Origin: Amycolatopsis lurida
Lineage (GTDB): Bacteria > Actinomycetota > Actinomycetes > Mycobacteriales > Pseudonocardiaceae
DNA length: 64,000 bases
Direction of reading: 5' to 3'
Assembly: GCF_900105055.1 (NCBI RefSeq)
Contig: NZ_FNTA01000004.1
Location: 7,533,501-7,597,500, forward strand
Each line of letters begins with the position of its first letter. Within the stretch, counting starts at the first letter, position 1. Made by a program: the position numbers and the translations under genes. The notes under the pieces are model-generated. The model did no database searches, was not told the DNA's origin, and was given only the letters and a program-made list of their open reading frames with translations. Shown here one piece after another: positions 1-64,000 of the stretch.

Positions 1-269
1 AGCCGGATGTTCTGGAACGTCCGGGCGATCCCGTTCTGGTTGATCTTGAACCGCTTCATCCCGTCGATCCGGGTGTCGCCGAAGCGCACCTGGCCTTCGG
101 TCGGCCGGTAGACGCCGGTGATCACGTTGAAGACCGTGGTCTTGCCCGCGCCGTTCGGGCCGATCAGGGCGAAGATCTCACCCTGGTCGATGGTGAGGTT
201 GACTTCCTTCAAGGCCGTGACACCGCCGAAGCGCATCGTCACGTTGTCGAATTCGAGCAGTGCGCTCAT
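1..269 (-). CDS. livG: Branched-chain amino acid ABC transporter ATP-binding protein, 5' part only
   Basis: Cytoplasmic ATPase subunit of a high-affinity branched-chain amino acid importer. Only the first 89 codons lie in the window; the rest runs off the left edge. The visible part begins MSALLEFDNVTMRFGGVTAL and contains a perfect Walker A motif, GPNGAGKTT, near residue 38, followed by the FNVITGVYRPT segment typical of LivG. Its ATG overlaps the stop codon of livM by four bases (ATGA), so translation is probably coupled. The order livK-livH-livM-livG on the minus strand is the classic operon. The Q-loop, signature and Walker B motifs are outside the window. Confidence 0.93.
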   Translation of the reverse strand, partial: MSALLEFDNVTMRFGGVTALKEVNLTIDQGEIFALIGPNGAGKTTVFNVITGVYRPTEGQVRFGDTRIDGMKRFKINQNGIARTFQNIR

Positions 270-1405
270 TTCGTCACCTCCGCCGAAGCCTCGGAATCCG
301 GACCCGCGACCTCGGCGCCCATGGCACCCATCCCGCCCGTTCCTTCGTGTAGTTCCGCCTTGCGCTGCCGCGACGGCAGGAGACCCTCCGGCCGCAGCGC
401 CATCATCAGCACCAGCACACCACCGAAGATCAGGATGCGGTACTCGGACAGGAACCGGAACCGTTCCGGAAGCCAGGCGACCAGGAACGCGCCGAGCATG
501 ACACCGGGCAGGTTGCCCGCGCCACCGAGCACCACGGCCGCGAGGATGGTCGCGGACAGGATGAACGGGAAGTTGTTCGGCTCGATGAAGACGGCCTTGC
601 TGGCGTAGACCACACCGGCCATACCGCCGAGCATGGCGCCGATGGCGAACGCCAGCAGCTTGAACTTGAACGTCGGGACGCCCATCAGTTCGGCGGCGTC
701 CTCGTCCTCGCGGATGGCCGCCCACGCCCGGCCGACCCGGCTCTTGTGCAGCCGCACCGAGAAGACGATCGCGATCACGATCGCAGCGACGATCAGGTAG
801 TAGTACGGCGCCGGGTCGAGCAGGAACTCGGTCCCGAACATGGGTTCCGGGTGCGGGATGTTGGTGATACCGCGGGCACCGCCGATGGCGTCGGTGTTCG
901 TCGCGGTGATCCGGACGATCTCACCGAAGCCGAGGGTCACGATGGCCAGATAGTCACCGCGCAACCGGAGCGTCGGAGCGCCGAGGATCACCCCCGACAT
1001 CGCCGCCAGGAAGATGCCGAGCACGAGCGTGCCCCAGAACCCCCAGCCGTGCAGGGTGCCCATCACGGCGAGCGTGTAGGCGCCGATCGCGAAGAACGCG
1101 ACGAACCCGAGGTCGAGCATGCCCGCGTGACCGACGACGATGTTCAGGCCGATCGCCAGCAGGATGTACACCCCGACCGGGAAGATCAGGACCGTGGTCC
1201 AGTCCGATTCCGGGGACATGAACGAGCCGATCGCGGGCGCGGGAAGGATCAGCGCGCCGATGATCAGGGCGAGGTACACGCCATAACGCTGCCAATGCGG
1301 GGCGCGTGCCCACCAATCCCGCATACCGTCCACGGGGTGAAAGCCGGCGCGCCCGGCCTTGCCGTTCTCTGGGGACTTTTCAGCCACTTCTTCGTTGCCC
1401 TTCAT
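266..1405 (-). CDS. livM: Branched-chain amino acid ABC transporter permease LivM
   Basis: One of the two inner-membrane permease subunits of the Liv importer (BPD_transp_2 family), 379 residues. After a hydrophilic N-terminal stretch of about 35 residues there are around ten hydrophobic segments. The cytoplasmic loop that contacts the ATPase is seen as RVGRAWAAIREDEDAAELMG, followed by FKFKLLAFAIGAMLGGMAG, both typical of LivM. The start ATG overlaps the livH stop by four bases and the stop overlaps livG by four bases, so the three genes are translationally coupled. The C-terminal tail beyond the last helix is charged and probably cytoplasmic. Confidence 0.94.
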   Translation of the reverse strand: MKGNEEVAEKSPENGKAGRAGFHPVDGMRDWWARAPHWQRYGVYLALIIGALILPAPAIGSFMSPESDWTTVLIFPVGVYILLAIGLNIVVGHAGMLDLGFVAFFAIGAYTLAVMGTLHGWGFWGTLVLGIFLAAMSGVILGAPTLRLRGDYLAIVTLGFGEIVRITATNTDAIGGARGITNIPHPEPMFGTEFLLDPAPYYYLIVAAIVIAIVFSVRLHKSRVGRAWAAIREDEDAAELMGVPTFKFKLLAFAIGAMLGGMAGVVYASKAVFIEPNNFPFILSATILAAVVLGGAGNLPGVMLGAFLVAWLPERFRFLSEYRILIFGGVLVLMMALRPEGLLPSRQRKAELHEGTGGMGAMGAEVAGPDSEASAEVTK

Positions 1406-2373
1406 GCGCGTGCCCGCTGCAGCGATTCACCGAGGATGCCGGTGGGTCGGAACATCAGGACCAGCACCAGTACCACGAAGGCGGTGACGTCCTTCCAAGC
1501 CGAACCGAAGAAGATGGAACTCCAGTTCTCCACCAGGCCGAGCACGATGCCACCGAGCAGAGCGCCGCGCAGGTTGCCGATACCTCCCAGCACGGCCGCG
1601 GTGAACGCCTTGATACCGAGGAGGAAGCCGATGCGGTAATCGGTGTTCTCGTACTCCATGACGTACAGCGCCGCGGCGACACCGGCCATCGCGCCACCGA
1701 GCAGGAACGTGAGGCGCACGATCTTGTCGATGCTGACGCCCATCAGCACGGCGGCTTCGGGATCCTGTGCGGTGGCACGGATACCGCGGCCGATGCGGGT
1801 GCGGCTGACCAGCTGGTCGAGGACGACCATCATGATCACGGCACCGACGACGACGAACACGTGGTCCGTGCGCACGACACCGTTGCCGATGTGGAAAAGC
1901 TCCTCGTGCGGGATGAACCGCGGCGCGTTCTGTTGCACACGGCCGGATTTGTCGGTGATCCATTCGATGATCTCGAGGCCGAACAGCTCCTGGAGGAATA
2001 GCGAGGCGCCGATGGCGGAGATCAGGGCGGCGAGCCGGGTCGCGCCCTTCTTGCGGAGCGGCCGGTAGGCCACTTGCTCCAGCAACACCGCCGCACCGCC
2101 GGACACGGCGGCCGAAGCGATGATGATCAACAGCAGGACGGCGATCATCCCGAACACGCCGAGCGTGATCGGGGCGGTACCGCCGGCGATGGTGATCAGG
2201 ACGAACAGGGACGTGACCGTCCCGATCATGAAGATTTCGGAATGCGCGAAGTTGATGAGCCGGAGCACGCCGTAGACCATTGTGTAGCCGAGGGCGATGA
2301 GGGCGTAGATGCTTCCGGCGACCAGTCCGCCGATGGTGCTACCGAGGAACTGGGCTTGCAGATCTTGAAGCAT
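1402..2373 (-). CDS. livH: Branched-chain amino acid ABC transporter permease LivH
   Basis: Second permease subunit of the Liv importer, 323 residues with about eight membrane segments. The N-terminus (GLVAGSIYALIALGYTMVYG, followed by LRLINFAHSEIFMIG) is the family hallmark. The EAA-like loop reads RTRIGRGIRATAQDPEAAVL near residue 190. It lies downstream of the binding-protein gene livK, separated by a 114-bp gap that holds a strong hairpin, and overlaps livM by four bases. It should pair with LivM in the membrane and take substrate from LivK. Confidence 0.94.
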   Translation of the reverse strand: MLQDLQAQFLGSTIGGLVAGSIYALIALGYTMVYGVLRLINFAHSEIFMIGTVTSLFVLITIAGGTAPITLGVFGMIAVLLLIIIASAAVSGGAAVLLEQVAYRPLRKKGATRLAALISAIGASLFLQELFGLEIIEWITDKSGRVQQNAPRFIPHEELFHIGNGVVRTDHVFVVVGAVIMMVVLDQLVSRTRIGRGIRATAQDPEAAVLMGVSIDKIVRLTFLLGGAMAGVAAALYVMEYENTDYRIGFLLGIKAFTAAVLGGIGNLRGALLGGIVLGLVENWSSIFFGSAWKDVTAFVVLVLVLMFRPTGILGESLQRARA

Positions 2374-2424
2374 GACGTGGATGCCTTACGGGACGGGGCG
2401 AGGATTTCTTTCGCCACATTTGCG

Positions 2425-2464
2425 GGAAGCGGGGGTGCTGTGATCGCACAGCGCCCCCGCTTCC
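2425..2464 (-). terminator. Intercistronic hairpin between livK and livH
   Basis: An 18-bp stem (one G-U pair) with a 4-nt loop: GGAAGCGGGGGTGCTGTG pairs with CACAGCGCCCCCGCTTCC. It lies in the gap between the binding-protein gene and the first permease gene and has no U-run after it on the minus strand. In ABC importer operons such hairpins commonly let only part of the transcripts continue and protect the binding-protein mRNA, giving binding protein in excess; that role here is inference. Confidence 0.7.
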
Positions 2465-2487
2465 GTTAGGTGTTCCTATCTGCTCCG

Positions 2488-3651
2488 TCAGCCGTTGAGC
2501 TTGGCTTCGGTCGAGACGCCGAGGTTCTTCAGAACACCACCGGTGACCTGGTAGACGTTGATCGCGTCCGTCGACGGTTCGCCGTTCTCCTTGAACTTGA
2601 TCTGCTTCGAGACACCCTTGAAGTCGATCGTCTTGAGGGCCTCGTTGATCTTCTCCGAGGTGGTGGCGCCCGCCTTGACCGCGTTGATGATGGCGGTCGC
2701 GGCGTCGTAGCCCTCGCTCGAGTAGATCGCCGGGTCGACGTTGTACGCGGCCTTGTACTTGGTGCTGAACTCGTCGGTGGAGCCGGCGTCCGGGATGTTG
2801 CACGGGCAGCCGACGACGGCCTTCTCGGCGGCCGCGGCACCCGCACCGCTGACCAGCTGGGCGTCGAGCGAGCCGTCACCGGTGGCGAAGGTGGCGGTCA
2901 CCTGGCTGTCACGCAGCTGCTTGAGCAGACGGCCACCCTGGGCGTAGTAGCCACCGAAGAGGATGATGTCCGGGTTCGCGGCCTTGACCTTCTGCACGGT
3001 CGAGGAGTAGTCCGACGCGTCCTTGGCGAACTTGTCGCGCTCGGACGGGACGTTCTTCTCCTTCAAGGTCTTCTCGAAGTTGTCCGCCAGGCCGACACTG
3101 TATTCCTGGTCGTCCGAGATGATGTAGGCCTTCTTGGGCGACTTCGCCGTGATGAGGAAGTTGGCGATGGCCGGTCCCTGGCTGGCGTCACTCGCGACGA
3201 CGCGGTGCCAGTACTTCCACCCGTTCGAGGACAGGCCCGCGTTGGTGGCCGAGGGCGAGACGCTCGGGATCTTGTTCTGCTCCAGCTGACCGCCGATGGC
3301 CTTCGACTCACCGGAGAAGGCCGGGCCGATCAGCGCGGTGATCTTGTCCTGGCCGACGGCGGTCGCGATCAGCGACGTCGCCTGCTCGGGCTTGCCCTGG
3401 CTGTCGTATTCCTTGAGTTCCAGCTTCGTCGCCGGGTTCGTCTTGTTGTACTCGTCGATAGCGAGCTTGGCGCCGTTGCGGGGCGGGATCACGATCCCGG
3501 AGTTCTCACCGGTGAGGTCACCCATGAACCCGATCTTCAGCGTGCTGCTGTCACCGCTGCCGGACGAGCTGCTGCCGCCTGCACAGCCCGCCAGCGCCAG
3601 CGACGCAGCCGCCGCGACGGCGAAAACCCGTCCAAAACGCACTCCTGACAC
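2488..3651 (-). CDS. livK: Branched-chain amino acid ABC transporter substrate-binding lipoprotein
   Basis: Extracytoplasmic receptor of the Liv importer (periplasmic-binding fold type I, Peripla_BP_6), 387 residues. The N-terminus MSGVRFGRVFAVAAAASLAL followed by AGCAGGSSSSGSGD is a lipoprotein signal with lipobox LAGC, so the mature protein is lipid-anchored at Cys22. The mature part opens with LKIGFMGDLTGENSGI, typical of Leu/Ile/Val-binding proteins, and has the family's TALIGPAFSGESKAI segment near residue 105. The start is GTG at 3651 with GGAGG six bases upstream. It is the first gene of the operon; its promoter must lie in the 3652-4112 gap. Confidence 0.93.
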   Translation of the reverse strand: MSGVRFGRVFAVAAAASLALAGCAGGSSSSGSGDSSTLKIGFMGDLTGENSGIVIPPRNGAKLAIDEYNKTNPATKLELKEYDSQGKPEQATSLIATAVGQDKITALIGPAFSGESKAIGGQLEQNKIPSVSPSATNAGLSSNGWKYWHRVVASDASQGPAIANFLITAKSPKKAYIISDDQEYSVGLADNFEKTLKEKNVPSERDKFAKDASDYSSTVQKVKAANPDIILFGGYYAQGGRLLKQLRDSQVTATFATGDGSLDAQLVSGAGAAAAEKAVVGCPCNIPDAGSTDEFSTKYKAAYNVDPAIYSSEGYDAATAIINAVKAGATTSEKINEALKTIDFKGVSKQIKFKENGEPSTDAINVYQVTGGVLKNLGVSTEAKLNG

Positions 3652-4112
3652 CGACTACCTCCCATGACCAACCAGCCGCCGGTAGGCGTTGCCCCCGACA
3701 CAGGGGCTAGGTTAGGGCAGGAAGATATCCCCCTACGCCATGATCTGCCCAGACGCCCATCACTCTGTGTCCACATCGTGACGGTCGAAACCGGAACTAA
3801 TTGCACGAAAAGGCGAATGTTGCCGGTTGGCGGGTCTTCGCTGGTCACGCTGGGGATTCACCGCTACCACGTCGATCATGCTCGTGGGTAAGGATCATGT
3901 TTCGGCCGCGTATCTTGCGCTTTTTCAGCTCCTTCGTGGGCGGCCGTTCGTCGTAGCAATGCTGCCCCAAAGGGCGTCAACCGTGCCCGCTCTTCTCTTG
4001 TGCCGTGACAACCGATGGTTGTCGTCGCGGTCCGAACGGCTGTTGGATCTCGACCCTGACCTCGCGATTAGCTGTCCCCAGAACCGAAACGAGGACCTGG
4101 GAGAACATGAAG
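3652..4112. other. Divergent intergenic region between livK and the hydrolase gene
   Basis: 461 bp with no credible gene. It must hold the promoters for the liv operon (leftward) and the hydrolase (rightward). A TAACCT box (minus strand, 3714-3709) is a possible -10 for livK, but no good -35 partner is visible. Base composition is less GC-rich than in the neighbours, in keeping with regulatory DNA. No clear operator palindrome was found. Confidence 0.5.
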
Positions 4113-4925
4113 ATGAGCGTCGAAACGATCGAAGGCGTCGCCGCGGGAGTCCCGTTCGTGGCGGTGCCGCCGTCGGACCGGAAACGTCCGGCGCCGCTGG
4201 TGCTGACCTGGCATCTGCTGGGCGCGCCGTTCAGCGAGGCGGCCATGGCGGCGGCGCTGCCGATGCGGGGGCTGCACGCGTGGCGGGTGCACCTCGGGCT
4301 GCCGCTGACCGGTAAACGGTTTCCCGAGGGTGGTTTCGAGGGCTTCTTCCGGCTCGCGAGCGAGGACAACGTGCTCAACGTCGTCGAACCGCTCACCAAG
4401 CAGGTCGAGGCGGAGTTCCCGGCCGCGGTGGCGGAACTGCGCTCCCGCCTGTCCATTGAGGACGGACCGGTGGGGTTGGCCGGCGGTTCGCAGGGCGGCG
4501 CGGTCGCGTTGCAGATGCTGACCCACCCGGAGATCGACGTGGCGGCGGCCGCGCTGGTGAACCCGGTGACGCAGCTGGCGCCGGTGATCGCGGCGAACGA
4601 GCGGGTCTACGACGTCACTTATCACTGGTCGGACCGGTCCCGCGCGGTCGCCGACGAGTACGACTACGTGCGGCGGGCGGACGAACTGACCGCGCCGGTC
4701 CTGTTCGTCATCGGTGAGAAGGACGACGTTTCGATCACGGAACCGGCCGAGGCCCTGCACAAGGCGTTGGGGGAGGGGCGATCCGAGCTCGTCACCATCC
4801 CGGGGATGGCGCACGAATTCGCCGACGCGCCCGGCCTCGAACCCACTCCGCAGACGGACCACGCGAAGCTGATCGACGGCGAGCTCACGCGCTGGTTCGC
4901 CCGGCACCTAGGGCGCGTTTCATAA
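4113..4925 (+). CDS. Alpha/beta hydrolase
   Basis: Cytoplasmic alpha/beta-hydrolase fold enzyme, about 270 residues, probably an esterase or peptidase-like hydrolase; the substrate cannot be read from sequence. The nucleophile elbow is GGSQGG, the acid is in IGEKDD and the histidine in GMAHEF, in the expected order. The start at 4113 (MSVETIEGV) is chosen because GGGAG at 4099-4103 sits nine bases upstream; an in-frame ATG at 4107 is only three bases from it. The last residues, LGRVS, and the stop TAA are supplied by an inverted-repeat element (4908-5018); without it the frame would end HLAV-stop. It converges on a LysR gene that ends with the same five residues. Confidence 0.85.
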   Translation: MSVETIEGVAAGVPFVAVPPSDRKRPAPLVLTWHLLGAPFSEAAMAAALPMRGLHAWRVHLGLPLTGKRFPEGGFEGFFRLASEDNVLNVVEPLTKQVEAEFPAAVAELRSRLSIEDGPVGLAGGSQGGAVALQMLTHPEIDVAAAALVNPVTQLAPVIAANERVYDVTYHWSDRSRAVADEYDYVRRADELTAPVLFVIGEKDDVSITEPAEALHKALGEGRSELVTIPGMAHEFADAPGLEPTPQTDHAKLIDGELTRWFARHLGRVS

Positions 4926-5018
4926 GCCGAGTTCGCGGTCTTCGCGCCCAGGTGGCACGAGGCCGATCCGCACCTGGATCATGAAGCCCATCGAACAGGC
5001 TTATGAAACACGCCCTAG
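4908..5018. mobile_element. Miniature inverted-repeat element (MITE) with CTAG target duplication, copy 1
   Basis: A 103-bp element (4912-5014) flanked by CTAG at 4908-4911 and 5015-5018. The ends are inverted repeats, GGCGCGTTTCATAAGCC and the complement of GGCGTGTTTCATAAGCC, with one mismatch in 17. It has no coding capacity. Its inner right part, from CACCTGGATCATGAAGCC to the end, is shared with the element at 53021-53188. A CTAG duplication and short terminal repeats fit non-autonomous relatives of IS5-family elements, but no parent transposase is in the window. The ends run into both flanking genes and give both the C-terminus LGRVS-stop. Confidence 0.8.
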
Positions 5019-5960
5019 CTGTCTGAGGTCGTCGTCCGGCAGCCAGGATCGCGCGGGATCGTAGGTGCACCAACCTTCTTCGTGGCTGGTCCGGCCGGCG
5101 AGCGCCAGCAGGCGCCGCAGGGCCGGGCCTTCGCCGCGCCGCCACACCACCGACCACGGGAAGAGCGGCGACGGCTCGAACGGCAGGACCCGCAGATTGA
5201 GGTCGGACGCGAGGTCCATGTCGGCGCCGGCGAGCGTGACCCGCTGCTTCCCGTAGCGAGTCTGTTCCAGAGTGTGTCTGAGGTCGTAACTGACACCGGA
5301 GTCGTCGATCGGGACGTCGAATTCTTTGCATAGGCGTTGCAAATAAGAAAGCCATTCGACCGGGCCGCCCAATTGCGGAATCCAGATGCCCTCGTGTCGA
5401 AGATCGGACATTTTCAGGACATCGTTGTCCGCGAGTGGGTGCTCGGGTGCGAGAAGAGCGACCAACGGTTCCAGGCGGACCAGGCGGTGTTCGAGTTCCG
5501 CGGGTACTTCGCGGCCGAGGTCCGCGACGCGGCCGAACGCGAGGTCGATCTCGCCGCGGACCAGGGGGTCGAGGGCGTTGGCCAGCCCGCGCCCGGCGAC
5601 GCGCTCGACGGCCAGCGCCGGGTCGCGCTGGGCGATGCGGCGCAGCATGTACATGGGGGAGAGGCGCGGATCGATGACGTCGAGGCGAGGCGGGCGGTCC
5701 TGCAAGCCCATCGCGGCGACGGCGGCGTCGGCCGCGCGGATCAGCTCGCGCGCGTGCGGGAGGAACCGGTCGCCGTCGACGGTCAGCTCGACGGATCGGT
5801 TGGTACGCAGGAAGAGCTGGACCGACAAAGCGTCCTCGAGCTTCCGGACGCGCTTCGAAAGCGCCTGCTGGGTGAGGAACAGGGATTCCGCCGCGCGACC
5901 GAAATGGCCGTGGTCGGCGGTGGCGACGAACGCGCGCACCTGGGCCGTGTCGAGATCCAC
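5001..5960 (-). CDS. LysR-family transcriptional regulator
   Basis: 319 residues. The N-terminal winged helix-turn-helix covers residues 1-60 (RAFVATADHGHFGRAAESL, then FLTQQALSKRVRKLEDAL), which is the LysR signature. The rest is the co-inducer-binding domain (LysR_substrate). The start is GTG at 5960; a TACCTT box seven bases upstream (5973-5968) and no ribosome-binding site suggest a leaderless transcript. The last five residues and the stop come from the MITE at 4908-5018; removing it with one CTAG would let the frame continue as LGAGRTSA-stop. The convergent hydrolase may be a target, but LysR genes usually control divergent neighbours and the upstream neighbour here is a thioesterase in the same direction. 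Confidence 0.9.
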   Translation of the reverse strand: MDLDTAQVRAFVATADHGHFGRAAESLFLTQQALSKRVRKLEDALSVQLFLRTNRSVELTVDGDRFLPHARELIRAADAAVAAMGLQDRPPRLDVIDPRLSPMYMLRRIAQRDPALAVERVAGRGLANALDPLVRGEIDLAFGRVADLGREVPAELEHRLVRLEPLVALLAPEHPLADNDVLKMSDLRHEGIWIPQLGGPVEWLSYLQRLCKEFDVPIDDSGVSYDLRHTLEQTRYGKQRVTLAGADMDLASDLNLRVLPFEPSPLFPWSVVWRRGEGPALRRLLALAGRTSHEEGWCTYDPARSWLPDDDLRQLGRVS

Positions 5961-5977
5961 GTCCCTGAAGGTACGTG

Positions 5978-6018
5978 AAGGCCTCCTTGCCTACCCTCAA
6001 GGTAGTGAAGGAGGCCTT
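5978..6018. repeat. Palindromic hairpin AAGGCCTCCTT
   Basis: AAGGCCTCCTT (5978-5988) pairs with AAGGAGGCCTT (6008-6018), with a nested CTACC/GGTAG stem inside. It lies between the 3' end of the thioesterase gene and the LysR promoter, so it could end thioesterase transcription, although no U-run follows. The -10 box of the LysR gene begins just beyond it. Confidence 0.6.
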
Positions 6019-6025
6019 AACGGAC

Positions 6026-6454
6026 TCACATGCCCGGCGGCCGCTCCCGCACCACGCAGGTCAGCCGCGCCGTGCACGACCGGCGCCCCTGGTCGTCGGT
6101 CAGGACGATCTCGGCGGTCACGGTCCCGCGCCCGACGTGCACCGGCGTCGCGACACCGGTCACCCGCCCGGACCGGACCGCCCGGTGGTGCGTGCACGAG
6201 AGTTCGAGCCCCATCGTCGCCTTGTCGGTGCCGGCGTTGAGCGCGCAGACCATCGAACCGAGCGCCTCGGCGACCACGGCGTTCGCGCCGCCGTGGAGGA
6301 GACCGTAGGGCTGGAGGTTGCCCTCCACCGGGATGCTGCCCACGACGCGTTCGGGACCGAATTCGCTGATCTCGAGCCCGAGCTTGTCGTTGAGCTGCTG
6401 TCCGGCGTAGGCCGGGTCGATCCCGGCGAAGGATTCGAGGGCTTGTTCGGTCAC
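6026..6454 (-). CDS. PaaI-family hotdog-fold thioesterase
   Basis: 142-residue single hotdog domain, probably an acyl-CoA thioesterase acting on aromatic or medium-chain acyl-CoA. The motif LQPYGLLHGGANAVVAEALG holds the family's HGG and the acidic residue used in catalysis in the PaaI/EntH group; a later MGLELSCTHHRAVRSG strand completes the fold. The start chosen is GTG at 6454 because AAGGAG (6466-6461) lies six bases upstream; a longer reading frame begins at 6502 but has no such site. No pathway genes are adjacent, so the substrate is unknown. Confidence 0.88.
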   Translation of the reverse strand: MTEQALESFAGIDPAYAGQQLNDKLGLEISEFGPERVVGSIPVEGNLQPYGLLHGGANAVVAEALGSMVCALNAGTDKATMGLELSCTHHRAVRSGRVTGVATPVHVGRGTVTAEIVLTDDQGRRSCTARLTCVVRERPPGM

Positions 6455-6623
6455 GCAGAGCTCCTTAACATTCGTGAACCCGCGACCGCGTCGACGGGGC
6501 ACGTCATCGAGTTTTTCTCACGTCCTGCCTCCGGCCTGGCGAGTTTCCTGCGCCAGGAGGTCTGAGCAGCTCCGCCGACAGGCCGCAACAGACACGACAG
6601 GCAGGACTGTCGGACCCTCACCC

Positions 6624-6629
6624 TAGACT
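6624..6629 (+). promoter_or_regulatory. -10 box for leaderless polA transcript
   Basis: TAGACT ends seven bases before the GTG start of polA and no Shine-Dalgarno sequence lies between them. This spacing puts the transcription start at the start codon. The same arrangement is seen at more than ten other genes in the window. Confidence 0.6.
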
Positions 6630-6636
6630 CGCTCCC

Positions 6637-9378
6637 GTGAGCCCGAGTGAGAACACGACCGTTGCCAACGCCACACCTGCCACCGCACAGGCCGAGCGGC
6701 CCAAACTGCTGCTGATCGACGGCCATTCGATGGCGTATCGCGCGTTCTTCGCGCTGCCCGCGGAGAACTTCAAGACGAAGACCGGGCAGACGACGAACGC
6801 GGTGTTCGGGTTCACCTCGATGCTCATCAACCTGCTGCGCGACGAGGCGCCGACCCACCTCGCGGTCGCGTTCGACCTCTCCCGCAAGACGTTCCGGTCG
6901 GAGACGTACGCGGAGTACAAGGCCAACCGCAGCACCACCCCGGACGAGTTCAAGGGCCAGGTCGGGCTGGTCGAGGACGTGCTGAAGGTCCTCGGCATCC
7001 CGGCACTGACCAAGGAGAACTACGAAGCCGACGACATCATCGCCACGCTCACGACACAGGCGACCGCGGAAGGTTTCGACGTCCTCATCTGTACTGGTGA
7101 CCGTGACGCGCTCCAGCTGGTGACCGACCAGGTCACCGTGCTGTACCCGAAGCGCGGCGTGTCGGAGATGACCCGGTTCACCCCGGAGGCGGTCGAGGAG
7201 AAGTACGGCCTCACTCCGGCGCAGTACCCGGACTTCGCCGCGCTGCGCGGCGACCCCTCGGACAACCTGCCCAGTATCCCGGGTGTCGGTGAGAAGACGG
7301 CCGCGAAGTGGATCAGGCAGTTCGGCTCGTTCAACGAGCTGATCGACCGGGTCGACGAGGTCAAGGGCAAGGTCGGCGACGCGCTGCGCGAGCACCTCGG
7401 CGCGGTCATGCTGAACCGCCAGCTCACCGAGCTGATCCGCGACGTCGAGCTGGAGCTCGGCCCGACCATGCTCGAGCTGCGTCCGTGGGACCGCGAGGCC
7501 GTCCACGCGCTGTTCGACGAGCTCGAGTTCCGTGTCCTGCGAGACCGGCTCTTCGCCACCCTGCAGAGCGCCGAGCCCGAGGCCGAAGAGGGTTTCGAGG
7601 TCAGCGGTTCGAAGCTCGCGCCGGGCGCGCTCACGGAATGGCTGTCCGCGCACACCGGCCAGGACCAGCCGGTCGGCCTGGCGTTCCGCACCACCGGGGC
7701 CTCGGTCCGTTCCGACCTGAAGGCCATCACCTTCGCGGCCGCGGACGGCGAGGGCGCGTATGTCGACGTCACCGCGATGGACGCCGAGGACGACAAGGCG
7801 CTCACGGCCTGGCTCGCCGACGAGAAGATCCAGAAGATCGGCCACGAGCTCAAGGTCCCGCTGCACGCCGTCCGGGCGCGCGGCTGGACGTTCGCCGGGC
7901 TCGTCATGGACACCGCGCTCGCGGCGTACCTGGTCCGCCCGGGGCAGCGCACTTTCGAACTCGACGACCTGGCCCTGCGGTACCTGCACCGTGAGCTCCG
8001 GTCCGAGGCCGACACCGGGGACGGGCAGCTTTCGCTGCTCGATGGTGGCGCCGAGGACATGGAGCAGAAGGAGATCCAAGCCGAGCTGGTCAAGGCCCGC
8101 GCCGTCGCCGAGCTCGCGGGCGCACTGACCAAGGAGCTCGAAGAACTGGGCGGCGCGCAGCTGCTCGCCGAGCTCGAACTGCCGCTGCTGCAGGTGATCA
8201 CCGGCCTCGAGGCGGCGGGCATCGCGGTCGACATCGAGCACCTGACCAACCTGGAAGCGCACTACCTCGGCCGGGTGACACAGGCCGCGGAGGAGGCGTA
8301 CGCGGTCATCGGCAAGCAGGTCAACCTCGGTTCGCCGAAGCAGCTGCAGGTCATCCTGTTCGACGAGCTCGGCATGCCGAAGACCAAGCGCACCAAGACC
8401 GGCTACACCACCGACGCCGAGGCACTGCAGAGCCTGTTCGAGAAGACCGAGCACCCGTTCTTGCAGCATCTGCTGGAGCACCGGGACGCGACCAGGCTGC
8501 GCACCACGGTCGAGGGCCTGATCAAGTCGGTCGCCGACGACGGCCGCATCCACACCACGCTGCTGCAGACCATCGCCGCCACCGGACGGCTCTCCTCGGT
8601 CGACCCGAACCTGCAGAACATCCCGATCCGCACCGAGGAAGGCCGCCGCATCCGTGACGCCTTCGTCGTCGGAGACGGGTACGCCGAGCTGATGACGGCG
8701 GACTACAGCCAGATCGAAATGCGGATCATGGCGCACCTCTCGCAGGACGAAGGGCTGATCCAGGCTTTCAACAGCGGCGAGGATCTGCACACTTTCGTGG
8801 CGTCGCGCGCGTTCTCGCTGCCGCCGGAGGAGATCACGCCGGAACTGCGTTTCCGGGTGAAGGCGATGTCGTACGGCTTGGCGTACGGGCTTTCGGCGTA
8901 CGGGCTTTCGCAGCAGCTGCGGATCTCGACCGAAGAGGCCAAGGAACAGATGGAGGCGTACTTCTCCCGTTTCGGCGGCGTGCGCGATTACCTCCATTCG
9001 GTCGTGGGCGACGCGGCGAAGGTCGGTTACACCGAGACGATCTTCGGCCGCCGCCGGTATCTGCCGGACCTCAACAGCGACAACCGGCAGCGTCGCGAGA
9101 TGGCCGAGCGGATGGCGCTCAACGCCCCCATCCAGGGCAGCGCGGCCGACATCATCAAGGTCGCCATGCTCAACGTGCACAAGGCGCTGACCGAGGCGAA
9201 GCTGAAGAGCCGAGTGCTGCTGCAGGTCCACGACGAGCTCGTCCTCGAGGTCGCCGAAGGTGAGCGCGAGCAGCTGGAAACGTTGGTGCGCCAGGGAATG
9301 GGCTCCGCCTACGAACTGGCGGTCCCGCTGGAGGTCTCGGTCGGATACGGCCGGTCCTGGAACGACGCCGCGCATTAG
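6637..9378 (+). CDS. polA: DNA polymerase I
   Basis: 913 residues, the usual length for actinobacterial PolA; fills gaps and removes RNA primers in replication and repair. Residues 20-320 are the 5'-3' exonuclease (LLLIDGHSMAYRAFF, CTGDRDALQL, and the helix-hairpin-helix SIPGVGEKTAAKW). Residues 330-510 are the 3'-5' exonuclease-like domain; the expected DxE motif is replaced by GLAFRTTG, so proofreading is probably lost, as in mycobacterial PolA. Residues 520-913 are the polymerase: motif A DYSQIEMR near 689, motif B RFRVKAMSYGLAYG near 737, motif C QVHDELVLE near 864. The GTG start is supported by a -10 box seven bases upstream. A palindrome begins three bases after the stop. Confidence 0.97.
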   Translation: MSPSENTTVANATPATAQAERPKLLLIDGHSMAYRAFFALPAENFKTKTGQTTNAVFGFTSMLINLLRDEAPTHLAVAFDLSRKTFRSETYAEYKANRSTTPDEFKGQVGLVEDVLKVLGIPALTKENYEADDIIATLTTQATAEGFDVLICTGDRDALQLVTDQVTVLYPKRGVSEMTRFTPEAVEEKYGLTPAQYPDFAALRGDPSDNLPSIPGVGEKTAAKWIRQFGSFNELIDRVDEVKGKVGDALREHLGAVMLNRQLTELIRDVELELGPTMLELRPWDREAVHALFDELEFRVLRDRLFATLQSAEPEAEEGFEVSGSKLAPGALTEWLSAHTGQDQPVGLAFRTTGASVRSDLKAITFAAADGEGAYVDVTAMDAEDDKALTAWLADEKIQKIGHELKVPLHAVRARGWTFAGLVMDTALAAYLVRPGQRTFELDDLALRYLHRELRSEADTGDGQLSLLDGGAEDMEQKEIQAELVKARAVAELAGALTKELEELGGAQLLAELELPLLQVITGLEAAGIAVDIEHLTNLEAHYLGRVTQAAEEAYAVIGKQVNLGSPKQLQVILFDELGMPKTKRTKTGYTTDAEALQSLFEKTEHPFLQHLLEHRDATRLRTTVEGLIKSVADDGRIHTTLLQTIAATGRLSSVDPNLQNIPIRTEEGRRIRDAFVVGDGYAELMTADYSQIEMRIMAHLSQDEGLIQAFNSGEDLHTFVASRAFSLPPEEITPELRFRVKAMSYGLAYGLSAYGLSQQLRISTEEAKEQMEAYFSRFGGVRDYLHSVVGDAAKVGYTETIFGRRRYLPDLNSDNRQRREMAERMALNAPIQGSAADIIKVAMLNVHKALTEAKLKSRVLLQVHDELVLEVAEGEREQLETLVRQGMGSAYELAVPLEVSVGYGRSWNDAAH

Positions 9379-9381
9379 GCC

Positions 9382-9425
9382 TCGTGAGTGGTAATGACGG
9401 TTAGAACCGTCATTACCACTCACGA
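9382..9425. repeat. Perfect 21-nt-arm palindrome, copy 1
   Basis: Two 21-nt arms, separated by AG, are exact complements. Each arm begins TCGTGAGTGGTAATGACGG. It starts three bases after the polA stop and ends five bases before the -10 box of the protease gene. A second copy at 46810-46853 differs at one arm position, and the opposite arm has the matching change. It can act as a hairpin terminator without a U-run, or be a REP-like element. Confidence 0.8.
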
Positions 9426-9442
9426 TCGGTAGGGTCGTTCGG

Positions 9443-11047
9443 GTGACTTCCGAGCGCAGACGCTGGCGGGTGCGGCTGCGCGATCATCGTGGGCGGATCC
9501 TGGGCGCCGGGACCATGCTCGACGGCGAACACCTCCTCACCTGCGCTCACGTGATCGAAGGCCACGACGACGTCGCCGTGGATTTCGTGGCGCTTCCCGG
9601 TGTGGAGCCCGGAATCGCCACGATCCTCGCGCAGGCCGCGCCCATCGGCGACGACGGCGGGGACATCGCGTTGCTCCGGTTGCGTGACGCCGAGGAACAG
9701 ATCTCCGGCGCCCCGCTCCACCGGACGGCTCTCGAAGACGGCCAGCGGGTCCGCGCGTACGGCTTCCCGGCGGGTTCGGACGGCATGTGGTCGCTGGCGA
9801 CCGTCGTCGGCGACGGCGGGCACGGGCTCGAGCGCGTCCAGCTGCACCGGACTCCGGACGCCGAGCCGATCACCCACGGCTTCAGCGGTTCGGCGGTGAT
9901 CGCCGACAAGACCGGCCATGTCGTCGGGATGGTCGCGACCCGGTACGCGACCGAGGCCGCCCGCGTTTCGTGGATGATCCCGGTCGAGACCATGCTCGGG
10001 TACCTGCCCGCTCTGCGCCGCTGGGCCGCAGGCAGCCCCGCTATCGACCCCAGCTTCGTGCAGTACCCGGAACCGCCCGCGATCGATCCGCTGTTCGCCC
10101 GCGAATTCGCCCGGTGGCTCGGCGGGCACGGCCGGGCGGACGTCCGGGTGATCATCATGGGCGCGGACGATTCCGCCGTCGCCGCCTCGCTGCGGCGCGC
10201 CGTGGTCCTCGCCGACCGCGAACGCGGCGCGGGCCGGAGCGTGACCGGCCCGACGGTCCCGCCGCTGGGCAGTGTCGTGCTCGCCGTCGACGCGGTCGGC
10301 AAGACCGCCGAAGAGGTCCGCCGCCGGATCTCCGACCGGCTCGATGTCGCCGCGGATTCGCCCGCCGGCCACCATGCGACGGCCCGCACCGTCGTCGTCT
10401 ACGGGATCGACGAAGCGGCCGAGCCCGACGCGCTCGTCGGTGAGGTGCTCGTGCCGCTCGCTCAGCGCGCACACGAACTCGGGCTGCGGCTCGCGCTGGC
10501 CTTCCGCGAGGAGACCTCGCCGGGGGTGAGCGTGGTCCGGTCGAGCACGGACGTCCTGCCCGCCGCCGAGGACGACACCGAGGGCCGCCTCGCCCTGCTG
10601 GAAACCCGATTGGGTGAACTCGACGGTCTGGAGAAGGACAATCTGAGCGACGCGCCCCGTTTCTCCGGCGCCCCGCACGTCCATCCCAAGGCACGACGGC
10701 TGAGAGGCGCGTTGACGCAACTGCGTTCGGCGGAGCAGGACGGCGACACCGATTGGGTGAAACGGCAGCTCCCGGTCTGCGAGCGCGCCGTCGCCAAGAC
10801 CGTCGAGCGCGCCCGCGGCCTCCGTCGCCTCCTCGACGAGAACCTCGCGCGGCGCGCGGAACTCCGTGCCCGGCTCGACGCGTATGGGGAGATGGCCCGT
10901 AACGGCGGCCTCGTCGAAGACGTCGAACTGGATACCGCCTACGCACCCGCCTGGCGGATGCTCTTCGAAGGACCGTGTGACCTCGTGGCCGCGGCGGCGG
11001 CCGTCGAGCGGTACGCGGACACCGTACGGAAACGGATCGACGGATGA
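9443..11047 (+). CDS. Trypsin-like serine protease fused to a degenerate STAND-like region
   Basis: 534 residues, no signal peptide, so probably cytoplasmic. Residues 1-195 are a trypsin-like domain with the triad in order: His in LLTCAHVIEG, Asp in GDIALLRL, Ser in HGFSGSAVI. Residues 215-370 resemble a STAND NTPase core without a P-loop: IIMGADDSAVAASLRRAV stands where a GxxGxGKS motif would be, and VVVYGIDEAAEPDAL looks like a STAND Walker B (hhhxGhDEA). This is inference from motif shape. Residues 385-534 are charged and helical, possibly coiled coil. The GTG start follows a TAGGGT box by seven bases. The stop overlaps the kinase start by four bases (ATGA), so this is the first gene of the 9.4-17.5 kb block and may cleave, or be controlled by, a block component. 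Confidence 0.8.
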   Translation: MTSERRRWRVRLRDHRGRILGAGTMLDGEHLLTCAHVIEGHDDVAVDFVALPGVEPGIATILAQAAPIGDDGGDIALLRLRDAEEQISGAPLHRTALEDGQRVRAYGFPAGSDGMWSLATVVGDGGHGLERVQLHRTPDAEPITHGFSGSAVIADKTGHVVGMVATRYATEAARVSWMIPVETMLGYLPALRRWAAGSPAIDPSFVQYPEPPAIDPLFAREFARWLGGHGRADVRVIIMGADDSAVAASLRRAVVLADRERGAGRSVTGPTVPPLGSVVLAVDAVGKTAEEVRRRISDRLDVAADSPAGHHATARTVVVYGIDEAAEPDALVGEVLVPLAQRAHELGLRLALAFREETSPGVSVVRSSTDVLPAAEDDTEGRLALLETRLGELDGLEKDNLSDAPRFSGAPHVHPKARRLRGALTQLRSAEQDGDTDWVKRQLPVCERAVAKTVERARGLRRLLDENLARRAELRARLDAYGEMARNGGLVEDVELDTAYAPAWRMLFEGPCDLVAAAAAVERYADTVRKRIDG

Positions 11048-13287
11048 CGGCCTGCGGACACGACGGCTGCCCGGGTGTGCTCGGCAAGACCGGGTTCTGC
11101 AAGATCTGCGGATTGCCGCCGGGGACACCGGAAGAGCCCGCGCCGCGGGAGAAACCGACCCTGGTGATCCCCGGCCCCGGCGAGGCGCAGACCAGGATCA
11201 CCAGCACGGTGGTCACCCGTTCCCAGCAGATCGCGGGCCATGCGAGCGCGGACGAGCGCGTCCCGCTGCCGGTCGTCGAGCTCCCGGACGTCGCGGGCCG
11301 CCTGCTCACCGAGCCGCATGTCCCGGAGGAGCACCGGTTCTGCGGCAAGCACGGGTGCACGGACACCCCGGTCGGCCGCTCGATCGGCGGCGGACCCGCG
11401 CCCACCGAAGGGTTCTGCCCGGTCTGCCGGACGCCGTTCTCCTTCTCGCCCAAGCTCGCGGCGGGCGACGTGGTCGACGGCCGGTACCACGTGCTCGGCT
11501 GTGTCGCGCGCGGCGGACTCGGGTTCGTCTACCTCGCGACGGATTCCGGCCTCGGCGACCGGTACGTCGCGCTCAAGGGCCTGATCAACACGAACGACAC
11601 CGCCGCCGTCCGGATCGCGGAGACCGAAAGCCAGGTGCTCACCGCGCTGGACCATCCGAACGTCGTCCGGATCCTCGACGTGGTCGAATACGAGGACCTC
11701 CGCTACATCGTCATGGAGTTCGTCGACGGGCTTTCCCTGCGGGAGGTCAAGAACCGCGGCCGGGCCGCGCTGGACTCCAGCGAAGGACGGCTGCTCGTCG
11801 AACACGTCGTGGCGTACGGGCGCGAGATCCTGACCGCGCTCGACTACCTGCACGGTGAAGGCCTGCTGTACTGCGACATGAAGCCGGACAACGTGATCCA
11901 CGGCGAGAAGCGGATCAAGCTCATCGATTTCGGCGCCATCCGCAAGATCACCGACGACGAAAGCCCGATCGTCGGCACGGAGCACTATCAGGTGTCCCCG
12001 CGGGAACGGGCGGAACACGGGCTCACCGTCCGCTCCGACATCCACACCGTGGGCGTGACGCTGCGGGAACTCTTCCAGGCCAGCGACGGCTGGTCGGTCA
12101 CCACCGACGCGCGCGGCGTCCGGTTCGGCATCGAATCGTTCCTCCGTGTCCTCGACCGCGCGACCGCCCCGTTCGAGCAACGGTTCGCGACCGCGCGCGA
12201 GATGCTTGTCCAGCTCGACGGCGTGCTCAGCGAGATCCTTTCCTTACGGGACAAACAATCCCGGCCCGCCGGATCGACGCTGTTCGCCGAAGGGGCGGTC
12301 CTGCTCGACGCGGGGCTCGGCCAGGCGCCGCCGCTGGAGCACTGGACGCGGGGGACACCCGTCTCGCTCGGCGCGCGCCCGAGCGCCACGGAGATCGCCG
12401 TCGGTCTCCCGGTGCCGCGCGAGGATCCGGACGATCCGCAGGCGAACTTACTGCGCGCCGTCCGGGCTCCCGATGCCGCACGGCTGGTGAAGAAGCTCGA
12501 CAAGGTACCGGGTTCGGTCGAGGTCGAGTTCCGCCGCTGCCGGGCACAGCTGGAACTCGGGGCGACCGTCGAAGGCGCGCTGGCGGTGGCTGAGGCCGAA
12601 CGGCTGCTCGGCGAGCGCGCCGCCCACGACTGGCGAGTGGCGTGGCACCGCGGCCTGCTCGCGCTCGGCGCCGGCGATTTCGCGGCGGCCAAGGAGAAGT
12701 TCACCGCCGTGTACCGCGACATCCCCGGCGAGGAGCCGCCGAAACTCGCGCTCGGGCTCTGTGAGGAGCACCTCAATGGCGCGGCCGCCGCCGAGCGGTA
12801 CTACGACGCGCTGTGGGTGCGGGACCGGTCGCAGGTCAGCGCGGCGTTCGGCCTCGCGCGGGTCCGGCTGCTGCGCGGCAACCGCGCCGCCGCCGTCGAA
12901 ATCCTCGACCAGGTCCCGGAATTCTCACGTTACGACGAGGCGGCGCGGATCGCCGGGGTACGGGTGCTGTCCGCGCCGATGCCGGGTACCGGTGACCTCC
13001 CGGCGTCGGCCGAACTCGACGACGCCGTGGTCCGGCTGACCGCTTTGGACCTCGACGGCGACTCCCTCGACAGGCTGGTGACGGCCGTGCGCGAGACGGG
13101 ACTGGCCGCAGTCCTCCTCGGGCAGGACGGGATCACCGACGGCGAGATTCTGCGCGCGGGCGAGACGGGTGCCCGCACGGTGCTGGACAAGTCGTACCGG
13201 CGGCTCGCCCACCACGCGCCGGCGCCGGAAGCGCACGACGTGCTGATCGATCTCGCCAATTCCGTGAGACCGGTGACTCTGGTGTGA
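11044..13287 (+). CDS. PknG-like serine/threonine protein kinase
   Basis: 747 residues, very near the length of mycobacterial PknG (750) and with the same three-part plan. The N-terminus has two Cys clusters (CGHDGC...CKICG, residues 4-21; FCGKHGC...CPVC, about 100-128), matching PknG's rubredoxin-like metal site. The kinase domain (about 140-410) has the Gly loop CVARGGLGFVYLA, the lysine in YVALKGL, catalytic loop YCDMKPDN (no Arg before Asp, a non-RD kinase, as in PknG), and LIDFGAI. The C-terminal 300 residues are TPR-like (DFAAAKEKFTAVYRDIPGEE) and the end LIDLANSVRPVT resembles the PknG end. In mycobacteria PknG is run with GlnX and GlnH and phosphorylates GarA; here the partners differ. 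It is a paralogue or analogue, so I give no gene symbol. Confidence 0.88.
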   Translation: MTACGHDGCPGVLGKTGFCKICGLPPGTPEEPAPREKPTLVIPGPGEAQTRITSTVVTRSQQIAGHASADERVPLPVVELPDVAGRLLTEPHVPEEHRFCGKHGCTDTPVGRSIGGGPAPTEGFCPVCRTPFSFSPKLAAGDVVDGRYHVLGCVARGGLGFVYLATDSGLGDRYVALKGLINTNDTAAVRIAETESQVLTALDHPNVVRILDVVEYEDLRYIVMEFVDGLSLREVKNRGRAALDSSEGRLLVEHVVAYGREILTALDYLHGEGLLYCDMKPDNVIHGEKRIKLIDFGAIRKITDDESPIVGTEHYQVSPRERAEHGLTVRSDIHTVGVTLRELFQASDGWSVTTDARGVRFGIESFLRVLDRATAPFEQRFATAREMLVQLDGVLSEILSLRDKQSRPAGSTLFAEGAVLLDAGLGQAPPLEHWTRGTPVSLGARPSATEIAVGLPVPREDPDDPQANLLRAVRAPDAARLVKKLDKVPGSVEVEFRRCRAQLELGATVEGALAVAEAERLLGERAAHDWRVAWHRGLLALGAGDFAAAKEKFTAVYRDIPGEEPPKLALGLCEEHLNGAAAAERYYDALWVRDRSQVSAAFGLARVRLLRGNRAAAVEILDQVPEFSRYDEAARIAGVRVLSAPMPGTGDLPASAELDDAVVRLTALDLDGDSLDRLVTAVRETGLAAVLLGQDGITDGEILRAGETGARTVLDKSYRRLAHHAPAPEAHDVLIDLANSVRPVTLV

Positions 13288-13342
13288 GCGCCTGGCCGAG
13301 GTCGATCGCGGTCGCGGGTTCACCTGGGAAGGAAGGGGAGCG

Positions 13343-14755
13343 ATGAAGGAACCGAGTCTGGGCCTCGAAGTGCACCAGAACAAGTTCCTGGCCGAGGGGG
13401 ACCGGGCGATGACCGCGATCGTCCGGGTCGTCTCCCGCGGCGGTGAGGCGGCCGTGGCCGCGACGGCCGCCGAAGTCCTGATGATCGACTGCTCCAGTTC
13501 GATGCGCTTCCCCAGCACCAAGATCGGCGAGGCCCGGCGGGCGGCAGCGGCGGCCATCGACGTCCTGCCGGACGGCGTGCGGTTCGCCGTCATCCAGGGC
13601 ACCGATCGCGCGAAGATGATCTACCCGGCCGAGGACGGCCTGGTGACCGCCTCCGCGGCGACCCGGGCGGAGGCACGCGCCGCCGTCGAACACCTCGCGG
13701 CCGTCGGCGGCACCGCGATGGGCGCCTGGCTCGCCAAGGCACGGGACCTCTTCGAACTCGTGCCCGACGCCGTCCGCCACGCGATCCTGCTCACCGACGG
13801 CCGCAACGATTCGCAGACGAGAGCCGATCTGATGAGCGTGCTGAACAGCTGCGAGGGCCGGTTCGTCTGCGACGCCAGGGGGATCGGCGATGGCTGGGAG
13901 CCCGCCGAACTCACCCAGATCGGCCGGGTGCTGCGCGGGAACGTCGACTCGGTCGTCGAGGACGACGAACTGGCCGAGGATTTCCGGCAGCTGGTCGAAA
14001 GTGCGATGACGAAGGTGCTGCCCGAGGTCCGCCTGCGCATCGGCACCATGCCGTTCAGCAGGCTGCGGTCGATCAAGCAGGTGTTCCCGGACGAGTACGA
14101 CCTCACCGACCGGTGCCAGGAGGTCGCGGTCCGCGAACAGGAGCTGTCGCTCGGTTCGTTCGCGAGCGACGAGACGCGGGATTACCAGCTGATCCTGGAT
14201 CTCGATCCGGACCTCGAACCCAGGCACGGGCAGGACCGTCAGCTGGCGTGGACGGAACTCGTTCCCGTGCCCGGAGCCACGGTCGAGGAGGACGCGCTGG
14301 CCATCGCGGGGAGGTGGACCCGCGATCCTGTCCCGCCGACGCTGATTCACCCGATGATTTCGAAGTACACCGCCCAGGCCGCTCTCGGCGAGACACTGAC
14401 CTCGGGCGGGGACGCCTACGCGGCAGGAGACCGGGCCGGCGCCGAACGGGACTGGGGCCGGGCGGTCGCCTTGGCCACCGCCGCGGGTGACGAAGAGACG
14501 CTGAGCCGTCTCTCGGGGGTGGTGGAGATCATCGACGCGGAGAACGGGATCGTGCGCTTGCGGCCGGACGCGACGCGCAGTCACGCGTTGCACGTCGTCA
14601 TCCCGTCGAGGGTTTCGGAAATCGCTCGTCCGCAGGAAGATCGGCCGATGCCCGACGGAACCCCGCTCACCTGTGCCGCCTGCCCCGCGCTTTCGCCCGC
14701 CGGGGCGAACTTCTGCGTCGGCTGCGGAAGACCGTTCGGCGAGGCGGTTTCGTGA
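13343..14755 (+). CDS. vWA domain protein with C-terminal zinc ribbon
   Basis: 470 residues, cytoplasmic. The von Willebrand factor A domain begins near residue 45; its metal-ion site is MIDCSSSM (DxSxS) at 47-54, with Thr in GGTAMGAWL and Asp in HAILLTDGRND completing it. After a beta-rich middle region and a helical stretch (LGETLTSGGDAYAAGDRAGA), residues 444-466 form a zinc ribbon, CAACPALS...NFCVGCGRPF. Related ribbons mark actinobacterial kinase-linked proteins. The start has a strong site (GGAAGGAAGGGGAG). There is a 55-bp gap after the kinase gene; the stop overlaps the next start (GTGA). It probably acts as a protein-protein scaffold or substrate of the kinase. Confidence 0.85.
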   Translation: MKEPSLGLEVHQNKFLAEGDRAMTAIVRVVSRGGEAAVAATAAEVLMIDCSSSMRFPSTKIGEARRAAAAAIDVLPDGVRFAVIQGTDRAKMIYPAEDGLVTASAATRAEARAAVEHLAAVGGTAMGAWLAKARDLFELVPDAVRHAILLTDGRNDSQTRADLMSVLNSCEGRFVCDARGIGDGWEPAELTQIGRVLRGNVDSVVEDDELAEDFRQLVESAMTKVLPEVRLRIGTMPFSRLRSIKQVFPDEYDLTDRCQEVAVREQELSLGSFASDETRDYQLILDLDPDLEPRHGQDRQLAWTELVPVPGATVEEDALAIAGRWTRDPVPPTLIHPMISKYTAQAALGETLTSGGDAYAAGDRAGAERDWGRAVALATAAGDEETLSRLSGVVEIIDAENGIVRLRPDATRSHALHVVIPSRVSEIARPQEDRPMPDGTPLTCAACPALSPAGANFCVGCGRPFGEAVS

Positions 14756-15840
14756 CGGCCACCCGGGTGCGGCTGGTCCGGCTCCGCACCGGCCTGCTGG
14801 CGCTCACCCTCGCGGTACTGGTGGTGTCGCTGTGGGCGTTCCAGAACGTCCAGAACACGGCGGAGACCGTCCGCGACCGCACCGCGCACGCGGTACTCGA
14901 AGTGACCGCCGCCCGGGCCGCGCTGGTGGCCGCCGACGCCGCGGCGATCGCGAGTTTCGCTTCCGGCGAGGCGAGGCTCGCCGGGCCGGGGCAGGAGTAC
15001 TCGAACCAGTTGGCGCTGGCGAGCCAAAGTCTCGCGAGGGTCGCGGAGTTCAACCAGGCGGGTGAGGAAGGCGGTAACGCGCTTCAGGTGATCGAAAGCC
15101 AGGTCGCGGCCTACTCGGGCTCCATCGGGCAGGCCGACGTGCACTTCCGTCAGCCGGACGCCGCCGTACTGGGCGCGGTCGATCTCTGGCACGCCTCAAG
15201 GTTGCTGCACGCTTCGGGCGGTGTCCTGGAGGAGCTGGACCTGTTGCAGGGCAGGCAACGCGAGGCACTGAACCGGCAGCTGGCGGCCACCGGGATGAGC
15301 CTCGCGATGCTCCCGCTGTGGCTTCTGCCGGTGCTCGCGCTGCTGGTACTGCTGGTCCTCACCCAGCTGTATCTGAGGAAACGGTTCCGCCGCGTGGCGA
15401 ACGTCCCGCTGCTCGCGGCGACCGTGCTGATCGCCGCCATCGGGGTCGGCCTGGTGTTCACCCTGGTCAGCCGTGACCGGCTGGATTCGGTCGGGGAGCG
15501 GCTCGACGGCGTCGCCGCCGCGCGGGCCGCGCAGATCCAGGCGGCCGACGACGAAGGCCAGCGGCGGCTCGCCGACCTGGTGGCCGGGTACTGCGACGAG
15601 GAACAGGGGTGCGGTGTGACCGTCGACGGGTTCCGGGAGCGGGTACGGCAGGCCTCCGCGCCGCCGACCGACAACACGCGGGTGGCCACGGCGGGCGCGA
15701 GAGCGGTGGCGGCCGACGCCTCCGCCGCGGCCGAATCCGGCGGGCGGGAATTCCTGATCCCGGCAGGCACCCTGCTCGCGGGCGGGCTCGTCCTGCTCGG
15801 CCTGCACGCCCGGATCGACGAATACCGGTACCGCCCGTGA
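14752..15840 (+). CDS. Four-helix membrane protein, GlnX-like in context
   Basis: 362 residues with four predicted membrane helices: about 12-33, 181-205, 216-238 and 335-352. Helices 1-2 enclose an outside helical domain of about 145 residues, and helices 3-4 one of about 95 residues containing CDEEQGC, which could form a disulfide. This topology is like a chemoreceptor sensor. In mycobacteria the PknG operon carries GlnX, a membrane protein that passes a signal from the lipoprotein GlnH to the kinase. The present gene sits between the kinase/vWA genes and a binding-protein gene, which fits the same job. Sequence identity to GlnX cannot be judged here. The start overlaps the vWA stop, and the stop overlaps the binding-protein start. 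Confidence 0.75.
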   Translation: MTATRVRLVRLRTGLLALTLAVLVVSLWAFQNVQNTAETVRDRTAHAVLEVTAARAALVAADAAAIASFASGEARLAGPGQEYSNQLALASQSLARVAEFNQAGEEGGNALQVIESQVAAYSGSIGQADVHFRQPDAAVLGAVDLWHASRLLHASGGVLEELDLLQGRQREALNRQLAATGMSLAMLPLWLLPVLALLVLLVLTQLYLRKRFRRVANVPLLAATVLIAAIGVGLVFTLVSRDRLDSVGERLDGVAAARAAQIQAADDEGQRRLADLVAGYCDEEQGCGVTVDGFRERVRQASAPPTDNTRVATAGARAVAADASAAAESGGREFLIPAGTLLAGGLVLLGLHARIDEYRYRP

Positions 15841-17126
15841 AACGACTGCTGGCCTTGGTGATGGCGCTGTCGCTGGTCGCGGGCGGCTGTTCGGCGTCGG
15901 CGGAGGACGGGCCGGTCGTCGTCCTCGCGTCCTGGACCGGGGAGGAGGAGAAGGCGTTCCGCCAGGTGCTGGACGCTTTCAAGGCCGACACCGGGATCGA
16001 CTACCTCTACGAGGGCACCCGTGCCGTCGATCAGGTGCTCGCTTCGGACGTCCAGCGCGGCACGCCGCCGGACGTGGCCGTCCTGCCCAACGCCGGGGTG
16101 CTGGCGAAGTACCAGAAGTCGGGTGACCTGCTGCCGCTCGACGAAGACCTTTCGGCCGCGGTGACTCGGTCGTTCAGCCCGCAATGGGTCAGGCTGCAGC
16201 AGATCGGCACCGAGAAGGTGTACGCGGTCGCCGTGAAGGCCGATCTCAAGAGCCTGATCTGGTACAACCCCGCTCGGCTGACCGGGATCCGTCCCACGAC
16301 GTTCGCCGGGCTCCGTGAGTACTCCGCCGGGCTGGCGGCCGCCGGGGGCACGCCCTGGTGCGTCGGGATGGGTGCCCCGCCCGCGTCGGGCTGGCCGGGA
16401 ACCGACTGGATCGAGGACATCCTGTTGCACTCGGCGGGCCCCGGCAAGTACTGGCAGTGGGCGGCAGGCGGCCTCGAATGGACGTCCCCGGAGGTCAAAC
16501 AGGCCTGGCTGGACTGGGGTTCCGTGCTCGAGCCCGCCGCGATCCGCGGCGGTACCGCGGCCGCCCTGCTGACCGACTTCGGCGACGCGGGCAAGCCGAT
16601 GTTCACCGATCCGCCCGGCTGCGCGCTCGAACATCAGGCGTCGTTCATCATGAGCCGGTACCAGAACTTCCAGCGACCGGACGGGACGTTCCCCAAGCCC
16701 GGCACCGATTTCGACTTCCTCCCCTTCCCAGGGCGGGACGTCTCCGAGGTCGCCGCCGACCTCGCCGGGATGTTCCAGGACACGCCCGGTGCACGAAAGC
16801 TGATCGAATTCCTCGCTTCGGAGAAGGCACAGCGGATCTGGCCGTCGATTCCTCGCGCGAACGCCTTCTCCGCCAACGGGAAGGTCGGCCTCGACGTCTA
16901 TCCGGACCAGGTGAGCCGCCGGGTGGCGGACACGATCACCACGGCGTCCGCGCTGTGCTTCGACGCGTCGGACCTGATGCCCGCGACGATGACCGGCGCG
17001 TTCCACCGTGCGGTCCTGGAATACCTGAGCAACCGGGACCGCCTGGAGATCCTGCTGAAACAACTCGACGACGTCCAAAAGAGCATCCAGCCCGGCGAAT
17101 GGCTGAATATCCACTGTGGACAGTGA
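15837..17126 (+). CDS. Extracellular solute-binding lipoprotein, family-1 (sugar-type)
   Basis: 429 residues. The N-terminus KRLLALVMALSLVAGGCSAS is a lipoprotein signal with the likely lipidated Cys near residue 18. The mature part has the family-1 binding-protein pattern: VVLASWTGEEEKAFRQVLDA, GTPPDVAVLPNAGVLAKY, a Trp-rich cleft region and FLASEKAQRIWPS near the end. No permease or ATPase genes are nearby, so it is more likely a sensor than a transporter part. In the mycobacterial PknG operon the equivalent is GlnH, a family-3 amino-acid binder; here a sugar-type fold is used instead. The start GTG overlaps the upstream stop (GTGA); it is in frame with a longer, unsupported reading frame from 15609. 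Confidence 0.85.
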   Translation: MKRLLALVMALSLVAGGCSASAEDGPVVVLASWTGEEEKAFRQVLDAFKADTGIDYLYEGTRAVDQVLASDVQRGTPPDVAVLPNAGVLAKYQKSGDLLPLDEDLSAAVTRSFSPQWVRLQQIGTEKVYAVAVKADLKSLIWYNPARLTGIRPTTFAGLREYSAGLAAAGGTPWCVGMGAPPASGWPGTDWIEDILLHSAGPGKYWQWAAGGLEWTSPEVKQAWLDWGSVLEPAAIRGGTAAALLTDFGDAGKPMFTDPPGCALEHQASFIMSRYQNFQRPDGTFPKPGTDFDFLPFPGRDVSEVAADLAGMFQDTPGARKLIEFLASEKAQRIWPSIPRANAFSANGKVGLDVYPDQVSRRVADTITTASALCFDASDLMPATMTGAFHRAVLEYLSNRDRLEILLKQLDDVQKSIQPGEWLNIHCGQ

Positions 17127-17135
17127 GGAGCATCG

Positions 17136-17459
17136 GTGAACGACCTGGCGCGGTTCCCCCTCGAAGGCGGCGGTTCGGTGGTCGTCGAGATCGACCCGGT
17201 CCCCGGTACCGCCCGGGTCTCCCGGCGTGACGGCCTGGTCGAGGACGCCAAGGGGTCCTTCGAAGCGGCGCTCGCGAACGTCAAGGACGCGGCCGTGGCG
17301 GCACTGGACACCTTCCGGTCGATGACCAGGGGACCGGACGAGGTCGAGCTCAAGTTCGGCGTCAAGCTGACCGCGCAGGCGGGCGCGGTCATCGCGAAAA
17401 CGGGCCTGGAGGGGAACTTCGAGGTCAAGCTGAAGTGGGCCAAGGAGACCGAAGCCTGA
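17136..17459 (+). CDS. Small Trypco1-like (trypsin-co-occurring) protein
   Basis: 107 residues, soluble. It resembles the CU044_2847/Trypco1 family, small proteins found beside trypsin-like proteases in predicted actinobacterial conflict systems: an opening beta hairpin (GGGSVVVEIDP), a central helix (SFEAALANVKDAAVAALDTF) and the closing strands VELKFGVKLTAQAGAVIAKT and GNFEVKLKWAKE. The GTG start has GTGAGGAG upstream. It is the last gene of the 9.4-17.5 kb block; a 21-bp repeat array begins three bases after its stop. The presence of a trypsin-like protease at the other end of the same block supports the call. Confidence 0.78.
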   Translation: MNDLARFPLEGGGSVVVEIDPVPGTARVSRRDGLVEDAKGSFEAALANVKDAAVAALDTFRSMTRGPDEVELKFGVKLTAQAGAVIAKTGLEGNFEVKLKWAKETEA

Positions 17460-17461
17460 AC

Positions 17462-17616
17462 CCGTAACACGCGTGCTCGAAGCCGTAACTCACGTGATCA
17501 GAGCCGTAACCCGCGTGCTTGAAGCCGTAACACGTCCCCACCGTGTCTTCCGGCTCCGATCACGCGAGTTACGAGTCCAAGCACGCGAGTTACGGCTTCG
17601 AGCACGCGAGTTACGG
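17462..17616. repeat. Array of 21-bp units, four direct then three inverted
   Basis: CCGTAAC begins at 17462, 17483, 17504 and 17525, an exact 21-bp period. The complement begins GTTACG at 17568, 17589 and 17610, again 21 bp apart. Each direct unit has the core ACACGCGTG (or a close variant) at positions 6-14. The array lies between the convergent Trypco1-like and TetR genes and can fold into one long hairpin. A second array with other outer bases but the same core and period is at 36541-36664. Period 21 puts units on the same face of the helix. Confidence 0.85.
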
Positions 17617-18195
17617 CTAGCGGCCGAGGCCCCGGATCAGCACCATCACCGATTCCCGCACATCGGCCCGCGTCCGCTTCGGCTGGAACACCTGCCAGTC
17701 GAGGGCGACCACCAGCATCGTGCCGAACAACCCGGCCGCCGCCGTCGGGATCTGGACGCCGTCGGGCAGGCGCCCGGCGGCGTCCAGCCGGTGGAGCTGT
17801 TCGCGCACGATCGAGATGATCTCCTCGCGCAGCAACGTCAGTGTCTCGTGCCAGGTGCCGGGCGTACGCCACATCTCGCTCACCAGGATCTGCGAGAAAC
17901 CGGGGTATTCGGCGATGAACTCCAGCGCACCGTCCACTTGCGACTCGATGACGTCCATCGGGTCGCCGTCGCCGGTGGCCGCGCGCAGCCGGTCCGCGAG
18001 CACGCCGACGCCGTAGCGCAGCAGCGCGTCGACAAGACCGTCCTTGCTGCCGAAGTTGTAGTAGACGGTGCCCTTCGCGACCTTCGCCTCGGCCGCGATG
18101 TCGTCCACCGTCAGCCCGACGAGGCCGCGGCTGGCGGACAGCCGCAGCGTCGCCTCGAACAGCTTCTGCTTCGTCGCCTCACCCCGGGGACTCAC
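17617..18195 (-). CDS. TetR-family transcriptional repressor
   Basis: 192 residues. The N-terminal helix-turn-helix is clear: TKQKLFEATLRLSASRGLVG, then TVDDIAAEAKVAKGTVYYNF, residues 7-48. The C-terminal ligand domain is typical in length. It overlaps the YhgE-like gene by four bases and is the last gene of a three-gene minus-strand operon whose promoter region carries a TetR-type palindrome at 20803-20824, so it most likely represses its own operon. Its inducer is unknown; TetR/YhgE/ABC sets often answer to lipophilic compounds. Confidence 0.93.
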   Translation of the reverse strand: MSPRGEATKQKLFEATLRLSASRGLVGLTVDDIAAEAKVAKGTVYYNFGSKDGLVDALLRYGVGVLADRLRAATGDGDPMDVIESQVDGALEFIAEYPGFSQILVSEMWRTPGTWHETLTLLREEIISIVREQLHRLDAAGRLPDGVQIPTAAAGLFGTMLVVALDWQVFQPKRTRADVRESVMVLIRGLGR

Positions 18196-20087
18196 AACGC
18201 CAGCTCGGGTTTCAGTGCCGAAACCGTCCAGGTGCGCCGTTTCCGCGCCGCCAGCGTCGAGACCAGGATCCCGCCGACGAGATACGCGACCAGGACGCCG
18301 ATGTCACCGAGGATCTCCATCGAGGCGCCACTGTAGAGCAGGTGCCGGAACCCGTCGATCGCGTACCCCATCGGCAGCACGATGTGCAACGGGTACAACG
18401 CGTCCGGGATGGTCTGCCACGGGAACGTGCCGCCCGCGCTGACCAGTTGCAGCACCAGCAACACCAGGCCGAGGAACTTCCCGACGGCGCCGAAGAACGC
18501 GTTGAGCGCGTGCACCACGGACGTGAAGGTCAGCGACACCAGCACCGCGAACCCGATCGCGCCGAGCGGATGCGCGACGTCGATGCCGACCAGCCAGGTC
18601 ACCGCGCCGAACAGCACGATCACCTGCGCGATCCCGAGCAGCGCGGAGGACAGCCAGCCGCCGAGCGCGACCTTGAACGGCGACGCGCCCGCGGTCAGCG
18701 CACGGGTCGAGAGCGGGCGCAGCAACAGGAACAGCACGAACGCGCCGATCCAGGTCGCGAGCGAGATGAAGAACGGGGCGAGACCGGCGCCGTAGGTCCC
18801 GGCCGAGGCGACACCGGAGGAGTTGACCGCCACCGGGTCGGCGATGGTGTTGGCGGTCGCCGCGCGGGTCGGGTCGTCCGGGTTCGGGATTTCCTTGAGC
18901 CCGGCGGCGAGCCCGTCGCGCAGCTGCACCGAACCGTCGGCGAGCTGGTTCGTGCCGGTGACCGCGGACTTCTCGCCGTCGTTGAGCTTCGCGGCACCGT
19001 CGCGGATCTGGTTCGACGCGTCGGCGGCCTGCGCGATGCCGCTGGTGAGCTGCGGGGTGGCCGAGGCCAGCTGGTGCGCGCCGTCGGAGACCTGCCGGGC
19101 ACCGGACGCGAGCTGGGCGAGCTGGCTGTTCGCGCCCTGGATCTTCGTGTTCGCCTGATCGACCGGCGACCGGAGGGTGTCGAGGCGGCTCAGGATCTCC
19201 TGGACCTTCGTCTCGGGGACGCCGGCGTCGCGCAGGTCCTGCGCGAGCTGGGTGCGGTAGCCGTCGAGTTTGGTCTGGATGTCCCCGGAAGCCGTCGCCG
19301 CGAGCGAGGCGGCGTCGGAGACCTTCTGGTTGCCGTCGGCGACCTTGCCGGCGCCGTCGGCGAGCTTCTGCGTCTGCGCGGGGAGCTGGGCGGTACTGGA
19401 TTTCAGGGTGCCGAGCCCGGTCGCCAGCTGGGAGCTGCCGGAGGCGAGCTGGGAGGCGCCGTCGGCCAGCTGCTGCTGTCCCGACTTGAGCTTGCCCGCG
19501 CCGTCGGCGAGCTGCGAAGCGCCGGTCGAGGCTTCTTGGATCTTGCCGTAGATCGTGGAGAAACCGACCAGGAACTTGTCCGCGGCCTCGCTGCCGACCT
19601 TCTCCGCGATCGTCTTGCGGACCTGTTCGGCCACCTGTTTCGCGATGGTCCCGGACAGATAGTTGTTCGCGTCGTTGGTGGTCAGCGTGATCGTCGCCTG
19701 CTGGGGCTGGAAGTTGCCCGAAGACAGCAGTGCGGTGGAGAAGTCGCGCGGGATGCCGATCGCGAACGAGTACTCGTCGTCGCGGACGCCCTTCGCGGCC
19801 TCCTCCGGCGACACTTCGTGCCACTGGAAGGTGCCGGACTTGACCAGTTCGTCGGTGACCTCGCGGCCGACGTTGCGTTCCGCGCCGGCCGAGTCCTTGG
19901 CGCCGGTGTCGGCGGTGAAGACGGCGGCGGGCAGCTTGTCCAGCCGCGAGTACGGGTCGTAGTTCGCGTAAAGGTAGAAGGACGCGTAGAGCAGCGGCAC
20001 CAGGACGAGCGCGGCCATGGCGAGCTTGGGCAGGGTGCCGCTGCTCAGCCGGCGCAGCTCGTTGGCGGCGATCCGGACGGGGTTCAT
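18192..20087 (-). CDS. YhgE/Pip-family membrane protein
   Basis: 631 residues. A membrane helix at about 22-44, a long outside region and a C-terminal block of about five helices give the phage-infection-protein/YhgE architecture (ABC-2-type permease fold). The outside region, about residues 195-390, is built from repeats of the pattern LADGAxxLxxGxxQLAxG, seen as GKLKSGQQQLADGASQLASG, likely a long helical stalk. The family includes ESX-associated proteins and likely drug exporters. It overlaps its neighbours by four bases on each side, and so is cotranslated with a degenerate ABC ATPase and the TetR regulator. Confidence 0.9.
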   Translation of the reverse strand: MNPVRIAANELRRLSSGTLPKLAMAALVLVPLLYASFYLYANYDPYSRLDKLPAAVFTADTGAKDSAGAERNVGREVTDELVKSGTFQWHEVSPEEAAKGVRDDEYSFAIGIPRDFSTALLSSGNFQPQQATITLTTNDANNYLSGTIAKQVAEQVRKTIAEKVGSEAADKFLVGFSTIYGKIQEASTGASQLADGAGKLKSGQQQLADGASQLASGSSQLATGLGTLKSSTAQLPAQTQKLADGAGKVADGNQKVSDAASLAATASGDIQTKLDGYRTQLAQDLRDAGVPETKVQEILSRLDTLRSPVDQANTKIQGANSQLAQLASGARQVSDGAHQLASATPQLTSGIAQAADASNQIRDGAAKLNDGEKSAVTGTNQLADGSVQLRDGLAAGLKEIPNPDDPTRAATANTIADPVAVNSSGVASAGTYGAGLAPFFISLATWIGAFVLFLLLRPLSTRALTAGASPFKVALGGWLSSALLGIAQVIVLFGAVTWLVGIDVAHPLGAIGFAVLVSLTFTSVVHALNAFFGAVGKFLGLVLLVLQLVSAGGTFPWQTIPDALYPLHIVLPMGYAIDGFRHLLYSGASMEILGDIGVLVAYLVGGILVSTLAARKRRTWTVSALKPELAL

Positions 20088-20773
20088 TCCTGGTCTCCTG
20101 AAGTCTTTTCGATCTCCGCGGTTTCGCCCGCCTCGGGCTCGACGGGCGCGCAGCGCACGGGGTCGGGCTGGTCGAGGGCGCCGCAGAGGGCGGGTTTCTC
20201 CGGCAAGGCCGAAACCGGGGTGGTGGCGGTCAGCACGATGACGGCGAGGCCGCGCTCGGCGTGCTCGCGGGCGAGCCGCGCCCAGCTGTCGACGTCGCTG
20301 GTGTGCCGGTCCGGGGTGTCGAGCACGAGGACGCCGACCCCCTTGCGGTCCGCGGCGAGGGCGGTGAGCAGCCGGGTGCGCGTCACCGGTTCGAGGTTTT
20401 CGAAGCGGGTGGTGGCGAAAGCGGCGGCGTCGTGCTCGGCCAGCCAGCTCGCGACGGCGGACTTGTTCGCCGGGCGTTTCGCCAGTTCGAGTTCCTCACC
20501 GACGACGACCTGCAGCGACAACGCGCCGTCCGGCTCGCTCACGCCGGGGGAGTCGACGATCGCCACGACCTTCCGCGGGTCGCCGCCCTCGACCGTGACC
20601 GTCCCGGTGGCGGGCTTCAGCCTGCCTGCCAGCGCCAACCCGAAGGCGGTGACGCCGACCCCTGGCTCGCCGTGCACGATCGCCAGCTCACCGCCCGAAA
20701 CGGTGAGCGAAGTAGGCGACAGCAACGTGCCGTGGGGTCCGGTCACGGACACCCTGTCGGCTTGAACCCGCAC
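20084..20773 (-). CDS. ABC-ATPase-like protein lacking the Walker A lysine
   Basis: 229 residues with the general outline of an ABC nucleotide-binding domain but degenerate motifs. The P-loop position reads HGEPGVGVTAFGLALAGRL, where Val replaces the essential Lys; the signature region is replaced by RFENLEPVTRTRLLTAL, and the Walker B-like strand is GVGVLVLDTPD. It probably does not hydrolyse ATP by the normal route. The GTG start at 20773 is chosen because GGGAG lies six bases upstream; a longer frame starts at 20797 inside the operator region. It is the first gene of the operon with the YhgE-like protein and probably partners with it. Confidence 0.8.
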   Translation of the reverse strand: MRVQADRVSVTGPHGTLLSPTSLTVSGGELAIVHGEPGVGVTAFGLALAGRLKPATGTVTVEGGDPRKVVAIVDSPGVSEPDGALSLQVVVGEELELAKRPANKSAVASWLAEHDAAAFATTRFENLEPVTRTRLLTALAADRKGVGVLVLDTPDRHTSDVDSWARLAREHAERGLAVIVLTATTPVSALPEKPALCGALDQPDPVRCAPVEPEAGETAEIEKTSGDQE

Positions 20774-20802
20774 GAAGAACTCCCAGGTCGGTGACACGGA
20801 AC

Positions 20803-20824
20803 TTGAACTGACTGGTCAGTTCAA
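20803..20824. promoter_or_regulatory. TetR-type operator upstream of the ABC/YhgE/TetR operon
   Basis: TTGAACTGAC and GTCAGTTCAA are exact inverted repeats separated by TG. The site lies 29 bp upstream of the first operon gene. Its size and ACTGACTGGTCAGT centre are typical of TetR-family operators, and the operon's last gene encodes a TetR regulator. Confidence 0.8.
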
Positions 20825-20909
20825 AAGTTAACCCTGACCTGGGAGGTGCACAACCGTGAGGGGCTCACGTCACACGCAAGAGTGACGAAACCCCCGCAAA
20901 CCGGACGGG

Positions 20910-21839
20910 CTAACGCAGGGCCGAAGCCGGATGGACCTCCCAGGACGTCCACAGTGGACGATAACCCTGGCGGTGCCAGAACACCGAAGAGAGCGGGTTG
21001 GTCGGGTTGTAATAGAGGTACGTGCCGTCCGCGCCGCCCGCGGCGAACTCCTCGTGCACCGCCGCCATCAGTGTGCGGCCGAGTCCGCTCCCGCGCAGGG
21101 CGGGCACGGTGACGACGTTGTTGACGTACCCCCAGCGGCCGTGGGGGAGGAGTTCGGCCTCGGCCGACCCCGGTGCCGAGGTGATCCAGGCGCCGTGCGC
21201 GAACGCGGCGATGCGGGCGTCCCGTTCGGCCAGCCACAGCAGCGGGCGATCCTTTTCGAGGGCGAGTTCCAGCGCCGGGGCGAGCAGTTCGGCGGCGTTC
21301 GGGCGGTACCGGGTGGCGACCTGGCCGATGTAGTCGTGCGTCGACACGGCCAGCCCGAGCAGGGTGTCGAAATCTTCGTGCCGGGCCCGGCGGACGGTCA
21401 CGCCGACGGCGCCCGGATCGTCGTGACGGCGCCCGGTGCGCACGGCGAGCGCGGACATCGGCACCAGCCCGTGGTCGAGGAAGGCGCGGATCGCCTCGGC
21501 GTCCCGGCTCGGCCAGTTGATCACGCAGGCCGAGTCCTCGCCGGGGGTTTCGGCGTCCATCCGCGTCCGCCACGCGCGCAGCAGCACGTCCATGCCCTCG
21601 GTGCCGGTGTCCCCGACGAACGGGAACAGCTGCCGCGCGTCGGCGGCCGACCAGAGCAGGGTGACGTCGTCCGGACCGTGCAGCTGACGTTGCACCACCC
21701 CGGTGACCTGGACGCCCGCCGCCGTGGCGGCGTCCACGCGCTCACCGCCGACCGGGGGCGGCGCGGCATCGGGCAGGAGCCGGTCGATCGCCGCGAACCG
21801 GGCGCGGTGCGCGTCGAACAACGCCTTCTCGATTTCCAT
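20910..21839 (-). CDS. GNAT-family N-acetyltransferase, paralogue 1
   Basis: 309 residues. The C-terminal half is a GNAT domain; the acetyl-CoA loop is ALRGSGLGRTLM in the strand-helix WGYVNNVVTVPALRGSGLGR. The N-terminal half is a related but diverged domain (FPFVGDTGTEGMDVLLRAW). The protein ends FWHRQGYRPLWTSWEVHPAS, almost the same as the next gene. The start at 21839 (MEIEKALF) is chosen over a much longer frame that runs through the neighbour. Substrate unknown; it is a tandem duplicate of the gene at 21860-22762. Confidence 0.85.
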   Translation of the reverse strand: MEIEKALFDAHRARFAAIDRLLPDAAPPPVGGERVDAATAAGVQVTGVVQRQLHGPDDVTLLWSAADARQLFPFVGDTGTEGMDVLLRAWRTRMDAETPGEDSACVINWPSRDAEAIRAFLDHGLVPMSALAVRTGRRHDDPGAVGVTVRRARHEDFDTLLGLAVSTHDYIGQVATRYRPNAAELLAPALELALEKDRPLLWLAERDARIAAFAHGAWITSAPGSAEAELLPHGRWGYVNNVVTVPALRGSGLGRTLMAAVHEEFAAGGADGTYLYYNPTNPLSSVFWHRQGYRPLWTSWEVHPASALR

Positions 21840-21859
21840 CCCGTCCCCAGGGTCGACCG

Positions 21860-22762
21860 CTACCGCAGGGCCGAGGCGGGGCAGACGGCCCACGTCGTCC
21901 ACAGTGGACGATAACCCTGCCGGTGCCAGAACACCGGGGAGAGCGGATTGGCCGGATTGTACGAGACGAAGGTACCGCGCAGTGACGGCGAGAACAGCTC
22001 GTCGTGCGCGACGGCGGTCAGCGCGCGCCCGATCCCGCGTCCCCGCGCGGCCGCGGTCACCGCGAGCGTTCCGACATAACCCCATTCACCAGGAGGCAGC
22101 CGCCCGGCGAGCGCGTCTCCGGGGATCGGGGAGCGCCTGCCGCTGCTCACCATCCCCACCGTGACGCCTTCCTCTTCGGCGATCCAGACGCGGCCGCCGA
22201 ACTGCAGGCCGCGCCGGACCTCCTCCGCGAGCAGGGCTTCGGCCCCCGGCCGGACGACACCGTGACCGACCAGCGAGGTGTAGCGGAGTTCTTCGAAGCG
22301 CAGGCCGACGATCTCTTCCAGGTCGCCATGGCCCGACGCGCGGATGGTCACGCCGGGGACGGAACACGCCTCGCCCGCCGCGGGCGCCCGGACGGCCAGT
22401 GCGAGTTGCGGCGCGAGCCCGTGGTCGAGCAGGGCCCGCGACACCGCGACGTCACGGCTGGGCCAAGTGACCGTGCACGACGAATCGGGTTCGGCGTCGG
22501 CAGGCGCGATCCGCTCGCGCCAGGCGGAGAGCAGCGCGCTCATCCCCGCGCCGGCGTCGAGCGGGAGGACCGCGGAGAGGATCTGCAGATGTGCCGGGCT
22601 CCAGAGCCGTTGCCAGGACCCCGCCGCGAACCGCACGTGCGCGATCGTCCCGAAGGCGCCGCCCGCCTCGACGGGTTCTCCGGCCGGGAGCGGAGGCGGC
22701 GGCGGGAGCGACGGATCGAGCGCGGCGAACCGCGCCCGCTGCCGCTCCGCCGCCGGGGTCAT
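21860..22762 (-). CDS. GNAT-family N-acetyltransferase, paralogue 2
   Basis: 300 residues, same plan as its neighbour. The acetyl-CoA loop is AARGRGIGRALT after WGYVGTLAVT. It ends FWHRQGYRPLWTTWAVCPAS. The last 100 or so coding bases of the two genes are strongly alike at DNA level, including a shared stretch around TCCACAGTGGACGATAACCC, which points to recent duplication or gene conversion. The ATG at 22762 overlaps the stop of the methyltransferase gene by four bases, so the two are cotranslated; the partner may share a substrate. Confidence 0.85.
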   Translation of the reverse strand: MTPAAERQRARFAALDPSLPPPPPLPAGEPVEAGGAFGTIAHVRFAAGSWQRLWSPAHLQILSAVLPLDAGAGMSALLSAWRERIAPADAEPDSSCTVTWPSRDVAVSRALLDHGLAPQLALAVRAPAAGEACSVPGVTIRASGHGDLEEIVGLRFEELRYTSLVGHGVVRPGAEALLAEEVRRGLQFGGRVWIAEEEGVTVGMVSSGRRSPIPGDALAGRLPPGEWGYVGTLAVTAAARGRGIGRALTAVAHDELFSPSLRGTFVSYNPANPLSPVFWHRQGYRPLWTTWAVCPASALR

Positions 22763-23610
22763 CCCCGCTGGGTGCAGAAGATCGCCGTGCCGGGGAAGAG
22801 CTTGCCGCGCAACGGGCTCCACTGCCCCCATGTGCGGGAGTGGCCCTCCGGCCAGGCGGGCTCGATGAGGTCGGTCAGCGCGAACCCGGAGTCGGCGAGC
22901 GCGCGGACGTAGTCGCCGAGGGTGCGGTGGTACTCGACGTAGGTCGCGACGCCCTCTTCGTCGACCTCGACGTAGGGCGTGCGATCGAAATACGGCTGGG
23001 TGACGGTGAGACCCTGCGGACCGGGATCGTCGGGGAAGATCCAGCGCATCGGATGGGTCACCGAGAACACCCAGCGGGCCCCCGGCCGGAGCACCCGGCG
23101 CACTTCGGCGAACACGGCGTCCACTGACGCCACGAACGGCACCGCGCCGAAGGCCGAGCAGGCCGCGTCGAAGCTCGCGTCGGCGAACGGGAGCGACTCC
23201 GCCGTCGCCTGCACGAGCGGGACGGGGGTGCCGGTGCGCTCGTTGCCCTCCCTCGCGTGCCGGAGCATGCCCCCCGACAGATCGGTCGCCACCGCGTGGG
23301 CGCCCTGCGCGGCGAGCCAGCGCGAGCATGCCGCCTGTCCGCAGCCGACCTCGAGGATCCGCTTGCCGCCGACTTCACCCAAAAGCGCGACGTCGGCCTC
23401 GCGGACACCCTCCGGGCACCAGACGAAGTCCGCGTCGCCGAGGAAGCCGCCGTGGGCGGCCTGGTAGTCGTCGGCGTCGGCGTCCCACCAAGCCAGGTTC
23501 GCGGCGGTGGCCTCCGGCGCCGAGACCGCCCGATAGGCGACCCCCGCGGTGCCGAGCCGCTCCTCGGCCTCTGCGTGCCGTTCGGGCTCGGCGACGGACT
23601 GCTGGTTCAA
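22759..23610 (-). CDS. Class I SAM-dependent methyltransferase
   Basis: 283 residues, Methyltransf_11 type. Motif I is ILEVGCGQAACSRWLA near residue 85, the acidic strand-2 end is VATDLS, motif II ESLPFADASFDAACS and motif III VRRVLRPGARWVFSVTHP. The start is TTG at 23610, supported by AAAGGA about seven bases upstream. The target is not evident; family members methylate small molecules, quinones or antibiotics. It is the first gene of a three-gene minus-strand unit with the two GNAT genes. Confidence 0.88.
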   Translation of the reverse strand: MNQQSVAEPERHAEAEERLGTAGVAYRAVSAPEATAANLAWWDADADDYQAAHGGFLGDADFVWCPEGVREADVALLGEVGGKRILEVGCGQAACSRWLAAQGAHAVATDLSGGMLRHAREGNERTGTPVPLVQATAESLPFADASFDAACSAFGAVPFVASVDAVFAEVRRVLRPGARWVFSVTHPMRWIFPDDPGPQGLTVTQPYFDRTPYVEVDEEGVATYVEYHRTLGDYVRALADSGFALTDLIEPAWPEGHSRTWGQWSPLRGKLFPGTAIFCTQRG

Positions 23611-23914
23611 ACCGATATCCTTTCCCCAGGTCAGGGCTGCGCGGGACAGTTTATCCGCCCGCCGTGATCGTGGGGGCGACCCTGATTGTGCCGTGTACAG
23701 GGGGCCGCGTAGGATATCTGTTAGCGCAGTGGGTTCGCGCTACTCTTTCCCCCGGTTCGCTCAGCGTCCGGGTCAGGGGGTCGCGTACCGGATGCGGTGA
23801 TGCTCGCGGTCGTTCCCTGTGGACGTTTGCTTATGTGGTCGCCTCATGCCGGAAGAGCCCATGGTGCCCTAACTGCAAACCCACTACTTCCCATCCACCG
23901 GAGCAACCCGCCTA
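23611..23914 (+). promoter_or_regulatory. rpsA upstream region with promoter candidate
   Basis: 304 bp between the divergent methyltransferase and rpsA. A sigma-70-like promoter is visible: TTGTGC at 23686-23691 and TAGGAT at 23710-23715, 18 bp apart. It would give a 5' leader of about 190 nt, long enough for feedback control, which is common for ribosomal protein S1. No known ribosomal-protein leader motif was recognised. No gene is supported here. Confidence 0.55.
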
Positions 23915-25414
23915 ATGACGACCGACACCGCCACCGCCCCGACCGCCCCCATTGGGGCCCCGCAGGTCGCTATCAACGACATCGGGTCGGAGGAAGATTT
24001 CCTCGCAGCGATCGACAAGACGATCAAGTACTTCAACGATGGCGACATCGTCGAAGGAACCATCGTCAAGGTCGACCGTGACGAGGTCCTGCTCGACATC
24101 GGCTACAAGACCGAGGGTGTCATTCCCTCGCGCGAGCTCTCCATCAAGCACGATGTCGACCCGGCTGAGGTTGTCACCGTCGGCGATGAGGTCGAAGCCC
24201 TGGTCCTCCAGAAGGAGGACAAGGAAGGCCGTCTGATCCTGTCCAAGAAGCGCGCGCAGTACGAGCGCGCCTGGGGCACGATCGAGGAGCTCAAGGAGAA
24301 GGACGAGCCCGTCAAGGGTACCGTCATCGAGGTCGTCAAGGGCGGCCTCATCCTGGACATCGGCCTGCGCGGCTTCCTGCCGGCGTCGCTGGTCGAGATG
24401 CGCCGCGTGCGCGACCTGCAGCCGTACGTCGGCCGCGAGCTCGAGGCGAAGATCATCGAGCTGGACAAGAACCGCAACAACGTGGTCCTGTCCCGCCGCG
24501 CCTACCTGGAGCAGACCCAGTCCGAGGTGCGCAGCGAGTTCCTCAACGCGCTCGCCAAGGGTCAGGTCCGCAAGGGCGTCGTGTCGTCCATCGTCAACTT
24601 CGGTGCCTTCGTGGACCTGGGTGGCGTCGACGGCCTGGTGCACGTCTCCGAGCTGTCCTGGAAGCACATCGACCACCCGTCCGAGGTCGTCGAGGTCGGC
24701 CAGGAGGTCACGGTCGAGGTTCTGGACGTCGACATGGACCGCGAGCGCGTCTCGCTGTCGCTGAAGGCGACCCAGGAAGACCCGTGGCGTCAGTTCGCCC
24801 GCACCCACGCGATCGGCCAGATCGTGCCGGGCAAGGTCACCAAGCTCGTCCCGTTCGGTGCGTTCGTGCGCGTCGAAGAGGGCATCGAGGGCCTGGTGCA
24901 CATCTCCGAGCTGGCCGAGCGCCACGTGGAGATCCCGGAGCAGGTCGTCCAGGTCAACGGCGACGTGATGGTCAAGGTCATCGACATCGACCTCGAGCGT
25001 CGTCGCATCTCGCTGTCGCTGAAGCAGGCGAACGAGGGCGTCACGCCGGAGACCGAGTTCGACCCCACCCAGTACGGCATGGCCGCCGAGTACGACGCCG
25101 AGGGCAACTACATCTACCCCGAAGGCTTCGACCCGGACACCCAGGAGTGGCAGGAAGGCTTCGACAAGCAGCGTGAGGAGTGGGAGCGTCAGTACGCCGA
25201 GGCTCACACCCGCTACGAGGCTCACATGAAGCAGGTCCAGAAGGCCGCCGAGGCCGACGCCGAGGCCGCCGCGGACGCCGCGACCGGTGTCACCTCCAGC
25301 GACTCGGGCGAGCAGAGCTACACCTCCGCTCCGGCCGAGGCCAAGAGCGGTGGCACGCTCGCCAGCGACGAGCAGCTCGCGGCTCTCCGCGAGAAGCTGT
25401 CGGGTGGCGCGTGA
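23915..25414 (+). CDS. rpsA: 30S ribosomal protein S1
   Basis: 499 residues, four S1 RNA-binding repeats as usual in actinobacteria (about 36-105, 122-190, 210-280, 295-365), for example GDIVEGTIVKVDRDEVLLDI and VRKGVVSSIVNFGAFVDLGG. It binds mRNA and helps start translation on structured messages. The C-terminus is an acidic, low-complexity tail (AAEADAEAAADAA), where the pyrazinamide-related tail region lies in mycobacterial S1. A GGAG sits 11 bases before the ATG. A strong terminator follows 26 bp after the stop. Confidence 0.98.
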   Translation: MTTDTATAPTAPIGAPQVAINDIGSEEDFLAAIDKTIKYFNDGDIVEGTIVKVDRDEVLLDIGYKTEGVIPSRELSIKHDVDPAEVVTVGDEVEALVLQKEDKEGRLILSKKRAQYERAWGTIEELKEKDEPVKGTVIEVVKGGLILDIGLRGFLPASLVEMRRVRDLQPYVGRELEAKIIELDKNRNNVVLSRRAYLEQTQSEVRSEFLNALAKGQVRKGVVSSIVNFGAFVDLGGVDGLVHVSELSWKHIDHPSEVVEVGQEVTVEVLDVDMDRERVSLSLKATQEDPWRQFARTHAIGQIVPGKVTKLVPFGAFVRVEEGIEGLVHISELAERHVEIPEQVVQVNGDVMVKVIDIDLERRRISLSLKQANEGVTPETEFDPTQYGMAAEYDAEGNYIYPEGFDPDTQEWQEGFDKQREEWERQYAEAHTRYEAHMKQVQKAAEADAEAAADAATGVTSSDSGEQSYTSAPAEAKSGGTLASDEQLAALREKLSGGA

Positions 25415-25439
25415 TCCAGGCGCTCAGCCACTAGCTGAC

Positions 25440-25483
25440 AGACAGCGGCCCCGGTCCACCACGGACCGGGGCCGCTGTCTTTG
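25440..25483 (+). terminator. rpsA terminator
   Basis: An 18-bp perfect stem with a five-base loop, left arm AGACAGCGGCCCCGGTCC, right arm its complement, followed by TTTG on the plus strand. It lies just after the rpsA stop and is the clearest intrinsic terminator on the plus strand of the window. Confidence 0.88.
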
Positions 25484-25485
25484 TC

Positions 25486-25554
25486 CGCATTCAGTCCACT
25501 GGATGCGTTCCTTGCACGCGCGACTACCGCATTCAGAGAACTGAATGCGGTAGT
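25486..25554. repeat. Two related palindromes with core CGCATTCAG
   Basis: First, CGCATTCAGT and ACTGGATGCG around CC at 25486-25507. Second, a 14-bp perfect stem ACTACCGCATTCAG with an AGAA loop at 25523-25554. Both share CGCATTCAG and look like members of one repeat family. The second could end transcription of the small minus-strand gene at 25567-25800. Confidence 0.65.
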
Positions 25555-25566
25555 TGAAGAGCAAGG

Positions 25567-25800
25567 TCAGGAGGTGGCGGTCCGGACGGACGGGACCGAC
25601 GGCACCCAGATGCGTTCGAGCGCCGCGGCGCGGGCCTTGCGGCGGAGTCCGGCGAAGCTGTGCTTGGCGGGAACGAGGAGCGCGCTCAGCCACGTTCGCC
25701 GGTATTCGGCGAGGGCGTCGGCCACGGGACGATGGAGGACACAGTGCACCAGGCCCGGCGTTCCGAGCCGGTGCCTTCCAGCGTGCTTACCGTCTGCCAT
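25567..25800 (-). CDS. Small hypothetical protein
   Basis: 77 residues, beginning MADGKHAGRHRLG. Basic and Arg-rich with one mildly hydrophobic stretch (TWLSALLVPAKHSFAGL). I do not recognise a family. Support comes from a good ribosome-binding site (GGAGG four bases before the ATG at 25800) and a hairpin just after the stop. It sits alone between rpsA and coaE. A longer reading frame starting at 25842 has no such site. Confidence 0.5.
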   Translation of the reverse strand: MADGKHAGRHRLGTPGLVHCVLHRPVADALAEYRRTWLSALLVPAKHSFAGLRRKARAAALERIWVPSVPSVRTATS

Positions 25801-25997
25801 CGTTCCTCCGTGTGGGCTACCTTCGCCGCGCACGGTACGCACTCAAGCTCCCGAAGCGCGGTAACCGCCCGGCGTGTCACCCAGAAAGGTTGAGTCTCGC
25901 GTCACTATGAACTTGCCTTTTGTCTCCGTCTGTGCCGGATGTGCGCATCTCGTGACCCTGCGCGGTCGGTCCAGGTCGCGCCACTAGGCTGATCGGC

Positions 25998-27182
25998 ATG
26001 CTGCGTGTGGGCCTGACCGGCGGGATCGGCGCCGGAAAATCGACGGTGGCGAACCGGCTTTCCGAGCACGGCGCCGTCCTCATCGACTCCGACAAGATCG
26101 CCAGGGAGGTCGTCGAGCCGGGAACACCGGGGCTCACCGAACTCGTCGAGGCGTTCGGCGAAGACATCCTCGCCGACGACGGCGCGCTGGACCGGGCCGC
26201 GCTCGCCGCCAAGGCGTTCGCCGGCGAAGAGTCCCGCAAGCGGCTGAACTCGATCGTCCACCCGAGGGTCGGGGCCAGGACGGCCGAGCTGATGGCGGCC
26301 GCGGCGCCGGACGCGATCATCGTCCACGACATCCCGCTGCTGGTCGAAGGCGGGCTCGCGCCGATGTACCACCTCGTCGTCATGGTCGACGCGCCGGAGG
26401 AGGTCCGGGTCCGCCGCCTGGTCGAGGTACGGGGGATGGCGGAGGACGACGCGCGCGCCAGGATCAAGGCGCAGGCCACGACCGATCAGCGCCGTGCGGT
26501 GGCCGACGTCTGGTTCGACAACAGCGGAGCGCCCGACATCGTGCTCGCCGAGGTCGACGCGCTGTGGGCGGACAGGCTGACCCCGTTCGAGGCGAACGTC
26601 CGGCTCCGCAAGCCGCGTGCGCCGATGTCGCCGAAGATCGCGCCGTACGACGAGACCTGGCCGGTGCAGGCCGAGCGTGCGCTCGCGCGGCTCCGCGTGG
26701 TGGTGGGTGACGATGCCGTGCGGGTCGATCACATCGGTTCGACCTCCGTGCCGGGTCTGCCCGCCAAGGACATCCTCGACCTCCAGCTGACGGTGTCCAC
26801 TTTGGACAAGGCAGACGAACTGGCCGACGCGCTCTCCGACGCGGGATTCCCGCGGGCGGAAGGGGAGTGGTTCGACGACGCGCACGGTGAAGAGGGCACG
26901 TGGCCCAAGCGATTCCACTTCGGTGGCGACCCCCGCCGTCCGGTCAACCTGCACGTCCGCTCCCAGGAGACGCCGGCCTGGCGGCTCGCGCTGCTGTTCC
27001 CGGAATGGCTGCGGCAGAACCCGGACGAGCGCGACGCCTACGCGGCGGTCAAGAACGCCATGGCCGCGAAGCACGCCGATGATGGAACGGTCGAGCAGTA
27101 CACCGACGAGAAACAGGTCTGGGTCGACGCGGCCTTCACCCGGGCCGACGCGTGGGCGGACTCGACCGGCTGGACCCCGTAG
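25998..27182 (+). CDS. coaE: Dephospho-CoA kinase fused to GrpB/UPF0157 domain
   Basis: 394 residues. Residues 1-200 are dephospho-CoA kinase, the last step of CoA synthesis: P-loop LTGGIGAGKSTVANRL, the LIDSDKIAREVV motif and the lid region ARIKAQATTDQRRAVADV. Residues 210-394 are a GrpB/UPF0157 domain (nucleotidyltransferase-like fold) with VDHIGSTSVPGLPAKDILDL. The same fusion is found in mycobacterial CoaE, where the added domain helps folding or regulation. The ATG follows a TAGGCT box by seven bases, suggesting a leaderless mRNA. A convergent two-component operon ends four bases beyond its stop. Confidence 0.96.
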   Translation: MLRVGLTGGIGAGKSTVANRLSEHGAVLIDSDKIAREVVEPGTPGLTELVEAFGEDILADDGALDRAALAAKAFAGEESRKRLNSIVHPRVGARTAELMAAAAPDAIIVHDIPLLVEGGLAPMYHLVVMVDAPEEVRVRRLVEVRGMAEDDARARIKAQATTDQRRAVADVWFDNSGAPDIVLAEVDALWADRLTPFEANVRLRKPRAPMSPKIAPYDETWPVQAERALARLRVVVGDDAVRVDHIGSTSVPGLPAKDILDLQLTVSTLDKADELADALSDAGFPRAEGEWFDDAHGEEGTWPKRFHFGGDPRRPVNLHVRSQETPAWRLALLFPEWLRQNPDERDAYAAVKNAMAAKHADDGTVEQYTDEKQVWVDAAFTRADAWADSTGWTP

Positions 27183-27185
27183 GCC

Positions 27186-27812
27186 TCAGCTCCCGAGCAA
27201 TCCCCGCGCGAAAGCGGTCGCGACGGCGGCCGCGCGATCCTTCACCCCGAGCTTGGCGTAGGCGTGGACGAGGTGCGTCTTCACCGTGGCCTCGCTGATG
27301 AACAGCAGTTTCGCGGCCTCCTTGTTGGTCGACCCGCGCGAGATCAGGGTGAGGACTTCGAGCTCTCGTTTGCTCAGTGGCTCCGGCGCGGGCGCGCGCA
27401 TCCTGCCCAGGATCAGATCGGCGACGGCGGGGGAGAGCACCGCCTCGCCCCGCGCCGTCGCCCGGACCGCACGGAAGAGCTCCTCGCGAGGAGCGTCCTT
27501 GAGCAGGTAGCCGGTCGCGCCGGCTTCGATCGCCGGGATGACGTCGGTGTCGGTGTCGTAGGTCGTCAGCACGAGGATCCGCGCGGGATTGCGGAGCTTG
27601 GCCAGCTTCGCGATCGCGGCCACCCCGCCGGAGCCTGGCATCCGCAGATCCATCAGCACGACGTCGGGGCGGAGTTTCTCCGCCAGCGCGACGGCCTCGT
27701 CGCCGGAGGACGCCTCTCCGAGCACCTCGAATCCTTGTTCCGCGGTGAAGATGCCGCGCAGCCCGTCGCGGACGATGGGGTGGTCGTCGGTGATCAGCAG
27801 CGTGATCGTCAT
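27186..27812 (-). CDS. NarL/LuxR-type response regulator
   Basis: 208 residues. The receiver domain has the acidic pocket in LLITDDHPIVRDGL, the phospho-acceptor Asp in VVLMDLRMPG (near residue 53), Thr in ILVLTTYD and Lys in GYLLKDA. The C-terminal LuxR helix-turn-helix is LSKRELEVLTLISRGSTNKE followed by AAKLLFISEATVKTHL. The ATG overlaps the histidine kinase stop by four bases. It should control genes in response to its partner kinase; the glycosyltransferase gene upstream in the same unit is a plausible target. It ends three bases from the convergent coaE stop. Confidence 0.95.
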   Translation of the reverse strand: MTITLLITDDHPIVRDGLRGIFTAEQGFEVLGEASSGDEAVALAEKLRPDVVLMDLRMPGSGGVAAIAKLAKLRNPARILVLTTYDTDTDVIPAIEAGATGYLLKDAPREELFRAVRATARGEAVLSPAVADLILGRMRAPAPEPLSKRELEVLTLISRGSTNKEAAKLLFISEATVKTHLVHAYAKLGVKDRAAAVATAFARGLLGS

Positions 27813-29068
27813 GCCCTGGCCTCCAGCGCGATGGCAGGCAGATCGGCCGAAACGGCCGTCCCGCCGCCGGGCTCGGATTCGAGGTGCAGTGTTCCCGCCA
27901 GCCTGGCGACGCGGGCACGCATCCCGGAGATGCCGAAACCATCTTCGCCCGCCGTGCCCGGCTCGAAGCCCTTCCCGTCGTCCCGGACGTCGACGGTCAC
28001 CTGATCGCCCATGTAGGACAACGTGAGCCCCACGACCGTGGCGGCGGCGTGCTTCTCGACGTTGGCCAGCGCTTCCTGGGTGATCCGCAGCAGTGTCGCT
28101 TCGATCTCGGGATGCAGCGGCCGCGTGGTCCCGGTGGTGGTGAACCGGACCTCGACACCGGTCCGGCCGCTCCACCGCCGGGAGACCTCGCCGAGCGCGT
28201 CCGGCAGGGTCGCTGCGGCCAGTGGCTGCGGGCCGAGCGCCCGCACCGAACGCCGGGCGGCGGTCAGGTTCTCCCGCGCCAAGGCCATCGCGGAGCCGAC
28301 GTGCCGCTGGCATTCCGCGGGATCGTCCTTCGCCTCGGCGGCCGCCTCCAGCTGGGTGATGATCCCGGTGAAGCCCTGGGCGAGCGTGTCGTGGATTTCC
28401 AGGCTCAGCCGCCGGCGTTCGTCGAGGACGCCGGTTTCGTGCGCCTGGCTGAGCAGTTGCCGTTGCAGCACCGCGTTCTCTTCCTGGGCGGCGGCGAGGT
28501 CGTCGAGCACGCGCTTGCGCTCCGCGTGCTGCCGCGCCATCGCCGCCGAGACGAGCCCGCCCCCGCCGACGGCGGCGGTCTGCACCAGCGTGACCACGAT
28601 CCACAGGGCGGGCTGATCGGCGAACGCCCGCAGCGGACCCCCGTTGGGGATCGTGTTGATCAGCGCGGAGACCACGAAGATCCCGGCCAGCGCGAGCGGG
28701 GCGGGCCGCAGGCGCATCGCCTCGAAGAACCCGGTGATCATGAAGATCAGGAAGATCGTGTCGTGCGCTTCGAGCGCCGCCGCGATCGTGACCAGCCCGG
28801 CGAAGGACACGGCGACCACGGCCGGATGATCTTCCCAGCGTTTCGGTATCAGTGTGGAACCGAGCAGGAGCCAGCCTGCCGCGATCCCCGCCCGCCCCAG
28901 GGTGGACAGCGGGTCATGGCCGGAGAGCACGAGACTGAGCACCGTGCTGATCGCCAGCAGCGCGTACGGCAGATACCTTTCGATCCGGCCGCCCCACGGG
29001 CGCCACAGGGACCCGCCGTCCTCGGGAGACGGCCACAGCGAGTCCTGCCACCGGATCCAGCTGGTCAT
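27809..29068 (-). CDS. Two-component sensor histidine kinase, NarX/DesK type
   Basis: 419 residues. Five or six membrane helices span about 30-180, with little outside the membrane, so it probably senses the membrane itself. A coiled linker (AAAQEENAVLQRQLLSQAHE) leads to the HisKA_3 box DERRRLSLEIHDTLAQGF, whose His is the phosphorylation site, and then to the ATPase domain (ITQEALANVEKHA, VTVDVRDDGKGFEP, GFGISGMRARV). The ATG at 29068 overlaps the upstream glycosyltransferase stop by four bases, an unusual direct coupling of a sensor kinase to a membrane enzyme. Confidence 0.94.
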   Translation of the reverse strand: MTSWIRWQDSLWPSPEDGGSLWRPWGGRIERYLPYALLAISTVLSLVLSGHDPLSTLGRAGIAAGWLLLGSTLIPKRWEDHPAVVAVSFAGLVTIAAALEAHDTIFLIFMITGFFEAMRLRPAPLALAGIFVVSALINTIPNGGPLRAFADQPALWIVVTLVQTAAVGGGGLVSAAMARQHAERKRVLDDLAAAQEENAVLQRQLLSQAHETGVLDERRRLSLEIHDTLAQGFTGIITQLEAAAEAKDDPAECQRHVGSAMALARENLTAARRSVRALGPQPLAAATLPDALGEVSRRWSGRTGVEVRFTTTGTTRPLHPEIEATLLRITQEALANVEKHAAATVVGLTLSYMGDQVTVDVRDDGKGFEPGTAGEDGFGISGMRARVARLAGTLHLESEPGGGTAVSADLPAIALEARA

Positions 29069-30585
29069 ACCCGGAATTCTCGCAGGCCGGGCCACGCCAC
29101 GGCCCAGGTTTCGGTGTGGCCGGTGACCAGCCAGATCGGCATGCCCCGGCTCACGTTGGGGACGCCGGCCGCGTTGTCCACGCGGGAGACGATCCGGGCG
29201 TCGGTGAACGAACGCAGCAGTCGCGCCGGATCCGGCCCGACGAACAGAACGCTGTCCGCGGTCTCGGGCGGATGACCGAAGTACCAGAAGCCCCGGCTGG
29301 GGCTGTACACGGCGGGAAGCCCGTAGTCGGCGCCGTACCGGTCCAGCGCTCCGGCCTGCCAGTACCCGGCCGTGACGAGCGTGGTGCGCGCCCGCTGCTC
29401 CGGCGGGAGCCGGTGGTGGACGTCCGCGACGGAACGGGCGAGGTCCGGCCAGCCGATCTCCTCCAGCGCGTACGCCGGACGCGGGACGTCCCGGCCTTCC
29501 GCGAGCCAGGCGGACGGCCACACCGGCAGCGCATAGGGGAGCGTGTACAGCGCGGAAAGCAGGAACACCGGCCAGGTCGGGATCCAGCGGAACCACCAGG
29601 ACGGTCGCAACTGTCCGAAGTGGACCGCGGCACCCGCCCACAGGACGCCGAACATGCCCGCCGCGTAGTAGTAGCGGCCGTTCGACAGGATGAACAGCGC
29701 GATCACGCCGACCGCGGTCCAGCCGAGGAACCGGTATTCGCGCAGCCTGGCCGAGAACAGCAGGACCCCGAGTCCGTAAAGGACACCGACGACACCGATA
29801 CCGAGCCCGGCGCCGGTCAGCAGCGCGGGAAGGAACCCGGCGCGGCCGCTCCAGCCACCGGTGGTCTCGTGCGCGATGACGTCACCCATCTCCAGTTGCG
29901 GCCAGCCGTTCGCGGCCTGCCACCAGAGCGTCGGCACCATCGAGAGGGCGGCGATTCCCGCGCCGAGCCAGAGTTTGGGCCTGCGCAAGAGATCCCGTGG
30001 TCCGAAGACCAGGATCGCTACCCCGGCGGCGACCCAGAACGTCGCGATCAGGAGCTTGACGTTCAGCGCGACGGCGGTCGCCACGCCCAGCCACAGCAGC
30101 AGAGTGCCGTCGCGGGTTCGCATCCACCGCACGAGCAGCCACGCGATGAGCGTCCACAGCGCCGGGTCGATCGTCGAAGTGGCCAGGTAGTGCCCGCTCC
30201 CGAGGAACTGCCCGCAGATCGCGTATGCCGCCGCGGCGCGGGCCTGGGCCCGGCGGTCCCCGCCCATCTCGCAGGCGATGAGCCCGGTGAACACGACACC
30301 GGCGGCCGTCGCGAGGACGGCGGGCAGACGGAAGACGAAGACGTTTCCCGGCGCGAGCGTGTCCATGGCCAGTGCCAGGGCCGGGAGCACCGGCGGCTGA
30401 TCCGCGTATCCCCAGGCCAGCCGCTTGCCCGCGGAGAGGAAGTACAGTTCGTCGCCGAAGTAGCCGTACCGCCACGCCGTCGCCATCAGGACCGCGGCGG
30501 CCGCGGCGGCGAGGAGCCCCACCGGGAGCCGGGCGAACGCCGCACTGGACACCGTCGGTGTTTCGGCCGCGCGGGCGGCTTCCAT
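29065..30585 (-). CDS. Membrane glycosyltransferase, GT39/PMT-like (GT-C), copy 1
   Basis: 506 residues, about 11-12 membrane helices. The first outside loop, GYFGDELYFLSAGKRLAWGY followed by ADQPP, holds the acidic pair expected at the active site of GT-C enzymes, which move sugars from polyprenyl-phosphate donors outside the membrane. The C-terminal soluble part includes VTAGYWQAGALDRYG. Start at 30585 (MEAARAAET) has GAGGA upstream; the longer frame is a readthrough into the neighbour's region. Cotranslated with the sensor kinase. A paralogue follows at 30675-32201; probably both decorate the cell wall or a glycolipid. Confidence 0.88.
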   Translation of the reverse strand: MEAARAAETPTVSSAAFARLPVGLLAAAAAAVLMATAWRYGYFGDELYFLSAGKRLAWGYADQPPVLPALALAMDTLAPGNVFVFRLPAVLATAAGVVFTGLIACEMGGDRRAQARAAAAYAICGQFLGSGHYLATSTIDPALWTLIAWLLVRWMRTRDGTLLLWLGVATAVALNVKLLIATFWVAAGVAILVFGPRDLLRRPKLWLGAGIAALSMVPTLWWQAANGWPQLEMGDVIAHETTGGWSGRAGFLPALLTGAGLGIGVVGVLYGLGVLLFSARLREYRFLGWTAVGVIALFILSNGRYYYAAGMFGVLWAGAAVHFGQLRPSWWFRWIPTWPVFLLSALYTLPYALPVWPSAWLAEGRDVPRPAYALEEIGWPDLARSVADVHHRLPPEQRARTTLVTAGYWQAGALDRYGADYGLPAVYSPSRGFWYFGHPPETADSVLFVGPDPARLLRSFTDARIVSRVDNAAGVPNVSRGMPIWLVTGHTETWAVAWPGLREFRV

Positions 30586-30674
30586 CCATTCCTCGCAGAT
30601 CCCTCGGGTGCCGGTCCTCTCGCACCTTACGTGCCACCGGCGTGGCGCGTCGGTCGTGAGAGGACCGGTGAGGC

Positions 30675-32201
30675 TCAGAAGCCCCAGTCCGCGAGTTTCG
30701 GCCACACCGTGTCCCAACTCCCGTTCCGGCCGGTGGCCAGCCAGATCTTCATGCCCTGACTCACGTTCTGGATCCCGGCCCCGTTGTCGAGCGCGCCGAC
30801 CTGACGCACCTGCGTGAAGTACGGCACAAGCCCCGAAGGGTCGTTCCCGACGAAGAGGATGTCCCGTGCCGATTCCGGCGGCCTCGGCAGCGTCACGTAG
30901 CCGCGGTTGGGGCTCGACGGCGACGGAAGCCCGAGCTCCGGTCCATAGTGGTCGATGGCACCGGCCTGCCAGTACTTCGCCGTGACGACACCGGTCCGGG
31001 AGGGATCGGGAACGGTCCGGTACACCCGCGCCACCGACTCCGTGATCTCCCTCCAGCCGACCTCTTCGACGGCGAAGATCGGCCGCGCCCACATCGGGGC
31101 GCTCGCCAGGTCCGCCCGCGGGAGGATCGGAAGTGCCTGCGGGATCGCGATCACCGCGGCCACGAGGTACACCGGCCAGGTGGCGATCCAGCGCCAGTAC
31201 TTCGACGCCTGGCCCGCCTCGATCTCCACCGCCGCCGCGGCGAACAGCGGGGCGAACATTCCCGCCGCGTAGTAATAGCGCCCGTTCGCCAGCAGGAACA
31301 GGGCGAGAACGCCGAGCGCGGTCCAGCCGAGGAACCGATACGGCCGCAGGCGTTCGGACCTCAGCAGGCGCCACAGTCCATAGCAGACCAGGATCGCCCC
31401 CACCGGTACTCCGGCGCTCAGCACCAGCGTCGGAACGAAGGTGATCCGCCCGCCCCAGCCTGCCGAGACCTCCTGGGAGATCGCCGCGCCCATGGTCAGT
31501 TGCGGCCATCCGTTCGCCGCCTGCCAGACGAGGGTGGGCGCGATCATCGCGGCGGCGATCACCGCGCCGAGCCACAGCGCCGGACGGCGGACGAGGTCAC
31601 GCGGCCCGAACGCCACCGCGGCGGCCAGTACGACGACCCAGAAGCCCCCCACGAGGAACTTCGTGTTCAGGGCGACCCCGGTCACCACGCCGGCCCAGAC
31701 CAGGAGCTTGTCCGTCCGGGTCCGCATCCAGCGGACGAGCAGCCAGAGCAGCAGCGTCCACAGGAACGGGTCGATCGTGCTGGTCGCCAGATAGTGCCCG
31801 CTGCCGAGCATCTGGATGGACACCGCGAACGTCACCGCCGCGATGGTCTGCGCTTTGCGCCCGCCGCCCAGTTCCCTGGCGATGAGCGCGGTCAGCACGA
31901 CGCCCGCCACCATCGCCAGCATGGCCGGGATCCGCAGGACGAACGGTGAATCGGCGCCGAACGCGTCCATCAGGCGGGCCAGCAGCGGCAACAGCGGCGG
32001 TTGGTCGGCATACCCCCAGTCCAGATGCCGACCGGCCGCCAGGAAGTACAACTCGTCGCCGAAATAGCCGTAGCGATCGGCCGTCGCCGCGAGGACCGCC
32101 CCCATCGCCCCGGCGATCACCAGCACCGGTGTCCTGGCGAACGACGCGACCTCCGCGTGTTCTCCTCCACCGGACCGTTCCCGGAGTCCCTCGGCCTCCA
32201 T
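30675..32201 (-). CDS. Membrane glycosyltransferase, GT39/PMT-like (GT-C), copy 2
   Basis: 508 residues, clearly paralogous to copy 1: RYGYFGDELYFLAAGRHLDW, LGSGHYLATSTIDPFLWTLL, TPTLVWQAANGWPQL-like and NVSQGMKIWLATG segments align in order. Same GT-C topology with the acidic loop after helix 1. The start at ATG 32201 (MEAEGLRERS) matches the start of copy 1; a GTG six bases earlier is also in frame. The 89-bp gap to copy 1 has no obvious terminator, so it may be the first gene of a unit running through copy 1 to the two-component genes. Confidence 0.87.
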   Translation of the reverse strand: MEAEGLRERSGGGEHAEVASFARTPVLVIAGAMGAVLAATADRYGYFGDELYFLAAGRHLDWGYADQPPLLPLLARLMDAFGADSPFVLRIPAMLAMVAGVVLTALIARELGGGRKAQTIAAVTFAVSIQMLGSGHYLATSTIDPFLWTLLLWLLVRWMRTRTDKLLVWAGVVTGVALNTKFLVGGFWVVVLAAAVAFGPRDLVRRPALWLGAVIAAAMIAPTLVWQAANGWPQLTMGAAISQEVSAGWGGRITFVPTLVLSAGVPVGAILVCYGLWRLLRSERLRPYRFLGWTALGVLALFLLANGRYYYAAGMFAPLFAAAAVEIEAGQASKYWRWIATWPVYLVAAVIAIPQALPILPRADLASAPMWARPIFAVEEVGWREITESVARVYRTVPDPSRTGVVTAKYWQAGAIDHYGPELGLPSPSSPNRGYVTLPRPPESARDILFVGNDPSGLVPYFTQVRQVGALDNGAGIQNVSQGMKIWLATGRNGSWDTVWPKLADWGF

Positions 32202-32346
32202 GACCACGGGTATCCGCCCCCTCTCGATCGGTTACGCCCTTGATCGAGAGTCCCGCGGCGCCGCCCGTCCGGGGATCCATCGGCCGGTCAGGATCGGCTC
32301 ACCCAAGGGATGAGCCAGGATCAACCGATCGATGGATGCGGGGGGA

Positions 32347-32862
32347 TCAGTGCCGTCGCCAGCCGAGTGTGATGTCCTTGGTGGACAGCCAGCCGCGCAG
32401 GTCGTGGCCGTGCGTCGCCAGTCCGTCGACCGTCGTGTGGCTGACGCCGAGCGCGCGTTCGCCGTCGGCGGGGGAGAGCAGCCCGGCGGTGACCGCGGCG
32501 AGGAGCTCGTCGGTGTCGATCACCTGGACGGATTTCTTGTCCCGGAGGACGAGGTCGAGATAGAGGTCGGTGGCCACCCAGACGCCGTCCTCGTGGCGGA
32601 TGTCGACGACGTCGAGGTAGAAGTCCTGATCGCGTTCGTGGCCTGGAGTGAACCAGAAATCGGTGATCCGCAGGCCGAGATCCGGCAGCAGCCAGGACTC
32701 GATGTAGTGGAACTGGGTCCGCCCCGGCGTCGGCCGCGCCATGTAGAGGCCGAAGGGTTCTTCGCGGTATTCCTCGACGTCCCTCACGATGCCCTTGGGA
32801 TCCGTGTTGGTCTTCGCGGCCGGGTCGAAGTACTCGACCTTGGGCGGATGCAGCGCGGTCAT
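32347..32862 (-). CDS. DUF402 family protein (FomD-like)
   Basis: 171 residues. DUF402 proteins are small beta-barrel phosphohydrolases of nucleotides or phosphonate adducts; FomD is the studied relative. Visible family features are QFHYIESWLLPDLGLRITDF, GHERDQDFYLDVVDI and LYLDLVLRDKKSVQVIDTDE, with conserved acids for metal binding. The C-terminal LLSPADGERAL is a helical tail. The start at 32862 (MTALHPPKVEYF) is preferred over an in-frame ATG at 32898. It is divergent from the DUF5685 gene; no functional partner is evident. Confidence 0.82.
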   Translation of the reverse strand: MTALHPPKVEYFDPAAKTNTDPKGIVRDVEEYREEPFGLYMARPTPGRTQFHYIESWLLPDLGLRITDFWFTPGHERDQDFYLDVVDIRHEDGVWVATDLYLDLVLRDKKSVQVIDTDELLAAVTAGLLSPADGERALGVSHTTVDGLATHGHDLRGWLSTKDITLGWRRH

Positions 32863-33005
32863 CCGCCCATCTTGGAAGGCGGCGCCGCCCGCGACCACCG
32901 CCCAACCGGGTGGACGATCACGGTTTGCGGGTTTCGGAGGAGCAGCGGGGCCCGGCCGGATAAGGTGCGCTGGTTCCGCCAGAGGGGTGAGTGGGGAGTC
33001 GACGC

Positions 33006-34298
33006 ATGTTCGGGATCATCAGGCCGTGCCGCCACCGGCTTTCCGCGGGTCTGCACGCGGACTGGCTCGCCCATCTCTGCGGCCTTTGCCTGGCGTTGCG
33101 GGACGAACACGGACATCTCGCCCGAATGGTGACGAACTATGACGGACTGATCATCTCGGCGCTCGTCGAAGCCCAGTCACCGCGTGCGGAAGGACGTCGT
33201 GACGCCGGCCCTTGCCCACTTCGGGCGATGAAGGGGACTTCGGTCGCGAAGGGCGGGGGTGCCCAGCTGGCGGCGGCGGTCTCCCTCGTGCTGGCCTCGG
33301 CCAAGATCAGCGACCACGTCGAGGACCGCGACGGCGCCTTCGCGCGGCGTTCCGTCGCACTCGCCGCGAGGCGGGTCGCGACGCGCTGGGCGGATCAGGG
33401 AAGCCGCACGGGAATCCGGGTCGGCTTCGACACGACGGTCCTGACCGAGGCCGTCGACCGGCAGGCCGAGATCGAGAACGCCGTCCGCCTCGGCGATTCG
33501 GCCGTCCTCGCCACCGAACCCGCCGAGCTGGCGACGGCGGCCGCGTTCGCGCACACCGCGGTCCTGGCGGGCCGCCCCGGGAACGCGGCGCCGCTGGCCG
33601 AGGCCGGCCGCCTGTTCGGCAGGGCCGCGCATCTGCTCGACGCCGTCGAAGACCTCGCGGAGGACGAGGCCGCCGGTGCGTGGAACCCGCTGACGGTCAC
33701 CGGGACCGGGCTCGCCGAGGCGCGGCGGCTGTGCGACGACGCCGTGCTCGGTGTCGAACTCGCCCTTCGCGAGGTGAAGTTCGACCAGCCCGAGCTGGTG
33801 CACGCGCTGCTGGTGCACGAGCTGCGACAGGCGGTGCGGCGCGCCTTCGGGCACAACCTCACCGGCCACGGCCACGGCCACGGGCACGGCCCGCAGCAGC
33901 CGCCGCCGGGCTGGATCGGGCCCGGGCCTCAGCCGCAACAACATCCTCACCAGCCTTATCCGCCCCACCAGTACCCGCAGGGCGGCTACCAGCCTCCGCC
34001 TCCGCCGGCGGGCGCTCCCGGTGGCGGAGGCCCGCCGCAGGAGCCGCCGAAGAAGAAGGGCAAGCACCGCGGCGAGGGCGGGCCGGTCGATGGTCAGGGC
34101 GGTGGCTGCTGGGTCCCGAAGTTCCGGGTCCCGCCGAAACCGAGGAACTTCTTCTTCGGCTGCGCCGTGGCGACCTACATGTGCTGTTCGTGCCAGTTCT
34201 GCTGCCGCGATCCCTTCCCCGGCCCGTGGAGCGGCAAGCCCAACAGCAGCTGCGACTGCGACTGTGACTGCTGTTCCTGCTGTGACTGTTCCTGCTGA
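33006..34298 (+). CDS. DUF5685 family protein with proline-rich linker and cysteine-rich tail
   Basis: 430 residues. The N-terminus MFGIIRPCRHRLSAGL, with HLCGLCLALRDEHG soon after, is the DUF5685 signature, with Cys pairs near residues 8 and 26. The first 280 residues are helical. Residues 290-365 are rich in Pro, Gln, His and Gly (HGHGHGHGPQQPPPG). The last 65 residues have more than 18 cysteines, ending in CDCDCDCCSCCDCSC. Such a tail should bind metal or be cross-linked. The start follows GGGGAG by seven bases; an in-frame earlier start at 32991 is unsupported. Function unknown. Confidence 0.78.
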   Translation: MFGIIRPCRHRLSAGLHADWLAHLCGLCLALRDEHGHLARMVTNYDGLIISALVEAQSPRAEGRRDAGPCPLRAMKGTSVAKGGGAQLAAAVSLVLASAKISDHVEDRDGAFARRSVALAARRVATRWADQGSRTGIRVGFDTTVLTEAVDRQAEIENAVRLGDSAVLATEPAELATAAAFAHTAVLAGRPGNAAPLAEAGRLFGRAAHLLDAVEDLAEDEAAGAWNPLTVTGTGLAEARRLCDDAVLGVELALREVKFDQPELVHALLVHELRQAVRRAFGHNLTGHGHGHGHGPQQPPPGWIGPGPQPQQHPHQPYPPHQYPQGGYQPPPPPAGAPGGGGPPQEPPKKKGKHRGEGGPVDGQGGGCWVPKFRVPPKPRNFFFGCAVATYMCCSCQFCCRDPFPGPWSGKPNSSCDCDCDCCSCCDCSC

Positions 34299-34349
34299 TC
34301 CGACCAGGCGAAACGGAAACTGTCGGACCCAGCGCCTACTCTGGTGGAC

Positions 34350-36506
<2,157 letters not shown>

Positions 36507-36540
36507 CAGGTCCAGCACCGGGGATGTCCCGTGACCGACC

Positions 36541-36664
36541 GGACGACACGCGTGATCCGGCGGACGACACGCGTGACTGATCGGACGACACGACCGCGGC
36601 CGGGTTCGGCCACGAGTCGTCCGTCTGATCACGCGTGTCGTCCGTTCGATCACACGTGTCGTCC
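36541..36664. repeat. Array of 21-bp units, three direct then three inverted
   Basis: GGACGACACG begins at 36541, 36562 and 36583, exactly 21 bp apart. The inverted GTCGTCC begins at 36616, 36637 and 36658, also 21 bp apart. The core ACACGCGTG occupies positions 6-14 of the full direct units, the same phase as in the array at 17462-17616, while the first five bases differ. It lies between the convergent uvrB and S37 peptidase genes. Confidence 0.85.
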
Positions 36665-36683
36665 ACCGGATCACGACGGCCGG

Positions 36684-38093
36684 TCAGAGGCGACGGCGTT
36701 CCAGCATGGTCAGGTCGGCGTCGAAGTCCGGGAACCCGGCGGGCACCGAACGCGTGCTGACACCCGGGGAGACCGGAGGCAGACCGGCCCACCGCCGCAC
36801 GGTGTTCGTCGCTTCGGCGGCCTGGGCCGCGGGAAGCTGCGAGATCCGGGCGCCGTGGTTCCCGCCCGGCACCGTGTAGCTGTAGGAATCCTTCGTGCCG
36901 AAGCCGAGCTTGAACGGCTCCGCACTCCACGGGTCGTTCTCGCCGTTGACGAACATCAGCCGCTTCCCCTGGGACTTCACCCAGAAGTCGATATCCGGCA
37001 TCGCCAGATGATCGAATCGCGGGATGTCGACCGACTTCGGCACGAACGTCCGCGACACGTTGGAGCCGGGATAGCGCAGCAGATCCCGCAGATAGCCTTC
37101 GTAGGACTCGGGGGCGCCGAGCTGGTAGGCCGCCTGGAAGTAGTACGGGACGTAGACCTCGAGGTTCTGGTCGGAGTAGGTGTTGAGGCTCTCGACGCGT
37201 TCGAACCAGGCGTAGATCTCCGCCGCCGGAGCACCGGCCTTCGGGATCGTCGCGCAGTCCGACTGCCTCTGGTACTGCCAGAAGGCGAAGTACGAGTCGA
37301 TCACGGAGATCTCCAGCGACACGTCCGCCGAGCCGACGGTCTTAAACGTGTAGCCGTTCTTGGCCGCGTCGGCGGCGGCGAGCGCCGCGAACTCGGGACG
37401 CCGGGTCAGCACGTCCCGCTGGATCGCCTTCAGCGCCGACCGGCACGACGGGTCGTCGCCGACGTTCGCCAGGAAGCGGTTGTAGCGGTCGTGCGCGTTG
37501 ATGACGTCGTTGGGCGCGACGTACGGGATCGTCGCGTCGACGTCTTCCGGGAAAAACCTACGGAAGTAGGTCGCCGTCATGCCGCCTTTGCTGCCGCCCG
37601 TCGCGAGCCACTTGCCCGGATAGATCCGCTTGAACGCCTCGACGGCACGGTGCTGATCGGCGGCGGCCTGCCAGATCGTCAGCTGCTTGCCCCAGTCCGG
37701 ATGGTCCGGCCGGGAGGGGGTGAAGAACCGGTACTCCATGGACAGCTGGTTGCCGTCGACGATCTGGGTCGGCTCCGAGCGGTTGGGTGATTGCGAGACG
37801 TTGTACCCGCTCGTGTACACCACGGTCGGCGACCGGAATTCCTTGTGCAGCAAGGTGAACCGCTGCTGGAAGGTGCCGCGGTCGGGCCTGTGATGGTCGA
37901 CCGGCTGGGTATAGGTGAGTTTGAAGAACCGGTACCCGGCCGGCGCCGGATTCTCCGAGACGACGGTCAGCCCGGGTATCCGCCCGAGCGCGTCCTCGAT
38001 GTCCCCGGGTGCCGCCTGCGCGGCCGGGGACAGCCCGGCCAGTGCGAGAACGGTTGTCGCCAGAACCGACCACGCGGCCGTGAGCTTCCGCAT
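36684..38093 (-). CDS. Secreted S37-family prolyl tri/tetrapeptidyl aminopeptidase-like protein
   Basis: 469 residues. A Sec signal peptide (MRKLTAAWSVLATTVLALAG, cleavage after AQA) shows export. The mature enzyme matches peptidase family S37 from Streptomyces, which removes tripeptides from proteins: the nucleophile is in LATGGSKGGMTATYF, the acid in FVNGENDPWSAEPF, and the His in VPGGNHGARI. Other family stretches are FFKLTYTQPVDHHRPDRGTF and TIPYVAPNDVINAHD. The start at 38093 has GGGAGG upstream. It is alone on its strand; the 21-bp array lies just after its stop. Confidence 0.9.
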   Translation of the reverse strand: MRKLTAAWSVLATTVLALAGLSPAAQAAPGDIEDALGRIPGLTVVSENPAPAGYRFFKLTYTQPVDHHRPDRGTFQQRFTLLHKEFRSPTVVYTSGYNVSQSPNRSEPTQIVDGNQLSMEYRFFTPSRPDHPDWGKQLTIWQAAADQHRAVEAFKRIYPGKWLATGGSKGGMTATYFRRFFPEDVDATIPYVAPNDVINAHDRYNRFLANVGDDPSCRSALKAIQRDVLTRRPEFAALAAADAAKNGYTFKTVGSADVSLEISVIDSYFAFWQYQRQSDCATIPKAGAPAAEIYAWFERVESLNTYSDQNLEVYVPYYFQAAYQLGAPESYEGYLRDLLRYPGSNVSRTFVPKSVDIPRFDHLAMPDIDFWVKSQGKRLMFVNGENDPWSAEPFKLGFGTKDSYSYTVPGGNHGARISQLPAAQAAEATNTVRRWAGLPPVSPGVSTRSVPAGFPDFDADLTMLERRRL

Positions 38094-38162
38094 CCATGCC
38101 CTCCCCATCGGGACCTGTTGAGCGGTCGGATACTCACAGAGTCCCCGCCGGTGGGCAATCGC

Positions 38163-38936
38163 CTATCCGGTCGAGCCGCGCAGGACCCTCTCGACGTAGG
38201 CCTTGATGGCGGCGAGCGCCTCGGGGGAGCTCCACAGTTCGAGGACGTGGGCGTCGTCGCCGGTGCGGTGCTCGGCGATCCGCTCGTGGAACGGCCGATG
38301 CAGTTGTGCTTTCGTGTGCGCGTACGCGGCCGTCGGGATCTCGGCGAGCTTCCGGGCCACCTCCACCGCCCGCCCGACGACGTTCTCGGGCGCGGTCACC
38401 TCGTTCACCAGGCCGAGCCGGAGCGCTTCCGCGGGCAGGTGGGTTTCGCCGAGGAACGCGAGCTCGGCGAGGACGTCGGCGCCGAACCCGGAGCGCAGGA
38501 TCTCCAGCGCCGCCAACGGGAACGGCACGCCGACGAGCAGCTCGGTGATCCCGATCCGGCCGGGGCCGTCGGCGAGGACACGGCGGTCGCAGGCGGCGGC
38601 GAGCACCGCCCCGCCGGCGATCGCGTGCCCGTTGACGGCCGCGACCACCGGGCCGGGGAAGCCGAAGACCGAGAGGAACGCGTCCGACAGCGCGGGCAGG
38701 AAGTCCTCGATGTAGTCCGCGCCGCCGTCGTGTACTCGTCGCAGGTCGACACCCGCCGAGAAGATGCCGCCGGTACCGGTCAGCACGACGCCGCGATGGC
38801 CGCCGAGCTGGACGTCTTCGAGCCGGACGATCAGCTCCTGGCAGAACTCGGTGTCGAGGGTGTTCGCCTTGCCGTGCTGCAGGGTGACGACGGCGATCCC
38901 GCCTTCGTCGTCCACGCGGATCGAAGAGGTGGCCAT
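38163..38936 (-). CDS. Enoyl-CoA hydratase/isomerase family protein
   Basis: 257 residues with the crotonase fold. The oxyanion-hole residues lie in GGIFSAGVDLRRV and VNGHAIAGGAVLAAACDRRV. The usual catalytic Glu positions are GRIGITELLVGVPFP, so one glutamate is present; whether it is a true hydratase is unclear. C-terminal helices are normal in length. A TACGGT box six bases before the ATG suggests a leaderless transcript. No other fatty-acid or CoA genes are adjacent. Confidence 0.9.
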   Translation of the reverse strand: MATSSIRVDDEGGIAVVTLQHGKANTLDTEFCQELIVRLEDVQLGGHRGVVLTGTGGIFSAGVDLRRVHDGGADYIEDFLPALSDAFLSVFGFPGPVVAAVNGHAIAGGAVLAAACDRRVLADGPGRIGITELLVGVPFPLAALEILRSGFGADVLAELAFLGETHLPAEALRLGLVNEVTAPENVVGRAVEVARKLAEIPTAAYAHTKAQLHRPFHERIAEHRTGDDAHVLELWSSPEALAAIKAYVERVLRGSTG

Positions 38937-38978
38937 GGCCCGACCGTACCCGAGCCCGCGACGATCTACAGTGGACCG

Positions 38979-39401
38979 CTAGTCCCGCAGCCGCACGGTG
39001 ACCGTCGGGCTGAAGGACCGCTTGCGGTTCCAGCCGGTCTCGGCGCCGATGCTGAGCTGGATGGCGCGGTCGGCGGGCGCCCAGTAGCCGGTGCGCACGA
39101 AGTAGGCGTCCATCGAACACAGCCTGGCGCAGGACTTGCGGTTGCAGATCGTCTCCCAGCCCCACTGCCTGCCGCTCTCCTCGACGCCGTTGCGCCGGAC
39201 GAAAAGATGCGGATTTCCGATTTCGCGGCAGTAGGCGCTGCCCTCGGAGATGTAGAGGACCCCGTCGATCTTGTAGAACCGATTGTTGTCGAGAAGCGTC
39301 ACCTGGCCCGAGACGGCGAATCCGACCCGGCCGCCTTTGCCTGCGCTCATGGTCCAATCAAGAGAGAATTCTTGGACCGGTGTCTCGACTGACTGGGTCA
39401 T
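38979..39401 (-). CDS. Hypothetical protein with four conserved-looking cysteines
   Basis: 140 residues, start MTQSVETPVQEFSLDWTMSA at 39401 with GGGGA eight bases upstream. Mostly beta (VGFAVSGQVTLLDNNRFYKI). Four cysteines lie in YCREIGNP and ICNRKSCARLCSMD, which could form disulfides or bind metal. No signal peptide. I do not recognise a family. A longer frame reaching 39542 lacks support. Confidence 0.55.
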   Translation of the reverse strand: MTQSVETPVQEFSLDWTMSAGKGGRVGFAVSGQVTLLDNNRFYKIDGVLYISEGSAYCREIGNPHLFVRRNGVEESGRQWGWETICNRKSCARLCSMDAYFVRTGYWAPADRAIQLSIGAETGWNRKRSFSPTVTVRLRD

Positions 39402-39587
39402 GGTGACATCCCCGCTTTCCGCTCGCGTCGGCACCTTTCCACTGAAGATAAGGATTTCCCGGAGGTCCCCGAAGATGAATGCGAGGTTTTCACCCAATGG
39501 GTCGATGATCGGAAAATCGATGTTCTCATGCGCATGAAACACCGGTTACCGGCGCTAATGGGTGAAGGTCGCCACGGCCAGTGAAAA

Positions 39588-39634
39588 CCGGGGCCCACCA
39601 GGGAAGAGGATTTCGTCTTCCCGGTGGACCCCGG
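39588..39634 (-). terminator. Terminator of the ABC-2 permease/fusion operon
   Basis: A stem of about 19 bp: CCGGGGTCCACCGGGAAGA pairs with TCTTCCCTGGTGGGCCCCGG on the minus strand, loop CGAAATCC, followed by TTTTC. It lies 24 bp after the permease stop on the minus strand and has the hairpin-plus-T-run form of an intrinsic terminator. Confidence 0.85.
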
Positions 39635-39658
39635 CGCTTTTCCGGTACGGAAACGCTC

Positions 39659-40618
39659 TCAGCTGGTGATGTCCTTCGTCGCGAACCGGCGGCCCGCCAG
39701 AAGGAAGAAGACCGTGCCGTACAACGCCGCGGACAGCATGCCGTTGGCCATGTTCGTCCAGTCGATGTCGGTCGAGATCAGGTCCATCCACGAGAACGCG
39801 AAATGCGTCGGCAGGTAGTCGCGCAACCCCTCCAACGCGGTGATCTGGTCGAGGATCTGCGAGACGATCGCGACGATCACCGCGCCGCCGACGGCGCCCA
39901 GCGGGGCATCGGTGGCGACCGAGAGCAGCATCGCCAGACCGGCCACCCACGCCAGCTGCAGGATGATGTAGATCGTCGCGAGCCCCATGGCGACGAGACT
40001 GTCGCCGAACGTCACCGCGTCCCCGGTCGGGCTGATCGCGTCGCCCGCGCCGTACCAGATGACGCCGACCACCAGTGAAACCAGCGGCAACAGGATCAGC
40101 GCGACCGCGGACAGGATGCCGGAGACGATCGCCTTCTGCCGCAGCACTCGATGCCGGGGGACCGGCATCGCGAGCAAGTACTTCAGGCTCGACCACGACG
40201 CCTCGCTCGCGATCGTGTCGCCGTAGAACAACGCCACGATCATCGGGAGCAGGAACGTCCCCGAGACGAACAGCGCGAGCACCACGAAGTTCGGCGCGCT
40301 CGCGGTGGCGAGGTCGACGAAGCCGCCGCTGCGGCGGTTCGGATTGGCCTGCCCGATCTCGAACGCGATCACCAGGATGAACGGCAGCAGCGCGACGAAC
40401 CCCAGCATCAGCTGGGTCCGCCGCCGTTTGAGCTGCCGTTTCAGTTCGACGCCGAGCCGCAGCGTCCGGTCGGCGCGGTACCCCGCCACGGCCCCGTCGG
40501 GACCGACCTCGGTCGGTTCGTGCGACGCGACCTCCGTCAGCTCCAGCAGTGCCGCCGGATCGGTGTGCACGCCGTGATCCGCCCGGGTCGCCGGGCCGGA
40601 ACCATTGGTCTTACTCAC
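39659..40618 (-). CDS. ABC-2 type transporter permease
   Basis: 319 residues, six membrane helices beginning at about residue 70 (TQLMLGFVALLPFILVIAFE). The amino-terminal 65 residues are cytoplasmic and acidic. SSLKYLLAMPVPRHRVLRQK is the coupling-helix region typical of ABC-2 permeases. The GTG start at 40618 overlaps the end of the upstream hydrolase/ATPase gene by eight bases, so the two are cotranslated and the fusion's ATPase domain is the obvious partner. Together they form an exporter whose cargo is unknown. A terminator follows. Confidence 0.9.
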   Translation of the reverse strand: MSKTNGSGPATRADHGVHTDPAALLELTEVASHEPTEVGPDGAVAGYRADRTLRLGVELKRQLKRRRTQLMLGFVALLPFILVIAFEIGQANPNRRSGGFVDLATASAPNFVVLALFVSGTFLLPMIVALFYGDTIASEASWSSLKYLLAMPVPRHRVLRQKAIVSGILSAVALILLPLVSLVVGVIWYGAGDAISPTGDAVTFGDSLVAMGLATIYIILQLAWVAGLAMLLSVATDAPLGAVGGAVIVAIVSQILDQITALEGLRDYLPTHFAFSWMDLISTDIDWTNMANGMLSAALYGTVFFLLAGRRFATKDITS

Positions 40619-43502
40619 CCTTCGAGTCCTCTCCGACCAGCTGCAGGAACGCGTCTTCCAGACGGCGCCGCGGCCCGGCCTGCTCGACCGCGACCCCGGC
40701 CCGCACCAGGACGGCGACCGCCTCGGCACGCGCGAGACCGTCGAGATCCGCGTGGACCAGCTCCCCGTCGACGTCGACGCCGGAAACGCCGCCAACCTTC
40801 CGCAGCGCTTCGGCCGCTTCGGCGGGCTTGTCGACGCGGAACGTCGCCTCGCCACTGGACGCGGCCAGCTCGCCGACCTCGCCCGAGGCGACCAGCATGC
40901 CGCGGTGCATCACGACCACGTGCGTACAGGTCTGCTCGACCTCGGCCAGCAGGTGGCTCGACACCACCACGGTGCGCCCGGTCGCCGCGTAGCGCTGGAG
41001 CACCTCACGCATCTGGTGGATCTGAGGCGGGTCGAGCCCGTTGGTCGGTTCGTCGAGCACCATGAGCTCCGGCAGGCCGAGCATCGCCTGCGCGATCGCG
41101 AGCCGTTGCCGCATGCCCTGGCTGTAGGTGCGGACCCGCCGGTTCACCGCGTCGCCGAGCCCGGCGATCTCCAGTGCCTCGGCGAAATGCGCCTTGTCCC
41201 TCGGGCGGCCCGTGCTCGCCCAGTACAGCTCCAGGTTCTCCTTGCCGGACAGATGCGGCAGGAAGCCGGAACCCTCCACAAAGGACCCGATCCGGGACAG
41301 CACCGGCGCGCCGGGCGCGATCAGATGGCCGAACACGCGGATGGTGCCCGCGGTCGGCGTGATGAGCCCCATCAGCATGCGAAGGGTCGTCGTCTTGCCC
41401 GCGCCGTTGGGCCCGAGCAGCCCGAGCACCTGACCGGGTTCGACCCGGAACGACAGATCCTTCACCGCGACGAACCCGCCCGCGTAGGCCTTGCGCAGAC
41501 CTTCGATCACCAGCGGGGTCTTCGCCAGGCTCTCGTCGACGTCGTGGGCACGGCGGCGGCGGAACGCGGCGATCACGGTGATCGCGATCCCCGCGAGCAG
41601 CGTTCCGGCGATCCCGAGCAGCTGCGCGGTGGGCGCGCCCGCGCCGACCGAGTTACCGGGGACGACCGGCACGCCGAGCCGCCCGCCGTCCGCCAGTCCG
41701 ATGCGGAACACGGCGGGCTCCACCGGCGTCGCGAACGCCTGGTCCGTCGTGGCGACCACCAGCCGCAGTGTGTGCCCCGCTTCCAAGGGCCGCACGATGC
41801 CCGGCAGGGTCACCGTCACCTCGACCGGGCTGCCGTCGGCGGGCAGACCGGAGACCCGGAAGGGGGCGACGGAGTTGGCCGGAAGCGTGCGGACACCTTC
41901 CGAGTTGACGTCGTAGAGCTTCGCGAACAGGACGGCTTCCTGCTGAGGAGCTGCGGTGGAGGGGTCGGCCGAAATCTGGAGCCGGACCGTCGACGAACCG
42001 GCCGCGATCGTCTGCGCGTCGAGCGGCGGTGTCGCGAATTGCGCGGCCTGCCCCGGCGGGTCCAGGCTGAACAGTCCGGACAGGCGGGACGAACCCGCCA
42101 CCGCTCCGTTCAGACCGGGGATCCCGCTCACCGCGGCGGGATTGCCACCGGCGGGGCGCACGACCGGCTGGGCCGGGCCCGCCAAGGTGAACTGCCGCCG
42201 TTCGGTGGCGTCCCCGGTCGCTCCCGGGTACGCCGGTGCGGTCACGGTCCGGACCGAAGGCGCGCCGTTGGCCCGCAGGGTGCCCTGGATGTCGTAGCTG
42301 AACCCGGTGCCGGGATCGGTGCCCTGCCCGGTGAGGGAGAACTTGAGGAAGTCGGCGATCTGCGCGCGCAGTTTCTGCCCGGGCTTCCCGCCGTCGTGGC
42401 CGCCGGTGTACCAGATCGTGCGGACCTTGCCGCCCGCCGCGGTGATCTGCCGGGCGGTCGCGTCGGACTGGTCCAAGCCGAACAGCGTGTCACTTTCGCC
42501 CTGTACCAGCAGGGTCGGCACGGTGATCTGGTCCGTCACGGACGCGGGGGAGACCCGGCGGAGCAGGTCGACCGTCTTCTGGCTCGCCTTCCCCGTGGTG
42601 GCGAGCTCGGTGTAGGCCTGGCAGACGTCCGCGGTGAACCGTCCACAAGGGTCGGCAGGGCCGGACGGTGGCCGCTGCCCGTTCTGGCCACCGAGCGGCA
42701 GCGACTGCGCCGCGGCACCCGCCGCGCCGGTGCCCTGCGCCGCGCCTGATTCGCTCGTCTCGTCACCCGCTTCGGGTGCGTCGTTGGCGGGGGAGCCGCT
42801 CTGCGCGGCGCCGGAACCGGCGGAGAAGAAGATGCCCGCCCACGACTTCTTGAAGACGCCGTCCGCGGTGAACGCGCCGGCGGCCGGAGTCGTGGCGTTC
42901 GGCGCGGCCGGAGCGGCGGCGTTCGGGAAGAGGCCTTGGGCGAGGTCGTTGTAGGTGATCACCGGCGCGATCGCGTCGACCCGCTTGTCGGTCCCGGCGA
43001 GCAGCAGCGAAAGCGCGCCACCGTAGGAAGCGCCGGACACGGCCACCTTCGGGTCGCCGTTCTCTTTGAGGACCTCGGGGCGCGCGGCCAGGCCGTCGAT
43101 CAGCTTCTTGGCGTCGGCGACCTCGCGGTCGGGGTCGTTCAGCGCGATCTTCCCGGTGCTGCGGCCGAAACCGCGCGCGGACCAGGTCAGCACGACGAAG
43201 CCCTTTTCGGCGAGTTCGCGGGCTTCGGTGGTGACACTGTTCTTGTCCCCGCCGAAACCGTGGGCGAGCAGAACGGCCGGAGCCGGGGTCTGTTCGGGCA
43301 GGTACGTGGTCGTGTCGATCTTCACGATCTCGGACGAGCCCGGGGTTTCGGGCAGGTCGAGGGTCGTGTCCTGGGTTCTGACCGCGGACGGGGCGGGTTC
43401 GCTGTTCGTCCACACGACGGCCGCGGCGGCCAGGACCACCACGACCGCGGCGAGCGCGGTGAGCTTCGCGCTTCGCGTGCGAGGGAGCGGGATTCGGGGC
43501 AC
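40611..43502 (-). CDS. Fusion of an outside alpha/beta hydrolase (CocE/X-Pro peptidase type) with an ABC ATPase
   Basis: 963 residues. A signal anchor at about 10-30 is followed by a hydrolase domain (about 55-400): APAVLLAHGFGGDKNSV, nucleophile in AVSGASYGGALSL, acid in LVQGESDTLFG, His in WYTGGHDGG. An Ala/Pro/Gly-rich insert lies inside it. A beta-sandwich like that of CocE/X-prolyl peptidases follows (about 420-620), then one membrane helix (LLGIAGTLLAGIAITVIAAF), then a complete cytoplasmic ABC ATPase: GLLGPNGAGKTTT, YSQGMRQRLAIAQA, ELMVLDEPTNGLD. The GTG start at 43502 lies six bases after a TACGGT box. It is cotranslated with the ABC-2 permease. A secreted enzyme is thus physically tied to an exporter motor. 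Confidence 0.88.
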   Translation of the reverse strand: MPRIPLPRTRSAKLTALAAVVVVLAAAAVVWTNSEPAPSAVRTQDTTLDLPETPGSSEIVKIDTTTYLPEQTPAPAVLLAHGFGGDKNSVTTEARELAEKGFVVLTWSARGFGRSTGKIALNDPDREVADAKKLIDGLAARPEVLKENGDPKVAVSGASYGGALSLLLAGTDKRVDAIAPVITYNDLAQGLFPNAAAPAAPNATTPAAGAFTADGVFKKSWAGIFFSAGSGAAQSGSPANDAPEAGDETSESGAAQGTGAAGAAAQSLPLGGQNGQRPPSGPADPCGRFTADVCQAYTELATTGKASQKTVDLLRRVSPASVTDQITVPTLLVQGESDTLFGLDQSDATARQITAAGGKVRTIWYTGGHDGGKPGQKLRAQIADFLKFSLTGQGTDPGTGFSYDIQGTLRANGAPSVRTVTAPAYPGATGDATERRQFTLAGPAQPVVRPAGGNPAAVSGIPGLNGAVAGSSRLSGLFSLDPPGQAAQFATPPLDAQTIAAGSSTVRLQISADPSTAAPQQEAVLFAKLYDVNSEGVRTLPANSVAPFRVSGLPADGSPVEVTVTLPGIVRPLEAGHTLRLVVATTDQAFATPVEPAVFRIGLADGGRLGVPVVPGNSVGAGAPTAQLLGIAGTLLAGIAITVIAAFRRRRAHDVDESLAKTPLVIEGLRKAYAGGFVAVKDLSFRVEPGQVLGLLGPNGAGKTTTLRMLMGLITPTAGTIRVFGHLIAPGAPVLSRIGSFVEGSGFLPHLSGKENLELYWASTGRPRDKAHFAEALEIAGLGDAVNRRVRTYSQGMRQRLAIAQAMLGLPELMVLDEPTNGLDPPQIHQMREVLQRYAATGRTVVVSSHLLAEVEQTCTHVVVMHRGMLVASGEVGELAASSGEATFRVDKPAEAAEALRKVGGVSGVDVDGELVHADLDGLARAEAVAVLVRAGVAVEQAGPRRRLEDAFLQLVGEDSKGE

Positions 43503-43689
43503 GGAATGACCGTATTTCACGGAAGCTGAGAACCGCTTCCCCGGCACACACGAACCACACAAGGGTGACTGTTAGGCCGCCACCGGAACGGGTACTCAAG
43601 AAGAGAGAAGAGGTGGGTGTGACGGGAGTTACGCCATCTTCTTGGTGACAAGGGCAACCTTAACTGGCGTCATGCGTACAGACAGGTCA

Positions 43690-43830
43690 AACTGGACCAG
43701 CTGTGAGGGGAGTATTCCTTCGCGGCGGTGTCGTCAGCACGGTGGCCTTCGCAGGCCCCCGGCACCGTCGGCCGGTTTCGCACCGGCGGAAGAGACCTCC
43801 GGTTAGTTGCTGCTGTGCACTATCCGGAGG
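43690..43830 (+). ncRNA. Manganese riboswitch (yybP-ykoY family) controlling the TerC gene
   Basis: The leader holds the two conserved marks of the yybP-ykoY aptamer: GAGGGGAGTA at 43705-43713 region and GGAAGAGACC at 43788-43797, joined by GC-rich helices. Family members sense Mn2+ and commonly precede TerC/Alx-type genes, which is the gene here. CCTCCGG (43796-43802), at the aptamer's 3' strand, is exactly complementary to CCGGAGG (43824-43830), the ribosome-binding site. Without metal the site would be hidden; with metal the aptamer would claim the strand and free it. The switch mechanism is inference. Confidence 0.82.
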
Positions 43831-43839
43831 GTTGGATAC

Positions 43840-44814
43840 ATGTCTGTTCCCCTGTGGCTGTGGATCGCCACGGTCGGTGGCCTGCTCGCGCTCATCGCGC
43901 TGGACCTGGTCATCGTCGATCGCAAGCCGCATGAGGTCACCACCGGCGAAGCCGCCCGGTGGGTCGTCTTCTACATCGCCGTGGCCATCGCGTTCGGCGT
44001 CGGCGTCTGGGTCTTCGCCGGGCACGACTACGGTGTCCAGTTCTTCACCGGTTACATCACCGAGTACTCGCTGAGCGTCGACAACCTGTTCATCTTCATG
44101 ATCATCATGACGTCGTTCAAGGTGCCCGCGATCCACCAGCACCGGGTGCTGCTGATCGGCATCCTGCTCGCGCTCGCCATGCGCAGCGTGTTCATCGCCG
44201 TGGGTGCCGCGCTGATCGCGCAGTTCGTCTGGGTCTTCTTCCTCTTCGGCGCCGTCCTCGTCTGGACCGCGATCAGCATGGTCCGCAACAAGGACGAAGA
44301 AGAGGAATACGAGGAGAACGCGCTCACCCGCTGGGTGCGCAAGCTCTTCCCGGTCACCGACGAGTGGCACGGCCACAAGTCCTTCGTGAAGAAGGACGGC
44401 AAGCGCTGGATCACCCCGATGTTCCTGGTGATCGTCGCGATCGGCAGCGCGGACCTGCTGTTCGCCGTCGACTCGATCCCCGCGATCTTCGGTATCACGC
44501 AGGAGGCCTTCCTGGTCTTCACCGCCAACGCGTTCGCGCTGATGGGCCTGCGCCAGCTGTACTTCCTGCTCGGTGGCCTCGTCACCAAGCTGGTGTACCT
44601 GTCCTACGGCCTCGCGGTGATCCTCGCCTTCATCGGCGCCAAGCTGTTCCTGCACGCGCTGCACGAGTACCACGTCGTCCCCGACTGGCTGGACATCAAC
44701 AACTGGGTCTCCCTGGGCGTCATCGTGGTGGTCCTGACCGTGACGACGGTGGCCAGCCTCGCGAAGGCGAAGAAGCTGGAAGCCGCTGAGCGGGAATCTT
44801 CGATCAGTAGTTAG
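43840..44814 (+). CDS. TerC-family membrane protein (likely Mn2+ exporter)
   Basis: 324 residues, about eight membrane helices. The start MSVPLWLWIATVGGLLALIA at 43840 is fixed by GGAGGG ten bases upstream; a frame from 43807 would run through the riboswitch. Family marks: EYSLSVDNLFIFMIIMTSF near residue 75 and SADLLFAVDSIPAIFGITQE near 205, both with the acidic residues that bind metal. The TerC/Alx/MeeF group exports Mn2+ or supplies it to outside enzymes. The riboswitch upstream supports a manganese role rather than tellurite resistance. Confidence 0.92.
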   Translation: MSVPLWLWIATVGGLLALIALDLVIVDRKPHEVTTGEAARWVVFYIAVAIAFGVGVWVFAGHDYGVQFFTGYITEYSLSVDNLFIFMIIMTSFKVPAIHQHRVLLIGILLALAMRSVFIAVGAALIAQFVWVFFLFGAVLVWTAISMVRNKDEEEEYEENALTRWVRKLFPVTDEWHGHKSFVKKDGKRWITPMFLVIVAIGSADLLFAVDSIPAIFGITQEAFLVFTANAFALMGLRQLYFLLGGLVTKLVYLSYGLAVILAFIGAKLFLHALHEYHVVPDWLDINNWVSLGVIVVVLTVTTVASLAKAKKLEAAERESSISS

Positions 44815-44844
44815 ACCTGCTAAGGATCGGGTACCGTCGGGCCC

Positions 44845-46806
44845 GTGCGTCCCGTTGACATCGAAGCCCTGACGGTCCCCGGCATCCTCGCGCTGCGCGG
44901 CGACCTGCTGCTCACCGCGGTGAGTAGGCCTGATCTGAAGTCGAACAGCTACCGCGGAGCCCTGCGCAGGGTCGATCCGGGTGGCGGCGGAGAGAGCGCC
45001 TGGACCCACGGGACCAAAGACTCCGCCCCCGCCATCTCGCCGGACGGCCGATGGGTCGCGTTCCTCCGGACGGGCGAAGGCTCCGGGCGCGCGGCCAAGC
45101 CACAGGTGCACGTGATGCCCGCGGCCGGCGGCGACGCGAAGGGGATCACCGATCTGCCTCTCGGCGCGGGCGCCCCGGTCTGGGGACCCGATTCCCGGCG
45201 AATCGCGTTCGTCGCCCGCGTGCCCGAGCCGGGCCGCTACGGCACCGAGAACGCGGACGGTGAAACGCCGGAGCCGGGTGAGGAAGCGCCGCGGCACATC
45301 ACGAACCTCTTCTACCGCGTCGACGACGTGGGTTTCCTCAACGACCGTCCACAGCGTCTGTTCGTCGTGGACGCGGTCGCCGCGCTGGGCGAGGAGTCGC
45401 CTGCCGAGCTCACGCCCCTGACCGACGACCGGGCCGACGTCGACCATCCCTCGTGGACGGCCGACGGTGAGCAGGTCCTGTTCACCGGTCCGCGTGACTG
45501 GGCCGCCGAGGACACCGTCCGTACGGATGTCTACGCCGTGCCCTCGGGCGGTGGCGAACCCCGGCTTCTGGTCCGGACCCTGGGCACCGCGGACCGGCCG
45601 GTCGTCGCTCCGGACGGTTCGATCCTGTTCTACGGCAACGAATTCCCCGGTCTGGAGGACGTCGCCCGCAACACCGGCCTCTGGCAGGCGCCGTGGCCCT
45701 CCGGTGACGAGCCCTCGTCCCCGCGCCGGCTGACCGACGTCGAGACGGTGGACTGCGACAACGCCGCCGGCGCTCCGGTCGTCGTCGGCGACGAGGTCCT
45801 AGTCGTGGTCAGTACTCGCGGTGCCGCCGAGCTGCGTGCCGTTCCCCTCGACGCCGAACTGGCCGAACTGAAGTCGCTGCGCCACCTGATGGGGGAGCGC
45901 GCCGCGGTGAAGTCGTTCGCCGTCGACGGCGAACGGATCGTCGCGGTGGTCGGGACACCCGAGAGTTCCGGTGACGTCGTGCTGCTCGCGGACGGGGAGC
46001 CGCACGTCCTCACCGACTACTCGAAGGCGTTGCGGGACACCGGGATCCTGCCGCTGGAGGAACTGAACGCGACCGCTCCGGACGGCTACCCGGTCCACGG
46101 CTGGGTCGTCCGGCCCGCCGGAGACGGCCCGCATCCCGTGGTCCTGATGGTCCACGGTGGACCGTTCGCGGCGTACGAATGGAAGGTCTTCGACGAGGCG
46201 CAGGTGCTCGCCGCCGCGGGATACGCCGTCGTCCTCGGCAACCCGCGCGGTTCCGCCGGCTACGGCGAAAGCCACGGCCGGAGCATCGTCCACGGCCTCG
46301 GCACCGTGGACGCGGACGATCTGCTGGCACTGCTGGACGAAGCGCTCGAGCTGCCGAATCTGGACGGCGACCGGGTCGGCGTGATGGGCGGTTCGTACGG
46401 CGGCTTCATGACCAGCTGGCTCGCCGCGCACCACGGCGGCCGGTTCCGCGCCGCGTGGAGCGAGCGCGCCGTCAACGCCTGGGACTCGTTCGTCGGCAGT
46501 TCCGACATCGGCTGGTTCTTCGCCGGGGGTTACGCCGGTGACGACGTCGAAGAGCAGCGCAAGCGCAGCCCGCTGACGTACGCGGGGAAGATCGACATCC
46601 CGTTCATGGTCGCGCACTCCGAGCAGGACTGGCGTTGCCCGCTGGAGCAGGCGCAGCGGATGTACGTGGCACTGCAGCAGAACGGCGTCGCGGCCGAATT
46701 CCTGCTGTTCCCCGGGGAGGGGCACGAACTCACGCGTTCCGGGCTGCCGCGGCACCGGGTGCAGCGGTTCGACGCCGTACTGGAGTGGTGGGGCCGCCAC
46801 CTCTGA
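44845..46806 (+). CDS. S9-family serine peptidase (acylaminoacyl-peptidase/prolyl oligopeptidase type)
   Basis: 653 residues, cytoplasmic. The first 400 residues form a beta-propeller of WD-like repeats (PAISPDGRWVAFLRTGEG, GPDSRRIAFVARVPEPG). The C-terminal catalytic domain has the nucleophile GVMGGSYGGFMTSWLA (Ser near 518), acid in AHSEQDWRCP and His in FPGEGHELTRSG. It should cut short peptides. The GTG start follows a TACCGT box by seven bases (44832-44837), again a leaderless pattern, and lies 30 bp after the TerC stop. A 21-nt-arm palindrome begins three bases after the stop. Confidence 0.93.
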   Translation: MRPVDIEALTVPGILALRGDLLLTAVSRPDLKSNSYRGALRRVDPGGGGESAWTHGTKDSAPAISPDGRWVAFLRTGEGSGRAAKPQVHVMPAAGGDAKGITDLPLGAGAPVWGPDSRRIAFVARVPEPGRYGTENADGETPEPGEEAPRHITNLFYRVDDVGFLNDRPQRLFVVDAVAALGEESPAELTPLTDDRADVDHPSWTADGEQVLFTGPRDWAAEDTVRTDVYAVPSGGGEPRLLVRTLGTADRPVVAPDGSILFYGNEFPGLEDVARNTGLWQAPWPSGDEPSSPRRLTDVETVDCDNAAGAPVVVGDEVLVVVSTRGAAELRAVPLDAELAELKSLRHLMGERAAVKSFAVDGERIVAVVGTPESSGDVVLLADGEPHVLTDYSKALRDTGILPLEELNATAPDGYPVHGWVVRPAGDGPHPVVLMVHGGPFAAYEWKVFDEAQVLAAAGYAVVLGNPRGSAGYGESHGRSIVHGLGTVDADDLLALLDEALELPNLDGDRVGVMGGSYGGFMTSWLAAHHGGRFRAAWSERAVNAWDSFVGSSDIGWFFAGGYAGDDVEEQRKRSPLTYAGKIDIPFMVAHSEQDWRCPLEQAQRMYVALQQNGVAAEFLLFPGEGHELTRSGLPRHRVQRFDAVLEWWGRHL

Positions 46807-46809
46807 ACC

Positions 46810-46853
46810 TCGTGAGTGGTAAGGACGGTTCTAACCGTCCTTACCACTCACGA
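46810..46853. repeat. Perfect 21-nt-arm palindrome, copy 2
   Basis: Same element as at 9382-9425, with loop CT. Each arm begins TCGTGAGTGGTAAGGACGG. Relative to copy 1 the arm has G for T at position 14 and the other arm has C for A at the matching place, so the stem is kept. It lies between the convergent S9 peptidase and RES toxin genes and can end both transcripts. Confidence 0.8.
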
Positions 46854-46863
46854 GCGTCGGAGC

Positions 46864-47520
46864 TCAGCTGAGCAGCGTGTAGTTCAGTTCTTCGCACACC
46901 CGGCCCAGCGGGACGTCGAGCCCCGGATGGTCCAGCGGGAGCAGCACGTCCGGCGCGACCGGCAGCGAGTTCCCGGCGGGCGGGTCCCACAGCGCGAGCG
47001 CGGGGCCGCCGGAGTCCATGGACGACCGGTACCAGACGCCGTCGAGGTCGCCGAAGGCGGCGCGGATGGCGCGGGCCCAGGCCTGGGTGATCTTCTTCGG
47101 GCCGCTGGAGATCTCCTGCGAGGCGCCGACCCGGGTCGGCCAGAGGCCGGCGAGGTCGAGCAGCCGCAGCGTCCGGGTCGGCCGGACGACGACCAGGCGC
47201 GGGCCGCGGGACTTGCGGTCGACCGTCGACGTGGTCTGGAAGACCTCCGCGATGCTGGTGCGCACGGTGAGACCGAAGTACAGGACGCCGTTCCCGGGGT
47301 CGGTGACCGGGCGACCGCCGCGACCGGGGGTCTGCGGGTCGAACCGGCCGTGCGGGAGCGGGCCGCTGTAGCGGAACGAGTTCCACTGCTGGGGGTGATT
47401 GCCGTGCGCGGTGAAGATCCTGACCAGCCTGGTGCCGGGGTGCACCGTCACCACGTCGTTGGTGCGGTGCAGCTCCTTGACCAGGACAGAGCGTGCGGGC
47501 GGCAGGGGGAGCCGGGCCAT
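46864..47520 (-). CDS. RES-domain toxin (MbcT/ParT-like)
   Basis: 218 residues. RES proteins are toxins that destroy NAD+ (phosphorolysis in mycobacterial MbcT) or modify other targets. The core motifs are present: LVRIFTAHGNHPQQWNSFRY with the Arg and Tyr, LYFGLTVRTSIAEVF with the conserved Glu, and LDGVWYRSSMDSGGPALALW with the late Ser. It is downstream of, and in the same direction as, a gene for an antitoxin-like protein, with a 97-bp gap, the usual antitoxin-then-toxin order. The C-terminal tail ends ELNYTLLS. Confidence 0.88.
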   Translation of the reverse strand: MARLPLPPARSVLVKELHRTNDVVTVHPGTRLVRIFTAHGNHPQQWNSFRYSGPLPHGRFDPQTPGRGGRPVTDPGNGVLYFGLTVRTSIAEVFQTTSTVDRKSRGPRLVVVRPTRTLRLLDLAGLWPTRVGASQEISSGPKKITQAWARAIRAAFGDLDGVWYRSSMDSGGPALALWDPPAGNSLPVAPDVLLPLDHPGLDVPLGRVCEELNYTLLS

Positions 47521-47617
47521 ACCTCGGGAGTCGTCCGTCCTTGTCGGGTGATCTTGCTCGGTGGGGTCAGCCTACGGCCTACCCCCGACTGGAATTTTCC
47601 GTCGTCGGGCAAGGATC

Positions 47618-48199
47618 TCAGAACGGCGAGCCCAGGGTGGCCACCAGTCTCGCGACGTGCTCGGGGTCGCCACCGGAGAGGAGCCATTGGCGCGGGGTGG
47701 CGGGATGCTCGTTGATCACCAGATCGGTCTGCGGGGTGCTCATGAACGCGGCGACGACAAGCGCGGGCTGGTCCTCGGGGACGGCGCGCAGTACGACCTC
47801 CAGGCCGGGTAGCACCCCGGAACCGGCGAACTGCCAGGCGGGCAGCCGCCAGCCCTGGTCCTTCCAGCCGGTGAGCCTGCCCTCCTTGAGGCGGTGCCGG
47901 ATCCGGCTGTCGTCCACGCCCAGTGCCTTCGCCGCTTCCAGCACGCTCAGCGCGGAATCGGCGAGTACGGCGTGCGCGGCGACCGTGCGGGCGCGGAAGT
48001 CCGGCTCGTCTTCACCCCGGGGGGAGAGGTCCAGCCCGACGTCGGTGAGCGCGGCCCGCTGGTCCGCCGAGAAATAGTGCGACGGATCGGGGTTCGGTGG
48101 GGTCAGTCTCCGCGCCGCGTCCTCGACGAGGTTCAGGAACTCGTTGGCGTCGACCTTCAGGCCCGCCTTGGCGAGAACGTTCTCGAGCGCTATGGACAT
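47618..48199 (-). CDS. MbcA/Xre-type antitoxin for the RES toxin
   Basis: 193 residues. A DNA-binding-like helix-turn-helix in the middle (SVLEAAKALGVDDSRIRHRL) is followed by the toxin-binding C-terminal part of the Xre-MbcA-ParS type: EHPATPRQWLLSGGDPEHVA then RLVATLG. The N-terminus FLNLVEDAARRL is helical. Start ATG at 48199 is preceded by a TACCCT box six bases upstream and no ribosome site, suggesting a leaderless mRNA. It should neutralise the RES protein and repress the pair. A longer frame from 48517 is not supported. Confidence 0.85.
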   Translation of the reverse strand: MSIALENVLAKAGLKVDANEFLNLVEDAARRLTPPNPDPSHYFSADQRAALTDVGLDLSPRGEDEPDFRARTVAAHAVLADSALSVLEAAKALGVDDSRIRHRLKEGRLTGWKDQGWRLPAWQFAGSGVLPGLEVVLRAVPEDQPALVVAAFMSTPQTDLVINEHPATPRQWLLSGGDPEHVARLVATLGSPF

Positions 48200-48532
48200 G
48201 CGCCTAGGGTAACGCGTCTGTGCGGGTTCGTGCGGTCTCATCTCGATTTCGTGGGGGAATTCACCAGAGATGAACACAGAGTGCACGGAATCAAACACGC
48301 GCAGTAGGCAATATCGCCATAGTCTGCCCGGATCGGGCGAGCTTGTCCAGGATTTCGGCTTGACACGTGGTAAACAGGAACTTACCGTCCGAACGGTAAA
48401 CGATTTCTTCCCACCGCTTCGGAGAACCCGGCTGGTGTGGGGCCGGCTTGGGGGAACAAGGGGGTGGGGCGTTCCTGGGCGGCCGGTGCGAGCCGGTCGC
48501 CCAGGCACGTCGTGCACCGGGATCTCCGGGTG
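48200..48532. other. Gap upstream of the antitoxin with a palindrome and a rightward promoter-like pair
   Basis: 333 bp without a supported gene. On the minus strand it carries the antitoxin promoter (-10 TACCCT, 48211-48206). A palindrome TTACCGT-CCGA-ACGGTAA lies at 48382-48399. On the plus strand TTGACA (48360-48365) and TACCGT (48383-48388) are 17 bp apart, a near-consensus promoter overlapping the palindrome and pointing into the 3' end of the lacI-type gene, so it would make an antisense RNA. Confidence 0.5.
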
Positions 48533-49513
48533 TCAGTCGCGTCGTGAGCTCCGGCGCACGATCAGCTTCGCCTGAAGTGTGGTCGTCGTGGCCTTGCGCG
48601 TGCTGTCGCTGATCCGCGCGAGCAGCAGCTCGGCGGCGACCCTGCCCACCTCGTTCGCGGGCTGGGCGACCACCGTCAGCGGCGGGTCGATCAGCGTCGT
48701 CCACGGCGCGTCGTCGAACGACACGATCCCCACGTCCTGTCCCGATCGCAGACCGCGCGCGGCCAAGGCCTCCAGGACGCCGATCGTCATCGTGCTGTTG
48801 CCGACCAGCAGCGCGTCCGGCGGCTCCGGCTCGTCGAGCAGGCTGAGCGCGGCGAGCCTGCCGCCCTCGGCGCGGAATTCCGCCCGCCGGGTGAGCGCGT
48901 TCTCCTCGCCGACGGCATCCGTGTAGCCGGCCAGCCGGTCTTCCGCCGTGCGTACCCCGGGCGGTCCGCTGACGCAGGCGACCCGCCGGTATCCGCCGTC
49001 GAGAAGGTGCTGGGTGGCGTCGCGGGCGGCGAGCCGGGTGTCGACCAGCACCTGGTCGCCGGTGTTCTTCAGCAGCGGCCGGTCGACGGCGACCACGGGG
49101 GTGCCGCGTTCGGTCAGCCGGTCGACGTTGGTGGCCCGGCCGGTGGGGGAGAGCACCACGCCGGCGACCCGTTCCTGGAGCGCGACGTCTATGTAGCGCC
49201 GCTCCTTCTCCTCGTTGTCGTCGGCGTTGCACAGCACCACCGAATAGCCCGCGGTCTGCGCGATGTCCTCCACGCCGCGGGCGATCGCGGTGAAGAAGGG
49301 GTTCTCCACGTCGGAGATGATGAGCGCGAGTACCGCGGTCTCCTGACGGCGCAGATTCCTCGCGAGCCCGTTCGGGTGGTATCCCAATTCGGCCGCGGCG
49401 GCCTGCACCCGTGCCGCGAGCACCGGGTCCACAGTGGACTTCCCGTTGAGCGTTCTCGACACGGTCGCCGTCGAAACCCCGGCCTTCGCCGCCACGTCGT
49501 TGATGGTGGCCAC
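48533..49513 (-). CDS. LacI-family transcriptional regulator
   Basis: 326 residues. The N-terminal helix-turn-helix is ATINDVAAKAGVSTATVSRT with the hinge helix ARVQAAAAELGYHPNGLARN. The rest is a sugar-binding periplasmic-type domain (ALIISDVENPFFTAIARGVE, GIVSFDDAPWTTLIDPPLT). The GTG start at 49513 has GGGGAGG five bases upstream; an earlier frame start at 49576 is not needed. It is divergent from an FGGY sugar kinase gene and probably represses it in the absence of the sugar. Confidence 0.93.
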   Translation of the reverse strand: MATINDVAAKAGVSTATVSRTLNGKSTVDPVLAARVQAAAAELGYHPNGLARNLRRQETAVLALIISDVENPFFTAIARGVEDIAQTAGYSVVLCNADDNEEKERRYIDVALQERVAGVVLSPTGRATNVDRLTERGTPVVAVDRPLLKNTGDQVLVDTRLAARDATQHLLDGGYRRVACVSGPPGVRTAEDRLAGYTDAVGEENALTRRAEFRAEGGRLAALSLLDEPEPPDALLVGNSTMTIGVLEALAARGLRSGQDVGIVSFDDAPWTTLIDPPLTVVAQPANEVGRVAAELLLARISDSTRKATTTTLQAKLIVRRSSRRD

Positions 49514-49627
49514 CGTGACCTCCCCTTCCGCAGGTGTGTTGACACCCTCGCACGGGAAGAATAGCTTGACCGACAATCGTTACCATCCGCTGATCGCGCT
49601 ACTCGCGCGGAGGAGTTCGGAGGCGTC

Positions 49628-51142
49628 GTGCGGGAACCGGGCCTGGTGCTCGGCGTCGACATCGGCACCTCGAGTTCCAAAGGTGTCCTCGTCGATTCCC
49701 GGGGCGCCGTGGTGGCACGGGCATCCCGCCCGCACGACACTTCCCGGCCGCATCCCGGCTGGTTCGAGCACGACGCGGAAACCGTGTGGTGGCAGGACTT
49801 CGTGGCGCTGGCAAGGGAACTCGCCGGGGATCATCCCATCATCGGAGTGTCGGTCAGCGGGATCGGGCCGGTGCTGTTGCCCGCCGACGGTTCCGGGAGA
49901 CCCCTGCGTCCGGCGATCCTTTACGGTGTCGACACCCGCGCATACGACGAAATCCGGGAATTGAATCGGCAATTCGGCGAAGAATCCATTGTGGAACGAG
50001 GCGGGAGCGCGCTCGGCTCACAGGCCGTGGGACCGAAATGGCGCTGGCTGGCCAAGAACGAGCCGGATGTCTTCGAGCGGGCGAAGCTCTTCCTGATGGC
50101 GAGTTCGTTCCTCGTGCTGCGACTGACCGGCGAATACGTCCTCGATCATCATTCGGCGAGCCAGTGCGATCCGATGTACGACCTGCGCGAGGCCCGCTGG
50201 GCGCCGGACCGCGTCGCCGCGATCGCTCCCGGCATCGAGTTGCCGAGGCTCGCGTGGCCGACCGAGGTGGTCGGCTCGGTGACCGCCGAAGCGGCCGCGG
50301 AAACCGGCCTGCCGCAAGGGATTCCGGTCACGGCGGGGACGGTGGACGCCTGGGCCGAGGCGACCAGCGTCGGGGTGACCGCGCCCAGGGACACCATGCT
50401 CATGTACGGCACCACGATGTTCCTGATCCAGATGCTCGCCGATCCCCGCCCCGGGCGGGGGCTGTGGACGACCCGCGGTGCCTTTCCCGGCAGCTATTCG
50501 CTGGCCGCGGGGATGGCCACGTCCGGCGCCATCACCGAGTGGCTGCGGGATCTCGTCGGCGGCGAATTCGGGGAATTGGCCGCGGCCGCGGCCGAGGTCC
50601 CGGCGGGCAGCCGCGGTCTGCTGATGCTGCCGTACTTCGCGGGAGAACGGACACCGGTGCCGGATCCGGACGCGAGAGGGATCATCGCCGGGCTCACCAC
50701 TTCCCACGATCGTGCCGATCTGTACCGCGCGGCGCTGGAAGGCACGGCGTACGGCGTGCGGCACAACCTCGAAGCCATGCGGGAGGCCGGTGGCGGTACC
50801 GGCCGGATCGTCGCCGTCGGTGGCGGGACGCAGGGCGGGGTGTGGACTCGGATCGTCAGCGACGTCGCGCGGATCGACCAGGAGATCCCCGCGGAGACCA
50901 TCGGTGCCGCGTTCGGAGATGCCGTTCTCGCCTCGGTCGCCCTGGGAAGGGAACCGGATATCGAAGCCTGGAACCCCGTCGCCGAAATCGTCCGCCCCGG
51001 CGCGGACGCCGACGTCTACGACGAGTTCTATCCGCACTACCGTGACCTGTACCGGTCCACTGTGGACATCGCTCACTTCCTGGCGCGGAAGAACTCGCTC
51101 GCTTTCATGCCGGAGAGCTCCCGGCAATCCCGGCTCAGATGA
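49628..51142 (+). CDS. FGGY-family carbohydrate kinase (xylulokinase-like)
   Basis: 504 residues. The first half (LVLGVDIGTSSSKGVLVDSR) and second half (GTVDAWAEATSVGVTAPRDT, YFAGERTPVPDPDARG, GRIVAVGGGTQGGVWTRIVS) carry the two actin-like domains of FGGY kinases. It would phosphorylate a pentulose or similar sugar; the exact sugar is not evident. GGAGG lies upstream of the GTG start. No sugar transporter is nearby. The last 70 bp overlap the end of the convergent AraC gene. Confidence 0.92.
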   Translation: MREPGLVLGVDIGTSSSKGVLVDSRGAVVARASRPHDTSRPHPGWFEHDAETVWWQDFVALARELAGDHPIIGVSVSGIGPVLLPADGSGRPLRPAILYGVDTRAYDEIRELNRQFGEESIVERGGSALGSQAVGPKWRWLAKNEPDVFERAKLFLMASSFLVLRLTGEYVLDHHSASQCDPMYDLREARWAPDRVAAIAPGIELPRLAWPTEVVGSVTAEAAAETGLPQGIPVTAGTVDAWAEATSVGVTAPRDTMLMYGTTMFLIQMLADPRPGRGLWTTRGAFPGSYSLAAGMATSGAITEWLRDLVGGEFGELAAAAAEVPAGSRGLLMLPYFAGERTPVPDPDARGIIAGLTTSHDRADLYRAALEGTAYGVRHNLEAMREAGGGTGRIVAVGGGTQGGVWTRIVSDVARIDQEIPAETIGAAFGDAVLASVALGREPDIEAWNPVAEIVRPGADADVYDEFYPHYRDLYRSTVDIAHFLARKNSLAFMPESSRQSRLR

Positions 51143-51759
51143 GCCTGATCGGCGTAACCCGCCGAAAACGCCAGCGAGGCGAGATCCGTCGCCGTACTCG
51201 CGAGGCCGACGGCGCGCTGGAACCGGGCGACCCGCAGGTACGTGGCCGGGCCGTAGCCGACCGCGAAGGTGAACCGCCTCCGCAACTGCCGCTCCCCGAT
51301 GGTGAACCGCTTCAGCGCGGCGGAAACCCGGGGCACGCCGCGGTCCAGCCTGGCGATGAGCTCCGAAACCTCCCGGTCGGCTCGTCCGGCTCCGCGCCGC
51401 TCGACGACGTCGGCCAGCGAAGCGGCGCCGGAGAGCACGCGCTCGGCCAGCAGTTCGCCCTCCCTGCCCCAGAGGTCGCCGAGGGGGACACGCTGATCGC
51501 GTAACTCGTCGGCGCCCAGGCCCAGGACGTCACCCGCTCTGCCGGGGGCGAACCGCACGCCTCGCGCCTGCTCGCCGGTCTCCCAGGTCCAGGGCGCCGT
51601 GTCCGGCCCGGCTATGAAGACCTCGCCGCCGCTCTCCACCAGATCCACGCAGCCGTCGGGCACGATCCGCTTCGGCGCCGTGCCCGTGTCCTCCCACAGG
51701 CAGCGCACCACCCCGGCCGGCCCGCCGGGCGCCTTCGTCTCCCGATACACGCTTGCCAT
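51073..51759 (-). CDS. AraC-family transcriptional regulator
   Basis: 228 residues. The N-terminal domain (RIVPDGCVDLVESGGEVFIA, GVRFAPGRAGDVLGL) is the DUF6597-type sensor common in actinobacterial AraC proteins. The C-terminal double helix-turn-helix includes FTIGERQLRRRFTFAVGYGP and DLASLAFSAGYADQAHLSRD. It is convergent with the FGGY kinase and the two coding regions share 70 bp, longer than usual. It is divergent from the Nudix gene, which it may regulate. Confidence 0.9.
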   Translation of the reverse strand: MASVYRETKAPGGPAGVVRCLWEDTGTAPKRIVPDGCVDLVESGGEVFIAGPDTAPWTWETGEQARGVRFAPGRAGDVLGLGADELRDQRVPLGDLWGREGELLAERVLSGAASLADVVERRGAGRADREVSELIARLDRGVPRVSAALKRFTIGERQLRRRFTFAVGYGPATYLRVARFQRAVGLASTATDLASLAFSAGYADQAHLSRDCRELSGMKASEFFRARK

Positions 51760-51789
51760 GATGCCCCCGGCCTACGACAGAATCGGGCC

Positions 51790-52194
51790 GTGTCCGTAGC
51801 AGAGATCGATTCACTGGCCTGGATCCACGTCCGCGACCGCCGTCTGCTGTCGGTGCGGACCGAGGGGAAGGCCAAGTTCTACCTGCCTGGAGGCAAGCGC
51901 GAACCCGGCGAGGGCGACGTCGCCGGGCTGTGCCGGGAGATCAGGGAGGAACTCGGCATCGAGCTCGACCCGCCGAGCTTCCGCTTCTTCGCGGTGCTGA
52001 ACGAGCAAGCCGATGGTTACGCGGACGGCCGCCGCGTCCGCATGACCTGTTACACCGCCGACCATCGCGGGGAACCCGCGCCCGGGCGCGAGATCGCGGA
52101 GTCCGCCTGGCTGTCGTCGGCCGACGCGCACCTCTGCCCGCCGGCGGGCAGGCGGATGCTCGGGATGCTCGCCGATGCGGGTCTCGTCGACTAG
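51790..52194 (+). CDS. Nudix hydrolase
   Basis: 134 residues, a single Nudix domain that hydrolyses nucleoside-diphosphate-linked compounds. The Nudix box is complete (GGKREPGEGDVAG then LCREIREELGI), matching Gx5Ex7REUxEExGU. The GTG start follows a CAGAAT box by six bases with no ribosome site. The stop TAG lies within the CTAG that is the insertion point of a decayed MITE. Confidence 0.92.
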   Translation: MSVAEIDSLAWIHVRDRRLLSVRTEGKAKFYLPGGKREPGEGDVAGLCREIREELGIELDPPSFRFFAVLNEQADGYADGRRVRMTCYTADHRGEPAPGREIAESAWLSSADAHLCPPAGRRMLGMLADAGLVD

Positions 52195-52338
52195 TCGGTG
52201 TCCTGTAAGTCCGCGCGTGCCACTCACGACCCTGGTGACCGGAGGCGAAGGGGCCTTTCACCGCATCAGACGCGGCGAAGGGAGCCTTCGGCCCACCGCC
52301 GGCTCCGCCCGCGACAGGACTTGCAGGGCGTCGACTGG
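52191..52338. mobile_element. Decayed MITE, copy 3
   Basis: The left end after CTAG (52191-52194), TCGGTGTCCTGTAAGTC, matches the ends of the 53021 element at 16 of 17 bases. The right end, at 52318-52334, matches at 12 of 17, and four of the five differences are transitions towards G/C. The far flank reads CTGG, one transition from CTAG. The 140-bp inside is unlike the other copies. The Nudix stop codon lies in the left CTAG. Confidence 0.6.
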
Positions 52339-52538
52339 GCCGGATCACTCAAAGTGAGCTGTTCGGCTCACTCTGCTTACGCCGATCGCCCCATGACCAG
52401 CGACTCCCCGCTCACTGGGACACCCAAAAGGGTGAATATCGGGTTTCTTCCCGATAACGGCTAACGCGGAGTCACCTTCGTGCGAGAAGTAGTCGACGCA
52501 CTCGACGGAAGTGCGCTCGGACGAGAGAAGACCTCTCC
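52339..52538. other. Upstream region of the MmpS-like gene with three hairpins
   Basis: Three short palindromes stand in a row: AGTGAGC/GCTCACT (52353-52372), CACCC-AAAA-GGGTG (52421-52434) and TATCGGG-TTTCTT-CCCGATA (52437-52456). The first may end the Nudix transcript; the others lie about 80-120 bp before the MmpS-like start and could be operators. No promoter is clear. Confidence 0.5.
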
Positions 52539-53024
52539 ATGGGTGTTCCCACCGCGACCCCTCCGGCATCGGCGCCGGAACAGGGTGCCCCCGGCAGGCT
52601 GAAGCCGCTGGGGACCGTCGTGGTCGTGCTGGGTGTGATGGCCGTCGCCGTCACCCTGACCAGTTACGTGCTGCCGAAGGCCTCCAGGCCCGTGCAGAGC
52701 CCGCCCGCGCCGCAGGTCGAACAAGCGGCGGCCGCCGTGCGCACCGTGATCCACTCCGTCGTCTACGAGCTTTCCGGCGCGGAGGGCGCCCAGAACGTCA
52801 CCTACGTCGCGCAGGGTTCGGAACTCATGCAGAAGACCGAAGTGACGGTGCCGTGGAGCACCGCCTTCGAGCGCACGAGCCAGGAAGGCCGCGACGAGTT
52901 CTACAGCCTGTCCGCGCAGGGTTCGGGTAGCGGCGCGCTGCGGTGCCGGATCCTCGTCGACGGTGAGGTCGTCAGCGACCGCACCGCCCCCGCCGCGGGC
53001 GCGCCGGTGACCTGCACGGCCTAG
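52539..53024 (+). CDS. MmpS-like membrane-anchored small protein
   Basis: 161 residues. One membrane helix at about 24-46 (LGTVVVVLGVMAVAVTLTSY) leaves a 115-residue domain outside. The outside part (VYELSGAEGAQNVTYVAQGS, VPWSTAFER, LRCRILVDGEVVSDRTA) has the beta-sandwich outline of MmpS transport-accessory proteins. MmpS proteins usually pair with an MmpL transporter; none is adjacent. The TAG stop is part of the CTAG at the left edge of the 53021 MITE. Confidence 0.75.
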   Translation: MGVPTATPPASAPEQGAPGRLKPLGTVVVVLGVMAVAVTLTSYVLPKASRPVQSPPAPQVEQAAAAVRTVIHSVVYELSGAEGAQNVTYVAQGSELMQKTEVTVPWSTAFERTSQEGRDEFYSLSAQGSGSGALRCRILVDGEVVSDRTAPAAGAPVTCTA

Positions 53025-53188
53025 GCGGTGTCCGGCAAGTCGTGTTCGCGGTCTCCGCGCCCAGGCGGCCCCTGACGGCACGGGCGGATGCGGCCGAGTA
53101 CGACCCGGTACGAGGCCGATCCGCCCGCACCGCCGGGAACCACCTGGATCACGAAGCCCATCGAACAGACTTACAGGACACCGCCTAG
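53021..53188. mobile_element. MITE with CTAG target duplication, copy 2
   Basis: A 160-bp element (53025-53184) flanked by CTAG at 53021-53024 and 53185-53188. The ends, GCGGTGTCCGGCAAGTC and the complement of GCGGTGTCCTGTAAGTC, match at 15 of 17. Blocks shared with copy 1 include GTTCGCGGTCT, CGCGCCCAGG, ACGAGGCCGATCCGC and CCACCTGGATCAYGAAGCCC near the right end. It carries no gene. The left CTAG holds the stop codon of the MmpS-like gene, and the right end lies just before the next gene's -10 box. Confidence 0.8.
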
Positions 53189-53203
53189 GGCAGGATCATC
53201 CGG

Positions 53204-53971
53204 GTGACGGATGGTGCGATCGCGTTCGGCCCGGTGCTCGCGGTGGTCTTGGCCGTGCTGGCGATCTTCGGCGCGGCGGTGGTGCAGTTCGGGCGGCTGG
53301 GGCAGGGCAAGGCGGTGCTGTTCGCGGCCGGACGCGCCGTCGTGCAACTCGCCGCCGTGTCGCTGGTGATCGTCGGGATCCTGAGATCCGGCTGGCTGAC
53401 CGGCGGTTTCGTGCTGCTGATGTTCACGATCGCGGCGGTCACCTCGGCGCGCCGGATCGGGGTGGCGAAGGACCTGGTGTGGGTCGCGCTCGCCATCGCG
53501 TCCGGTGTGGTGCCGGTGCTGACGCTCGTGCTCGCGACCGGGGTGGTCCCGTGGCGGCCGATCGCGATCGTGCCGATCGCCGGGATCGTCATCGGCGGCG
53601 CGATGTCCGCGACCTCGCAGGCGGCGCGGCGGGCGCTGGACGAACTCGTTTCCCGCCACGGCGAATACGAAGCCGCGCTGGCACTGGGTTTCCTGCCCCG
53701 CCCGGCCGCGCTGGAGATCTGCCGCCCCTCGGCTGGGCACGCGCTGATCCCCGCCCTCGACCAGACCCGGACGGTCGGCCTGGTGACCTTGCCCGGCGCC
53801 TACGTCGGTGTCCTCCTCGGTGGCGCCGGGCCGGTGCAGGCCGGCGTGACCCAGGTGCTCGTGCTCATCGGGCTGCTGGCCGCCGAGGCGGTCGCGGTCC
53901 TGGTCGTCGTGCACCTGGTCGCGGCGGGCCGGATCAGCCGAAAGGCGACTGAAGATGCGACGTGTCGTTGA
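53204..53971 (+). CDS. UPF0014 (FetB-like) ABC transporter permease
   Basis: 255 residues with seven membrane helices. UPF0014/FetB proteins are the permease half of an iron exporter with the ATPase FetA. Family marks are FAAGRAVVQLAAVSLVIVGI, PIAGIVIGGAMSATSQAARR and GLVTLPGAYVGVLLGGAGPV. No ATPase gene is next to it, so the partner must be elsewhere or the protein works alone. The GTG start follows a CAGGAT box by seven bases. The last 38 bp overlap the convergent phosphatase gene. Confidence 0.88.
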   Translation: MTDGAIAFGPVLAVVLAVLAIFGAAVVQFGRLGQGKAVLFAAGRAVVQLAAVSLVIVGILRSGWLTGGFVLLMFTIAAVTSARRIGVAKDLVWVALAIASGVVPVLTLVLATGVVPWRPIAIVPIAGIVIGGAMSATSQAARRALDELVSRHGEYEAALALGFLPRPAALEICRPSAGHALIPALDQTRTVGLVTLPGAYVGVLLGGAGPVQAGVTQVLVLIGLLAAEAVAVLVVVHLVAAGRISRKATEDATCR

Positions 53972-54620
53972 ACCGCCGCACCATCCAGTCTTCGCCCGAC
54001 ACCACCAGATGCGAGATCGAGCCGTTGTCCGCGCCCAGGAACGCGAACCGGTTCTTCGCGCCGCTCGCCTGCGCGAAGACCTCGCCGATGACACCGCCGT
54101 GGGTGAACACGGCGATCCTCCGGTCCGGGTTGGCCGCCGCCAGCCTGCCGATGGCCGCCCTGATCCGGCCGCCGAACGAGTCCATCGTCTCCGCGCCGGG
54201 AATGACGTCCCAGCGCTGTTCGCGCCACAGCTGTTCGACGATCGGGTGGCCTTCGTAGGTGTAGCGCCGGAAGAGCCCGTTCTCCCAGTCGCCGAGGTGG
54301 ATCTCCCTCAGGTCCGGCTCGACCTCCGGCGTGAGCCCGAGCTTCGCCGCCAAAGGCGCCGCGGTCTGCGGCGTCCGGCGCAGTGTCGTCACGTACAGCG
54401 CGGAGATCCGCTCGTCCGCCAGACGGCGCCCCACCCGCTCGGCGTGATCCCTGCCTTCCGGCGCGAGGTCCGGATCGGCCTGCCCGTCGACGAGGTCGAA
54501 CGGCGCGCTGCCCTTCGCCGGGGCCGATTCGCCGTGGCGGACAAGGAAGATCTCGGTGGCGCCGGGCGGAGGTGAGAACCGGTGCTGGCGGTATTCGACT
54601 TCCTGCTCAGGGGTGCTCAT
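53934..54620 (-). CDS. Histidine phosphatase family protein
   Basis: 228 residues. The phospho-acceptor motif is IFLVRHGESAPAKG near residue 27; the second catalytic His lies in IAVFTHGGVIGEVFA, and the acid in LREIHLGDWENGLF. The branch-1 fold (phosphoglycerate mutase-like) is complete. Substrate unknown. A TATCGT box seven bases before the ATG and no ribosome site suggest a leaderless mRNA. It overlaps the UPF0014 gene end and lies 18 bp from the antiporter gene's stop. Confidence 0.92.
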   Translation of the reverse strand: MSTPEQEVEYRQHRFSPPPGATEIFLVRHGESAPAKGSAPFDLVDGQADPDLAPEGRDHAERVGRRLADERISALYVTTLRRTPQTAAPLAAKLGLTPEVEPDLREIHLGDWENGLFRRYTYEGHPIVEQLWREQRWDVIPGAETMDSFGGRIRAAIGRLAAANPDRRIAVFTHGGVIGEVFAQASGAKNRFAFLGADNGSISHLVVSGEDWMVRRFNDTSHLQSPFG

Positions 54621-54638
54621 GGGCGCGACGATACCGAC

Positions 54639-56510
54639 TCACCCCAGCTGTTTGTCCACGAAACACCAGCGCCAGGTCTCGCCGGGTTCGTGGCTGCGCA
54701 TCACCGGGTGCAGGGTGTCGTGGAAGTGCTCGGTCGCGTGCTTGCCCGGTGAGGAGTCGCAGCAGGCGACGTTCCCGCATTTGACGCATTCGCGCAGATG
54801 CACCCAGGTCATCCCGTTCTCGACGCAGACGGCGCAGACATCAGGGGAGCTGGGTTCGACCGCGGGCCACTCCTTGGTGAGATGCTTGCAGGATCCCGCC
54901 GTCGCGGCGGGGGTGCGCAGTTCCCGATCGGAGTCCGGCACGGTCTCCTCCTCCCTGTCCAGCATGGATTCCTCGATGTCGAGGCGGTCGAGGATCCGGC
55001 GCAGGACATCATCATCGGCCATGCCGGAGTCTCGCGCCTCCAGGAACTTCTCCCGCTCGACTTCGAGCAGCCGCAGCCTCAGCCGCCGATACGCGTCGCT
55101 CGGTGTCTCGGACAGCGCACTCTGCCTGCCGAGTTCCTCCCATGCCGAGTCCGACCGGTGCTGGAGCCGGCTGCGCAGGCGTTCGACGATGTCGTCGGGG
55201 TCCTCGGGCGTCCGGATCTTCTCCAGCTCGTCGAGCGCGGCCCTGGTCATATCGTGGAGCACGGCCGCTTCCTGCAACGCGTCCTCGGCCGGGTCGGGCG
55301 GCGGCAGTTTCAGGCGGCGGACCAGCACGGGCAGCGTCGTCCCGTGCAGCAGCAGCGTTCCCGCCACCACGACGAACGCGACCAGCACCAGTACGGCACG
55401 CTGAGGGGTGTCCGCCGGCAGCACGAACGCCGCCGCGAGCGTGACGACCCCGCGCATCCCCGCCCACGCGATGACCGCCGAATACCGCCACGGCCAGGCG
55501 TGACGGCGGAACACCCGCCGCGCCAGCCCGATGCCCGCCATCCAGACGATCCGGGTGACGATGGTCGCGGCCAGCGTGGCGGCGCAGATCAGGACCAGTT
55601 CCAGCGCGGTCAGCCCGCTGTCGCCGACCTCGGTCATGATCCGGCGGACCTGCAGGCCGATCAACAGGAAGACGATGTTCTCCAGCAGGAACTGGATGGT
55701 CTGCCAGTTCAGCCTGCTGGCCAGCCGGGAGCGGCCCGAAAGCATGCTCGGCGCCTTGTGCCCGAGGATCAGCCCCGCGACGACCACGGCGATCACGCCG
55801 GAACCGTGGATCGCCTCGGCGGCGAGGTAGGCGACGAACGGGACCACCAGCGAAAGCGCGGTGTCGGTGACCGGATCTTCGAGGCGGGTGCGGATCAGCG
55901 CGGCGAGTGCGCCGACGGCGAACCCGATCACCAGCCCGCCGCCCGCGGCCAGCAGGAAATCCCCGCCGACCTGCAGCAGGCTCACCGACCCGGCGATGGC
56001 CGCGATGGCGGTCCGCAACGCGACCAGCGCGGCCGCGTCGTTGAACAGGCTTTCGCCCTCCAACAGCCGGGTCAGCTTGCGCGGCATCCCGACCTTGCGG
56101 GCGACGGCGGTGGCCGCGACCGCGTCCGGCGGCGCGACCACCGCGCCGATCGCGAGCCCGGCGGCCAGCGGCAGGCCGGGGATCACCAGCCACGCCACGA
56201 CCCCGACCACGGCCGTGGTGAAGATGACGAGCCCCACCGACAGCAGCAAGATCGGCCCGCGGTTGCGGCGGAAGTCGATGAGCGACGTGCGGATCGCGGT
56301 GGCGTACAGCAGCGGGGGCAGCAGCCCCAGCAGCACGACCTCGGGGTCCAGTTCGTATTCCGGGACGCCCGGCACGTACGAGGCGACGACCCCGACCGCG
56401 ATCAGGCACAGGGGCGCCGACCAGTCGAGTTTCCGCGCCGCGGCGGTGACCAGGAGGACGGCCACCACCAGTGCCACTAGTTCTACCGCGATCTCCACGC
56501 CGCTCATCAT
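54639..56510 (-). CDS. CPA1-type Na+/H+ antiporter with a C-terminal UBP zinc finger
   Basis: 623 residues. Residues 1-410 form about 12 membrane helices of the NhaP/CPA1 family, with the ion-binding stretch AIGAVVAPPDAVAATAVARK and GESLFNDAAALVAL. A cytoplasmic helical segment (about 420-530) follows. Residues 540-623 are a ubiquitin-protease-type zinc finger: CKHLTKEW, CAVCVENGMTWVHLRECVKC, ACCDSSPGKHATEHFHDTLH and WRWCFVD give the Cys/His ligands. The finger is known from eukaryotic ubiquitin enzymes; in bacteria it is often attached to membrane proteins, with unknown ligand. Start at 56510 (MMSGVEIAVEL). Confidence 0.92.
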   Translation of the reverse strand: MMSGVEIAVELVALVVAVLLVTAAARKLDWSAPLCLIAVGVVASYVPGVPEYELDPEVVLLGLLPPLLYATAIRTSLIDFRRNRGPILLLSVGLVIFTTAVVGVVAWLVIPGLPLAAGLAIGAVVAPPDAVAATAVARKVGMPRKLTRLLEGESLFNDAAALVALRTAIAAIAGSVSLLQVGGDFLLAAGGGLVIGFAVGALAALIRTRLEDPVTDTALSLVVPFVAYLAAEAIHGSGVIAVVVAGLILGHKAPSMLSGRSRLASRLNWQTIQFLLENIVFLLIGLQVRRIMTEVGDSGLTALELVLICAATLAATIVTRIVWMAGIGLARRVFRRHAWPWRYSAVIAWAGMRGVVTLAAAFVLPADTPQRAVLVLVAFVVVAGTLLLHGTTLPVLVRRLKLPPPDPAEDALQEAAVLHDMTRAALDELEKIRTPEDPDDIVERLRSRLQHRSDSAWEELGRQSALSETPSDAYRRLRLRLLEVEREKFLEARDSGMADDDVLRRILDRLDIEESMLDREEETVPDSDRELRTPAATAGSCKHLTKEWPAVEPSSPDVCAVCVENGMTWVHLRECVKCGNVACCDSSPGKHATEHFHDTLHPVMRSHEPGETWRWCFVDKQLG

Positions 56511-56547
56511 CACCCGGGGGCCTCGGTGCGCGCGCACCGAGGCCGGG

Positions 56548-56943
56548 CTACCGCTCCTCGAACCGCACCAGATTGCCCGCCGGGTCGCGGAAAGAGCAGT
56601 CGAAGGCGCCGTAGGACTGCTTCATCGGTTCTTGGACGACGTCCGCGCCGGCCGCCTGGATCCGGTCGAACGTGCCGATCAGGTCCGGGGTGGACAGCAC
56701 GATGATCCCATGGACGCCCTTGGCCATCAGTTCGGCGATCGTGGCGCGTTCCTCGTCGGTGATCTCCGGATCGGCGGCGGGCGGGTGGAGCACGAGCGAC
56801 GTCTCCGGCTGCCCCGGCGGGCCGACCGTGGCCTGGAGCGGGCCCCGGTCGCGCACCTCGAAGCCCAGGATGTCGCGATAGAAGGAAAGGGAAGCCTCGA
56901 GATCGTCCGCGGGGAGGTAGGACGCCTGAATCGAGAGGGTCAT
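56548..56943 (-). CDS. VOC family (glyoxalase-like) protein
   Basis: 131 residues, one pair of beta-alpha-beta-beta-beta modules. Opening strand IQASYLPADDLEASLSFYRD and closing DCSFRDPAGNLVRFEER are typical of the vicinal-oxygen-chelate fold; the terminal Glu is the usual metal ligand. Substrate unknown. Its ATG at 56943 follows a TACCTT box by seven bases inside the 3' end of the AraC gene, so it may also have its own promoter. AraC-VOC pairs are common in actinobacteria. Confidence 0.9.
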   Translation of the reverse strand: MTLSIQASYLPADDLEASLSFYRDILGFEVRDRGPLQATVGPPGQPETSLVLHPPAADPEITDEERATIAELMAKGVHGIIVLSTPDLIGTFDRIQAAGADVVQEPMKQSYGAFDCSFRDPAGNLVRFEER

Positions 56944-56948
56944 ACGCC

Positions 56949-57392
56949 TCAAGGTAGGTCGGCGCGCGGAGGTGCCGCTTCTCGATTCCTGATCGGTCGC
57001 ATGACCTGTTTGACGACGCAGCCGGGCATGCCGCGGCCGTCTTCCGCCGCCTGTTTGCGATATGCGCTCGGCGAGATGCCGACCAGCTCGGAGAAGCGAG
57101 TGCTGAACGTGCCCAGTGACGAGAAACCGACGTCGAAGCACACTTCGGTGACCGACATGTCTCCGCGCCGCAGCAGCATCATGGCCCGCTCGATCCGGCG
57201 GGTCATCAGGTAGCTGTACGGCGATTCGCCGTACGCGGCCCGGAATTCGCGGCTGAGGTGACCGGCGGAGACGTGCACGCCGCGGGCCAGCGCTTCGACG
57301 TCCAAAGGCTGCGCGTAGTCACGATCGATCCGGTCGCGGACACGGCGCAGCATCGCCAGGTCCCGCAGGCGCGGGTCGGGTTTGCCGGTCAC
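56949..57392 (-). CDS. AraC-family transcriptional regulator (DNA-binding domain only)
   Basis: 147 residues, essentially only the double helix-turn-helix domain: LDVEALARGVHVSAGHLSRE and SVTEVCFDVGFSSLGTFSTR. The GTG at 57392 is chosen because a TACGCT box ends six bases before it, the pattern seen at many genes here; a GTG at 57410 is six codons longer. It lies five bases upstream of the VOC gene and probably controls it. The short C-terminal extension after the domain is basic (RPIRNREAAPPRADL). Confidence 0.9.
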   Translation of the reverse strand: MTGKPDPRLRDLAMLRRVRDRIDRDYAQPLDVEALARGVHVSAGHLSREFRAAYGESPYSYLMTRRIERAMMLLRRGDMSVTEVCFDVGFSSLGTFSTRFSELVGISPSAYRKQAAEDGRGMPGCVVKQVMRPIRNREAAPPRADLP

Positions 57393-57422
57393 CCGGAAAG
57401 CGTAACCCACGCCAGCATGGGA

Positions 57423-57456
57423 GAGGCCCCCTTCGCCGGGTGGCGAAGGGGGCCTC
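57423..57456. terminator. Hairpin upstream of the AraC gene, after csxA
   Basis: A 15-bp perfect stem, GAGGCCCCCTTCGCC with loop GGGT, 14 bp from the csxA stop. On the minus strand it follows csxA transcription; no T-run is present. It probably ends the csxA message. Confidence 0.65.
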
Positions 57457-57470
57457 GGGCGACTCCCGCG

Positions 57471-60400
57471 CTAAAGGGTGATCTTGTCGATGTTGGGGCC
57501 GCCGTTCGCCGTGGTGGCGACCGCCTTGATCTTGTTCACTCCCGCCGCCAGCGTGACCTTGACGGTTCTGGTCGTCCAGTTCGGCCAGGCCCCGGTGCCG
57601 CCGAAGCCGACCCCGGACGCGCTGATCGAGCCGTTGACGGAGAAGTCCAGCGGCCGGTTCGCCGTCGTCCCGTTGGCGTAGCGGACGACCACGTCATAGG
57701 TGCCCGCGGCCGGTACGTTCACCGTCCACTCGACCGAGCTGCCCGCGACGTTGTCGTAGTTGACGAATCCGGTGCCGGTGAACCCGGCGTGGTTCGACTC
57801 CACCGCGCCCTGGACGATCGTGGCGTCCTCGGCCTGGTAGTCGACCGGGTCGGCCGGTCCGGAGCCGTCGGCGGGAACGGTCTGCGTGCCGGTGTTCCAG
57901 CCCGAGACGCGGACCGAAGGCTTGGAGCCCTTGAGATCGGCGGTGCGGTACTTCGCGGTCAGCGTGGTCGTTTCGCCCGGCCACAGGCTCACCGCGTTGT
58001 CGTTCCACTCCACCGGCAGCACCGGCTTGCCCGCGGCGTCCACGACCTTCGAGTCGACGTAGAACGCCGGGAGCTTGCCGCCCGAGGTGTTCTTCAGCGT
58101 CACGGTGGTCGTGGTGGTGCCGTCGCCGGCGGCGACCGACTTCGCCGTCGCGCTGACCGCGGACTGCCCGAGGTTCTTCAGCCCGGTCAGGTCGGCGTAA
58201 CCCGACTGGGGCGTGTAGTACCAGTCGCTGCCGGCCCAGTTCAGCGTGTCGGCCTTGGTGGAGAGCCAGTACACGTTCCGGCTGACCTCCTTGCCGGACG
58301 AGTCGGTGAGCACCAGCTTCGCCAGGTAGGTGTTCGACAGCCCGCTCACCGCCGGGACGGTGACCGCGGTGGCCTTGGCACCCAGCGCGCCGACCGACAG
58401 CCCGGTCTTGGTGTTGCTGTACTTCTCGGTGCCGTCGAGGTTGTACAGCTTCGTGGTCGCCGTCAGCCCGCTCACCGCGTTCGACGTCTGGTTGATCACC
58501 ACGACCGACCGGTTGTCGTGCGAGTACTGGATGTGCAGCGGCTCGTTGGCCTTCTTCGCCCCGTAGTAGGCACCGTTCTGGTCCATGTAGGCGTCGAACA
58601 GCTGCCAATGCAGCGAGGTCCACGGGCTGTTGAGCATCCAGTAGATCAACCCGGTCGACGGGTTGGTCGAGTCGGTGTAGTTACGCGAGTGCGACTCGAA
58701 CTCCGCGCGGACGTTCTCGTACTGCGCGAGCTGCGCCTTCCGCACGAAGTCGTTCAGGTCGGCCGGCGCGCCGTAGCGCTTGGTGAGCGCGTTGGCGAAC
58801 AGCTTCAGGTTCGCGAACGTCGTCGACGAAGAACGGTGGTACTGGGGTGCGGACGGGTCCTTCCACATCGTTTCCAGCTCACTGTCCGACATCATCCGCT
58901 TCAACGTGTCCATCGTCGGGATGTCGACGCCCGCGCTGGTCTCGGAGTTGAAGCTCCACGCGCCGCCGCGGTCCTTCTGCGACTTGTCGTACCAGTAGAC
59001 GGGCGGGACGTAGTCGTACGGGCCGTTCATCTTCATGCCGGAAGCGCCCGTGATCGGGGACGGACGCTTCGACGCCGACGGGATCACCGGGAGGGTGAAG
59101 TCGGCGGCCTTCATCGCGTCGAGGTAGCCCTGCTCGATCCGCCGGTCCGGCGCGAAGTCGCTGCCGATGTGGAAGGAGATCACGCTCGGGTGGTCACGCA
59201 GGCGCTCGGCCTCGGAGAACATCGACGCCTTGGCGATCGGGTAGTCCGACTCGACCCAGGGCTCGCCCTTCTCCTCACCGTTGACGTGTCCTTCCCATTT
59301 GTCGCAGCATTCCCAGCCGGGCATGGTGAGCACGCCGAGGTCGTCGGCGAGGTCGAAGAATTCGTCCGGCTCGATGTGGCCTTCCAGCCGGACCGTGTTG
59401 AGCCCGAGGTTCAGCACGTACTTGAGCTTGTCGGCCGCCGCGGTCTCGTTCCAGCGCAGGAACAGGTCCGGCGTGTAGCCGCCACCCCTGATCAGCAACG
59501 GTTTGCCGTTGACGCTGTACTGCCGCCCGCCGCTGGAGTTCAGCGGCGCCTTGACGTCGCGGACACCGAACTTCGACTTCGAAGTGTCGGACGGCGTGCC
59601 GCCGGCGCTCGCGGTCAGGTCGAGCTCGTACCGGTGCTGACCGCCCATTCCGGCCGGCCACCAGAGGTTGGGCTTGTCGAGGCCGACCACGCCGAAGGTG
59701 ACCGTTTTGCGTTCCTTGGCGGCCAGCGAGACCGTCTGGGTGATCGGCTTGCCCGCGACCGTGCCGGCGACGGTGGCCTGTACGGCGTTCGCCGAGTCGT
59801 TGCGGACGTCGGCCTTGACCGTCAGGTCGGCGTGGTCCAGTGAGGAGTTCAGCTTCTGGACCACGTGGGCGCTGCGCAGTGCGACCGGGCCACTGCGGCG
59901 GACGAGGACGTCGCGCACGATGCCCATGTTCTGGTCCGGCGGGGTCTGCGCCCAGTCGATCCAGCCCATCGAGAGGTCGTTGTTGGGGTCGTTGGGGTAG
60001 ACCTTGAACGCGACGCTGTTGACGCCCTGGCGCACGTGCGCGGTGATGTCCAGGTCGTGGCGGGTGTAGGCGCCGTTGACCTGGTCCTTCGTCGCGATCT
60101 TTGTGCCGTTGACCCAGACATCGGCCTTGGAGAGCACGCCGCTGAAGTCGAGGTAGGTGCGCTTCGAGGTGTCGTCGACGTTCAGGTCCGTGCGGTACCA
60201 CCACGGCACCGAGAACTGGGCGGTCGGGACGTTCTTCATGTTCGTCGAGTAGAACGGGTCGGCGTACTTGCCGTTCTGCAACAAGCCGGCGTAGACCGTC
60301 GAGCGTGACGACACCGGGTACCAGCCGGCGGTGGGGAAGCCAGGCTTCGACACCGCCGAATCGTCACTGACCTGTGCCGAGGACTGGATCACGTAGCCGG

Positions 60401-60563
60401 GGATCGGGGTGGCGTTGCCCGCGGCGGCGCCGACGGACAGCGGCGCGGCCACTTCCGCGCCGGTGGCGGCGGGAGCGGTGGTCACCCCGCAGACCGCGGC
60501 GGCCAGCGCGGTGACGGTCATGGCCAGTAAGGGGATCCGGGTTCTCTTCTGCCGAAAACTCAC
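57471..60563 (-). CDS. csxA: Exo-beta-D-glucosaminidase (GH2), secreted
   Basis: 1030 residues, one or two short of A. orientalis CsxA, which it matches along its length as I recall it. It removes GlcN from the non-reducing end of chitosan oligomers outside the cell. A twin-lysine/arginine signal (SFRQKRTRIPLLAM) leads secretion. GH2 sandwich domains (WWYRTDLNVDD, MGWIDWAQTPPDQNMGIVRD) precede the TIM barrel, where Asp469 in HIGSDFAPD is the acid/base and Glu541 in FNSETSAGVD the nucleophile. Residues from about 905 form a CBM35-type sugar-binding domain (QAEDATIVQGAVESNHAGFT). The GTG start has GAGGAGG upstream. A CsnR-like operator is upstream. Confidence 0.96.
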   Translation of the reverse strand: MSFRQKRTRIPLLAMTVTALAAAVCGVTTAPAATGAEVAAPLSVGAAAGNATPIPGYVIQSSAQVSDDSAVSKPGFPTAGWYPVSSRSTVYAGLLQNGKYADPFYSTNMKNVPTAQFSVPWWYRTDLNVDDTSKRTYLDFSGVLSKADVWVNGTKIATKDQVNGAYTRHDLDITAHVRQGVNSVAFKVYPNDPNNDLSMGWIDWAQTPPDQNMGIVRDVLVRRSGPVALRSAHVVQKLNSSLDHADLTVKADVRNDSANAVQATVAGTVAGKPITQTVSLAAKERKTVTFGVVGLDKPNLWWPAGMGGQHRYELDLTASAGGTPSDTSKSKFGVRDVKAPLNSSGGRQYSVNGKPLLIRGGGYTPDLFLRWNETAAADKLKYVLNLGLNTVRLEGHIEPDEFFDLADDLGVLTMPGWECCDKWEGHVNGEEKGEPWVESDYPIAKASMFSEAERLRDHPSVISFHIGSDFAPDRRIEQGYLDAMKAADFTLPVIPSASKRPSPITGASGMKMNGPYDYVPPVYWYDKSQKDRGGAWSFNSETSAGVDIPTMDTLKRMMSDSELETMWKDPSAPQYHRSSSTTFANLKLFANALTKRYGAPADLNDFVRKAQLAQYENVRAEFESHSRNYTDSTNPSTGLIYWMLNSPWTSLHWQLFDAYMDQNGAYYGAKKANEPLHIQYSHDNRSVVVINQTSNAVSGLTATTKLYNLDGTEKYSNTKTGLSVGALGAKATAVTVPAVSGLSNTYLAKLVLTDSSGKEVSRNVYWLSTKADTLNWAGSDWYYTPQSGYADLTGLKNLGQSAVSATAKSVAAGDGTTTTTVTLKNTSGGKLPAFYVDSKVVDAAGKPVLPVEWNDNAVSLWPGETTTLTAKYRTADLKGSKPSVRVSGWNTGTQTVPADGSGPADPVDYQAEDATIVQGAVESNHAGFTGTGFVNYDNVAGSSVEWTVNVPAAGTYDVVVRYANGTTANRPLDFSVNGSISASGVGFGGTGAWPNWTTRTVKVTLAAGVNKIKAVATTANGGPNIDKITL

Positions 60564-60608
60564 GAGCGCGCCTCCTCGGGCACACGGCGGCGGACCTAGG
60601 CGAAATCG

Positions 60609-60625
60609 TTAAGAAAGTTCCCTAA
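60609..60625. promoter_or_regulatory. CsnR-like operator upstream of csxA
   Basis: TTAAGAAAGTTCCCTAA lies 46 bp upstream of the csxA start. It differs at two of 17 positions from the palindrome TTAGGAAAGTTTCCTAA, known to me as the binding box of the ROK repressor CsnR at Streptomyces chitosanase genes. It should hold csxA silent until chitosan oligomers appear. No CsnR gene is in the window. Confidence 0.75.
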
Positions 60626-60687
60626 CAATGTTGGGGGAGATAGTAGCCGCCACTTCCCGTGGAGAACAGACCCTTGCACGGGGTTCG

Positions 60688-61080
60688 TCAGCTGACGGGC
60701 GCCACGTAGCTCCACTGCCCGTCGACGCGGACGAAGCGGCTGTTCTCGTGCATGCTGTCCACCCGGCGATCCTGCCGGTAGTGGGCCCGGAACTCCACAG
60801 TGCCCTCGTTCTCCAGCAGTCCGCCGCCGGTCTTGCCGAGGATCTCCAGGAACGTCCAACGTTGCCCTGGATCGAGCTCGAGATCGGCGGGCCTGGTCTT
60901 CGGATGCCAGGTCTTGGTGAGGTACTCGGTGTCGCCGACGGCGAACGCGCTGAACCGCGACCGCATCAGGAGTTCCGCGGTCGGCGCGGCCGCGGCCCCC
61001 CGATGGAAGCGGCCGCAGCACGCGCCGTAGGGCTCGCCCAGGCCGCAGGGGCAACGGGATTCGTCGGTGATCACAGGCAC
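60688..61080 (-). CDS. YchJ/UPF0225 family protein with SEC-C zinc motif
   Basis: 130 residues. The N-terminal SEC-C motif CPCGLGEPYGACCGRFH binds zinc; the remainder (LLMRSRFSAFAVGDTEYLTK, WTFLEILGKTGGGLLENEGT) is the NTF2-like YchJ fold. Function is unknown in any species. The GTG at 61080 is taken as the start since a CACAAT box is seven bases upstream; a GTG two codons later is also possible. It lies 13 bp downstream of a DUF1801 gene on the same strand. Confidence 0.85.
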   Translation of the reverse strand: MPVITDESRCPCGLGEPYGACCGRFHRGAAAAPTAELLMRSRFSAFAVGDTEYLTKTWHPKTRPADLELDPGQRWTFLEILGKTGGGLLENEGTVEFRAHYRQDRRVDSMHENSRFVRVDGQWSYVAPVS

Positions 61081-61093
61081 GTCGCAGATTGTG

Positions 61094-61471
61094 TCATCGC
61101 GCCGCCGCGGTGATCTCGAGGTCTCGTGCCTGCTTGAGCCACCCGGTGAACAAGGCGGCATCGATGTCCTCGACCGAACGCAGCTTGACGTGCGCCATCT
61201 CTCGCGCGCTCGCCTCCAGCCTGCCGGACTCGTCGTCGACGAGCTGCCCCTTCCACAGGGCGAAGGTGACGTACGACGAGTAGGCCTTCATGAGGCAGAC
61301 GAGGTTCTTCCCGACGGCTTCGCCGGCGCTCCAGGTCGGGGAGGCGTGGTACATCGCCTCGATGGAGCCCGGCAGGGCGGCGTTGACGATCGGGCGCAAC
61401 GCGGTGGCGACTTCGCGCAGGTTCTCGGGCAGGGCGGCGATGTAGTCGTCGACGTTCGCGAACTTGGCCAT
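61094..61471 (-). CDS. DUF1801 family protein
   Basis: 125 residues, a YdhG/CyaY-like fold. Marks are VDDYIAALPENLREVATALR, MYHASPTWSAGEAVGKNLVC and YVTFALWKGQLVDDESGRLE. Members are small, probably iron- or nucleic-acid-related, but no function is established. GGAG is upstream of the ATG. It is followed by the YchJ-like gene on the same strand. Confidence 0.83.
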   Translation of the reverse strand: MAKFANVDDYIAALPENLREVATALRPIVNAALPGSIEAMYHASPTWSAGEAVGKNLVCLMKAYSSYVTFALWKGQLVDDESGRLEASAREMAHVKLRSVEDIDAALFTGWLKQARDLEITAAAR

Positions 61472-61542
61472 GGCTCGTACTCCTTCGGGCGGTGTGGTGT
61501 ACAGCCAACCGTCCGAAGGGTGAAGTTGTCAAGACAAAAAAA

Positions 61543-61746
61543 TTAGTCGGTGCGTTTGAATGTCTGACCTCGTGTTTCCAGTGCTTCGCGGATGATGCGG
61601 AGCGCTTTGGGGCCGACGCCGTGCAGGCTCGCGAGTTCGGCTTCGGTGGCGCGGGTGAAGTGCTCCAGCCGCGTGTAGCCGGCTGCGGTGAAGGCACGCG
61701 TCGCCGGGTTGCCGATGCCGGGCGGCAGGTCGGTCTGATCGTTCAT
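61543..61746 (-). CDS. Small helix-hairpin-helix DNA-binding protein
   Basis: 67 residues. The C-terminal half ASLHGVGPKALRIIREALE is a helix-hairpin-helix, close to the one in the RNA polymerase alpha C-terminal domain, and the N-terminal half GIGNPATRAFTAAGYTRLE is a second half-motif. It should bind DNA without sequence choice. GAGGA lies upstream of the ATG. Common as a short stand-alone protein in actinobacteria; role unknown. Confidence 0.8.
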   Translation of the reverse strand: MNDQTDLPPGIGNPATRAFTAAGYTRLEHFTRATEAELASLHGVGPKALRIIREALETRGQTFKRTD

Positions 61747-61806
61747 GGGTGTCCTCTCAGGTCGTGTCCGGCCTGGTCGCCTCCATTGTGGACCGCTGAT
61801 GCGGGG

Positions 61807-62436
61807 TCAAGGTGCGGGAAACTCGACGGCGACGTCGACGGCGGTCTCCAGCGTCGCCTCGCTCGGTCGTCCTGAGGCTGGGGCGGACTCCGCGATCACG
61901 ACCAGCTTCTTGGCCAGACGGGAGTCGTAATTCTTGCCGGTGAACCGGCTCCCGGGCGGTGCCTCGCCGAAGAGCACGACGTTGCCGGTGCCGTCCTTGT
62001 CGACAAGGCGTTTCAGATCGCTAGCCTCGCTCGCCCTCGGCATCTGCACCCACGCGACGGACACGGCGATGGTGTTCCCGGCGCCGTCGTCGACGGTGAC
62101 CATCATGCGATCGAGATCCACGCAAGGATGACGCAGGAAGAAACGCTGGACTTCGCCGAAGGAATGCGGTCCGCAGTTGAGTTCCCGCCTGGCGGTCTTC
62201 TTCAGCTGGCGCCAGCCCAGGCGTTGCCAGGTTTCGGAATGGCGGCCCTTCTGTGCGGATTTCTTGCTGGAGCTTTTGCCTTTGAGGGCTTGGCTCGCGG
62301 CGGAATCCAGGGAGGCGGCAGTGCCTCCGCCAATGCCGTTGGTGGCGGCGACGACCACTCCTGCCGTGGCCATCGCGCCCACGCCGTACTTGTATTTGAT
62401 CCAACGGCCGTCCGGGCCGCGTGGTTGATTCACCAT
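61807..62436 (-). CDS. Hypothetical membrane-anchored protein
   Basis: 209 residues starting MVNQPRGPDGRWIKYKYGVG. One hydrophobic segment near residues 14-35 (GAMATAGVVVAATNGIGGG) and a basic linker (KGKSSSKKSAQKGRHS) precede a domain of about 140 residues with CGPHSFGEVQRFFLRHPCVD and ITV-type strands. I do not recognise the family. The ATG at 62436 has GGAG six bases upstream; an in-frame earlier start at 62535 lacks one. It lies beside the degenerate HNH-derived repeats. Confidence 0.6.
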   Translation of the reverse strand: MVNQPRGPDGRWIKYKYGVGAMATAGVVVAATNGIGGGTAASLDSAASQALKGKSSSKKSAQKGRHSETWQRLGWRQLKKTARRELNCGPHSFGEVQRFFLRHPCVDLDRMMVTVDDGAGNTIAVSVAWVQMPRASEASDLKRLVDKDGTGNVVLFGEAPPGSRFTGKNYDSRLAKKLVVIAESAPASGRPSEATLETAVDVAVEFPAP

Positions 62437-63177
62437 GCTGCGCTCCGTCCCCTCCCAAGTCCGGAACGGCCGATCTTGCTCCGGGTTTTGCGAAGGAATC
62501 GAGAACTCTTGCGCTAATACGCCCGAACGGCGCAATCGGTCTTCGGGTTTACGCCGGTACTGAACAGGTTTCAGGGGTGATAAAGGGTTCGTGGCCAGCG
62601 AGAAGGGCCCGTCGCCGGTGTGGCTGGTGGGCTTCTCGGGTTCAGCGGGTGGCGGGGGTGTTGCGCGGGGTTGTCGGCGCGGGTCTCGGTGTTGCGGCGG
62701 GTGAACTCCGGTGGTCCGTGGGGGTCAGTCGGAATTCGGTGCCAGCGGCGGCGACCCTCATGTCGCGTCCTGTGGCGGGGCCGGGTGTGGGTCTGGTGTG
62801 GAGCGGCGGTCACGCTGCTGTCAGGCACGCCCTTGCGGTCCCTCGCCGCTCGCGACCCTCGCGGCCGAGTGGACGCATGCCGAGGGGCCCGTCGCCGGTG
62901 TGGCTGGCGTACTTCTCGCGTTCAGCGGTGGTGGAGGGTGTTGCGGCGGGGTGAACTCCGGTGGTCCGTCGGGTCAGCCGGATTTCGGTGCCAACAGCGG
63001 CAACCCTCAAGTTCCGTCCGTGTGGCAGGGCCGGGGTGTCGGTCTGGTGCGGTGCCGCGGTCCTGTGCGGAGCTACTGTCAGGCACGCCCAGCAGTCCTT
63101 CGTCACTCACGACCCTCCGACGGAGTGGACACATGCCGAGGGGCCCGTCGCCGGGTGGCTGGCGGGCTCCTCGGGGT
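62437..63177. repeat. Tandem decayed copies of the HNH gene's 3' end
   Basis: 741 bp with no intact gene. Three imperfect units begin with GGGCCCGTCGCCGG at about 62606, 62883 and 63140 (periods near 277 and 257 bp). Each carries GTTGCGGCGGG and TGAACTCCGG blocks that correspond to the last codons of the HNH gene at 63178-64000, which itself includes the last unit's beginning. On the minus strand one unit still reads like the HNH C-terminus (PPEFTRRNTE). They look like repeated, degraded 3' fragments. Confidence 0.65.
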
Positions 63178-64000
63178 TCAGACGTGATGCAGGGTGTTGC
63201 GGCGGGGATGTCGGAGCGGATCCCGGTATTGGGGTGGGATGAACTCCGGTAACCCGTCGGCCGCCATCCGTACTTCCCAGTCACCGTGATGGATCAGGCG
63301 GTGATGGAACCCGCACAGCAGCACCAGATTCCGAAGATCCGTGGGTCCGCCGTCTGCCCAGTGATGGATGTGGTGAGCGTGGCAATTCTTGGGTTTCCGG
63401 TGACAGCCGGGGAAGGCGCAGCCGCCGTCGCGGATGTTCAGTGCCCGGCGTTGGCCTGGTGTGACGAAGCGTCTGAGTCGTCCGACGTCGAGGGGTTCGC
63501 CGGCGGCGCTCAGCACGACCGGCAGCATCAGGCAGTCGCAGGCAGCGAGCCGGGCTTCCCTCGCGGTCATCGTCCCGACGAAATCCAAGCACGCGGTCCC
63601 GAGACCCGACTTCAACTCCTCAAGCCCGATAGTGACGTTCACGAGGGTGCGATACCCGCTGGTGCCGGGCTGGTCCGGGCAGGCGATCGCCAGGTCGAGA
63701 AGGTCGACCCAGGCGTCACCCATGCGCTCGCATTTCATCCGAAGATCCGCCTGGCCGAACTCGTCCACCGGCCGCGGTTGCGCGTAGGCCTCCAGCGCGG
63801 CGGCGGTGCGGGCACCGGTCTCGTCATCCAGGAGACCGGTCAGCTTCCAGAACCCGTCCTTGCGGCGCTCCAGGGTGATCTCCCGGCGCGGCTCCTTCGG
63901 TTCAGGCTCTTTCGGCTCGTTCCCGTCGGGGTCCAGCAAGGCGAGCAGGTTCGCTTCAGCGTCCGCCAACTGGCGGGGACCAGCGTCGCGAGCGAGGGTG
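63178..64000 (-). CDS. DUF222/13E12-family HNH endonuclease, C-terminal part only
   Basis: At least 273 residues; the frame is open to the right edge, so the true start lies outside. The DUF222 region is partly present (WKLTGLLDDETGARTAAALE). The C-terminal HNH nuclease domain is complete: CAFPGCHRKPKNCHAHHIHH then WADGGPTDLRNLVLLCGFHH, with the zinc cysteines and the catalytic His pair. The end, RDPLRHPRRNTLHH, is typical of the REP13E12 proteins, which occur in many copies per genome and are linked to repeated DNA. Tandem decayed copies of its 3' end follow. Confidence 0.9.
   Translation of the reverse strand, partial: TLARDAGPRQLADAEANLLALLDPDGNEPKEPEPKEPRREITLERRKDGFWKLTGLLDDETGARTAAALEAYAQPRPVDEFGQADLRMKCERMGDAWVDLLDLAIACPDQPGTSGYRTLVNVTIGLEELKSGLGTACLDFVGTMTAREARLAACDCLMLPVVLSAAGEPLDVGRLRRFVTPGQRRALNIRDGGCAFPGCHRKPKNCHAHHIHHWADGGPTDLRNLVLLCGFHHRLIHHGDWEVRMAADGLPEFIPPQYRDPLRHPRRNTLHHV

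Follow-up and report, generated by a model that had tools for sequence, protein, structure and literature searches.

The window, by which we mean the whole 64,000-nucleotide stretch analysed here from the 9.05 Mb genome of Amycolatopsis lurida, contains a block of six open reading frames on the + strand. A domain scan placed polA upstream of the block and a convergent TetR gene downstream. The ORF coordinates confirmed what a preliminary description of this DNA had read from the letters alone, namely six genes running in a single direction, with three junctions overlapping by 4 nt and two gaps of 55 and 9 nt. The features are as follows.

9443..11047, + strand: protease of the Trypsin/HtrA fold, 534 aa
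10079..10552, + strand: middle alpha/beta domain of the protease (residues 213-370, from the secondary structure of the model)
10577..11041, + strand: C-terminal helical adaptor of the protease (residues 379-533)
11044..13287, + strand: PknG paralogue, with an N-terminal Cys motif
11260-11457, + strand: rubredoxin-like part of the kinase protein
11485-12243, + strand: kinase part
12376-13278, + strand: TPR part
13343..14755, + strand: vWA protein (VWA_3 and VWA_3_C; Pfam scan)
13475-13942, + strand: vWA domain with MIDAS
14471-14581, + strand: VWA_3_C
14672-14725, + strand: C-terminal zinc ribbon of the vWA protein
14752..15840, + strand: GlnX-like membrane transducer (NF058618 match under the cut-off)
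15811-15825, + strand: C-terminal R-x-x-E-Y of the transducer
15837..17126, + strand: sugar-type solute-binding lipoprotein (SBP family 1; SBP_bac_1)
15888-15890, + strand: lipobox Cys codon of the lipoprotein
17136..17459, + strand: Trypco1 protein (PF19493)

Repeats lie on both sides of the block. A perfect 21-nt inverted repeat with a 2-nt loop is located between polA and the operon (9382-9425), and a second, near-identical copy occurs in the window at 46813-46850. With one mismatch allowed, the core of this palindrome is found genome-wide 139 times forward and 135 times reverse, while the backwards control gave 0, and among the matches listed the copies mostly form facing pairs. The element is a high-copy dispersed palindrome, perhaps of a terminator-like kind. 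In the convergent gap between the Trypco1 and TetR genes (17462-17616), three direct repeats spaced by 21 nt and three in the opposite orientation together form a 72-nt inverted repeat (82%).

Recurrence of the block across genomes

Searches of 297 genomes from the window's family, using the kinase (E 1e-40), the vWA protein (E 1e-40) and the protease (E 1e-30) as queries, gave matches in 216, 113 and 52 genomes, respectively. Because many of the 216 kinase-matching genomes hold canonical-type kinases, the distribution of the block in the family is patchy. The 52 genomes contain 57 protease places; by a script recount, 48 of them begin no more than 6 kb from a vWA place. The protease cut-off is strict, and the real blocks of three genomes (G205, G254 and G295) fall outside the 57.

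Loci were fetched around 60 kinase matches in the family, 20 vWA matches in the class and the best 80 named SBP matches, with 14 added later. The gene caller misses some genes behind antisense ORFs, and the counts were therefore taken from six-frame profile searches, tabulated for 161 loci (the first 160 fetched plus L003). The named and unnamed sets overlap and were chosen by matches, and the counts show which combinations exist rather than frequencies in a random sample. The trypsin part, kinase, vWA, GlnX and a family-1 SBP (SBP_1) occur together at 52 loci with Trypco1 and at 26 without it, and eight further loci combine trypsin, kinase, vWA, GlnX and Trypco1 with GlnH. Eight minimal loci hold kinase, GlnX and SBP_1 only, nine are canonical (kinase, GlnX and GlnH), 14 have GlnX and SBP_1 without a kinase (one more has a GlnH match nearby), and 12 have the SBP alone. 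At four loci, two of them non-redundant, the protease is fused to the kinase; these lack the adaptor and the vWA protein, and retain GlnX, SBP and Trypco1. The remaining combinations are singletons. Named carriers include Amycolatopsis, Actinokineospora, Saccharothrix, Lentzea, Kutzneria, Crossiella, Micromonospora, Kitasatospora and Streptomyces, among others. In one group within the window's genus (L045, L200 and L201), the protease is directly preceded by a small additional kinase-like gene.

The proposal that the six genes form one functional block gained support from this survey: the gene set, and mostly its order, recurs in many genera far above chance. Exact 4-nt overlaps recur as well, at 52 of 65 protease-kinase and 53 of 60 GlnX-SBP junctions between called genes. 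One could still suppose that unrelated genes cluster here by chance or only by position, given that GlnX-SBP pairs can stand alone and that seven of the 57 protease places lie apart from vWA matches and are unfused to a kinase. Yet the conserved order, overlaps and co-occurrence over many genera, the existence of fusions and a reordered but complete six-gene set (L205) make this hardly credible. We rejected it, considering the 48 protease places beside a vWA place, the two of the 57 that are fusions to the kinase (with no vWA there), and the single clade formed by the trypsin-linked kinases.

A PknG paralogue in its own clade

The preliminary description had called the second gene product PknG-like, and its Pkinase, PknG_rubred and PknG_TPR domains bear this out (Pfam scan, 1e-59). 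PknG_TPR scored 202 bits (cut-off 27) and PknG_rubred 50 bits (cut-off 28.5). The sole other PknG_TPR gene of the genome is the canonical PknG, which is 44% identical to the block kinase over residues 72-746. A kinase tree was built by the quick method from the 111 rows that remained after 90% de-duplication, and was rooted at its midpoint. One of its branches, with SH-aLRT 100, has on one side 61 SBP_1-type, 11 GlnH-type, two fused and five minimal kinases, together with three untyped ones (L026, L148 and L204). The other side holds 19 PP2C/FHA-type kinases, eight canonical ones and two untyped ones (L056 and L103). All 74 SBP_1-type, GlnH-type and fused trypsin-type rows fall together. The block kinase is thus separated from canonical PknG by this branch and does not share a clade with it as an orthologue would. 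The suggested linkage of the kinase to the protease and vWA genes likewise holds within its own clade but not for canonical PknG: all nine canonical loci are without protease, vWA and Trypco1.

The catalytic K/E/D/N/D residues are intact in all 60 aligned SBP_1-type kinase rows, and the MIDAS residues in 61 of 62 SBP_1-type vWA rows; because of this, both the kinase and the vWA protein of the block are expected to be functional. Five kinase rows are entirely without protease and vWA. They belong to two separate lineages in which protease, vWA and Trypco1 are missing, and with them the rubredoxin-like part of the kinase (0/5 rows). The rubredoxin-like cysteines are also absent from one of the two fused kinases.

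A protease with an HtrA-like fold and a shared adaptor domain

The first gene product matches Trypsin_2 (E 3e-14, Pfam scan). A fold search with its structure model (pLDDT 88) was filled by trypsin-fold chains, and the trypsin part resembles DegS, MucD and Deg. The likeness to HtrA/Deg proteases is one of fold in the protease domain. The block protease fails a test of HtrA/Deg membership by the curated HtrA model and a PDZ domain, and it differs from these enzymes in having no PDZ match, in carrying the middle and adaptor domains, and in showing no signal peptide by eye, on which grounds it is probably cytosolic. The model of the middle domain suggests a layout like that of P-loop NTPases, with no Walker A motif, and none of the 28 members scanned gave a convincing Pfam family for it. 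The C-terminal adaptor is homologous to the protein that stands ahead of PknG in the PP2C/FHA-type loci described below: the protease profile recognised each of the 15 such proteins tested (best E 2.6e-25; HHalign probability 99.5) and none of their reversed copies (0/15). In the protease-kinase fusions the protease match ends before the adaptor domain, which is gone.

The catalytic triad, H36/D74/S148 in profile columns, is intact in 58 of 61 non-redundant SBP_1-type kinase-linked loci. The three altered ones read HNS (L008), HDH (L025) and RE- (L129), and at L042 the protease is divided between two ORFs. Besides G124:C156 and G273:C20, the seven unlinked protease places comprise L194-L198, which were examined. 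All four proteases with neither kinase nor Trypco1 nearby (L194-L197) have lost catalytic residues, probably in two events. At L194, L195 and L196 the dead solo protease stands at the polA/TetR locus where relatives hold the whole operon. The fifth, the unlinked protease of L198, is catalytically intact and has no kinase; it is a 1366-aa protein with a trypsin part (L198:9188-13604), and the adjacent Trypco1 gene lies on the other strand. By its gene content, L198 is a second, kinase-less context for trypsin and Trypco1.

Two mutually exclusive outfits of the kinase-vWA core

In loci from across the Actinomycetes, the kinase-vWA core is found with one or the other of two outfits, which exclude each other. 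Among the 161 loci, 93 have the trypsin part (65 of them with Trypco1), 19 have PP2C and/or FHA, and none has both; once the 14 loci fetched afterwards and the window itself are added, none of the 106 loci with a trypsin part has PP2C or FHA. The vWA homologue of most of the 20 class loci sits in a set made up of GlnX, GlnH, a ~420-aa protein, PknG, PP2C, vWA and FHA, in which GlnX-GlnH takes either end. One class locus (L098) is a full six-gene block instead, as a second copy in a genome that has the PP2C/FHA-type set.

The PknG-PP2C-vWA-FHA loci (most of L094-L110, from other families of the class) have kinase, vWA and GlnX in common with the block, as well as a protein ahead of the kinase with the common adaptor domain. 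In these loci, however, the ~420-aa protein ahead of PknG has no trypsin match, the vWA protein lacks the zinc ribbon, the SBP is GlnH-like, and PP2C and FHA are present. PP2C and FHA are missing from the block in the window, which places it outside the kinase-PP2C-vWA(-FHA) cassettes. The four-Cys zinc ribbon itself is found in 54 of 62 SBP_1-type, 11 of 11 GlnH-type and 0 of 19 PP2C/FHA-type vWA proteins. The PP2C/FHA-type loci resemble the kinase-PP2C-vWA theme described in PMC7159879.

The receptor: a sugar-type lipoprotein paired with a GlnX-like transducer

The membrane protein had been described as a four-helix protein, a topology that reflects hydrophobic stretches judged by eye. Pfam gives no significant match for it, and the NCBIfam GlnX subfamily NF058618 matches with E 2e-26 and 93 bits, under the curated cut-off of 250 bits. 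This match supports its role as the membrane relay: by sequence it is a distant GlnX homologue, and its position and tail motif suggest that it works in a GlnX-like manner. The C-terminal R-x-x-E-Y, in its exact form or as a near variant that the script allowed, was counted with redundant loci included, in 83 of 89 SBP_1-type, 11 of 11 GlnH-type, 9 of 9 canonical, 15 of 17 PP2C/FHA-type, 8 of 8 minimal, 4 of 4 fused, 5 of 5 untyped and 13 of 16 kinase-less loci. The motif is likely the contact with PknG; binding of the PknG TPR domain by cytoplasmic segments of GlnX has been proposed (PMC9769921).

The lipoprotein matches SBP_bac_1 (E 7e-17, Pfam scan) and gives no match to SBP_bac_3, the SBP family 3 of GlnH, up to E 1. 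Its lipobox Cys18 is conserved (0.95 of 41). The nearest solved relatives are AcbH, NagB1, NagB2 and another sugar-binding lipoprotein (E 3e-15 to 4e-11), and the same matches include two receptor fusion constructs. These results agree with its earlier assignment to a different, sugar-type family and point to a sugar-type ligand. Among the best 80 SBP matches, the closest named relatives (81-91% identical) are from Amycolatopsis species. By domain content, the receptor part of the block is an SBP-GlnX-PknG sensor in which a family-1, sugar-type SBP stands in for GlnH.

In a GlnX tree of 107 rows with 200 bootstrap trees, the label "next to SBP_1" (70 rows) is separated from the rest by one change in 200 of 200 trees. 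The GlnX proteins of the 11 GlnH-type trypsin loci group with canonical GlnX, and the kinases of the same loci sit in the trypsin group. The receptor pairs are thus exchanged whole: GlnX and SBP travel together, and swaps of the pair have taken place beneath one kinase-protease-vWA core. One locus (L040) carries both receptor pairs. These swaps go beyond the preliminary description, as do the PP2C/FHA-type outfit and the adaptor domain shared with it.

GlnX-SBP_1 pairs also exist as orphan receptors, with neither a kinase nor a protease or vWA match nearby (L133, L135, L146, L150, L153 at a contig end, L155, L156, L158, L160, L161, L166, L171, L172, L179 and L191). Their hosts include Actinomadura, Actinoplanes, Kitasatospora, Streptomyces and others. 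A fixed other partner was rejected, as none was common among nine neighbours from seven of the 15 loci, which are mixed metabolic, transport, regulatory and unknown genes. In MAGs of Chloroflexi and other groups, SBP relatives precede two permease-sized genes, an arrangement that, by sizes only, is like that of ABC importers (L157, L159, L162, L185, L187 and L190).

Trypco1 and the relationship to conflict systems

The last gene product, previously noted as Trypco1-like, has a clear domain match (PF19493, 98.3 bits against a cut-off of 24.6, E 4e-28), the only Trypco1 match of the genome. Its structure model is weak (pLDDT 55), with a strand-strand-helix-strand-strand layout. The protein is optional, being present in 57 of 84 loci of the 161-locus table with trypsin part, kinase and SBP_1; the 27 without it are otherwise complete.

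Trypco1 was named for its co-occurrence with trypsin in VMAP-MoxR-vWA systems, as stated in a part of PMC7159879, and is termed an adapter in a part of PMC10907252. The block shares vWA, a trypsin-like peptidase and Trypco1 with these ternary systems, but its input is an SBP-GlnX pair with a PknG kinase. The suggestion that the block might be a conflict system is not borne out by these shared parts. MoxR and VMAP, the partners that define such systems, do not lie near it: the nearest AAA_3 match on the window's contig is more than 1.1 Mb away, and the only VMAP-C match of the genome is about 5 Mb away. Membership in the VMAP ternary systems was therefore rejected for want of AAA_3 or VMAP-C near the vWA gene in this genome. 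PADLOC found no known anti-phage system; it returned kinase- and protease-domain matches only (best for the protease, RT-Protease_XI at 1.5e-10) and left four of the six proteins unmatched.

A broader form of the idea is that the sensor, or the vWA and Trypco1 proteins, would detect invasion or damage to kin, and the kinase would license a cell-disabling intracellular protease, in a conflict or programmed death response. Trypco1 and trypsin as adaptor and effector of predicted conflict systems (parts of PMC7159879 and PMC10907252), the patchy presence of the protease, the occurrence of several PknG-type sets within one genome, the four inactivated solo proteases and the separate trypsin protein beside a Trypco1 gene in L198 would fit such a role. 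Nevertheless, we regard it as unlikely, considering the missing MoxR and VMAP partners and the PADLOC result. In addition, part of Amycolatopsis keeps the block stably next to polA (identified in some cases by its size alone), a nutrient-type SBP outside the cell would be an odd sensor of invasion, and the canonical relatives control metabolism.

Discussion

In the canonical system, a signal path from SBP through GlnX to PknG is the current model (parts of PMC6069109 and PMC9769921), and other kinases linked to SBPs, SGR_4432 and SCO1468, are mentioned in a part of PMC6069109. The block resembles the GlnH-GlnX-PknG system of mycobacteria and corynebacteria in its SBP lipoprotein, its GlnX-type transducer, the rubredoxin-like, kinase and TPR parts of its PknG, and the R-x-x-E-Y tail of GlnX, which is common to the block and to canonical loci of the window's family. 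It differs in that the SBP is of family 1 rather than 3, that the kinase is a paralogue of another clade, and that protease, vWA and Trypco1 are added.

The block might accordingly be regarded as a nutrient-sensing twin of GlnH-GlnX-PknG, in which the target of the kinase would be a GarA-like FHA protein located elsewhere, with turnover or scaffolding as the only functions of protease, vWA and Trypco1. The relationship of the SBP to sugar-transport SBPs, the permease-sized neighbours of its relatives outside the actinobacteria and the eight minimal kinase-GlnX-SBP loci lend this some weight. It seems improbable, however, in view of the separate group formed by the trypsin-linked kinases, the complete absence of PP2C and FHA from the trypsin type, and the active site that is kept in nearly all kinase-linked proteases and lost in the four solo ones without a nearby kinase or Trypco1 gene.

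We lean, with modest confidence, towards the reading that the six genes encode one signalling complex, in which a ligand-gated PknG paralogue controls a tethered cytosolic protease. The signal would run from the SBP through GlnX and the kinase to the protease and vWA, as the preliminary description had proposed. The sugar-type lipoprotein outside the membrane would report its ligand to the GlnX-like transducer, the conserved C-terminal tail of which would act on the PknG paralogue. The output arm of the kinase would be the intracellular HtrA-fold protease, tethered via its helical adaptor and the vWA protein. Phosphorylation of the protease, of vWA, of Trypco1 or of a protein that they present may then switch proteolysis; we infer both the tethering of the protease and its control by the kinase. 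Trypco1 would be a frequent, dispensable adaptor or regulator. The block may descend from the actinobacterial PknG-PP2C-vWA-FHA cassette, or share a common ancestor with it.

Among the matches listed from the open-licence PMC literature, no title or abstract joins PknG with a trypsin/vWA/Trypco1 block, and the word PknG occurs 0 times in the main texts of PMC7159879 and PMC10907252. As far as the literature searched goes, we rate the block as a previously undescribed variant of PknG signalling. On a larger scale, it is conceivable, and we put it forward tentatively, that PknG is an actinobacterial plug-in platform with modular receptor pairs and output arms, the protease arm converting a glycan or sugar cue from outside the cell into intracellular proteolysis that is regulated and perhaps self-destructive.

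If our reading is true, an extracellular binding protein would control an intracellular protease across the membrane via a eukaryotic-type kinase, and an outside chemical signal may become protein destruction directly. The exchanged receptors would provide a natural receptor-swap series for the recognition by GlnX of its binding protein. Questions about PknG, such as what its rubredoxin and TPR parts hold, how GlnX and PknG communicate and what role Trypco1 plays, would also become testable outside pathogens.
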